Assembly (NCBI GenBank): GCA_025927545.1
Contig: JAICLE010000027.1
Location: 1 to 35,333 of the forward strand
Direction: 5' to 3'
DNA: 35,333 nucleotides
Origin: Gemmatimonadales bacterium
GTDB taxonomy: Bacteria; Gemmatimonadota; Gemmatimonadetes; Gemmatimonadales; GWC2-71-9
Shown here in pieces: positions 1 to 35,333 of this stretch. Numbering within the stretch: position 1 is the first letter of the stretch; every line of letters starts with the position of its first letter. The position numbers and the translations under genes are program-made. Below the pieces are notes generated by a model. That model was given only the letters and a program-made list of their open reading frames with translations, did no database searches and was not told where the DNA came from.

Positions 1-1
1 C

Positions 2-1489
2 TTCCGCGGGGCGCTCCGGCTCGGCGGCCGGGTGCGGGGCGATGTCACCGTCATCAACGCCACGCTGTACCTCCTGCCCGGGGCCGACGTCGAAGGCGAT
101 GTGCTGGTCGTGGGAGGCCGGCTCATCCGGAGCGCGGGCGCCCGGCACGTGGGCCGCGAGCGGGTACTGTGGGACGCGGCCCCGGTGCTCAGGGCCGCCG
201 ACGGCACCCTGGTCGTTCGCGAGCGGCGGCGCGCGCTGCCCGAGCTCGCGGCCGCGCGAACGAGCTTCCGGACCGGACGCGTGCGCACCACACTGCTCCT
301 GGCCACGGGCGGCACCTACAATCGCGTCGAGGGGCTCCCGATCGTCTTCGGGCCGACGTTCGATCTGCGCCCCACCCGGACCTCGTTCGCACGGCTCGAC
401 CTGCGCGGCATCCTCCGCACCGCCGGTGAAGGCAACCGCATCAGCAGCTTCGGCTACGGCGCGCGCGCCGAGCTCCGGCTGGGGGGCGGCGGGGTCGCCG
501 GGCGGCTCTACAGCGACGTGGCTCCGTTCGAGGACCAGCCGCTCTCGGGAATGGAGAACGGCTGGTCGGCGTTTCTGCTGCAGCGTGACTACCGCGACTA
601 CTTCGAGCGGCGGGGTGCCGGGGTGGCCTCATGGTTGCAGCCCGCGCGGCCGCTCCGGATCGAGCTGTCGCTCCGGCGCGACCACGAGAGCTCGGTGCGG
701 GCCACGGACCCGTGGTCGCTGCTTCGGAACAGCGATCACTGGCGCCGCAATCCACTGAGCGACGACGGGCACTACTTCACCGTGGGCGCCGAGGTGGACG
801 TGGACACCCGGAACGACCGGTCACTGCCGACCACGGGCTGGCTGCTGCACGCGGGGTTCGAGCATTCGACCAGCGATGATGTCGCCCCGATTACGCTGCC
901 CGAGGCAATCCGGCCCGCGATCCCGACCGGCGGTGGCTACGCCTTCGACCGGCTCACGCTCGATTTCCGACGCTACTCCCGGCTCACCCCCGGCCTCCGG
1001 GTCAACACCCGCCTCCGCGCCGACGGCTGGGTCGGCGGCGACCGCCTCCCGCTCCAGCGTCGGGTCTCCCTCGGCGGCCCCGACCTGCTGCCGGGCTACG
1101 CCTTCCGCGCCTTCACCTGCGCCCCATCCGGCTTCGCCGACCCCGCCATCCCCGCGCTGTGCGACCGCTCGATCAGCGCGCAGGTGGAAGTGCGCACCCG
1201 CCTCGGGCTCAACCTCGGCTACCGGCCGCGCGGCCGCGACGAGGGGGACCCGGGCCGATTCATCGGCATCGAGGAGGCCGATCTCGTCTTCCTGACGGAC
1301 GCGGGCAAGGCGTGGCTCGCCGGCGACGGACCGGGCCAGGTGCGCTCCGACCGGATTCCGTCGTTCAGGGAGTGGAAAGCGGACATCGGTGTGGGGCTCG
1401 ACGCGGGAGCGATCGGAGCTTATCTGGCCAAGAGCGTGACGGGCGGCGAGCCGGTGCGATTCCTCGTGAGACTGCAGCGCCGATTCTAG
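2..1489 (+). CDS. Outer-membrane beta-barrel protein (BamA/D15-like), 5'-truncated
   Basis: The reading frame is open from base 2, so the true start lies outside the window; a GTG at 32 is only an internal candidate. The first 40 or so visible residues alternate Gly/Val/Asp (VRGDVTV, VEGDVLVVGGRLI) like the hexad turns of a bactofilin-type beta-helix. The remainder reads as amphipathic beta-strands. A surface-antigen signature (VSLGGPDLLPGY) sits about 140 residues from the end, and the protein ends in Arg-Arg-Phe, the terminal aromatic expected of BAM-assembled barrels. The likely location is the outer membrane; substrate and role are unknown. The stop codon overlaps the GTG of the next gene by one base, so the two are probably co-transcribed. 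The barrel assignment is fairly secure; the beta-helix assignment is a pattern-level inference. Confidence 0.75.
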   Translation, partial: FRGALRLGGRVRGDVTVINATLYLLPGADVEGDVLVVGGRLIRSAGARHVGRERVLWDAAPVLRAADGTLVVRERRRALPELAAARTSFRTGRVRTTLLLATGGTYNRVEGLPIVFGPTFDLRPTRTSFARLDLRGILRTAGEGNRISSFGYGARAELRLGGGGVAGRLYSDVAPFEDQPLSGMENGWSAFLLQRDYRDYFERRGAGVASWLQPARPLRIELSLRRDHESSVRATDPWSLLRNSDHWRRNPLSDDGHYFTVGAEVDVDTRNDRSLPTTGWLLHAGFEHSTSDDVAPITLPEAIRPAIPTGGGYAFDRLTLDFRRYSRLTPGLRVNTRLRADGWVGGDRLPLQRRVSLGGPDLLPGYAFRAFTCAPSGFADPAIPALCDRSISAQVEVRTRLGLNLGYRPRGRDEGDPGRFIGIEEADLVFLTDAGKAWLAGDGPGQVRSDRIPSFREWKADIGVGLDAGAIGAYLAKSVTGGEPVRFLVRLQRRF

Positions 1490-2160
1490 TGCCAGCGCTC
1501 CGGTCGCTCGTCGGCGCGGTCGCGGCGGCACTCGTCCTGGGTTTGGCGCCAGGCCGCGTCGCGCAGGCGCAGGACGCCCGGGCGGTGCGGCTCACGGTGC
1601 GCCTCGCGCCGGACTCCGGCGCGTCGGGTGCGCGGGCGCCGGTGGTGCGCTCGGAGAACCTGCTCGCGGACGGCCGCTGGCTCTCCGTGCTGCGCTCCGG
1701 GTTGCCGGTGCGCCTTCACTATCGGGTCGAGGTGTGGCGGTCGCGGGGCGGATGGTTCGACGAGTTCGAGCGGCAGGCCGAGTGGGACGTGGTGCTGCGA
1801 CACGAGCCCCTGCTCGACCAATACACCGTGCTCACGGTTGTCGGCGACCGGGTGCGGGAGCGGCGATACGCCACGACCGACGCCCTGAGCGCGGCCCTGG
1901 CGTTCGCCTATCAGGTGAGCGTCCGGCCGACCCAACGGGGGCGATACTACTACACCGCGTCGCTCGGGATCTCGACGCTCTCCGATTCCGACCTGGAAGA
2001 GCTGCAGCGATTTCTGGAGGGAGACCTGGGCGGGGTCGCGCAAGGCAAGGAAAACGTGGGCGACGCGCTGGGCCGCGGAGCGACGCGGTTCCTGCTCCGG
2101 CTCGCGGGCCTGCCGACGCTCCGGCTGGAGGTCCGCAGTACCACGTTCGAGGTGCGCTGA
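1489..2160 (+). CDS. Exported DUF4390-like protein
   Basis: The start is the GTG at 1489, overlapping the previous TAG by one base, because it places a good signal peptide at the N-terminus: Arg at residue 5, a hydrophobic Val/Ala/Leu core, and an AQA-Q cleavage site near residue 27. The mature part (about 195 residues) is predicted to be mostly beta-strand, with a 'GLPVRLHYRVEVWR' stretch and a 'YYYTASLGISTLSD' stretch that resemble DUF4390 proteins, a periplasmic family of unknown function. No catalytic motif is visible. Coupling to the upstream barrel gene suggests an envelope role. The family name is from memory of the pattern and was not checked by search. The gene ends one base before the convergent HNH gene. 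Confidence 0.65.
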   Translation: MPALRSLVGAVAAALVLGLAPGRVAQAQDARAVRLTVRLAPDSGASGARAPVVRSENLLADGRWLSVLRSGLPVRLHYRVEVWRSRGGWFDEFERQAEWDVVLRHEPLLDQYTVLTVVGDRVRERRYATTDALSAALAFAYQVSVRPTQRGRYYYTASLGISTLSDSDLEELQRFLEGDLGGVAQGKENVGDALGRGATRFLLRLAGLPTLRLEVRSTTFEVR

Positions 2161-2161
2161 G

Positions 2162-2713
2162 CTAGAGCGTACCGCCCAGGGCGCGGAGCGCCTGCTCGCC
2201 GTAGAACAGCCGGATGTACTTGGCCTGGGCGGTCGAGAGCCGGCGAACCGCCCACGACAGGTGCACGAAGTGCGGCTCGCGCGGGGCCAGCATGGGATGC
2301 ATCCCGCACTCTTCCGGCAGGTGGTTGCCCTTGCGCGTGTTGCACGAGCTGCAGGCCGTCACCACGTTGGTCCACTCGTTGTCGCCCCCGCGGGAGAGCG
2401 GAATCAGGTGATCCCGGGTCAGGCATTCCCGGTGGCGCAGCTCGCCCTGGCCCCGATGGCAGTACTGGCAGCGGTAGCTGTCGCGGGCAAAGAGGAATGT
2501 GTTGGTAACCTGGCGACGGAAGCGGCGGGGGACGTGCACGAACTTGACCAGCCTGATGATGGCCGGTTTCGGGAGTGTGAGCCGTTCACTCCGGACGAAA
2601 TCGGCGTCGGCCTCGACGATCTCGGCCTTGCCCTCGATGACGAGGCGGAGCGCCCGGCGCACGGGCACCATCGTCAACGGCTCGAACGAGGCGTTCAACG
2701 CCAAGCACCGCAC
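2162..2713 (-). CDS. HNH endonuclease family protein
   Basis: This 183-residue protein has an N-terminal conserved block (LALNASFEPL, then a segment around 'LRLVIEGKAEIVE') followed by a zinc-stabilised HNH domain. The visible elements are a CQYC knuckle near residue 83, 'LTRDHLIPLSRGG' carrying the metal-binding Asp-His, an Asn in 'NEWTNVVTAC', and a second CSSCN knuckle followed by 'RKGNH'. This architecture is a widespread stand-alone chromosomal HNH family of unresolved role, not a homing endonuclease. The GTG start at 2713 is supported by a Shine-Dalgarno-like GGAGAAG about 4 nt upstream. The gene is transcribed alone, convergent to the preceding pair. Nuclease activity is inferred from the intact motif. 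Confidence 0.88.
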   Translation of the reverse strand: MRCLALNASFEPLTMVPVRRALRLVIEGKAEIVEADADFVRSERLTLPKPAIIRLVKFVHVPRRFRRQVTNTFLFARDSYRCQYCHRGQGELRHRECLTRDHLIPLSRGGDNEWTNVVTACSSCNTRKGNHLPEECGMHPMLAPREPHFVHLSWAVRRLSTAQAKYIRLFYGEQALRALGGTL

Positions 2714-3054
2714 GGGACTTCTCCGCAGCGTAACGGATGGAGGATGTACGAATCCGGCGTCCGGACCGTGGCCCGAGTCACCGCCAATTCAAGCGTAACC
2801 CCTCACCATGTGAGCCGGCAAGGGAGGCCAACGAATGGCGGGACTGAGTGTTGCGACATCGCGAAGTCTTTCCCCGCGCGGCGCTGGGCCGGAGGAGCTC
2901 ACCGAGGCCACGCTTCCGAAACTTCATCGGTCCGGCGGCGGGTGGTAGGCGGACACGGAAGCGGCGATCGCACGAGAGCTGGAGCAGCGTCTCGGGCCGG
3001 GTTTTCGGGTTCAGGTTGAGCCCGGGGACGAGATGCCGCTGGCGCCGGCCGATC
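2714..3054. other. Intergenic stretch between HNH gene and argR
   Basis: This 341-bp stretch has no convincing gene. On the plus strand an ATG at 2835 opens a 37-codon frame that ends in TAG at 2946. The same frame then stays open for 38 more codons (2949-3065), reading like 'AIARELEQRLGPGF'. The third-position GC of the first half is far below that of neighbouring genes. It may be a decayed gene remnant or chance. No strong hairpin terminator was seen after argR. Confidence 0.4.
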
Positions 3055-3501
3055 CTACTTCTTGACCAGCGCCTGGATCCGCTCCGCGATGGACTCGCGC
3101 AGACGCTGGCTCCGGGTGATCACGAGGACCGTGTCGTCGCCGGCGATGGTGCCGATGATCTCGGCCCAGCCGACCTGGTCCAGCGCCTCGGTAATGGCGC
3201 CGGCCGAGCCGCTGGCGGTCTTGAGCACCAGCAGCGGCCCCACGCCGTCTACGCTCACGAGGAGCGCCGGGAGCACCTGTGCCAGGTCGGGGCGGACCGC
3301 CGCGCGATGCGGGTGGGTGTAGAACGCGCCGCCCTGCGGGTCGGCGAGCTTGGCGAGGCCAAGCTCCCGAATGTCGCGCGAAAGCGTTGCCTGGGTGACG
3401 GTGAACCCTTCGGTGGCGAGCGCTTCGCGCAGCTCGTCCTGGCTCTCGATCCGCCGCTCCCGGACGACCCGCAGGATGGCGGCGTGGCGCTGGATCTTCA
3501 C
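3055..3501 (-). CDS. argR: Arginine repressor ArgR
   Basis: The 148-residue product matches the usual ArgR length. The N-terminal half is the winged-helix DNA-binding domain (RHAAILRVV, then 'GFTVTQATLSRDIRELGLAKL', the ArgR recognition-helix region). The C-terminal half is the arginine-binding/oligomerisation domain with the family signature GTIAGDDTVLVI. ArgR hexamers use L-arginine as corepressor to control arginine synthesis and catabolism genes. The GTG start at 3501 overlaps the TGA of the upstream amidohydrolase (GTGA), so translation is probably coupled. No arginine biosynthesis gene lies in the window, so ArgR must act elsewhere, and its pairing with an amidohydrolase is not the usual context. 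Confidence 0.93.
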   Translation of the reverse strand: MKIQRHAAILRVVRERRIESQDELREALATEGFTVTQATLSRDIRELGLAKLADPQGGAFYTHPHRAAVRPDLAQVLPALLVSVDGVGPLLVLKTASGSAGAITEALDQVGWAEIIGTIAGDDTVLVITRSQRLRESIAERIQALVKK

Positions 3502-4748
3502 GGCACTCGGCTGGTGCGATGCACGTTCCGTCCTCCCAGGAAAGTGGCCAGCACGTCGCGAGGGCCGCTCGCGAGGACCTGCTCCTCCGGCGGCGCGCCC
3601 GCGGCGCCATGCGGCGGCCGGATCACGGCGCAATCGCCCCACTTGCCGGGAGCAAGGCTCCCGATCTCGGCCTCCAGCCCAAGGGCGCGCGCGCCCTCGA
3701 GGGTACAGAGCGCGAGCGCGCGCGCGGCATCGAGGCCGCCGAGCACGCGGGCGGCGCGGGCCTCCGCCAGCAGGTCGAGACGTCCCACGCTCACGGTGGA
3801 ATCGGTTCCGAGTCCCACCCGGATCCCCGCCGCCAGGAACGCCCCGAGCGGCGCGGCACCGTGCCCGTGCGCGCGATTGGAGAGCGGGCAGTGGGCGACG
3901 CTCGCGCCCGTGCGAGCCAGCCGGGCGACGTCGCCGGGACCGGCCTGCACCACGTGGATGCAGAGCGTGCGATCCGAGAGCACGCCGTGCTCCTCGAGCC
4001 AGGCAACCGGTGTTCGCCCAGGCGGCAGGGGCAGCGGGATGCCACGTCCCCGCCATGCTTCGGAGAACGGGCCAGTCCCCCGTTCGAGCAGCGCGCTTTC
4101 CGCCGGCGACTCCGCCAGATGGACGGCGACCGGCAGTGCTTCCCGGCGAGCCCACTCGGACGTGGCGGCGTAGAGCGGTCCGCTCACGCTGTACGGTGCA
4201 TGGGGCGAGACTCCGATGCGCACCCGCTCGGTCACGAACCGGCGCAGGTGCTCCACCCGCTGCCGGAGAGCGGCCAGGCTCGCCTCCCGCTGATCGGGAT
4301 GCGGCCCGAACACCTCCTGATAGGCGATCCCCGATCCACCCGCCTCGGCCAGCGCCTGAATGACGGCGCCCGAGTCGCCCGTGTCGGCCACGGTCGTGAC
4401 GCCGGCTGCCAGGCAGTCGGCGAGCCCGCGCCGCGCGGCGTCGAGGTACGCCTCGGGGGCGCGAGCGGCCTTCGCCTCGCGCAGCCGCCGGATCCAGTCC
4501 GCGAAGTCGTGCCCCGGCGGTTCGCCCTCCAGGCCGGTGAGCTCGAGATGCGTATGCGTGTTGATCAGCCCGGGGAGCAGCACGGCGTCCCCGAAGTCTT
4601 CCAGCGCGACGCCCGCCGGCCGGGGAACGTCGGGCTCCGGACCGACCGCGGCGATCCGCCCATCCGGGCCGATCAGCAGCGCGCCGTGCTCGACCGCCGG
4701 ACGATCGGCGGGAAGTAGCCACCGCGCCGACAACCGGCGCGCCGTCAT
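3498..4748 (-). CDS. Metal-dependent amidohydrolase/deaminase (COG0402)
   Basis: The product has 416 residues with the amidohydrolase TIM-barrel layout: the small beta domain, then 'LLPGLINTHTHLE' with metal ligands His65 and His67, 'SPHAPYSVS' after strand four or five, 'VHLAES' with the next His, and 'GLGTDS' with the catalytic Asp. This is the COG0402 group (SsnA/MtaD), which deaminates adenosine derivatives, guanine, chlorotriazines or aminodeoxyfutalosine. The 'HTHLELTG...DFADWIRRL' stretch resembles aminodeoxyfutalosine deaminases of the futalosine menaquinone route, but substrate cannot be fixed from sequence alone. It overlaps argR by 4 bp. No Shine-Dalgarno or close -10 was seen before the ATG; a TTGACA (4784-4789, minus) lies 36 bp upstream without a good partner. 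Confidence 0.85.
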   Translation of the reverse strand: MTARRLSARWLLPADRPAVEHGALLIGPDGRIAAVGPEPDVPRPAGVALEDFGDAVLLPGLINTHTHLELTGLEGEPPGHDFADWIRRLREAKAARAPEAYLDAARRGLADCLAAGVTTVADTGDSGAVIQALAEAGGSGIAYQEVFGPHPDQREASLAALRQRVEHLRRFVTERVRIGVSPHAPYSVSGPLYAATSEWARREALPVAVHLAESPAESALLERGTGPFSEAWRGRGIPLPLPPGRTPVAWLEEHGVLSDRTLCIHVVQAGPGDVARLARTGASVAHCPLSNRAHGHGAAPLGAFLAAGIRVGLGTDSTVSVGRLDLLAEARAARVLGGLDAARALALCTLEGARALGLEAEIGSLAPGKWGDCAVIRPPHGAAGAPPEEQVLASGPRDVLATFLGGRNVHRTSRVP

Positions 4749-4872
4749 GCCGATGGGCTGTGCGTCCGTCGGTTAGCGATGCCTGTCAACGGCGCCGCGG
4801 AGCCCATATCATCGCGAGCGAGCGCGTGCTGGCATTTGGGTGCCACCGGGCAAGCAGCGCTCGCGACGCACA

Positions 4873-7182
4873 TCAGCGCTGCGGATTCGGCGTCGGTCCG
4901 GCGCCTCCCATGACGCCCGTCGTGGTCGCCGCGCCCGTGCGGCCCGGCGCCGGCGGCGCCACGGGCGGCGTGGGGGCGGGTGCTCCCGGGTGAACGCTCT
5001 CGGGGAGCGGCGCGGTAGGCTGCGGCGCTCCGTCGGGAGCGGTGCCCCCCAGGGGGCCCGCCGCCCCCACGGCGCCGAACGGCGAGTGGATCGGGCAGAA
5101 GGCCGTGGGCTCGGTGCCGGGGATGAACGACTCGATGTAGTGCACGTCCTTGGGGCAGAACGGGGTCGCCTTGTAGCCCGTGGTCTTGTCGATGTCGAGC
5201 GCCGTGAGCCCGTCGGGCCGCGGCCACGGCGCGGGAATGTCACGGCGCTCGTACACCTCGCGCATCATCGCCGTCCACGCGGGCGCCGCCAGGATGCCGC
5301 CCTGCGCGTTGGCCTTGATCTTCCTGGGCTGATCGAAGCCGATCCACACGCCCGTCACGAGATCGGGGGTGAAGCCGATGAACCAGACGTCGAACCCGTC
5401 GTTGGTCGTGCCGGTCTTCCCGCCGGCCGGGAAGTTGATCCGGGAGCCCACCGAGCCCACCGCGCTCCCGTGACGGACCACGTCACGCAGCGCGTCGGTC
5501 ATGAGCCATGCGTGCTGGGTGTCCATCACGGAGACGGTCCGCACCTGCGGCTGCCACAGGATCTTGCCGGTGCGGTCCTCGACCCGGAGAATGGCATTGG
5601 GGATGGTGCGGGTGCCCAGGTTGGAGAACACGGTATAGGCCGAGATGATCTCCAGCGGGATGACGTCGGCCGAGCCGATGTAGATCGAGGGATACGGCGG
5701 AATCCGGGTGGTGATGCCGAACTTGGTGGCCTCGCTGATCACCGCGTCGCTGCCGAGCTCCATGCCCAGCTTGATGGCGATGATGTTGCGCGAGAGGTAG
5801 AGCGCGCGACGAAGCGTCATGGGCCCGTCGAACTCGAGGTCGTAGTTCTGCGGACTCCATGGCGCGCTGTCGGTGGCCATCTCGACGGTCAGCGGATCGT
5901 CCACCATGACGTGGGAGAGCGGGTAGCCCGCCTCGACCGCGGCCGAATAGACGAACGGCTTGAACGTCGAGCCCGGCTGGCGCAGGGCCTGCGTGGCGCG
6001 ATTGAACTTGCTGTCGTCGAAGTCGCGCCCGCCCACCATCGCGCGGATGTTCCCGGTCTTGGCGTCGAGCGTCACCACCAGGCCCTGCAGATAAGGGGTG
6101 GTGGTCCGCGCGTTCCCATCGGCCGCATCCGCCCGGGAATCGAGGTATTGGCGGTAGGTGGGCCAGCTGAACTTGCCGTCGGCCCCGTTCTCGATGGCCT
6201 CGAGCCGCGCCTCGAGTGCCCGCTCGGCCGCCTGCTGGGTGTCGAGGTCGAGTGTGGTGTAGATCCGGTAGCCCGACTTGTACAGATCGGAGCCAAAGCG
6301 GGCGTCGAGCTGCTGGCGGACGTATTCGACGAAGTATTCCGCCACCCCGCTGAAGTCGGAGTGCGAGCTGAGCAGCAGCGGATAGGCCTTCCACCGCTCC
6401 GCGTCGTCGGCCGAGAGGAGCCCGTTGTCGCGCAGCAGGTTCAGGATCGTATTGCGCCGCTGCACGGTCAGGTTCGGATTCCGGCGCGGGTTGTAGCGCG
6501 AGGGGGCCTTGGGGATCGCGGCCAGCGTGGCCGCCTCGGCCACGTTGAGGTCCCGGACCGACTTGCCGAAGTAGCGCTGGGAGGCGGCCTCGACCCCATA
6601 GGCGCGGTTACCGAGGTCGATCTGGTTCAGGTACAGCTCGAGGATCTTGTCCTTGGGATACGTGGCCTCGATCTCCCGGGCCACGTGCGCCTCACGCAGC
6701 TTCCGGCGGATCGACTTGTCGCGCCCGCTGATGTCCTCCGGCCAGAGATTGCGGGCGAGCTGCATGGTGATGGTCGAGAACCCCTCGGCCACCCGGAGCT
6801 TGAAGACGTTGTTCTTGATGGCGCCGAGCACCCGGTACCAGTCGATCCCGTGATGCTCGTAGAACCGCTTGTCCTCGGTGGTGACGAACGCCGCCTTGAC
6901 GTAGGGCGACATCTCGCCCAGCGGCACCACGGTCCGGCGTTCGAGCCCGAGGTCGGTGATGAGCCGGCCGTCAGCGGCGTACACTTTCGCGGCCTGGTTG
7001 GGATCGTAGCCGCCGAGCCCCGCGATGGACGGGCAACTGTTGCCGGCGCACGCGCGGGTCCAGGCCGCCACCAGGATGGCCAGCCCGAAGGCGACGATCG
7101 CGAGCACCGAGACCAGGACGTTACGACGGGCGCGGGGCGAAAGCCGAACGCGCTGCAGCAGACTGGATTGCCGGCGGGCCAT
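4873..7182 (-). CDS. Class A penicillin-binding protein (PBP1A type)
   Basis: This bifunctional peptidoglycan synthase has 769 residues. A cytoplasmic basic stretch precedes one transmembrane helix (about residues 21-41). The GT51 glycosyltransferase domain follows, with catalytic Glu103 in [12 protein letters not shown] and a '[12 protein letters not shown]' motif. The transpeptidase domain carries SxxK (Ser405 in QPGSTFKP), SRN, and KTGT (Lys589). It polymerises lipid II and crosslinks stem peptides in the periplasm. After the catalytic domain comes a Cys-containing segment (ATPFCPKD and AFCPIHS) and then an unusual tail of about 80 residues rich in Pro, Ala and Gly. The gene is monocistronic and diverges from tyrS. 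Its ATG is preceded by TAGCTT and 6 nt, suggesting a leaderless mRNA. Confidence 0.95.
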
Positions 7183-7188
7183 GCCCCC

Positions 7189-7217
7189 AAGCTAGCCGGT
7201 TGCGGGGCCCGTTTCCA
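7189..7217 (-). promoter_or_regulatory. PBP gene promoter (leaderless)
   Basis: Reading the minus strand: TGGAAA (7217-7212), a 17-nt spacer, then TAGCTT (7194-7189), and 6 nt to the ATG at 7182. Transcription would start at or next to the A of the ATG. It lies on the same DNA as the tyrS promoter. Confidence 0.6.
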
Positions 7218-7228
7218 GCGGGTACGAT
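7200..7228 (+). promoter_or_regulatory. tyrS promoter (leaderless)
   Basis: TTGCGG (7200-7205), 17 nt, TACGAT (7223-7228), then 7 nt to the ATG at 7236. Spacing is ideal for a primary sigma factor and no Shine-Dalgarno precedes the ATG, so the transcript should begin at the start codon. Confidence 0.6.
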
Positions 7229-7235
7229 TGGCGCC

Positions 7236-8504
7236 ATGAGCGACCTCCTCGACCTGCTCCGCACCCGCGGCTTCGTGCAGGACGCCACCCCCGGACTGGC
7301 CGAGCGCCTGCGCGAAGGGCCGATCACGGCCTATGTGGGCTTCGATCCCACGGCGGACTCGCTCCACGTCGGCAACCTGGTGCCGGTGATGGGAATGGCC
7401 TGGCTCCAGCGGCTGGGCCACACGCCCATCGCGCTGGTCGGCGCCGGGACGGCCATGGTGGGCGACCCGAGCGGCAAGCGGGCCGAGCGCCCGGTGCTCA
7501 CGCTGGAGCAGATCGACCGGAACGCGCAGGCGCTTCTGCGCCAACTGCAGCGCTTCCTCTCGTTCGAGGGCGCCAACGCCGCCCGGCTGCGCAACAACGC
7601 GGACTGGCTCCGGGGCATCCACCTGATGCAGTTCCTGCGCGACACCGGCCGGCACTTCAGCGTGGGGTACATGCTGCAGAAGGAGTCCGTGCGGAGCCGG
7701 ATGGAGACCGGCATCTCCTACACCGAGTTCAGCTACATGCTGATCCAGGCGTACGACTTCTGGCACCTGTACCGCACCGAGCAGTGCGAGCTCCAGATGG
7801 GTGGGAGCGACCAGTGGGGCAACATTACCGCCGGCACCTGGCTGGTGGACCGGCGCGAGCACCGTCAGGTCCACGGCCTGGTCCTTCCGCTCATCACGAC
7901 CGCCGCGGGCGCGAAGTTCGGCAAGAGCGAGTCGGGCAACGTGTGGCTCGATCCGGAGCGCACGAGCCCGTACCACTTCTACCAGTTCTGGCTCAACACC
8001 GACGACCGGGACGTCGAGCGCTACCTCAAGCTGTTCACTTTCCTTCGGCTCGACCGAATCGCGACCGCGATGGCCGCGCACGCCGCCGACCCCGGCCGGC
8101 GGGAGGCGCAGCGGGTGCTCGCGCGCGAAGTGACGGCCACCGTCCACGGCGAGGCGGCCGCCGAGCAGGCGATCCGGACGAGCGCGGCGCTGTTTGGCGG
8201 GCCGGACCAGGGCGTGGCACCACTCGACGAAGCGACGGCGGAGATGCCGGAGCGGCGGGTCTCCCGCGCCGAGCTGCCCGACGGCCTGCCGGTGGTCGAG
8301 GTCCTGGTGGCGAGCGGTCTCGCGACGTCCAAGGCCGATGCCCGGCGCGGGATCCAGGGCAGGGGCTTCTACCTCAACGGCCGCACGATCGAGGACGTGG
8401 AGCTCCGGATCGGCGAGGAGTCGCTGCAGGGGCCACCAGAGCGGCGGTTCGTGATCCTGCGGAAGGGGAAGCGGAATTACGTGCGGGTGGTGGTGGGGCC
8501 GTAG
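7236..8504 (+). CDS. tyrS: Tyrosyl-tRNA synthetase
   Basis: The 422-residue class I aminoacyl-tRNA synthetase charges tRNA-Tyr with tyrosine. The N-terminal Rossmann domain carries the HIGH-equivalent HVGN (residues 44-47, in '[14 protein letters not shown]'). The tyrosine-binding core includes 'YMLIQAYDF' and '[11 protein letters not shown]'. The KMSKS-equivalent is KFGKS at residues 227-231, the TyrRS-1 form. A C-terminal S4-type RNA-binding domain (about residues 345-420) completes the protein. I chose the ATG at 7236 rather than an upstream in-frame TTG because it gives the family's usual N-terminus and because the promoter hexamers overlap the intervening bases. It is followed by an octamer-repeat/hairpin element separating it from convergent mgtE. 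Confidence 0.97.
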
Positions 8505-8505
8505 G

Positions 8506-8729
8506 CGGAAGGACGGAAGGGCGGAAGGGCGGAAGGACGGAAGGACGGAAGGACGGAAGGACGGAAAGACGAACGCGGCAGATGGTCATCCCGAGCGGAG
8601 CGAGGGATCTTGCCCGCCGAGCTCGAACCGCGGGAACGTAGATCCCTCGCTGCGCCCGGGATGACAGTCCCGGTGCCCGCGCCCCCTTCCGTCCTTCCAC
8701 CCTTCCGTCCTTCCGTCATTCCGTCTTTC
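8506..8729. repeat. Octamer array plus inverted-repeat element, copy A
   Basis: Eight near-perfect tandem octamers of the form CGGAAGGA run from 8506 to 8569. An inverted repeat follows, with arms at 8585-8610 and 8640-8665 matching at 24 of 26 positions, around a 29-nt loop. Next come a GC-rich shared segment (about 8668-8688) and the complementary array of CCTTCCGT units (8685-8729). The whole block can fold into a nested hairpin and lies between the convergent tyrS and mgtE genes, where it could end transcription in both directions. A second copy in the opposite orientation is at 28442-28680; the left arms of the two copies are identical. It encodes nothing plausible. Confidence 0.85.
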
Positions 8730-10151
8730 CTACAGCAGCGTCCCCCCCAGAATCAGCCGCGCCACGCTGAAATAGATGATCAGCCCGGTGACGTCCACCA
8801 GCGTGGCGACGAAGGGTGCTGACGCGCTCGCGGGGTCGGCGCCGATGCGGCGGAGAATGAAGGGGAGCATCGACCCGGCGAACGTGCCGAACATCACCAC
8901 GCCGACCAGGCTTCCCGCTACCGTGAACGCGACCAGCAGGTAGTGCACGCCGTAGACATGCCCGATCGCCTGCCAGGTCAGGATCCGCACGAGCCCGATG
9001 AACCCCAGCAGGCACCCGAGCGCCAGCCCGGTGAGGATCTCCCGCCGCGCCACCCGCCACCAGTCGCGGAGCCGCACCTCGCCCAGCGCCATCGCGCGGA
9101 TGACCAGCGTGGCCGCCTGCGAGCCCGAGTTTCCGCCGCTGCTGATGATGAGGGGAACGAAGAGCGCGAGGATCACCGCCCGGGCGATCTCCGCCTCGTA
9201 GAACCCCATGGCGGTAGCGGTGAGCATTTCACCCAGAAAGAGCGCGGCCAGCCAGCGGCCGCGCTTCCGCACCATGTCGAGGAAGCCGATCTGGAGGTAG
9301 GGCTCGTCGAGCGCCTCGCTGCCGCCGATCTTCTGGATGTCCTCGGTGGCCTCCTCCTGCACCACGCCCGCCACGTCGTCGGCGGTCACGACTCCCTTCA
9401 TCCGGCCTTCTGCGTCCACCACCGGAATGGCCAGCAGGCCCTCGTCGACCAGGAGGTGGGCGACCGCTTCCTGGTCGGTCTCCTCGGCCACGGTGACCAG
9501 GTCTACGTGCATGATGTCCTGCACCAGCTGCTCGGGCGGCGCGGCGAAGAGCTCGCGAAAGGAGATCACGCCGAGCAGACGCATATCGGAGCCGAGGACA
9601 TAGGCATAGTCGATGACCTCGATCCCGCGTATGGCCTGCCGGCGCAGGTACCGGATGGCCACCTCGACCGGGATATCGGGCCGGAGCCGCATGTAGCGGG
9701 GGTTCATCACGCCGCCCGCCGCGTCCTCGGCATAGGCCAGCAGGGCGCTCACCTCGCCCTGCGTCACGGGATCGAGCAGCGCCATGAAGCTGAACCGATC
9801 CTCGGCCGGGAGCGCCTGCAGCAGGTCCGCCGCGTCGTCGGGCGCGAGCAGCCGGATCCAGGGCCGGCTCCGCTCGGGGCCGAGCTCCTGCAGGAGCTCG
9901 GCCTGGGCCCGCGTGCTGAGCGCGAGGAAGAAGTCCGCCGCCTCGTTGGCGCCCAGCATCGCGAACCCCTCCACCCGCTCGTCCAGACTCAGGATGGGGT
10001 AGGCGTCGAGGAGCGCCTCGGCGGTAAAGGCGTCCGGGGCGGGCGCGGTCAGCGGTTCATCTCCGGACGGCCTACCATCTGGAGCGCCGGCTCGAGGTGG
10101 CGCGCGGGGGCTTGGCGCCGAGCATGCCGAAGACGCCGCGGATGAGCTCAC
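8730..10151 (-). CDS. mgtE: Magnesium transporter MgtE
   Basis: The protein has the MgtE order: an N-terminal helical superhelix domain ('DDAADLLQALPAEDRFSFMALL'), paired CBS domains (AGGVMNPRYMRL onward, with 'VITVAEETD'-like and 'LLAIPVVDAEGRMKGVVTADD' segments), a connecting helix, and five membrane helices including the pore signature 'LIISSGGNSGSQAATLVIR'. It is a Mg2+-gated Mg2+ channel of the inner membrane. The start is uncertain. The nearest standard codon is GTG at 10151, overlapping the HerA-like gene by 80 bp. A CTG at 10052, 20 bp past that gene's stop and preceded by CCGGAG, would give a more typical N-terminus. It is likely co-transcribed with the upstream ATPase gene. Confidence 0.92.
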   Translation of the reverse strand: MSSSAASSACSAPSPRAPPRAGAPDGRPSGDEPLTAPAPDAFTAEALLDAYPILSLDERVEGFAMLGANEAADFFLALSTRAQAELLQELGPERSRPWIRLLAPDDAADLLQALPAEDRFSFMALLDPVTQGEVSALLAYAEDAAGGVMNPRYMRLRPDIPVEVAIRYLRRQAIRGIEVIDYAYVLGSDMRLLGVISFRELFAAPPEQLVQDIMHVDLVTVAEETDQEAVAHLLVDEGLLAIPVVDAEGRMKGVVTADDVAGVVQEEATEDIQKIGGSEALDEPYLQIGFLDMVRKRGRWLAALFLGEMLTATAMGFYEAEIARAVILALFVPLIISSGGNSGSQAATLVIRAMALGEVRLRDWWRVARREILTGLALGCLLGFIGLVRILTWQAIGHVYGVHYLLVAFTVAGSLVGVVMFGTFAGSMLPFILRRIGADPASASAPFVATLVDVTGLIIYFSVARLILGGTLL

Positions 10152-11625
10152 GGCCCACCGTCCGCCCGATGGTGGACGAGAGCGCGCCGACCAGCGCGCC
10201 GCCGGCCACCTGCGTGATCGTCCGTGCGGCTCGGCCGCCCGTGCGCGGCGCGGCCGAGTCCGCCGGAGGTTCGGTCTTCGCCAGCCGGGCCGCGAGCATT
10301 TCGCGCGCGCTCTCCCGGTCCACCGCCTGGCCATATTCCGCGATCAGGTCGGACTGTTTGACGTCGGCCTGCAGCTCCTCGGGGCTGAGCGGCGCCATCC
10401 GCGAGGCCGGAGGAATCAGCCGGGTGGCCACGACCGGCGTGGGTGAGCCGCGCGGGTCAAGCACCGCCACAACAGCTTCGCCGATGCCGAGCGAGGTGAG
10501 CGTCTCCTCGAGGTCGTAGAAGGTCGTCTTGGGAAAGGTCCGGACGGTTGCCCGGAGCGCGGTATCGTCGTTCGGGGTGTGCGCGCGGAGCGCGTGCTGC
10601 ACCCGATTCCCGAGCTGCGCGAGCACGTCGCCCGGGACGTCCTTGGGCGTCTGGGTGACGAAATAGACGCCGACGCCTTTCGAGCGGATCAGCCGCACCA
10701 CCTGCTGCACCTCGTCGAGGAACGGCTTCGGCGCGTCGTCGAAGAGCAGATGCGCCTCGTCGAAGAAGAAGGCGAGCTTGGGTTTCGGCAGGTCGCCCGC
10801 CTCGGGGAGGTTGTGATAGAGCTCCGCCAGCAGCCACATGGTGAAGGTGGACCAGAGGAGCGGCTTGTCCTGCACGTCGGCAAGCTCGAGACAGGTGACC
10901 ACGCCCCGCCCGTCCGAAGTCACGTGCATCATGTCCTTGACGTCGAACTCGGGCTCGCCGAAGAACTGGCCGGCACCCTGGGACTCGAGCTCCACCATCT
11001 TCCTGAGCAGCACGCCGACCGTCGAGCCCGACATCCCGCCGTACTGGGCCAGCGCCGGCTGGCCCTCGTCCGACGTGAGATACTGGAGCACGGCCTTGAG
11101 ATCGGACAGGTCGAGCAGCGGGAGGCCGCTGTCGTCGCAGTATTTGAAGACCATCGTGAGGACGCTGGTCTGGGTGTCGTTCAACGAGAGCGCCTTGCCC
11201 AGGAGCAGCGGCCCGAAGGAACTCACGGTGGCGCGCAGCTGTACGCCGAGCTTGCCGGTGAGGCTCACGAATTCGACCGGCACGCCCGCCGCCTTCCACG
11301 CCCAGCCGATGTCCTTGGCCCGCCCGGTCACGCGATCGGTCGCCTCTCCCGGCGCGGCAAGGCCGCTCAGGTCGCCCTTGATGTCGGCCGCAAAGACGGG
11401 TACCCCCTGCGCCGAGAGCTGCTCGGTGAGGAGCTGGAGCGTCTTGGTCTTGCCGGTGCCGGTGGCGCCGGCAATGAGACCGTGACGGTTCATCATGGCG
11501 AGCGGGATCCGGATCTTCGGCTCCGGGTGGACGGTGCCGTCCCGTTCCAGGGCGGCGCCGAGGGTAACGGCAGGCTCCGTGAAGCCGTAACCGGCGGTGA
11601 GCATGGCGTCGAACGAGTTGGGCAT
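10072..11625 (-). CDS. HerA/DUF853-family ATPase (YjgR-like)
   Basis: This 517-residue P-loop ATPase of the HerA-FtsK superfamily corresponds to the DUF853 helicase-like proteins typified by E. coli YjgR. The N-terminus has 'MMNRHGLIAGATGTGKTKTLQLL' with Walker A at residues 53-60. Walker B is in 'KLAFFFDEAHLLFDDAPK', and 'VYFVTQTPKDVPGDVLAQLGNRVQHALRAH' is the sensor/arginine-finger region. The C-terminus is a basic, low-complexity extension. The cellular role of this family is not established; translocation on nucleic acid is inferred from homology. The ATG at 11625 is preferred, as the family normally starts close to the Walker A region; a GTG at 11661 is an alternative. No NurA partner is adjacent. 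Confidence 0.85.
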   Translation of the reverse strand: MPNSFDAMLTAGYGFTEPAVTLGAALERDGTVHPEPKIRIPLAMMNRHGLIAGATGTGKTKTLQLLTEQLSAQGVPVFAADIKGDLSGLAAPGEATDRVTGRAKDIGWAWKAAGVPVEFVSLTGKLGVQLRATVSSFGPLLLGKALSLNDTQTSVLTMVFKYCDDSGLPLLDLSDLKAVLQYLTSDEGQPALAQYGGMSGSTVGVLLRKMVELESQGAGQFFGEPEFDVKDMMHVTSDGRGVVTCLELADVQDKPLLWSTFTMWLLAELYHNLPEAGDLPKPKLAFFFDEAHLLFDDAPKPFLDEVQQVVRLIRSKGVGVYFVTQTPKDVPGDVLAQLGNRVQHALRAHTPNDDTALRATVRTFPKTTFYDLEETLTSLGIGEAVVAVLDPRGSPTPVVATRLIPPASRMAPLSPEELQADVKQSDLIAEYGQAVDRESAREMLAARLAKTEPPADSAAPRTGGRAARTITQVAGGALVGALSSTIGRTVGRELIRGVFGMLGAKPPRATSSRRSRW

Positions 11626-11733
11626 GGTGCTCTGCTCGCGTGAGAGTTCACTGTGCTCCACGATGGTCCGGGATCGTGCGCTGGCGCGCGCGAGGCGGCG
11701 CGAGCTGCGCTCCGACCGTCACCCGACGACTAT

Positions 11734-12915
11734 CTACACCCGGCCGTCGAGAACCGCCACCACCCGCTCCATTTCTTCGAGCGTGTTGTATCCGTGCGGG
11801 CTCAGCCGGATGGCGCCCTCGCGCAGGCTGCAGATGATGCGCGCGGCCTTGAGCCGGCGGAAGGCGGCGCCGACATCGCCGGGCGCGAGGCAGAGGATGC
11901 CGGAGCCTCGCTCGCCCCGCGGCGAGACGATGCGGGCCCCGCTCCCCTCGGCCCAGGCCAGGACCGGCTCGTGCAGCCGCCGCAGGTGCGCCTGGATGCG
12001 CTCGATCCCCATTTCCCGCACCAGGCCGAGTGACGCGTTGAACCCCGCGAAGTCCTGGTAGGGGAGCGTGATCAGCTCGAATCGCCGCGCGTCGGCGCGG
12101 AGGGTCTCACTGTAGGTGGTGAGCCGGGTGAAATCGTCGGTGCCCTCGAAGGCCATCCAGCCGGTGACCGGCGGGCTCAATCGGGAGATCAGCTCGCGCC
12201 GGACATAGACGAACCCCGATCCCCAGGGCGACAGCAGCCATTTCTGTCCGCCGCAGGCCAGCACGTCCACCTGCGTGCGCCCCAGGTCCAGCGGGATCTG
12301 CCCCACGGCCTGGATCGCGTCCACCACGAGGTACGCCCCGGTGCGACGGGTCGCCGCGGAGAGCGCGGCCAGATCCACCCGGTAGCCGTTGCTGAACTGC
12401 ACCAGCGACACCGCCAGGACCCGCACCCGCGGGTCGGCCAGCCGCTCGAGGAGACGGGCCTCGTCGGGCCAGCCGGCGGCGGTCGTGGGCACCAGCTCGA
12501 CCTCGATCCCCAGCTCACGCAGGCGGAGCCAGGGGTAGACGTTGGCCGGGAACTCCCGATCGCTCAGCAGCACCACGTCGCCCGGGCGAAGCGGGAGCGC
12601 GCGCGCCACGACGCCGAGCCCGAAGCCGGTGTTGACCGTGAGCGCGATCTCCTCGGGCGTGACCGAGAGCAGCTCCGCCACGAGGCGGCGCGATTCCGCG
12701 AGCACGGCGAAGAGGTCCCGGTCGGGCAGTTGGAACGGCATCGCCCGCTGCCGGTTGAACTCGTCGAGCGCACGCCGGGTCCGCTCCGGCAGGGGGCCGA
12801 CGCTCGCGTGATTGAGGTAGACGGTCTGATCCGCCCAGGGAAACTCGTCCCGGCGGAGCGCCGCGCCGTCGAGGCTGCCCGGCACCGGCGGGGAGGCGGA
12901 CGATGCCGGGATCAT
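11734..12915 (-). CDS. Aminotransferase class V (PLP-dependent)
   Basis: The 393-residue protein has the class V fold-type I pattern. The start 'VYLNHASVGPLP' is the substrate-binding loop. 'LTVNTGFGLGVVARAL' forms the phosphate-binding region, 'YLVVDAIQAVGQIPLDL' carries the PLP-contacting Asp, and 'LACGGQKWLLSPWGSGF' carries the Schiff-base lysine, Lys225. It is closest in pattern to isopenicillin-N epimerase/cysteine-desulfurase-like enzymes, but it lacks a clear active-site loop Cys, so I do not assign NifS/SufS activity. Substrate is unknown. The ATG at 12915 follows the stop of the upstream permease gene by 4 bp, so the two are co-transcribed; 72 bp or more separate it from the downstream ATPase gene. 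Confidence 0.87.
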   Translation of the reverse strand: MIPASSASPPVPGSLDGAALRRDEFPWADQTVYLNHASVGPLPERTRRALDEFNRQRAMPFQLPDRDLFAVLAESRRLVAELLSVTPEEIALTVNTGFGLGVVARALPLRPGDVVLLSDREFPANVYPWLRLRELGIEVELVPTTAAGWPDEARLLERLADPRVRVLAVSLVQFSNGYRVDLAALSAATRRTGAYLVVDAIQAVGQIPLDLGRTQVDVLACGGQKWLLSPWGSGFVYVRRELISRLSPPVTGWMAFEGTDDFTRLTTYSETLRADARRFELITLPYQDFAGFNASLGLVREMGIERIQAHLRRLHEPVLAWAEGSGARIVSPRGERGSGILCLAPGDVGAAFRRLKAARIICSLREGAIRLSPHGYNTLEEMERVVAVLDGRV

Positions 12916-12919
12916 CGGC

Positions 12920-13765
12920 TCAGCGCTCGGTCCGGAGACGCGGGTCGTACGCTTCACGGAGGGCATCGCCCACCAGGTTGAAGCCGAGCACGGCGATGCC
13001 GATGGCGATGCCGGGCGCGAAGGAGACCCAGGGCGCGACGCGGAGCAGGTCCCGGCCGTCGGCCACCATGGCCCCCCAGCTCGGCGTCGGCGGCTGCGCG
13101 CCGAGGCCGATGAACGAGAGCGCCGCCTCCGCCATGATCGCGCCGGCGATGCCGAGCGTGGCGGCGATGATGACCTGTGTCCGCACATTGGGAAGGAGAT
13201 GTCGCAGCAGGACACGCCGGTCGAGCGCCCCGAGCGCCTGGGCGGCCAGCACGAACTCCGCGCGCCTCAGCACCAGCACCTGGCTCCGGACCAGCCGGGC
13301 CATGCCCGCCCAGCCGACCACGCCGATGACGAGGAAGATCACGGGAAGCGACGGCTTCACCGCGGCGGCCACCGCGATGAGCAGCAGGAGCGTGGGAAAG
13401 GCGAGGGTCACGTCGGCCAGGCGCATCACCAGCGTGTCCACCCAGCGGCCGTAGTACCCGGCCACGAGCCCCAGCACCACGCCGAGGGTCACGGCCACGG
13501 ACTGGGAGATGAGCCCCACGGAGAGCGACAGCCGGGCGCCATAGAGCACCCGGCTCAGCACGTCGCGTCCCTGGCTGTCGGTGCCCAGAAGAAACCGTCC
13601 TCCCGGCCCCAGCAGATACGCGTGCCGCAGGTCGCCTGTGAGCGGGTCGAACGGGGCGATCCACGGCGCGAGGATCGCCGCCGCGACCACGAGCCCGACG
13701 AGGGCAAGGCCAAGCTGGAAGAACCGGTCGCGCCGCAGGCGCTCTAGCAGCACCGCTCGAGCCAT
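12920..13765 (-). CDS. ABC transporter permease, DppC/OppC type
   Basis: The 281-residue inner-membrane permease matches the dipeptide/oligopeptide/nickel family. An N-terminal OppC_N helix ('LGLALVGLVVAAAILAPWIAPFDP') precedes 'LLGTDSQGRDVLSRVLYGARLSL', the hallmark of DppC-like subunits. About five more helices follow, with the ATPase-coupling EAA-like loop 'AEFVLAAQALGALDRRVLLRHLLPN'. It should pair with a DppB-like permease, ATPases and a binding protein, none of which are in the window, so this is an orphan subunit here. I chose the ATG at 13765, just before 'ARAVLLERLRRDRFF'; an in-frame start at 13813 would add 16 unconserved residues. It shares a 142-bp divergent region with the patatin gene. 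Confidence 0.88.
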   Translation of the reverse strand: MARAVLLERLRRDRFFQLGLALVGLVVAAAILAPWIAPFDPLTGDLRHAYLLGPGGRFLLGTDSQGRDVLSRVLYGARLSLSVGLISQSVAVTLGVVLGLVAGYYGRWVDTLVMRLADVTLAFPTLLLLIAVAAAVKPSLPVIFLVIGVVGWAGMARLVRSQVLVLRRAEFVLAAQALGALDRRVLLRHLLPNVRTQVIIAATLGIAGAIMAEAALSFIGLGAQPPTPSWGAMVADGRDLLRVAPWVSFAPGIAIGIAVLGFNLVGDALREAYDPRLRTER

Positions 13766-13907
13766 GGAGCGTCCGTGACGTGGGTTACCCTGGCGGGCGG
13801 CAGTCGCGCACACCGTTGCACCGTCGGCCGTCCCGGCGCGGGGCGCATGATTCTTGCAAATTCGACTGCGAGTACGTTACGCACCCCACCTCGGCCGGGG
13901 CAAGCGA

Positions 13908-14969
13908 GTGAATCCGGAACAACCCTTTACACTGGTGCTCAGCGGTGGCGGCCTCAAGGGGCTGGCCCACATCGGCGTCCTCCGGGCGCTCGAGGAGCGC
14001 GGGCTGGTGCCGAGCCTGGTGGTGGGGTCGAGCATCGGCTCCCTCATCGGCGCCGCGTGGGCCGCCAACTCGACGCCGGAGCGGATGGAGGCGCGGGCGC
14101 TCCGGGTTCGCCGCCGCGACGTGTTTCAGGTCGCGCGGGCTGACGTGGCCTTTCGTCGCCTCATGGCTCCGGCTCTCTATCGCGGCGAGCCGCTCGAGGC
14201 ACTGGTCAGGGATCTCGTGGGCGACGTCACCTTTCGCGACCTCACCCGGCGCCTGCTGGTCAACACCACGGATCTTCACTCCGGCATGCAGGTGATGTGG
14301 GGCCTCCCCGGGCTGAGCCACGCCCGCGTGGCCGACGCCGTCACCGCGTCCTGCGCGCTCCCCGGGATCTTCCCGCCCCGCGAGATCGACGGCCGGGCCT
14401 ACGTCGATGGCGCCGTCGTCGAAAACCTGCCAGTGCGGCTCGCCGCCTCGCTCGGCTCGGGACCGATCATCGCCGTCAACGTCGCGGCCACGAGCATTCG
14501 CCGCCAGGTGCACGAGACGGAGGGATTCGCGGCCACGTACATCCGCGGTCTCGAGATCGTGATGCAGACGCAGATCGAGGGACAGCTGCGCGACTGGAAA
14601 GGCCCCCCGCTCGTGCTGGTCCAGCCGCCGGTGGAGCACATCTCGATGTTCGCGTTCGACCGCACGGCCGAGCTCATCGACGCGGGGTACCGCGCCACCG
14701 CGCAGACGCTGGACCAGCTCGACGGCCGGCTGCACCTCATCGAGCGGGGGATGTACCCCACCCGCCGCCTGCGGGTCCTCGTGGATGAGCAGCGCTGTGT
14801 GGGGTGCGGCGCCTGCGTGGTGCAGGCGCCCAAGGTGTTCCGCCTGGATGCACGCGGGAAGGCCGAGGTGTTGACGCCGGTGCAGACCTGGTCGCCGCTC
14901 GAGGGCGCCTACGTGCTCAACTGCCCGACGGACGCGATCAGCGTGCGCCCGGAGGAGACGGCGGCGTGA
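13908..14969 (+). CDS. Patatin-like phospholipase fused to a 4Fe-4S ferredoxin domain
   Basis: The 353-residue protein has two parts. Residues 7-230 or so are an RssA-type patatin domain. The oxyanion loop is SGGGLKG (12-18), the nucleophile elbow is GSSIG with Ser42, and the dyad Asp167 lies in 'YVDGAVVEN'; this predicts a serine acyl hydrolase acting on lipids. Residues about 290-345 form a single-cluster ferredoxin: C297-x2-C300-x2-C303, then Cys339 followed by Pro, 36 residues later, the spacing of monocluster [4Fe-4S] ferredoxins. No frameshift is needed, so the fusion is real in this sequence. The GTG at 13908 gives the normal patatin N-terminus; an upstream TTGCAA (13854-13859) with TTACGC 17 nt on is a possible promoter. 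The 3' end overlaps the convergent methyltransferase gene by 32 bp. Confidence 0.9.
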   Translation: MNPEQPFTLVLSGGGLKGLAHIGVLRALEERGLVPSLVVGSSIGSLIGAAWAANSTPERMEARALRVRRRDVFQVARADVAFRRLMAPALYRGEPLEALVRDLVGDVTFRDLTRRLLVNTTDLHSGMQVMWGLPGLSHARVADAVTASCALPGIFPPREIDGRAYVDGAVVENLPVRLAASLGSGPIIAVNVAATSIRRQVHETEGFAATYIRGLEIVMQTQIEGQLRDWKGPPLVLVQPPVEHISMFAFDRTAELIDAGYRATAQTLDQLDGRLHLIERGMYPTRRLRVLVDEQRCVGCGACVVQAPKVFRLDARGKAEVLTPVQTWSPLEGAYVLNCPTDAISVRPEETAA

Positions 14970-15561
14970 CCTGGAAAACCAGCACCGCGTCGCCCTGCTG
15001 GCGCACCGGCAGCAGATTCCGGAGCGCACTCCGGTAGTAGCGGTGCAGCCGGACCCGGCCCCAGGGAGCCAGCGCCCGCCGGAGCAACGCCTCCTCGTAC
15101 GCCCCGCCTTCCACCAGCGTGGTCCCTACCACCGATCCGCCCGACGCGAGATAGCTCACCAGCTCGCCGATGAGGCCCGAGTCGTCCTCCACGTGCTCCA
15201 GCACGTCGGTGCAGTAGATCCGGTCGAACTGGCCGGGGCCGGGCGGCACGGTGGTGAACACCGGCCGCGCGGCGCTGCCGCGAAACCGCTTGGCCTGGGC
15301 GATCGCCGCGGGCGAGATGTCGTAGCCCACCGCCTCGCCGCCGAGCTGTTGCAGTCGCAGGGTGAAGATGCCATCCATGCAGCCGAAGTCGAGGACGCGC
15401 CGGCCTTCCGGCGAGTAGCGGCGAAGCAGCGCCCGGTCGCCCCAGGAGAGGTGGGTGAGGCGCCAGTCGAGATCGAACACCTTCGGCCCCTGCTGCCCGG
15501 CCCAGGCCTGATACTGGCGATCGTACTCCTCGACGGGCGAGGTGAAGGGCGCAGCCATCAT
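14938..15561 (-). CDS. SAM-dependent methyltransferase (class I)
   Basis: The 207-residue protein shows the Rossmann-type SAM-binding order: motif I 'RVLDFGCMDGIFTLRLQQLGG', motif II with the acidic residue in 'VGYDISPAAIAQAK', then 'FDRIYCTDVLEHVED', the post-motif typical of UbiE/Methyltransf_11 enzymes. No substrate domain is evident. It is the last gene of a minus-strand run of glycosyltransferases, and its ATG overlaps the TGA of the preceding GT4 gene, so it probably decorates the same glycan or its lipid carrier. That role is inferred from context only. The last 32 bp overlap the 3' end of the convergent patatin-ferredoxin gene. Confidence 0.88.
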   Translation of the reverse strand: MMAAPFTSPVEEYDRQYQAWAGQQGPKVFDLDWRLTHLSWGDRALLRRYSPEGRRVLDFGCMDGIFTLRLQQLGGEAVGYDISPAAIAQAKRFRGSAARPVFTTVPPGPGQFDRIYCTDVLEHVEDDSGLIGELVSYLASGGSVVGTTLVEGGAYEEALLRRALAPWGRVRLHRYYRSALRNLLPVRQQGDAVLVFQVTPPSPPGAR

Positions 15562-16751
15562 CCGGCGGTCTGCGCGGCCGGCGCGCCGAGCTCGTGCCCC
15601 ATCCGCACCAGATCGCGGGTGACCCGGTCCCAGTTGTAGTGGGTCTCGACGGCCCGGCGGCCCGCGGCGCCCAGCCTGGCCCGGAGCTCGTCGTCATCGA
15701 GCAGCCGCGCCACGGCCCCGGCCACGTCGTCCGCGCGCTCCGCATCAACCAGCAGTCCGGTTTCCCCGTCCCGCACCGCGGCGGGGATGCCGCCGCTCCG
15801 GCCCGCGACCACCGGCACCCCGCACGCCGAGGCTTCGGCCAGCGCGATGCCGAACCCCTCGACCCGCTGTGGCATCAGCCGCGACACGCCGAGGTAGACC
15901 TCGGCACTGTTGTAGAGCGCCGGCAGATCGTCGTCGGGGACGCCGGTGAGGAAGCGCGTCCGGTCGGCGACGCCGAGTGCGCGGGCCTCCTGCTCGAGCG
16001 CTGCCTGCTCCTCGCCGCTTCCCACCACCGCGTAGCGGAGCGTCGGGTAGCGGCTTGCGAGCCGCGCGAGCGCCTGGAGCCCGGTGTCGATGCCCTTGTG
16101 CCGGGTGAGCCGCGCGACGGACAAGAGCCAGCGCCCCTCCTCCAGGCCGTGGCGCTCCCGAACGGCGCGGGTGTCCACGCCGGGCCGGAAGAACTCGTGA
16201 TCGGCGCCGAGCGGGACGACGCGCACCCGGTCGGACGGTGCGTCGATCTCGAGCTCGTTCAGGAGCGCGAGGCACCGGTCGCGGGTCCAGTCGCTGTTGG
16301 CCACCAGCACGGCGGCCGCGGAGAGCAGCGCGGCGGCGGTCTTCCGCTTGATGGCCGACTGATGTACCTGATGCTGCAGGATGAGCAGATCGCCGCCGTG
16401 GAGCAGGATGCCGAACGGCGTGCCGGTGCGCTCCCGGGTCCACTTGGCCGGGTAGGCCGCGGGCTTGATGTTGCCGCACCAGATGAATTCGGCGTCGGTG
16501 GAACGCGCGAGCACCGCAACGCGGCGGGACCAGAGCAGGATGCCCTGCAGCGTGCGCAGTCGGGGCGAGGAGATGGCGAGCCGGTCCACCCGATTGGGGA
16601 AGGTGGCGTCGCTCGCGGAGGTGTCGCCGACCTGCCCGGTGGAGACCACCAGCGAGCCGGGTGGATAGCGTCGGGCGAGCTCGGCCATCCAGCGCGCGAT
16701 CCCGCCGCCGATCGGCGGGAAATCGTACGTGAGCAGCAGGTGGGGCAGCAT
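15558..16751 (-). CDS. Glycosyltransferase family 4
   Basis: The 397-residue GT-B enzyme has an N-terminal acceptor domain with 'LLLTYDFPPIGGGIARWMAEL', a glycine-rich loop found in GT4 enzymes. Its C-terminal donor domain carries 'LLSVARLTRHKGIDT' and the nucleotide-sugar binding E-x7-E region 'EGFGIALAEASACGVPVV'. It retains anomeric configuration and uses a nucleotide-activated sugar; specificity is unknown. It is clearly paralogous over its whole length to the next upstream gene (16761-17972), with shared 'CGN(I/L)KPAAYPA', 'RTFLTGVPD'-like and 'YNWDRV' segments, so this is a tandem duplication. The ATG follows the upstream TAA by 9 nt with no Shine-Dalgarno. Confidence 0.93.
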   Translation of the reverse strand: MLPHLLLTYDFPPIGGGIARWMAELARRYPPGSLVVSTGQVGDTSASDATFPNRVDRLAISSPRLRTLQGILLWSRRVAVLARSTDAEFIWCGNIKPAAYPAKWTRERTGTPFGILLHGGDLLILQHQVHQSAIKRKTAAALLSAAAVLVANSDWTRDRCLALLNELEIDAPSDRVRVVPLGADHEFFRPGVDTRAVRERHGLEEGRWLLSVARLTRHKGIDTGLQALARLASRYPTLRYAVVGSGEEQAALEQEARALGVADRTRFLTGVPDDDLPALYNSAEVYLGVSRLMPQRVEGFGIALAEASACGVPVVAGRSGGIPAAVRDGETGLLVDAERADDVAGAVARLLDDDELRARLGAAGRRAVETHYNWDRVTRDLVRMGHELGAPAAQTAG

Positions 16752-16757
16752 GGGGGC

Positions 16758-16763
16758 AATTTA
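16758..16763 (-). promoter_or_regulatory. -10-like TAAATT before GT4 gene
   Basis: On the minus strand, TAAATT ends 6 nt before the ATG at 16751, and its TAA is also the stop codon of the preceding gene. It could be an internal leaderless promoter or part of a junction motif shared with two other gene boundaries. Confidence 0.4.
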
Positions 16764-17972
16764 ACGTGCGTTGCGGAAGTTGCTGAGCTCGGCTGCGTGC
16801 CGCTCGGCGACCTCGCGTCCGATTCCGATGACCTCCGCCGCAACCCGATCCCAGTTGTAGTACGACTCCACGGCCGCCCGTCCGCCGGCGCCCATTCGGA
16901 GCGCCAGCTCCCGATCCCGCAGCAACAGCCGCACGGCCGCGAGCACGCATTCGACGCTCGCGCCGTCCACGAGCATCCCCGTCTCACCGTCGCGCACGGC
17001 GTCCGGCATACCTCCACCCGAGCCGCCGATCACCGGCAGTCCGCAGGCGGACGCCTCGCTGAGCGCGATCCCGAACCCTTCCACCATGAGCTCCGCCGGC
17101 CGCGACACGCCGAGATAGAGCTCGGCGCTATTGTAGAGCGCCGGCAGATCGCCGTCGGGGACGCCGGTGAGGAAGCGCACCCGGTCGCCCACGCCGAGCC
17201 GGCGAGCCAGCCGCTCGAGCTCCTCCCGCTGGACGCCGGAGCCGACCACGGCGTAGCGCAGCTCGGGAACTTCTTCGCGCAGTGCCGCGAGGACATGGAG
17301 GACGGTGTCGATGCCCTTGTGGGCCGCGAGGCGCGCGACGGTGAGCAGCCATCGCCCGGGCTCGAGACCGTACCGGGCCCGCACTTCGGCCGGATCGATG
17401 CCGGGGCGGAACCGGGTGGGATCGGTGCCGAGCGGGAGCATGCGGATGTCGCTGGCGTCCGGGTCGATGCCCAGCCCGGCCAGCACTTCGCGGCAGAGCG
17501 CGGCCGTCCACCGGCTCACCGTCACGAGCACGGCGGCATGGCCCAGCAGCCAGCGCCCGGCGATCCGTTTGCGCGGCTTCTTCTTCAACCGGTGGCGCAG
17601 CAGCAGCAACTCGGTGCCATGGAGAAAAATGCCGTGGGGGATGCCGCTCCGCCGGCTGACCCAGTGCGCGGGGTAGGCCGCGGGCTTGAGATTGCCGCAC
17701 CACATGAACTCCGGCTGAAGCGCGCGGGCGAGAACGGCGGCGCGCCGACACCAGGGAATCCAGCCGTGGATTGCGCGCAGGCGGCGGCTCGCGATCGGCA
17801 TCCGGTCTATGGGGTGGGGAAACCGCGCGTCGGCGTCCTCGCTTCCCGTGACGGAACCGGTCGAGACGACCAGAGATCCCCGCGGATAGCGCCGCGCCAC
17901 CTCGCCCATCATCCTGGAGATCCCGCCGCCCATGGGAGGAAAGTCGTAGGTGAGCAGCAGGTGACCGCGCAT
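16761..17972 (-). CDS. Glycosyltransferase family 4 (paralogue of 15558-16751)
   Basis: The 403-residue GT-B enzyme starts 'MRGHLLLTYDFPPMGGGISRMMGE' and carries the donor-site block 'LLTVARLAAHKGIDT', 'FLTGVPDGDLPALYNS' and 'VEGFGIALSEASACGLPV'. The conserved Glu pair expected for retaining GT4 enzymes is present. It aligns end to end with the downstream gene, including the C-terminal 'YYNWDRV', so both arose by duplication and have since diverged; they may add successive sugars. Start choice: the ATG at 17972 matches the paralogue's N-terminus, and the long open frame further upstream overlaps another gene. Only 8 bp separate it from the stop of the preceding gene. Confidence 0.93.
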   Translation of the reverse strand: MRGHLLLTYDFPPMGGGISRMMGEVARRYPRGSLVVSTGSVTGSEDADARFPHPIDRMPIASRRLRAIHGWIPWCRRAAVLARALQPEFMWCGNLKPAAYPAHWVSRRSGIPHGIFLHGTELLLLRHRLKKKPRKRIAGRWLLGHAAVLVTVSRWTAALCREVLAGLGIDPDASDIRMLPLGTDPTRFRPGIDPAEVRARYGLEPGRWLLTVARLAAHKGIDTVLHVLAALREEVPELRYAVVGSGVQREELERLARRLGVGDRVRFLTGVPDGDLPALYNSAELYLGVSRPAELMVEGFGIALSEASACGLPVIGGSGGGMPDAVRDGETGMLVDGASVECVLAAVRLLLRDRELALRMGAGGRAAVESYYNWDRVAAEVIGIGREVAERHAAELSNFRNAR

Positions 17973-17977
17973 GCGGC

Positions 17978-17983
17978 AATCTA
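17978..17983 (-). promoter_or_regulatory. -10-like TAGATT before GT4 gene
   Basis: On the minus strand, TAGATT ends 5 nt before the ATG at 17972, and its TAG is the stop codon of the preceding gene. A -35 was not recognised, so this is a weak promoter call. Confidence 0.35.
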
Positions 17984-18949
17984 CCGGAGCAGGTCCTGGA
18001 GCGATGGCAGGAACCGGCCGCCGGCGGCTCCGATCGTGAGGTCCCGAACCAGCGCCGGATCGGCGGCCGGTGCGTCGAGCGCCGCGTCGATGGCCCGGGC
18101 AAGCGCGGCGTCGTCGTCCACCGGCACCAGCCGTGCGGCCCGGCCCACGTGCTCGCGATGCGGCGGAATGTCGCTCGCGACCACCGGTACGCCCGCGGCG
18201 ACCGCCTCGATCGGGGTGAGCCCGAACCCCTCGAACCGGCTCGGGCACACGGCCACCGCGGCCTCATGGTATGCGCGCGTGACGGCCGCATCGTCCGCGG
18301 TGGTCTCGACCCGGCAGCGCACTCCCAGCGCCGCCGCGAGCTGCTCGAGCCGCACCTGTTCCGGTCCGCGGCCGATGAGTCGGACCTGCACCGGGCGCCG
18401 GAGCGCGGCGGCAGCGCGCAGCACGGCCGCCTGGTTCTTGTGCGGGATCAGACGCGACACGGTGACGAGCAGCGGCGGCGACGCCTTGTCCCCCGGCCCC
18501 GGCGCGAAACGCCCGGAGTCGTAGCAGTACGGCACCAACGCGGACCGGACGCCGAAGCGCTCGGCGACGATCTCCCGCGTCATGCAGCTCGGCACCAGCA
18601 CGGCGTCAGCCCGCCGCGCCAGATACTGGAGCCGACTGTAGTAGCCGCGGCGCCGGGCAAAGCCGCCCCAGGGGCGCGGCAGGCGGAGGAAGTGGCCGGC
18701 CAGCCACCAGACCGGGTCGGCGCGGCCGCGCGCGGTGCCCACCGGAGGCAAGTCCCACAGGTAGAGGACAAGCCGCGAGCGGTGTGCTCGCGCGAACCGC
18801 CACGCCGCCTCCGCCCGGAGCCCCGACATGGCCAGCGCGATCCGCGCCGGCGCAGCGCCCTCGGTCGAGATCGTAAGCCCGAGCCGGCGGAGCTCGGGCA
18901 CGATGAGCGCGCCGTACGGATTGGGCGCGAACCAGCGGACGTCATCCAC
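17981..18949 (-). CDS. Glycosyltransferase family 4
   Basis: The 322-residue protein is a GT-B glycosyltransferase with a short acceptor domain containing 'VLYLWDLPPVG' and a canonical C-terminal donor domain: 'LLVTVSRLIPHKNQAAVLRAAA', 'RLIGRGPEQVRLE', and 'CPSRFEGFGLTPIEAVAAGVPVVASDIPPHREHV', the GT4 E-x7-E region. Sugar and acceptor are unknown. I set the start at the GTG at 18949 because upstream in-frame codons lie inside the preceding gene and read as low-complexity shadow sequence; the 8-bp overlap with that gene's stop implies translational coupling. It is one of four consecutive minus-strand GT4 genes. Confidence 0.9.
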   Translation of the reverse strand: MDDVRWFAPNPYGALIVPELRRLGLTISTEGAAPARIALAMSGLRAEAAWRFARAHRSRLVLYLWDLPPVGTARGRADPVWWLAGHFLRLPRPWGGFARRRGYYSRLQYLARRADAVLVPSCMTREIVAERFGVRSALVPYCYDSGRFAPGPGDKASPPLLVTVSRLIPHKNQAAVLRAAAALRRPVQVRLIGRGPEQVRLEQLAAALGVRCRVETTADDAAVTRAYHEAAVAVCPSRFEGFGLTPIEAVAAGVPVVASDIPPHREHVGRAARLVPVDDDAALARAIDAALDAPAADPALVRDLTIGAAGGRFLPSLQDLLR

Positions 18950-20042
18950 TGCCGCCGAGCACCTCCGCGAGCGCCTGCTCGTAGTCGCCCACCATGCGCT
19001 CGAGGGGGAACTCCGTCTCGATGCGCCGCCGGGCGGCCTCACCGAGGGCGCGGCGGCGGTCGGGGTCGGCGAACAGACCGCTCACCGCCTCGGCCAGCGC
19101 GCCCGGATCGGCGGGTGGGACGAGCACGCCGGTGGTGCCGTCCCGTCCGAGCAGCTCGCCGGTGCCGCCGGCGTCGGCGGCGACGACCGGGCGCGCACAC
19201 GCCATCGCCTCGCCCACGGCATTCGGAAAGATTTCCTGGAGCGAGGGATGCACGACGAGATCGGCCGCACTGTAGGCGCCGATCATGTCGCGGGAGCCAA
19301 GCAGGCCGGTGAAGACGGCGGGCAGGCCGCAGGCACGCGCCATGGAGACGAGCTCGCCCTCGCGTCCGCCGTCGCCGCAGAGGACGTAGACCAGGTCGAG
19401 CCCCTCCCGGCGCACGCGGGTGAGTGCCGCGATCGCCACCTCCTGCCCCTTGTTGCGCGTCAGCTTCGCGGCGCTCAGGACCACCCGCGCCGACGATGGG
19501 ATCCGGTAGCGCTGCCGGAACGCGCTCGCCGCGTCCGGACGCGGCGCAAAGCGGACGGTGTCGTAGCCGTTGGGGATCTGGTACGAGGGGATCCGGGCCA
19601 TCCAGCCCGCGTGCCGCACCGCGTCGTCACGGATGTAGCGCGACTGATAGATGCAGGCCGCGAGCCGGCTGAGATACACCCGATCCATCAGGTGGATGCG
19701 GGGGCGGCGGTAGTTCAGGTTGTAGCGGTAGACGATACGCGCGCGGTGCAGCAGCGTGGCGTAGAACGAGAGGCGTACGTCACGGGGAGTGTCGACGATG
19801 ATCGCCCGCGCGCCGACCCGGGCCAGCGCGCGGCGAAGCGCGAGGACCTCCCGGGCTCCCGTGTTGCGACCGGGGATCTGGGTGACGGGCAGCCCCTCCT
19901 CGCGCAATCGGCTCGTCAGCTTGGCGGCCGCGGTGACGAGATGGGCCTCGTGGCCGTGCTGGCGCAGCCCGAGCGCGATCTTGGCGTAGCTCGCGCCCGA
20001 GCCGCGCCAGCCGTTGGCCGACGTCAGCAGGGCGACGCGCAT
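18942..20042 (-). CDS. Glycosyltransferase family 4
   Basis: The 366-residue GT-B enzyme is first in the minus-strand run of four GT4 genes and a methyltransferase. Its N-terminus is 'MRVALLTSANGWRGSGASYAKIALGLRQHGHE', with the Gly/Ser-rich acceptor loop. The donor domain holds 'VVLSAAKLTRNKGQEVAIAAL', 'CGDGGREGELVSMA', and 'HPSLQEIFPNAVGEAMACARPVVAADAGGTGELL'. The Glu-containing loop is the sugar-nucleotide site. Substrate cannot be told. Its ATG is 20 bp from the ATG of the divergent CgeB-like gene, and the two share an overlapping -10 region, so it probably drives the whole five-gene minus-strand operon from that site. Confidence 0.93.
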   Translation of the reverse strand: MRVALLTSANGWRGSGASYAKIALGLRQHGHEAHLVTAAAKLTSRLREEGLPVTQIPGRNTGAREVLALRRALARVGARAIIVDTPRDVRLSFYATLLHRARIVYRYNLNYRRPRIHLMDRVYLSRLAACIYQSRYIRDDAVRHAGWMARIPSYQIPNGYDTVRFAPRPDAASAFRQRYRIPSSARVVLSAAKLTRNKGQEVAIAALTRVRREGLDLVYVLCGDGGREGELVSMARACGLPAVFTGLLGSRDMIGAYSAADLVVHPSLQEIFPNAVGEAMACARPVVAADAGGTGELLGRDGTTGVLVPPADPGALAEAVSGLFADPDRRRALGEAARRRIETEFPLERMVGDYEQALAEVLGGSG

Positions 20043-20048
20043 GGGTCC

Positions 20049-20054
20049 GTTATA
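20049..20054 (-). promoter_or_regulatory. -10 TATAAC of GT4 operon (leaderless)
   Basis: On the minus strand TATAAC is followed by 6 nt and the ATG at 20042. It shares four bases with the plus-strand TATACT of the divergent gene. No clear -35 was seen. Confidence 0.55.
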
Positions 20055-20056
20055 CT
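20051..20056 (+). promoter_or_regulatory. -10 TATACT of CgeB-like gene (leaderless)
   Basis: TATACT is followed by 6 nt and the ATG at 20063, matching five of six consensus -10 bases. It overlaps the opposing -10 within GTTATACTT. The entire intergenic region is 20 bp, so both -35 regions would lie inside the opposite coding sequences. Confidence 0.55.
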
Positions 20057-20062
20057 TGGCGC

Positions 20063-21085
20063 ATGCGAGTGGCCGTGCTCGGAGCGGGTGGGGCCCACAG
20101 GACGGAGGCGTCGATCGTGCGCGCGGCGCGCGCGCTGGGGCACGAGTGCCGGCTGGTGAACGTGGTCGGCTGGTCGCGCCGCCTCGGCCCGCTGGCCGGC
20201 CGCGCGGTCCGCTATCTCGCCGACGCGTTCGCGCCGGATTTCGTCGTGCTCACCCGTCATGCCATCCTCGCCGGTGAGCCCGCTCTGCGCGCGGTGCTGC
20301 GCGGACGCAAGCGGGTGTTCTGGTACTTCGATCTGCAACCGAAACCGGCGGTCCTCGCGCTGGCGCGCGTGACGGACCGGATGGCGGTCACGGGCGCCAG
20401 CCATGTGGAGGTCTTCCGCGCCGCCGGCATCCCGGTCGTCCAGTTCGTTCCGCAAGGTGTCGATCCGATGCGCGACGTTCCGGCTGCCACCGCCCGCGCC
20501 GGCGACGTCTGTGATCTCAGCTTCGTGGGCTCCGGCCAGTACCCCCACCGCTACCGCGTGCTGCGCGCCGTTACCGCGGCGGGCCGGCTTCAGATCCGTG
20601 GCCCCGGTTGGGAGCACGCACCGCCCGACCTGCCGGTGGCCGGCGGCCCGGTGTACGGTCGCCGCCTGGCCCAGGTCATCCGTGGCGCCGCCATCTCGCT
20701 CGGCGCCCATGCGTTCGCGGAGCAGGACGGCGGGCGTGCCTCCGCCTCGAACCGCATGTGGAAGATTTTTGGCTGTGGCGGATTCTACCTCGGTCCCTGG
20801 GTCGAGGACATGGACTGCTTTGCCGTGGGGGGGCGGCACTGCGCCTGGCACCGCTCGCCCGCGGAGGCAGCGGAGCTCGCGCGGCATTATCTCGATCGTC
20901 CCGAGGAGCGCGCCCGGGTCGCGGCCGACGGCCGGGCGCACGCGCTCCGGCATCATACCTACCGGGACCGGCTCGAGCTGCTGTTGACCGGACGGGAGTA
21001 CGAGCTCGTGCGTCCCATATCAGACCATGGTGTAGTTGCGGAACTCGAACGGCCGGATGCCGGTCACCCGCTCGATCGCGCCTGA
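20063..21085 (+). CDS. CgeB-like glycosyltransferase
   Basis: The 340-residue protein resembles the CgeB/'spore maturation protein' branch of GT-B glycosyltransferases. The N-terminal half has 'MRVAVLGAGGAHRTEASIVRAARALGHE' and 'VFWYFDLQPKP' (the family's Tyr/Trp-Asp segment). The C-terminal half has 'FVPQGVDP', 'SFVGSGQYPHRYRVL', 'GGRASASNRMWKIFGCGGFYLGPWVEDM', and the closing 'HTYRDRLELLL', typical of Glyco_trans_1_2 domains. Such enzymes act in surface or spore-coat glycosylation; specificity is unknown. It is a lone plus-strand gene between two minus-strand operons. Its last 66 bp overlap the convergent GT2 gene, and those final 20 or so residues look unconserved. Confidence 0.85.
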   Translation: MRVAVLGAGGAHRTEASIVRAARALGHECRLVNVVGWSRRLGPLAGRAVRYLADAFAPDFVVLTRHAILAGEPALRAVLRGRKRVFWYFDLQPKPAVLALARVTDRMAVTGASHVEVFRAAGIPVVQFVPQGVDPMRDVPAATARAGDVCDLSFVGSGQYPHRYRVLRAVTAAGRLQIRGPGWEHAPPDLPVAGGPVYGRRLAQVIRGAAISLGAHAFAEQDGGRASASNRMWKIFGCGGFYLGPWVEDMDCFAVGGRHCAWHRSPAEAAELARHYLDRPEERARVAADGRAHALRHHTYRDRLELLLTGREYELVRPISDHGVVAELERPDAGHPLDRA

Positions 21086-21883
21086 CGCATAGTAGCGCAG
21101 AAAGCTCCAGTGGAACCGCCGCGGCGCGATCACGCGCTCGGGATCGAGCCGCCGCGGCGCGATCCACTCTCGCGCGACGGCCGGATGGGTCCCCCGGAAC
21201 GACTGGATGCCCGGCACCCACGCGAGCAGCGGCTGGCGTTCATCGGCCGTGCGCCAGGGGTACATGGTCTTTCCCAGCTCGCGCTTTTCCCGAAGCGCCT
21301 GGGCCGGGCGTGCCCAGCCGTAGTGGAACATCTCGGCATCGGTAAGCCGCGCCCGGATCTTCCGGTGCCCGGGCCCCACGCGGAAACCCTGGGCTCCCTG
21401 ATACGGCAGAATGTCGAGCGTCGGGTCCAGTCGGACCGCCCGCACCTCACGCCGATACCAGCGGCGGTGGGTGGCGATCGTATCGAACCCGCCGTAGAAA
21501 TGGAGATAGCGCACCAGCAGCCCCTCCACCCGCGGGTCGCCGTCGTAGCGCTGGATGGCAGCCGCGAGCGCCTCCGCCCCGCGCTCGTGCAGCACTTCGT
21601 CTGCCTGGATGTAGATGCCCCACGGGTGGGCACAGGCGCGCATGGCGCGGAGCGTCTCGTGCCCGAGCACGGTGTTGCGCCGGCTCATGTCCCACTCGGT
21701 CTCGAGGATCCGGATCCGGGGATCGGCGATCGAGCGCACCAGATCGAGCGTCGCGTCTTCCGACCGTCCGGCGTTGACGACCACCTCGTCGCACACCGGC
21801 AGGATCGATCGGATGCTGGCCTCCACCGGGAAGTCCAGCTTGATCGCGTTCCTGACGATGGTGAACCCGGAGACCTTGACCAT
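21020..21883 (-). CDS. Glycosyltransferase family 2
   Basis: The 287-residue GT-A enzyme begins 'VSGFTIVRNAIKLDFPVEASIRSILPVCDEVVVNAGRSEDAT', the usual GT2 donor-binding start with Asp residues. It continues to 'HPWGIYIQADEVLHERGAEAL', where 'QADE' replaces the common DxD metal site. This pattern is typical of the GT2 branch annotated as 'glycosyltransferase family 2, WaaE/KdtX-like', which adds sugars to lipopolysaccharide cores. No membrane helix is visible. It is the second gene of a two-gene minus operon behind the GT4 gene at 21893; the ATG lies 9 nt after that gene's TGA. Its 3' end overlaps the convergent CgeB-like gene by 66 bp. Confidence 0.9.
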   Translation of the reverse strand: MVKVSGFTIVRNAIKLDFPVEASIRSILPVCDEVVVNAGRSEDATLDLVRSIADPRIRILETEWDMSRRNTVLGHETLRAMRACAHPWGIYIQADEVLHERGAEALAAAIQRYDGDPRVEGLLVRYLHFYGGFDTIATHRRWYRREVRAVRLDPTLDILPYQGAQGFRVGPGHRKIRARLTDAEMFHYGWARPAQALREKRELGKTMYPWRTADERQPLLAWVPGIQSFRGTHPAVAREWIAPRRLDPERVIAPRRFHWSFLRYYASGAIERVTGIRPFEFRNYTMV

Positions 21884-21892
21884 GCGGCAATC

Positions 21893-22987
21893 TCACCGCG
21901 GCCTTGGGCCGAGAGCAAGCGCGCGGTAGAGGCCGAGCGTGCGCCGGATGGTGTGCTCGAGCGCGAACTTCTCACGCGCCGTGTGTCGGGCGGCGTCGCC
22001 CAGGCGGAGCGCCAGATCCGGATCGGCGAGCAGTCGCTCGATGGCCGAGGCCCACCCGGCGGGATCGAGCGGCGGGACCAGCAGGCCGTCGGCTTCGGGG
22101 GTCACCAGATCCAGATTGCCCGCCGCCGCCGAGGCGATCACCGGCTTCGCGAGCGCCATCGCCTCCAGCAGCGATTGCGACAGGCCTTCCCCGCGCGAGG
22201 GGAGCAGGACGAGGTCGAGCAGCTCGTAGAGCGGCCGGATGCCGGGTGCGAACGGCACGCACACCGCGGCGTGCGGCCAAGGCACCTCGCGCGCCAACGC
22301 GCCCAGCGTGCCTGCAGGCTCGACCCCGGCCAGCACGAGACGCACCGGAGTGCGCACCCGCGCCAGCGCCGCGAGCACCACGGCCTGGTCCTTGGGCCGG
22401 GCGACGATGCCGATGGTCCGCTGCTCCGGCGTCCAGCCGATCCGCTCGCGCCAGTGCTCCACGCCGGCAGGATCCACCGGGACGTCCACCCGCTCCGTCA
22501 CCAGGCCGTTGGGAATCACGACGAGCTTCCGCGCCGGCGTCCCGCGCCGCCGCAACGCGCCGGCGACGGCCCCGCTCACGGCGACCACCCGCGCGGCGGC
22601 GCGGGACGAGAGCCAGTTCTCCAGGACGAAGGTGCGCGGCATCTGGCGCCTGGTCAGCACCAGTGGCGCGGGCAGCGCGCCGCACAGGGCGAGCCAGGTG
22701 AGCGCCTGCCGGTCACGAGCGCTCTGGGAGTTGATGAGCTCGACCGGATGCCGCGCGAGCAGCTCGGCCAACGCGGCCGCATTGGCCCGACGCTCGCCCG
22801 GGCGGAGGTCCAGCGGGTGGACCTCGAGCCCGCCCGCCCGGGCGAGTGCCTCCACCTCGGAGTGCGGCGGGCACGCGAAGCGCACCGCCACGCCCGCCCG
22901 CTGCAGGCCGAGCGAGAGGTGGAGGGTCGAGGTGACGGAGCCGGCGCCGCCGCCTTGATGGAGGACGTGGAGCACGCGCATGGTCAT
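21893..22987 (-). CDS. Glycosyltransferase family 4
   Basis: The 364-residue GT-B enzyme begins 'MRVLHVLHQGGGAGSVTSTLHLSLGLQRAGVAVRFACPP', a GT4 acceptor domain with the Gly-rich loop. The donor domain has 'VVIPNGL', 'IGIVARPKDQAVVLAALARV', and 'LLPSRGEGLSQSLLEAMALAKPVIASAAAGNLDLV' containing the E-x7-E residues. Two ATG codons (22987 and 22981) are possible starts; the second aligns better with relatives. It is the first gene of a pair with the GT2 gene. It is divergent from the GT4 gene at 23022, separated by 34 bp. Substrate is unknown; context implies the same surface glycan as the neighbouring genes. Confidence 0.92.
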   Translation of the reverse strand: MTMRVLHVLHQGGGAGSVTSTLHLSLGLQRAGVAVRFACPPHSEVEALARAGGLEVHPLDLRPGERRANAAALAELLARHPVELINSQSARDRQALTWLALCGALPAPLVLTRRQMPRTFVLENWLSSRAAARVVAVSGAVAGALRRRGTPARKLVVIPNGLVTERVDVPVDPAGVEHWRERIGWTPEQRTIGIVARPKDQAVVLAALARVRTPVRLVLAGVEPAGTLGALAREVPWPHAAVCVPFAPGIRPLYELLDLVLLPSRGEGLSQSLLEAMALAKPVIASAAAGNLDLVTPEADGLLVPPLDPAGWASAIERLLADPDLALRLGDAARHTAREKFALEHTIRRTLGLYRALALGPRPR

Positions 22988-23006
22988 GGGGCGGGAGGAA
23001 GATGCC

Positions 23007-23012
23007 TAGATT
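23007..23012 (+). promoter_or_regulatory. -10-like TAGATT before GT4 gene
   Basis: TAGATT ends 9 nt before the ATG at 23022. A purine-rich GGGAGGAAG lies further upstream but is too far to serve this ATG as a ribosome site, so a leaderless or nearly leaderless mRNA is likely. Confidence 0.4.
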
Positions 23013-23021
23013 CCTCTCCCC

Positions 23022-23966
23022 ATGCACATCGCACTGTTCGTCCGCGACCGCCTGCCGGTGCGGAAATACGGAGGCACACAGCGGATCGCGGTCTACCTGG
23101 CGCGCGGGCTGGCCGACGCGGGCCACCGGGTGACGCTGATCGCCGGCGAGGGCTCGCACGTCCCGGAGGCGACGCTCGTCCCGCTCACACGGGCGCAGCG
23201 GCGCGATGCGGCGCTCGATCTCCGGCCACTCCTCCCGGGAGGGGTCGACCTGCTGCTCTCCTACGGGCCGCTCGCCGGCTCGCCCGGGATTCCGTGGATC
23301 CGCAGCCTGCATGGGAACGGGAAGCCGGGCGCGGCGCGCGCCGCCAACACGCTGTACCTGAGCCGGAACCACGCCGAGCGCCACGGCGGCACCGCCTTCG
23401 TGTACAACGGCATCGACCTGGGCGAGTTCCGCTTCCGGCGCGACAAGGCCGGCTACGATCTGTTCCTGGGGCGGCTGCACGGCGTGAAGGGCCATCGCTG
23501 GGCAATCGAGGGCGCGCGTCGCACGGGACACCGGCTCGTGCTCGCGGGCGGATGGCGGCCGTCGTTGAGCCGCGGTGTCCGCTACGCAGGCGAGGTCGGT
23601 GGCGAGCGCAAGGCCGAGCTCCTGGCCGGTGCGGAGTGCCTCTGGATGCCCGCGCTGTGGGACGAGCCGTTCGGCCTCACGCTCATCGAAGCGATGGCGA
23701 GCGGCACGCCGGTGCTCGGCACCCGTCGCGGGGCGCTGCCGGAAATCGTGACGCCGGACGTCGGCGCGCTGGGCGATACCGTGGACGAGCTGGTGGCGCT
23801 CCGGGCGGGGCTCGCCCGGAGCGAGCCCGACGCGTGCCGGGCACGAGTCGAGCGCTGGTTCAGCCATCACGTGATGGCGGAGGGCTACGTGCGGATGTTC
23901 CGGGAGTTTCTGGCGACTGGGCGATTACCGCCGGGGAGGACAGTCAGTGAGCGGGAGTCAGCCTGA
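23022..23966 (+). CDS. Glycosyltransferase family 4 (short)
   Basis: At 314 residues this is shorter than the usual 350-400 of GT4. The N-terminus 'MHIALFVRDRLPVRKYGGTQRIAVYLARGLADAGH' is the canonical GGT(E/Q) acceptor loop. The donor domain follows 'VYNGIDLGEF' with 'LFLGRLHGVKGHRWAIEGAR', 'GEVGGERKAELLAGAECLWMPALWDEPFGLTLIEAMASGTPV' and a final 'EGYVRMFREF'. The E-x7-E is intact, so the short length reflects a compact acceptor domain rather than truncation. It resembles GT4 enzymes acting in UDP-sugar-dependent surface polysaccharide synthesis. It is alone on the plus strand, and its 3' end overlaps the convergent CgeB-like gene by 9 bp. Confidence 0.9.
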   Translation: MHIALFVRDRLPVRKYGGTQRIAVYLARGLADAGHRVTLIAGEGSHVPEATLVPLTRAQRRDAALDLRPLLPGGVDLLLSYGPLAGSPGIPWIRSLHGNGKPGAARAANTLYLSRNHAERHGGTAFVYNGIDLGEFRFRRDKAGYDLFLGRLHGVKGHRWAIEGARRTGHRLVLAGGWRPSLSRGVRYAGEVGGERKAELLAGAECLWMPALWDEPFGLTLIEAMASGTPVLGTRRGALPEIVTPDVGALGDTVDELVALRAGLARSEPDACRARVERWFSHHVMAEGYVRMFREFLATGRLPPGRTVSERESA

Positions 23967-24974
23967 CTCGCCCCACCCGCCCGACATCGCAGGCTGCCCC
24001 ACCATCGTGGCGAGGAGCGCCGAGAGCCGGTGCATGTAGGTGTGCTCGCTCAGCGCCCGCTGCCGCCCGCCGGACGCCACCTGTTCGGCCCACGCCCGGT
24101 CGTGAATGGCTTCGGCGGTCAGGGAGCGCAGGTCGGTCGCGGTCCGCGCCACCAGAATCTCCGAGCCTTCGCGGAAATGCCGGTGCAGGTCGGGATGCTC
24201 CTCGGCCACTTGGGGAACCCCGATGGCCGCGAGCTCGAACAGCCGGCGGCTCGCACCCAGCTCGCCACTCCCGCTCCCCGCCTCGGCGCAGGGCACGTTG
24301 ACCGCCACGGATGCGCCGGCGTAGGCACGGATGTAGTCCTCGTGGGCCAGCAGCTCGCCCCGGCAGTAGTCCCTGAGCTTCGTCCGCCGCCAGCCCGGCC
24401 CCCAGACCGCCACGCCGAACTCCACCAACTCCGAGAGCTGCCGCTCGCGGTGCGGCGTGGCGGTGCCGGCAAACACCACGTTGGCGCGGAAGCGGTCGCG
24501 GGCACGCATCGGCCGGTGGATGGAGGGATCGCAGCCGGCCGGCAGATAATGCACCGGCGGGAAGCCCGGCGTGTCGAGCGCCTCGGCCGTGGCACTGTCG
24601 GCCACGAAGACGGCATCGTAGGCGGCCGCGCGCGGGGCGATATCCTCCGCCGACCGGCGCGCGTCGCAGAACCAGTTGGCCCAGGTGGGACCGCCGCCGT
24701 GGCGGAGCGCGGCCACCATCACGGCGTCCACCTGCGTCCCCTCGAGGACCAGCACCAGCGCCGGCGTCGTGCCGGCGATCGCGCGCGCGATCCGGTCGTG
24801 GAGGCCAACCCGGCGGAACCGGCTGAGCCAGCCGCCGGTGCCGATCAGGTTGAGCGTGGCCACCCGGCAGCCGAGCCGCTCGAGCGCGCGCCGGCGGAGC
24901 GCCGCGTGCGCGTGAAGCGCGTCATCGAATGCGCCGATCAGAAGTATGCGAGTGTCGGGAAATCGGGTCGCCAC
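23958..24974 (-). CDS. CgeB-like glycosyltransferase
   Basis: The 338-residue GT-B protein is in the same CgeB branch as the gene at 20063. The evidence is 'TRILLIGAFDDALHAHAALRRRALERLG', 'TWANWFCDARR' (matching the Trp/Tyr-Asp segment), 'YDAVFVADSATAEAL', 'VHYLPAGCDPSIHRP', 'NVVFAGTATPHRERQLSEL', and 'GASRRLFELAAIGVPQVAEEHPDLHRHF'. It likely uses a nucleotide sugar; acceptor unknown. The start is a GTG at 24974 preceded by TAGTTT and 7 nt, with no Shine-Dalgarno. A 54-bp gap separates it from the exporter gene upstream on the same strand, so it may be transcribed both from that operon and from its own promoter. Confidence 0.84.
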   Translation of the reverse strand: MATRFPDTRILLIGAFDDALHAHAALRRRALERLGCRVATLNLIGTGGWLSRFRRVGLHDRIARAIAGTTPALVLVLEGTQVDAVMVAALRHGGGPTWANWFCDARRSAEDIAPRAAAYDAVFVADSATAEALDTPGFPPVHYLPAGCDPSIHRPMRARDRFRANVVFAGTATPHRERQLSELVEFGVAVWGPGWRRTKLRDYCRGELLAHEDYIRAYAGASVAVNVPCAEAGSGSGELGASRRLFELAAIGVPQVAEEHPDLHRHFREGSEILVARTATDLRSLTAEAIHDRAWAEQVASGGRQRALSEHTYMHRLSALLATMVGQPAMSGGWGESG

Positions 24975-24981
24975 GAAAACG

Positions 24982-24987
24982 AAACTA
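24982..24987 (-). promoter_or_regulatory. -10-like TAGTTT before CgeB-like gene
   Basis: On the minus strand TAGTTT is followed by 7 nt and a GTG start at 24974. The surrounding bases are conspicuously AT-rich for this genome, supporting promoter function. Confidence 0.45.
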
Positions 24988-25028
24988 GCGGATGGAACGA
25001 CGATTACAACCCGCGCTCCGCGCTCCGC

Positions 25029-26867
25029 TCAGCGCTCGACCGCGAGCACCGGCTCCTGGTCGCGGAACTGCAGATCGTAGAGCCGCCGATAGAGCCCACC
25101 GGAGCGGAACAACTGCTCGTGGGTGCCGCGCTGGACCACGCGGCCCTGGTCGAGCACGACGATCTCGTCCGCGTCCCGCACCGTGGCGAGGCGGTGGGCG
25201 ATGACCAGCACCGTGCGATCGGCCATGAGCCGGTCGATCGCCTGCTGCACCAGCCGCTCGGATTCCGTATCGAGCGCGCTGGTGGCCTCGTCGAGGATCA
25301 GGATCGGCGGGTCACGCAGCAGGGCCCGCGCGATGGCGATCCGCTGGCGCTGACCGCCGGAGAGCCGGGTGCCGCGCTCGCCCAGCAGGGTCTCATAGCC
25401 CTCGGGGAGCTGCGAAAGGAACAGGTCGGCGTTGGCGGCCTGCGCCGCCGCTTCGACCTGCTGCCGGGTGGCCCCGGGCGAGCCGTAGGTGATGTTGGCG
25501 TACACCGTATCGTTGAGCAGCACCGTATCCTGGCTCACCACGCCCATGAGCGCGCGGATCGAGGAGCGGGTGAGGCGGGTGAGCGGCACGCCGTCCATGG
25601 TGATCTGGCCACCGGTCGGATCGTGGAACCGCGGCAACAGGTCGGCGAGCGTCGTTTTCCCCGCCCCCGACGGCCCGACCAGCGCCACCACTCGTCCCCG
25701 CGGCAGCGCGAAGGACACCTCGGTGAGCACCGGGTCGCCCCGGCCGTAGCGGAAGCTCACCCGGTCGAACAGGACCTCACGCTCGAATCGGGCGGTACCC
25801 TCGCCCGGGCGGTCCAGCTCGGTGCTCGGCTCGTCCAGAATCTCGAACACGCGCTCGGCGCTCGCCAGCGTCACCGCCATCACGGCCGGGTAGGAGCTGA
25901 TGGTCTTGAGCGGCGAGGTGAGCTTGAGCGCGGCCATGAGGAAGACGATGATCGCCTCGGGCGCGAGCGGCGCGCTGAGCCCGATCAGCGCCGGCCGAGT
26001 ACCGGCCCAGATGATGAGGATCACGAGGAAGCCGGAGAAGACCTCGGTCAGCGGGCTCGTGAGCGAGCTGTAGCGCTGGGTGCGGATCACCTGCCTGCGG
26101 TAGCGGGTGGCCTGGGCCGCAAACCGCGCGCTCTCGCGTGCCTCCTCGCCGTAGGAACGGATCAGGCGCACCGCCCCGATCCGCTCCGCGATCGTGGCCG
26201 TCACCTCGCCGCGCTCGCGGGTCCGGGCCCGGGAGTGGCGACGCAGGCGCTTGAGGAGCGACTGGAGCAGCAGCACCATCGCCGGCACGCAGGCGAGCGT
26301 GAGCAGCGTGAGCCGGAGCGAGATCTGGCTCAGCACCACCAGGGTCGTCGCCACGACGACGAGGTTCTGAAACAGCGAGAGCAGCGAGGCGGTGATGACC
26401 GTCTTGGTCTGGTCCACCTCGGTGATCATGCCGGAAATGAGCTGGCCGGCGCGGGTCCGCTGGAAGTAGCCCAGGTCGAGCGTGAGCAGGTGGTCGAAGA
26501 TGCGGGTGCGGAGGTCGCGCACCAGCCCCTCCTGCACCCCCACCGAGAGCTGGGTGGAGGCGTAGCTCAGCGCGTTCTTGAGCAGCAGCCCGAGCACCAG
26601 CACCAGCACCAGGCGCCCGGCGGCCTGTCCGGGGGTGAGCCCGGCCACGAAGGGCTCGGTCACCCGGCTCACGAACTCCTCCAGCCGGGTCGAGCCGGTG
26701 CGGAGCGCGCCGGTGGTCCCGAAGAGGTGCTTGAGCAGCGGGATCAGGATGATGAGGGTGAACCCGTCGAGCAGCGACGCCAGTGCCGTCGTTCCCAGCG
26801 CCAGCGCGAGCCGGCCCCGGTAGGGCACCACCATCCGGAGCAGGCGCAGCTCGGTCCGCACCGTCAC
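25029..26867 (-). CDS. ABC exporter, MsbA-like half-transporter
   Basis: The 612-residue type IV ABC exporter fuses a six-helix membrane domain (residues about 15-320, with the coupling segment 'RTRERGEVTATIAERIGAVRLIRSYGEE') to an ATPase domain. The ATPase carries Walker A with Lys404 in GPSGAGKTT, signature LSGGQRQR, Walker B 'ILILDEATSALD' and the switch His in 'VIAHRLATV'. It works as a homodimer; related proteins flip lipid A core (MsbA) or lipid-linked oligosaccharides (PglK). Given the surrounding glycosyltransferases, export of a lipid-linked glycan is the likely role, though MsbA itself is possible. The GTG start overlaps the stop of porX by 4 bp, so the two are translationally coupled. 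Confidence 0.92.
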   Translation of the reverse strand: MTVRTELRLLRMVVPYRGRLALALGTTALASLLDGFTLIILIPLLKHLFGTTGALRTGSTRLEEFVSRVTEPFVAGLTPGQAAGRLVLVLVLGLLLKNALSYASTQLSVGVQEGLVRDLRTRIFDHLLTLDLGYFQRTRAGQLISGMITEVDQTKTVITASLLSLFQNLVVVATTLVVLSQISLRLTLLTLACVPAMVLLLQSLLKRLRRHSRARTRERGEVTATIAERIGAVRLIRSYGEEARESARFAAQATRYRRQVIRTQRYSSLTSPLTEVFSGFLVILIIWAGTRPALIGLSAPLAPEAIIVFLMAALKLTSPLKTISSYPAVMAVTLASAERVFEILDEPSTELDRPGEGTARFEREVLFDRVSFRYGRGDPVLTEVSFALPRGRVVALVGPSGAGKTTLADLLPRFHDPTGGQITMDGVPLTRLTRSSIRALMGVVSQDTVLLNDTVYANITYGSPGATRQQVEAAAQAANADLFLSQLPEGYETLLGERGTRLSGGQRQRIAIARALLRDPPILILDEATSALDTESERLVQQAIDRLMADRTVLVIAHRLATVRDADEIVVLDQGRVVQRGTHEQLFRSGGLYRRLYDLQFRDQEPVLAVER

Positions 26868-28429
26868 CCGTGGCGCGGCGTGAGCAGCGCGATCGGGAGG
26901 ATCACTTCCTCCGGCGACACCCCTCCGTGCAGGAACGCGCCCCGGTAGCGCGCCTGGTACTCGCGCAGCTTGGTGGGGTACACGAAGAAGCGGTCACCGG
27001 TGGCGAGCAGGAGCCGAGTGCCCGGCGTCCGCGCGGGCAGGCCGAAGGTCGCGAGATCCTCCACCACCAGGGCGGCGTCGGGCTCCTGGGCGCGGAGGTC
27101 GTCACCGAACTTGTAGCGCAGATTCGACGTGGTGTCGCGCTTGGCGAAGACCGTGGCCGGCGTGTGGCAGTGGATGGAGCCGTGGTCGGTCGTGAGCAGG
27201 ACCGGCACGCCGCGCCGCTCCGCCTCGCGGAGCGCGTCCCACAGCGGCGAGCGCTCGAACCAGGTGCGAGTCAGGTTCCGGAGCGCGGACGTGTCGCGCG
27301 CCACCTCGTACAGGGTCGAGTTCTCGGTGCGGCCGTGGGTGAGCTGGTCGATGAAGTTGAAGACCAGCGCGGTCACGCCGTCCTGCGACAGATGGGCCGG
27401 CAGCCGCCGCAAGAGCCCGTCGCCATCGGCCGCGGTGAACACCTTCTCGTAGTGCACCGGGACGTTCCGGCCGGTCAGCTCACGCAACTGCTCGGTGAGG
27501 AGCTCGGCCTCGTGCGCGTTGAGGCTCGCCTCTTCGTCGTCGGACCACCACCTCGGATACCGGCTCTTGATCTCCGCCGGGAAGAGGCCGCTGAAGATCG
27601 CGTTCCGGGCGAAGGGCGTCGCGGTGGGGAGAATGGAGAAGTAGTGGGCCGTCTCGATGTCGAACCGCGCGCTGATGAGCGGGCGGATCATGGCCCACTG
27701 GTCGAGCCGGAGACAGTCCACCACCACCAACAGCGCCTTCCCGTGCCGGTCGAGCACCGGCCTGAGGAACTCGGCGCCGATGTCCACCGAGAGCGGCGGC
27801 CGGTCGCTCTCGCCGTCGTGCAGCCAGCCGGCGTAGTTCCGCTGCAGATAGCGGGCGAAGTCCTGCCGCAGGCTCTCCTGCAGCGTCCGGAGCGCATCCT
27901 GGAGCCCCGGCTCGTCCGCCTGCCCCAGCCGCACCTCCCACTCCGCCAGCTCGGCCACCAGCTCCACCCATTCGCGCCAGGCGAGCGGGCCGCCCCGCCG
28001 CGCCTCCAGCTCCCGAAACCGGGTGGCGAAGTCGCGTGACAGCCGCTGCTGGCGGATCCGGTCGCCTTCCAGCAGCCGGGTCACGACCGAGAGGATCTGC
28101 CGCGGGTTGACCGGCTTGACGAGGTAATCGGAAATATCGGCGCCGATCGCATCCTTGAGCGTTTCGCTCTCCTCGCTCTTGGTCACCATGACCACGGGCG
28201 TGCCGTGGTCGAGGGCCCGGATGGCGCGGAACAGGTCGAGTCCCCGCCGGCCCGGCATCTGCTCGTCGAGCAGGACGACACCGTACGACTGGCGCTGGAG
28301 CAGGACCAGCGCGTCGTCGCCATGCGGCGTCGTCTCGACGGCAAATCCCTGCTCCTCGAGAAACAGAATGTGGGACGTGAGGCTCTCGACCTCGTCGTCC
28401 ACCCAGAGGATGCTCTTGGGGCGGGGCAT
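26864..28429 (-). CDS. porX: PorX-like response regulator with PglZ phosphodiesterase domain
   Basis: The 521-residue protein matches PorX in length and layout. Residues 5-125 form a receiver domain: acidic pocket Asp11-Asp12, phospho-acceptor Asp55 in 'VVLLDEQMPG', and Lys in 'DYLVKPVNP'. A helical linker follows. The C-terminal PglZ/alkaline-phosphatase-superfamily domain has 'VVVDCLRLDQW', a Thr nucleophile region 'LPTATPFARNAIFSGL' and the metal-site 'LLTTDHGSIH'. PorX in Bacteroidota responds to the PorY kinase, controls type IX secretion, and hydrolyses oligonucleotides. No PorY or type IX gene is in the window. The ATG at 28429 is preceded by TATATT and 6 nt. It is coupled to the ABC exporter by a GTGA overlap. 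The symbol denotes homology, not proven orthology. Confidence 0.9.
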   Translation of the reverse strand: MPRPKSILWVDDEVESLTSHILFLEEQGFAVETTPHGDDALVLLQRQSYGVVLLDEQMPGRRGLDLFRAIRALDHGTPVVMVTKSEESETLKDAIGADISDYLVKPVNPRQILSVVTRLLEGDRIRQQRLSRDFATRFRELEARRGGPLAWREWVELVAELAEWEVRLGQADEPGLQDALRTLQESLRQDFARYLQRNYAGWLHDGESDRPPLSVDIGAEFLRPVLDRHGKALLVVVDCLRLDQWAMIRPLISARFDIETAHYFSILPTATPFARNAIFSGLFPAEIKSRYPRWWSDDEEASLNAHEAELLTEQLRELTGRNVPVHYEKVFTAADGDGLLRRLPAHLSQDGVTALVFNFIDQLTHGRTENSTLYEVARDTSALRNLTRTWFERSPLWDALREAERRGVPVLLTTDHGSIHCHTPATVFAKRDTTSNLRYKFGDDLRAQEPDAALVVEDLATFGLPARTPGTRLLLATGDRFFVYPTKLREYQARYRGAFLHGGVSPEEVILPIALLTPRHG

Positions 28430-28435
28430 GGGGGT

Positions 28436-28441
28436 AATATA
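28436..28441 (-). promoter_or_regulatory. -10 TATATT of porX operon (leaderless)
   Basis: On the minus strand TATATT is followed by 6 nt and the ATG at 28429. The -35 position falls inside the octamer repeat array that starts at about 28442. Confidence 0.6.
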
Positions 28442-28680
28442 GGGCGGAAAGGCGGAAGGACGGGGAAGGACGGAAGGACGGAAGGGGGCGCGGGCACCGG
28501 CACAGTCATCCCGAGCGGAGCGAGGGATCTGCTTACCCGCGGTTCGGCCTCGGCCCGGCAAGATCCCTCGCTCCGCTCGAGATGACAGCGCCGCCCGGAA
28601 TGCGACGTTCCGTCGTTCCGTCTTTCCGTCTTTCCCACCTTCCGTCTTTCCGTCCTTCCGCCTTTCCCTCCTTCCGCCCA
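28442..28680. repeat. Octamer array plus inverted-repeat element, copy B
   Basis: This copy runs opposite to copy A. It has degenerate GGAAGGAC units (28442-28486), the shared GC-rich segment (28484-28500), and an inverted repeat with arms at 28505-28530 and 28561-28586 matching at 25 of 26. The loop shares CCCGCGGTTCG with the reverse complement of copy A. The right side is a long array of CTTTCCGT/CCTTCCGT units (about 28606-28678). It fills the whole divergent gap between porX and the GT9 gene, so both promoters sit at its edges. Nothing in it looks coding. Confidence 0.85.
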
Positions 28681-28684
28681 GATT
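28679..28684 (+). promoter_or_regulatory. -10-like CAGATT before GT9 gene
   Basis: CAGATT is followed by six C residues and the GTG at 28691, the same spacing as other presumed leaderless starts here, with one mismatch to TAnnnT. Upstream DNA is the octamer array. Confidence 0.3.
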
Positions 28685-28690
28685 CCCCCC

Positions 28691-29716
28691 GTGCCCTACA
28701 GCATTTTCCTCTCCCCCGACATCCTGATGGTGCGGTTCAGCGCGATCGGCGATATCCTGCTGACCACGCCGCTGCTGCGCGCCATCCGGTCCAAGTGGCC
28801 CGGTGCCCGTGTCACGGTGCTCACCAAGCGCCAGTACGTCTCCCTCGTGAGCGACAACCCCAACGTGACCGAGGTCTTCGGCATCGCGCCGCAGGACACG
28901 GTCCGCGACGTGGCCCGGCTCATCCGGCGGGTGGACTACAGCCACATTCTCGACTTGCAGGGCGGCCTTCGCACGGCGCCTCTCCGGCTGATCGCCGGCG
29001 GGTCCTGGTCGGGCTACTCCCACCGCCGGTTCGCGCGTGAGCTGCTGATCCGCTTCAAGCGCAACCGGTACGAGGAGCACGTGCCCGTGCCCGAGCGCTA
29101 CTTCGAGGCCGCGGCGGACCTCGGCGTGCTGCCTGACGGCGGGCCGCCCGAGTTCTTCCTCAACCCGGCCGCGGAGGAGAAGGCCGGCGCGTGGCTCGCC
29201 CGCGCGGGCGTGGGGACGAAGCGGCCCTTCGTCGCGGTGGCCCCGGGCGCGGCCCACGCCACCAAGCGCTGGCCGGTGGAGCACTGGATCAAGCTGGTCC
29301 GGCAGATCGTCCACACCGGCGCCGACATCGTGGCGATCGGCGGACCGGAGGATTCGGCGGTGGGCGCGGAGGTCGCGGCGCAGGGCGGTGCCAGCGTTGC
29401 GAGCGCCGCGGGAGAGCTGAGTCTGCAGGAGACCGGTGCGGTGATCAAGCGCGCCGCCGCGCTCATCTCCGGCGACACCGGCGCTATGCATATGGCGACG
29501 GGGGTCGGCACTCCGGTCGTCGCCCTCTTCGGCCCCACGGTGCGGCAGTTCGGATTCTTCCCCTACAACGCTCATGCGAGCGTGGTCGAGCGGAACCTCG
29601 ACTGCCGGCCCTGCAGCAGCCACGGGACGGAGGAGTGCCCACTCGAGCATCACCTCTGCATGCGCGAGATCCTGCCCGACATGGTCATGGCCACGCTGAC
29701 CCGGACGCTGGCGTGA
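28691..29716 (+). CDS. Glycosyltransferase family 9 (heptosyltransferase-like)
   Basis: The 341-residue GT9 protein shows the WaaC/WaaF pattern: 'ILMVRFSAIGDILLTTPLLRAIRSKWP', 'ILDLQGGLRTAPL', 'VAVAPGAAHATKRWPVEHWIKLV', 'ISGDTGAMHMATGVGTPVVALFGPT', and a Cys-rich C-terminal segment 'NLDCRPCSSHG'. In Gram-negative bacteria these enzymes transfer heptose to the lipopolysaccharide inner core, so this is the strongest hint that the glycan region serves LPS. The start is either GTG 28691 or ATG 28727; the longer form adds 12 residues, and most relatives begin close to 'ILMVRFSAIGD', so the start is open. The stop overlaps the GTG of the next gene. Confidence 0.92.
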   Translation: MPYSIFLSPDILMVRFSAIGDILLTTPLLRAIRSKWPGARVTVLTKRQYVSLVSDNPNVTEVFGIAPQDTVRDVARLIRRVDYSHILDLQGGLRTAPLRLIAGGSWSGYSHRRFARELLIRFKRNRYEEHVPVPERYFEAAADLGVLPDGGPPEFFLNPAAEEKAGAWLARAGVGTKRPFVAVAPGAAHATKRWPVEHWIKLVRQIVHTGADIVAIGGPEDSAVGAEVAAQGGASVASAAGELSLQETGAVIKRAAALISGDTGAMHMATGVGTPVVALFGPTVRQFGFFPYNAHASVVERNLDCRPCSSHGTEECPLEHHLCMREILPDMVMATLTRTLA

Positions 29717-30099
29717 CCGGCTGGGATCCCGCAGCCACCGCGCTGCTCGGAATACTCCCCCGGGCCGCGCGGGGCCCGCGGCGCGAGGGCGTCTTTGCGC
29801 TCTGGCTCACCGTGCGGGTCGCGCAGGACCTGCTCCGCGACCCTCCGCCCGCCGAACGCGCGCATCGCCGGCGGCTGCAGGCACTCGAGCAGCGCCTTAC
29901 GAGCCTCACGCTGCCGCCCCCGCTCCGGCGCGCGCTCGCGGCCGCCATGAGCCAGCTTCGAGAGGCACGCCCCGAGACCGCGGCGCAGGTGCTGAGTCAG
30001 TTGGTGGCGCCGGCGCGCGAATCGGCCGGGACGGAGGCGGGTGATGCGCTGGCGCAGGCCGCCCGCGCCGCGCGGGCCGCCGTGCGGGCGGAGCGCTAG
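29713..30099 (+). CDS. Hypothetical protein, helical
   Basis: This 128-residue product is not recognised. The GTG at 29713 overlaps the TGA of the GT9 gene by 3 bases, a strong sign of a real, coupled gene. The sequence is Ala-, Arg- and Leu-rich and would be almost entirely alpha-helical ('RVAQDLLRDPPPAERAHRRRLQALEQRL', then 'LVAPARESAGTEAGDALAQAARAARAAV'). No signal peptide, membrane helix or Cys is seen. Codon use follows the neighbours, with GC-rich third positions. It converges on the lipoprotein gene with a 10-bp gap. Operon position hints at an accessory role in the GT9 pathway, but that is only context. Confidence 0.6.
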   Translation: MTGWDPAATALLGILPRAARGPRREGVFALWLTVRVAQDLLRDPPPAERAHRRRLQALEQRLTSLTLPPPLRRALAAAMSQLREARPETAAQVLSQLVAPARESAGTEAGDALAQAARAARAAVRAER

Positions 30100-30109
30100 C
30101 GTCGGGTGG

Positions 30110-30544
30110 TCAGGAGGCGGGTCCGGCCGGTTTGGCGCCCGCGCTGTCCTCGTGCTTGATGATGCCCCCGGAGAGCTCCACCAGCGTCCCCTTGCCCTCC
30201 CCGGCGTCACGTATCCGCACCCAGAGCGGCGTCCCGTGCTGCTGCGCGAGCAGCAGCGTTGCGCCCTCCGGATCGCGGGCGTCATTCACCAGGCGCCACC
30301 CTCCCGCCTTGAACACGCCACGGTAGTAGTCGGCCACCTCGGCCGCCGGAAGCGGGGACCGCACGGTGAGCTGGAGAGCGTCGGGACCGCCCGCCCGGCC
30401 CACGAGGGTCGGGTTCGGGGGAAACGGCAGATTGGGAAGCGCCTCGCCCACGGTGGCCATCTTGGGTGGCTTCTCGCCGCCGCACGCCGCGATGCCCGCG
30501 AGGGCCACGGCGATGGCGAGGCATCGAATTCGGGTCGGGATCAT
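30110..30544 (-). CDS. Putative lipoprotein
   Basis: The 144-residue protein has a lipoprotein signal: Arg5 and Arg7, a short hydrophobic core, and a lipobox I-A-A-C with Cys21. The mature part starts GGEKPPK and contains a compact alpha/beta region ('ALQLTVRSPLPAAEVADYYRGVFKAGGWRLVND', 'LLAQQHGTPLWVRIRDAG') that looks like a small domain of unknown function found in other lipoproteins that bind a partner with a 'YY...GW' signature. It would be anchored to the periplasmic face of a membrane; residues after Cys are Gly-Gly, not Asp, so outer-membrane sorting is plausible. TAGTCT lies 8 nt before the ATG. It diverges from yebC. Confidence 0.75.
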   Translation of the reverse strand: MIPTRIRCLAIAVALAGIAACGGEKPPKMATVGEALPNLPFPPNPTLVGRAGGPDALQLTVRSPLPAAEVADYYRGVFKAGGWRLVNDARDPEGATLLLAQQHGTPLWVRIRDAGEGKGTLVELSGGIIKHEDSAGAKPAGPAS

Positions 30545-30552
30545 AGCGCGGG

Positions 30553-30558
30553 AGACTA
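30553..30558 (-). promoter_or_regulatory. -10-like TAGTCT before lipoprotein gene
   Basis: On the minus strand TAGTCT ends 8 nt before the ATG at 30544, so the leader would be zero or one or two bases. Confidence 0.4.
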
Positions 30559-30590
30559 GTCCCCGGTCCTCGCCGGGTCAACCCCCATGT

Positions 30591-30619
30591 TTGCCGCAAG
30601 CGGCTGTGCCGCTTATGTT
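30591..30619 (+). promoter_or_regulatory. yebC-ruv operon promoter
   Basis: TTGCCG (30591-30596), 17 nt, TATGTT (30614-30619). Transcription would begin near 30626, leaving a leader of about 32 nt. The leader carries a good Shine-Dalgarno AAGGAG (30645-30650) 7 nt before the ATG at 30658, in contrast to the leaderless starts elsewhere. Confidence 0.6.
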
Positions 30620-30657
30620 TCCGGCCAACAACCCCGCCCGTCCCAAGGAGTTCGGCC

Positions 30658-31407
30658 ATGGCCGGCCACAGCAAGTGGAAGCAGATCAAACGCAAGAAGG
30701 CCGTCACCGATGCGCGGCGCGCGTCGTCGTGGACCAAGGTCATCCGCGAGATCACCGTGGCCGCGCGAAGCGGGGGCGGCGATCCCGGCGGCAACCCCCG
30801 ACTGCGTACCGCGATCGACGCGGCCAAGGCGGTGAACATGCCGGCCGACAACATCGACCGCGCGGTCAAGAAGGGCACCGGCGAGCTGGAGGGGAGCGTC
30901 TACGAGGAGCTCACCTACGAGGGCTACGGCCCCGGCGGCGCCGCCATCTTCATCGAGGCCACGACCGACAACCCCAACCGCACCGTGGCCGAGATCCGCC
31001 ATGCGTTCAGCCGGAACGGCGGCAACCTCGGCGCCACCAATTCCGTGGCGTGGATGTTCGATCGCAAGGGACAGATCTATCTCGACGCTGCCCGGTACGA
31101 CGAAGATGCCACGCTCGAGGCCGCGCTCGAGGCGGGAGCCGAAGACTTCGTTCGGGAGGGCGACCAGTACGTGGTGACCACCGCGCCGGCGACGTTTCAC
31201 GCGGTGCAGGATGCGCTCCGGACCCGGAAGCTCGAGCTCGACTCGGCCGAGCTTGCGATGGTGCCCCGGAACACCGTCCGCGTCGAGGGCGCCGATGCGG
31301 AGCGGATCCTCAGGCTGATGGAGGTCCTGGAAGAGCTCGACGACGTCTCCCGCGTGTCCTCGAACTTCGACATCGACGCGGCGCAGCTGGCGGAGGCCGA
31401 GGCCTGA
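30658..31407 (+). CDS. yebC: YebC/PmpR-family regulator
   Basis: The 249-residue protein is a typical YebC: it starts 'MAGHSKWKQIKRKKAVTDARR', contains 'GGDPGGNPRLRTAIDAAKAVNMPADNIDRAVKKG', then 'YEGYGPGGAAIFIEATTDNPNRTVAEIRHAFSRNGGNLG', and finishes with the usual third domain. YebC proteins are described as DNA-binding regulators, for example of quorum sensing, and more recently as translation factors that relieve ribosome stalling at proline runs. Length matches the family. An AAGGAG Shine-Dalgarno supports the ATG. Placement before ruvC is a widespread bacterial arrangement. 10 bp separate it from ruvC, so the two are co-transcribed. Confidence 0.96.
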   Translation: MAGHSKWKQIKRKKAVTDARRASSWTKVIREITVAARSGGGDPGGNPRLRTAIDAAKAVNMPADNIDRAVKKGTGELEGSVYEELTYEGYGPGGAAIFIEATTDNPNRTVAEIRHAFSRNGGNLGATNSVAWMFDRKGQIYLDAARYDEDATLEAALEAGAEDFVREGDQYVVTTAPATFHAVQDALRTRKLELDSAELAMVPRNTVRVEGADAERILRLMEVLEELDDVSRVSSNFDIDAAQLAEAEA

Positions 31408-31417
31408 GAACCCGCCG

Positions 31418-31930
31418 GTGAGAGTGCTGGGCATCGATCCGGGGACCGCCATCCTCGGCTACGGCGTAGTGGAGAGCGGCTCGGGCCGGCACCCGCGGCT
31501 GCTGGAGTGCGGCACCCTTACCACCACCGCGCGGGACCCGCTCCCCGCCCGCCTTCGCGTGCTCCACGACGGCACCACCGCCCTGCTCGTGCGCCACACG
31601 CCCGACGCGATGGCCGTGGAGAGCGCGTTCTTCGGGAAGAACGTACGCACGACAGTCGTGCTGAGCCACGCCCGCGGCGTCATCCTGCTCGCGGCGGAGC
31701 AGGCGGGTGTGCCGGTGGCGGAGTACTCGCCGGCGCAGGTGAAGAAGACGGTCGTGGGCCGCGGCGCCGCGCTCAAGCCGCAGGTGGCGTACATGGTGGC
31801 GCAACTGCTCCGGCTCCGCGAGCCGCCCGCGCCGGCCGATGCGGCGGATGGGGTGGCGCTCGCACTCACCCACCTGCTCATCGCGACCCGGCAGGCGGCG
31901 TTCTTCAGCCGGGTGACGGGGGCGCGATGA
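31418..31930 (+). CDS. ruvC: Holliday junction resolvase RuvC
   Basis: The 170-residue endonuclease has the complete acidic catalytic set: Asp7 in 'VLGIDPGTAILGYGVV', Glu68 in 'AVESAFFGKN', and Asp141 with Asp144 in 'ADAADGVALALTH'. It cleaves four-way junctions as a dimer with RuvAB. 'SPAQVKKTVVGRGAALKPQV' is the conserved DNA-contacting stretch. The GTG start at 31418 gives the standard N-terminus 'RVLGIDPG'. It ends in ATGA shared with ruvA. Residues after Ala150 are a short extension of normal length. It is an expected member of the ruv operon. Confidence 0.96.
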   Translation: MRVLGIDPGTAILGYGVVESGSGRHPRLLECGTLTTTARDPLPARLRVLHDGTTALLVRHTPDAMAVESAFFGKNVRTTVVLSHARGVILLAAEQAGVPVAEYSPAQVKKTVVGRGAALKPQVAYMVAQLLRLREPPAPADAADGVALALTHLLIATRQAAFFSRVTGAR

Positions 31931-32526
31931 TCGCGAGTCTGACCGGCGTGGTCGCCGAGCGGGCGGGCGACACGCTCGTGGTGCAGACCGATGGCGGCGT
32001 CGGCTATCTGGTGACGGTGCCGGCCGGCGTGGCCGAGCGGATGCCGGCCGCGGGCGGACGGGTGAGCCTCTACACCGAGCTGGTGGTGAAGGAGGACGGC
32101 TGGTCGCTGTACGGCTTCGAGCGGGCGGTCGAGCGCACGGTCTTCCAGCGGCTGCTCGGCGCGAGCGGCTTCGGACCGCGGCTGGCGCTCGCGCTCCTCT
32201 CCGCGCTCGGGCCCGAGCGCACGGTACGCAGCGTGCTGGCGCGCGACCTGTCGGCGCTGAGCTCCGTGAGCGGGGTGGGCCGGAAGAAGGCGGAGCGTCT
32301 GGTGCTCGAGCTGCAGGACAAGCTGGGCGACGTGGCGCTGGAGCCCCACGCACCCCGGCCGGCCGGTACGGAAGAGGCGGTGCGCGCGCTCATGGGCCTC
32401 GGCTACGGCGCGGCGGCGGCCGATGATGCCGTGCGGGCCGCGCTCGCCGACGGCGGCACGCCCGAGACGTCGCAACTCATTCGGCGGGCGCTCCAGCAGC
32501 TCGCCGCTGCCCGGGGAGGACGATGA
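31927..32526 (+). CDS. ruvA: Holliday junction helicase subunit RuvA
   Basis: The 199-residue protein has the three RuvA domains. An N-terminal OB-fold begins 'MIASLTGVVAERAGDTLVVQTDGGVGYLVTVP'. The tandem helix-hairpin-helix region contains 'LLGASGFGPRLALALLSALGP' and 'LSSVSGVGRKKAERLVLELQDKL', which bind the junction arms. A flexible linker leads to the C-terminal RuvB-binding domain 'GTEEAVRALMGLGYGAAAADDAVRAAL'. It tetramerises on four-way junctions and loads RuvB. It overlaps ruvC (ATGA) and the zinc-ribbon gene (ATGA), so all three are translationally coupled. Confidence 0.96.
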   Translation: MIASLTGVVAERAGDTLVVQTDGGVGYLVTVPAGVAERMPAAGGRVSLYTELVVKEDGWSLYGFERAVERTVFQRLLGASGFGPRLALALLSALGPERTVRSVLARDLSALSSVSGVGRKKAERLVLELQDKLGDVALEPHAPRPAGTEEAVRALMGLGYGAAAADDAVRAALADGGTPETSQLIRRALQQLAAARGGR

Positions 32527-32708
32527 GCGTCGCGAACGTGCCCGCCGTGACGGCGGAGTGGAACTGCACCCGCTGCGGCACCACCAACCGCAAGCTGGTA
32601 CCGGTCGGCACCACCCGCGCGCGCGACCGCTGCGGCCATTGCCGGGCGTGGCACGTCATCGAGCCCGATGTCCGGCCCGTGCGGTGGACCGCGCGGCTGG
32701 ACGACTGA
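32523..32708 (+). CDS. Small zinc-ribbon protein
   Basis: A 61-residue protein with two Cys pairs, C15-x2-C18 and C37-x2-C40, separated by 18 residues, the spacing of a rubredoxin-like zinc ribbon. The core 'WNCTRCGTTNRKLVPVG' and 'RDRCGHCRAWHVIEP' supports a genuine fold. The ATG overlaps ruvA's TGA, and codon use is GC-rich at third positions, so it is very likely translated. Such ribbons often bind RNA, DNA or protein partners; no specific function can be given. It is followed by a 230-bp gap with an inverted-repeat element before ruvB. Confidence 0.72.
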   Translation: MSVANVPAVTAEWNCTRCGTTNRKLVPVGTTRARDRCGHCRAWHVIEPDVRPVRWTARLDD

Positions 32709-32735
32709 GCGGTGGGGGGAGGAGATCGTGGCTGG

Positions 32736-32885
32736 ATTCACCACAGAGGCACAGAGGGCACGGAGGGTTCCCATACCAGGAGGGCACCTTGGACCCGGAC
32801 AACACCAAAAACTTGGTGGTGGCTCCGCTCCCGGATGCGCTCCGTGCCCGAGCCCCTCTGTGCCCTCCGTGCCTCTGTGGTGAAT
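32736..32885. repeat. 150-bp inverted-repeat element inside ruv operon
   Basis: The two ends are inverted repeats of about 31 bp (32736-32766 and 32855-32885), matching at all but about two positions, beginning ATTCACCACAGAGGCAC. The 88-bp middle has no reading frame of note, so this looks like a small non-autonomous element, MITE-like, or a dispersed palindromic repeat. It could form a strong hairpin between the zinc-ribbon gene and ruvB. No second copy is in the window. Confidence 0.8.
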
Positions 32886-32914
32886 ACCGACACGATGCCC
32901 GCCCCGACGCGGAC

Positions 32915-32928
32915 ATTCAGGCCTGAAT
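32915..32928. promoter_or_regulatory. 14-bp palindrome upstream of ruvB
   Basis: ATTCAGGCCTGAAT is a perfect palindrome ending 10 bp before the ruvB ATG at 32939. A dimeric regulator could bind it, and an SOS-type operator is one possibility, but it matches no consensus I can name with confidence. Confidence 0.35.
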
Positions 32929-32938
32929 CAGGACGCCA

Positions 32939-33964
32939 ATGAGCAAGCTCCAGGTCACCACCCCCGAATCCCTTCCCGAAGAGACCGGCGCCGACGCCGC
33001 GCTCCGGCCGTCACGGCTGGACGAGTTCGTGGGCCAGGCGCAGGTGAAGAGTTCGCTGCAGATCGCCATGGACGCGGCCAAGCAGCGGGGCGACACGCTC
33101 GACCACACGCTCTTCTTCGGCCCGCCGGGGCTCGGGAAGACGACGCTCGCGATGCTCATGGCGCACGAGATGGGCGTGCAGCTCCGCACCAGCTCGGGCC
33201 CCGTGCTGGAGAAGCCGGGCGACCTGGTCGGCCTGCTCACCTCGCTCGGCCCGGGCGATATGCTGTTCATCGACGAGATCCACCGGATGAAGCCGGCGCT
33301 GGAGGAGTTCCTCTACCCGGCCATGGAGGACTACCGGGTGGACGTGCGCATCGGCGAGGGGCCGCACGCCCAGACGATCCCGATGGCGCTCGAGCGGTTC
33401 ACCCTGATCGGGGCCACGACGCGCTTCGGCCTCCTCACCCCGCCGATGCGCGCCCGCTTCGGCCTGGTCGAGCGGCTCGGCTTCTATCCCGCGGAGGAGC
33501 TGCAGCAGATCGTCACCCGGTCCGCGGCGATTCTGCAGGTGCCGATGGACGAGGCGGGCGCGGCCGAGATCGCCCGGCGGAGCCGGGGCACGCCGCGAGT
33601 GGCCAACCGGCTCCTCCGCCGGGTGCGGGACTACGCGCAGGTGAGGGCCGACGGTCGGATCACCGCAGCGGTGGCCGACGCCGCGCTCGCCCGGCTCAAC
33701 GTCGACGAATTCGGGCTGGACGACATGGACGCGCGGATCCTGAGCACGATCATCGAGAAATTCGGTGGCGGTCCGGTGGGCCTCGGGACGGTGGCGGTCG
33801 CGGTGGGCGAGGACGCGGGCACGCTGCAGGACGTCTACGAGCCGTACCTGATCCAGCAGGGCTTCCTCGAGCGCACACCGCGCGGCCGCTGCGCGACCGC
33901 GCTCGCCTACCGCCGCTGCGGCATCACCCCGCCCGCCGGGCAGACGACGATCTTTGACGGCTGA
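32939..33964 (+). CDS. ruvB: Holliday junction helicase motor RuvB
   Basis: The 341-residue AAA+ ATPase has the RuvB fold. '[19 protein letters not shown]' is the N-terminal anchor. Walker A is GPPGLGKTT (residues 61-69) and Walker B is IDEIH (111-115). Sensor 1 and the arginine finger lie in '[20 protein letters not shown]', and '[20 protein letters not shown]' is the sensor 2 lid. The C-terminal winged helix ends '[17 protein letters not shown]', which grips DNA. Six-subunit rings drive branch migration with RuvA. Its ATG has a weak Shine-Dalgarno (AGGA). The end overlaps queA by 11 bp, so the two are co-transcribed. A palindrome and an inverted-repeat element lie just upstream. Confidence 0.97.
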
Positions 33965-35117
33965 CCCCCCGCTTCGCACCGCCGCCTTCGACTACCACCT
34001 GCCGCCCGAGCTCATTGCCCAGGAGCCGCTGGTGGAGCGGGCGGCGAGCCGGCTCCTGATGGTGCTCCGCGCCGAGCGCCGCGCGCCCGCGCCGGGCGAC
34101 CGGCGCGCGGAGCGCCTCGCGCGCGGCCCCGGCCGGCGCGGCAACGACGCGTCCCGCCGTCTCGTGCTGCCGCCGGGCCTGAGCCGCTCCGTGGGCGGCG
34201 GCGTGCTGGCGGACTCGCGGTTTTCCCAGCTCCCATCGCTCATTCCCGCGGGCGACCTGCTCGTCCTCAATACGACACGGGTGCGGCATGCACGGCTCCT
34301 GGGCACGCGCTCGTCGGGAGCGCCGGCGGAAGTGCTGCTGATTCATCCGGCGGCCGACGGGAATTGGGTGGCGCTCGGCAAGCCAGGCAGCGCGCTCCAG
34401 CCGGGCAAGCGGATTCTGCTGGGCGACGACGTCGCGATCGAGACCGTCTCGGTGCTGGGCGACGGCAACCGGTTGGTCCGGTTCGTCGGCACCTCGGCGG
34501 ACGCCGCGATTGCTCGATTCGGCCGGCTGCCGCTGCCGCCCTACATCACGCGCGATCCCACCGACGCGGACGAGACGCGGTACCAGACGGTCTACGCGCG
34601 GGTGGAGGGGAGCGTCGCCGCGCCCACGGCGGGACTCCACTTCACCTCCGAGCTGCTCGACGCGCTCTCGGCCAAGGGGGTCGTGATCGCCGGGCTCGAT
34701 CTCCAGGTCGGACCGGGGACGTTCCGGCCGGTGGAGACGGAGGACCCGCGGGAGCACCGGATGCACCCCGAGCACTACGAGATCTCGCCCCGGCTGGCGG
34801 GGCTCGTCGAGCTGGTGCGCGAGCAGGGCGGCCGCGTGTGGGCGGTCGGCACAACCGTGGTCCGCGCGCTCGAGAGCGCGGCGCAGCCCGACGGCACGGT
34901 GCGCGCGGGCACGGGCGACACGAGCCTGATGATCACCCCGGGCTATCCCTTCCGGGTGGTGGACCGCCTGCTCACCAACTTTCACCTGCCCCGCTCCACC
35001 CTGCTGATGCTGGTGAGCGCGTTTGCCGGCCACGAGCTCGCGATGGCGGCCTATGCGCACGCGGTCGCCGAGCGCTACCGGTTCTATTCCTACGGCGACG
35101 CGATGGTGATCCTCTGA
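33954..35117 (+). CDS. queA: S-adenosylmethionine:tRNA ribosyltransferase-isomerase QueA
   Basis: QueA transfers and isomerises the ribosyl group of SAM onto 7-aminomethyl-7-deazaguanine in tRNA, giving epoxyqueuosine. The 387-residue product has '[15 protein letters not shown]', '[18 protein letters not shown]', '[11 protein letters not shown]', '[23 protein letters not shown]', 'VGPGTFRPV' and the closing '[20 protein letters not shown]', all QueA signatures. It is about 40 residues longer than usual. The extra residues form an Arg/Gly/Pro-rich stretch between '[12 protein letters not shown]' (near residue 41) and '[11 protein letters not shown]' (near residue 100). The TTG at 33954 is inferred; the first usual motif begins within 12 residues. 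It is the last gene of the ruv operon. Confidence 0.93.
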
Positions 35118-35333
35118 TCGAAGCGTCGGCCGGGCTCCGAGGCCCCGACGTACGCCGGACGGGGGCGCGGCCTCCGGACAAGCCGACAGTCCTCCGGCCG
35201 CGCCCCCGTCCGGCTGCCGTCCCGGACGACCGGGAATTCGCGCAGCAAGGCCAGAACGCGGCGGGCACTTCTCCGGGCGTGACTCCGCCCCTCCTCGGCG
35301 CTCGGGCGTGCGCGGGGCCGGCGCCGCCGCGGA
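35118..35333. other. Tail of window after queA
   Basis: 216 bp with no recognisable gene. A GC-rich stem-loop lies at 35154-35214, and a short imperfect hairpin (CGTCGG/CCGACG ends) at about 35126-35150. Frames on either strand are arginine/alanine-rich and unconvincing. A gene could begin or end just outside the window. Confidence 0.3.
35154..35214. terminator. Candidate terminator hairpin after queA
   Basis: The arms 35154-35172 and 35196-35214 are perfectly complementary over 19 bp (GCCGGACGGGGGCGCGGCC and its reverse complement), around a 23-nt interior. There is no T-run, so it would have to act as a stem-only terminator, or it may be a dispersed palindrome instead. It lies 37 bp past the queA stop. 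Confidence 0.5.

Follow-up and report, generated by a model that had tools for sequence, protein, structure and literature searches.

The window analysed here is a 35,333-nucleotide stretch of DNA from a MAG of 3.48 Mb in 181 contigs, assigned to the bacterial order Gemmatimonadales. It contains a single unbroken reading frame (13908-14969, forward strand) that runs from a GTG start to a TGA stop and joins a patatin-like phospholipase to a small ferredoxin. The gene, its parts and its immediate neighbours are as follows.

11734-12900, reverse strand: class V aminotransferase, cysteine-desulfurase-like, scoring below the SufS cut-off and all curated cut-offs
12920-13813, reverse strand: OppC-type ABC permease (BPD_transp_1), divergent, 94 bp from the start of the fusion gene and placed likewise in several relatives
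13908-14969, forward strand: patatin-ferredoxin fusion gene, 353 amino acids, frame kept in 62 of the 81 Gemmatimonadales genomes
13932-14444, forward strand: patatin domain, residues 9-179 (Pfam PF01734); the patatin fold reaches approximately residue 271, and the predicted fold matches PlpD (5fya)
13941-13961, forward strand: oxyanion loop SGGGLKG, residues 12-18, read from the sequence and near-invariant in the family
14031-14033, forward strand: codon of the nucleophile Ser42 (G-S-S-I-G), invariant in 45 of 45 aligned proteins
14406-14408, forward strand: codon of Asp167, the dyad aspartate of the DG motif, invariant in 45 of 45 aligned proteins
14721-14759, forward strand: interdomain linker, residues 272-284, defined by alignment and ending in the invariant Pro284
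14775-14945, forward strand: single-cluster ferredoxin domain, residues 290-346, with Cys297, Cys300, Cys303 and Cys339 (Fer4_15, Fer4_13; fold match to 1vjw)
14938-15561, reverse strand: SAM methyltransferase, convergent, its 3′ end overlapping that of the fusion gene by 32 bp

In the family to which the window belongs, the fusion gene is solitary, with unrelated genes on either side. In families f1 and f3 the class V aminotransferase is conserved beside the fusion gene. Farther along the window, positions 15558-24974 are occupied by a long series of glycosyltransferase-like genes on either strand, the first of which was matched by profile; this region is probably a surface polysaccharide cluster.

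A first-pass annotation of these letters had described one uninterrupted frame that links a complete patatin domain to the cysteine pattern of a monocluster [4Fe-4S] ferredoxin, and each of the residues it named is found exactly where it was placed. The patatin profile PF01734 matches residues 9-179 with an E-value of 1.8e-37 (129.9 bits against a gathering score of 27.7), and the protein carries the motifs G13-G14-G15-x-K17-G18, G40-x-S42-x-G44 and D167-G168, so that profile and intact dyad both identify a patatin-like phospholipase. Residues 290-346 are matched by Fer4_15 (4.4e-9) and Fer4_13 (4.6e-8). Both matches exceed their gathering scores (37.3 versus 22.4 and 34.1 versus 24.5 bits), and the cluster motif C297-x2-C300-x2-C303-x35-C339-P340 provides the CxxCxxC...CP signature of a monocluster [4Fe-4S] ferredoxin. 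On these grounds the fusion protein is predicted to have lipid acyl hydrolase activity, and we infer that it binds a [4Fe-4S] cluster.

The GTG at 13908 fits the starts of relatives in the alignment. A start inside the frame that would yield a free ferredoxin was considered and rejected, since residue 282 is V, I, M or L across homologues and no start is conserved. Sequence searches of the PDB return PlpD as the nearest relative of the patatin part (5.7e-32) and the Thermotoga maritima ferredoxin as that of the ferredoxin part (6.7e-8), and no single chain there matches both. An AlphaFold2 model built on a 45-row alignment has a mean pLDDT of 89.7 and a pTM of 0.88, with most of the ferredoxin region above 80. 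When this model was searched with Foldseek, the same two relatives were recovered: PlpD (5fya; TM by target 0.86, 30% identity) and T. maritima ferredoxin (1vjw; TM by target 0.87, 46% identity over 59 columns).

Genome comparisons were made within Gemmatimonadota, using 81 genomes of the order Gemmatimonadales and 298 genomes sampled across the phylum. Full-length fusions with the same frame and domain order are present in 62 of the 81, and these are 40-89% identical over their whole length (39-89% in the 45 that were aligned). An assembly chimera or frameshift was rejected because the architecture recurs in these genomes and in several single-contig genomes (G055, G070, G114, G161). Among the matches listed from the 298 phylum genomes there are approximately 126 full-length fusions, all in three Gemmatimonadales families. 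Other orders of the class have only unfused patatins, whose listed matches end at approximately residues 270-277 with 35-41% identity; one other-order match reads through stop codons to residue 299. Some Gemmatimonadales genomes lack the whole fusion gene. The query also matches 130 plasmid records, where none of the matches listed covers the ferredoxin and the furthest ends at residue 298, and no relative of the fusion protein was found on the viral contigs searched. The fusion may occur outside Gemmatimonadota, where only weak searches were made.

Conservation extends through both halves of the protein. Across 45 aligned fused proteins S42, D167, C297, C300, C303 and C339 never vary, the Patatin profile matches all 45, and Fer4_15 matches 42. 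Two outcomes named beforehand as damaging to the idea of a genuine fusion, homologues that end before residue 290 beside a separate ferredoxin gene and variation at all four cysteines, are thus contradicted: full-length homologues abound, no separate gene was found in the relatives searched, and the four cysteines are invariant. In nine near-relative comparisons dN/dS is 0.04-0.16 for the ferredoxin part versus 0.10-0.20 for the patatin part, so purifying selection on the former, as judged from these ratios, is at least as strong as on the latter. C149 in the patatin domain is also invariant in fused proteins, but it is common in unfused ones and therefore not specific to the fusion. Fused ferredoxins additionally conserve W328-S329-P330 (14889-14897; W in 93%, S in 91% and P in 78%) ahead of the fourth cysteine. 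This triplet is absent from four free ferredoxins that were aligned, and it is a possible domain interface. Together these comparisons confirm the patatin-ferredoxin fusion as an old, conserved feature of the order Gemmatimonadales.

Phylogenetic analysis of the patatin part indicates how the fusion arose. In an unrooted tree the fused proteins form one group (97/91), separate from the sister-order patatins and from the second patatins of Gemmatimonadales, both of which are unfused; with outgroup patatins added the fused proteins form one clade (99/97). Within the genomes sampled, the sequences thus point to a single origin. Two proteins inside the fused clade stop just past the patatin domain: that of G029, which shares 70% identity with the window protein, and that of G031, which shares 48%. 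Downstream of the patatin there is a reverse-strand region in one of these genomes and, as judged by eye, two apparent tRNA genes in the other. Neither locus has a ferredoxin remnant in its downstream DNA, and a search of the two genomes recovered no comparable free ferredoxin. These two loci (L082 and L083) are natural truncations in which the patatin was kept and the ferredoxin cleanly lost, two independent times. The simplest account is that the domain was gained once, in the ancestor of Gemmatimonadales, and lost twice, and that some genomes shed the gene entirely.

The gene contexts of relatives differ from one family to another. In family f2 (L044-L061), 16 of 19 loci have the aconitase gene acnA 3′ of the fusion gene and in the same orientation, and in nine loci the AcnA match begins approximately 0-200 bp from the fusion. 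This linkage is limited to that family. A few kilobases further downstream, f2 loci carry a YegS/DAGK-type lipid kinase (seven loci) and a peroxiredoxin (11 loci), the latter with a signal-like N-terminus. At 13 of 17 loci in families f4, f5 and f6, divergently oriented suf genes (sufC-sufB-sufD-sufS) adjoin the closest unfused patatin. The suf-adjacent patatins are those of L076, L077, L079, L080, L081, L105, L106 and L108-L113, and across several families of sister orders they tie a lipid hydrolase to Fe-S assembly genes in a conserved arrangement. They were rejected as orthologues of the fusion, because the rooted tree groups them with the unfused paralogues of Gemmatimonadales (97/91).

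What the ferredoxin does for the hydrolase can be approached from the chemistry of each. Patatin hydrolysis requires no electrons, and the cluster is therefore not a catalytic requirement. Moreover, the ferredoxin was lost twice while the hydrolase was kept, which implies that the hydrolase can work without it and that the ferredoxin is accessory. We tentatively suggest that it acts as an accessory switch by which redox or Fe-S status controls a cytosolic lipid acyl hydrolase, a reading that we regard as quite possible, if short of probable. The host enzyme would be a cytosolic serine hydrolase of the RssA/PlpD patatin type that uses the Ser42-Asp167 dyad and has no signal peptide, to whose C-terminus the ancestor of Gemmatimonadales added one [4Fe-4S] ferredoxin domain. 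A cluster assembled in that domain could, on being changed or lost, alter the packing of the patatin domain against the ferredoxin domain. Such repacking might change access to the active site or binding to the membrane, and phospholipid or lysophospholipid turnover would thereby track oxidative or iron stress. The position of acnA directly downstream in family f2 is consistent with this switch, as AcnA is itself an Fe-S enzyme, and the lipid kinase and peroxiredoxin often present beyond it also speak in its favour. The redox-controlled lipase raised in the first-pass annotation is in this light a hypothesis with indirect support. However, the linkage is missing from the family of the window, and ferredoxin folds usually carry electrons rather than sense.

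Electron carriage is the basis of another explanation, in which the patatin carries the ferredoxin to the membrane or frees an acyl chain and the ferredoxin passes electrons to a separate lipid-modifying oxidoreductase, much as the C-terminal ferredoxin serves the P450 in a bacterial CYP51-ferredoxin fusion. True electron-transfer ferredoxins (T. maritima, Desulfovibrio) are the nearest relatives of the domain, which is also similar to the ferredoxin portion of the CYP51 fusion 6mcw, and four invariant cysteines fit a working redox centre. Suitable partners are nevertheless scarce. Of ten genomes sampled in the window's genus, all of which carry the fusion, none has a P450, and a fatty-acid desaturase was detected in only two; these genomes are 81-98% complete, and the incompleteness of MAGs limits such claims of absence. 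Across the order, only 17 of 81 genomes have a P450. A general role as P450 donor is out on the evidence of the ten genomes, and neither P450s, absent from that genus, nor desaturases, rare in it, were retained as a general electron acceptor. The earlier suggestion that the hydrolase delivers its product to a redox partner is accordingly weakened for the usual partners. Furthermore, the only conserved oxidoreductase neighbour is the peroxiredoxin, aconitase not being a redox enzyme, and the ferredoxin was lost twice while the hydrolase stayed. This explanation seems to us rather unlikely. We give much the same low weight to the idea that the ferredoxin is a structural or binding module that provides stability, oligomerisation or contacts with membrane or protein, with neither redox change nor electron transfer mattering in vivo. 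Structural Fe-S clusters do exist in enzymes without redox chemistry, W328-S329-P330 could be an interface, and the pTM of the model is high (0.88). However, a purely structural cluster would not require a full ferredoxin domain with such resemblance to free ferredoxins, and two relatives manage without the domain.

Two further explanations fare less well. That the ferredoxin might report Fe-S assembly status specifically, through a link to SUF, is brought to mind by the suf-divergent patatins of f4, f5 and f6, but we consider it very improbable: the tree places those patatins with unfused paralogues outside the fused clade, and the fused genes that were examined have no suf genes nearby. Least credible is a degenerate cluster site or a functionless passenger. 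In its favour are the loss of the ferredoxin in two lineages and the lack of the gene in several genomes of the order. Yet the cysteines are unchanged in all 45 proteins across 39-89% identity, the ferredoxin part evolves with the low dN/dS given above, and the fusion is retained in three families, so that conservation largely refutes this reading. The absence of P450s from the ten genomes of the genus, the two ferredoxin losses and the aconitase gene downstream in f2 lead us to favour the redox or Fe-S-status switch over both electron delivery and a structural role.

The domain architecture is real and conserved, each half coming from a well-known family in a combination that is apparently undescribed. 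No description of a patatin-ferredoxin fusion, nor of any lipid acyl hydrolase with a built-in ferredoxin domain, was found in the literature searched. This agrees with the first-pass annotation, to whose author the pairing was unfamiliar; sequence databases beyond Gemmatimonadota were searched weakly. Fe-S clusters control transcription factors and some enzymes. It is conceivable, with slightly less assurance than we attach to the switch itself, that the fusion represents a new form of phospholipase regulation, in which the redox or assembly state of the attached ferredoxin switches the patatin and couples the turnover of membrane lipids to iron or oxidative stress throughout the order. If such coupling is real, membrane lipid turnover in a soil phylum with cultured strains would be directly linked to redox or iron state, and a single protein would offer a simple, testable system.

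Several known systems share parts of this design. RssA/PlpD-type patatins (PF01734; NF007623) have the same G-G-G-x-K-G loop, G-x-S-x-G motif and DG motif, but the fusion protein is not RssA proper (NF007623, 114.2 bits against a cut-off of 272), and whereas PlpD has a secretion barrel, the fusion protein lacks one and has the extra C-terminal ferredoxin. Monocluster ferredoxins such as those of T. maritima (1vjw) and Desulfovibrio (Fd I) have the CxxCxxC...CP pattern and fold in common with it, although they stand alone, while the domain described here is joined to a hydrolase and carries W-S-P before its fourth cysteine. It is also distinct from [3Fe-4S] ferredoxins of the P450 type, in which the second cysteine of CxxCxxC is replaced, because C300 is invariant. 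The CBASS effectors CapV and CapE likewise place an extra regulatory part over a hydrolase of patatin fold, but they are switched on by cyclic nucleotides, unlike the cluster control proposed here. Identity with a CBASS patatin effector was rejected (NF041079, 71.8 bits where the cut-off is 200), and no cyclase (CD-NTase) gene was seen beside the window gene, whose profiled neighbours are an ABC permease, an aminotransferase, a methyltransferase and a glycosyltransferase. The nearest functional analogy is the CYP51-ferredoxin fusion (6mcw, 7snm), likewise a lipid-acting enzyme with a C-terminal single-cluster ferredoxin. There, however, the host is a P450 that consumes the electrons, whereas here it is predicted to be a hydrolase with no need of them.
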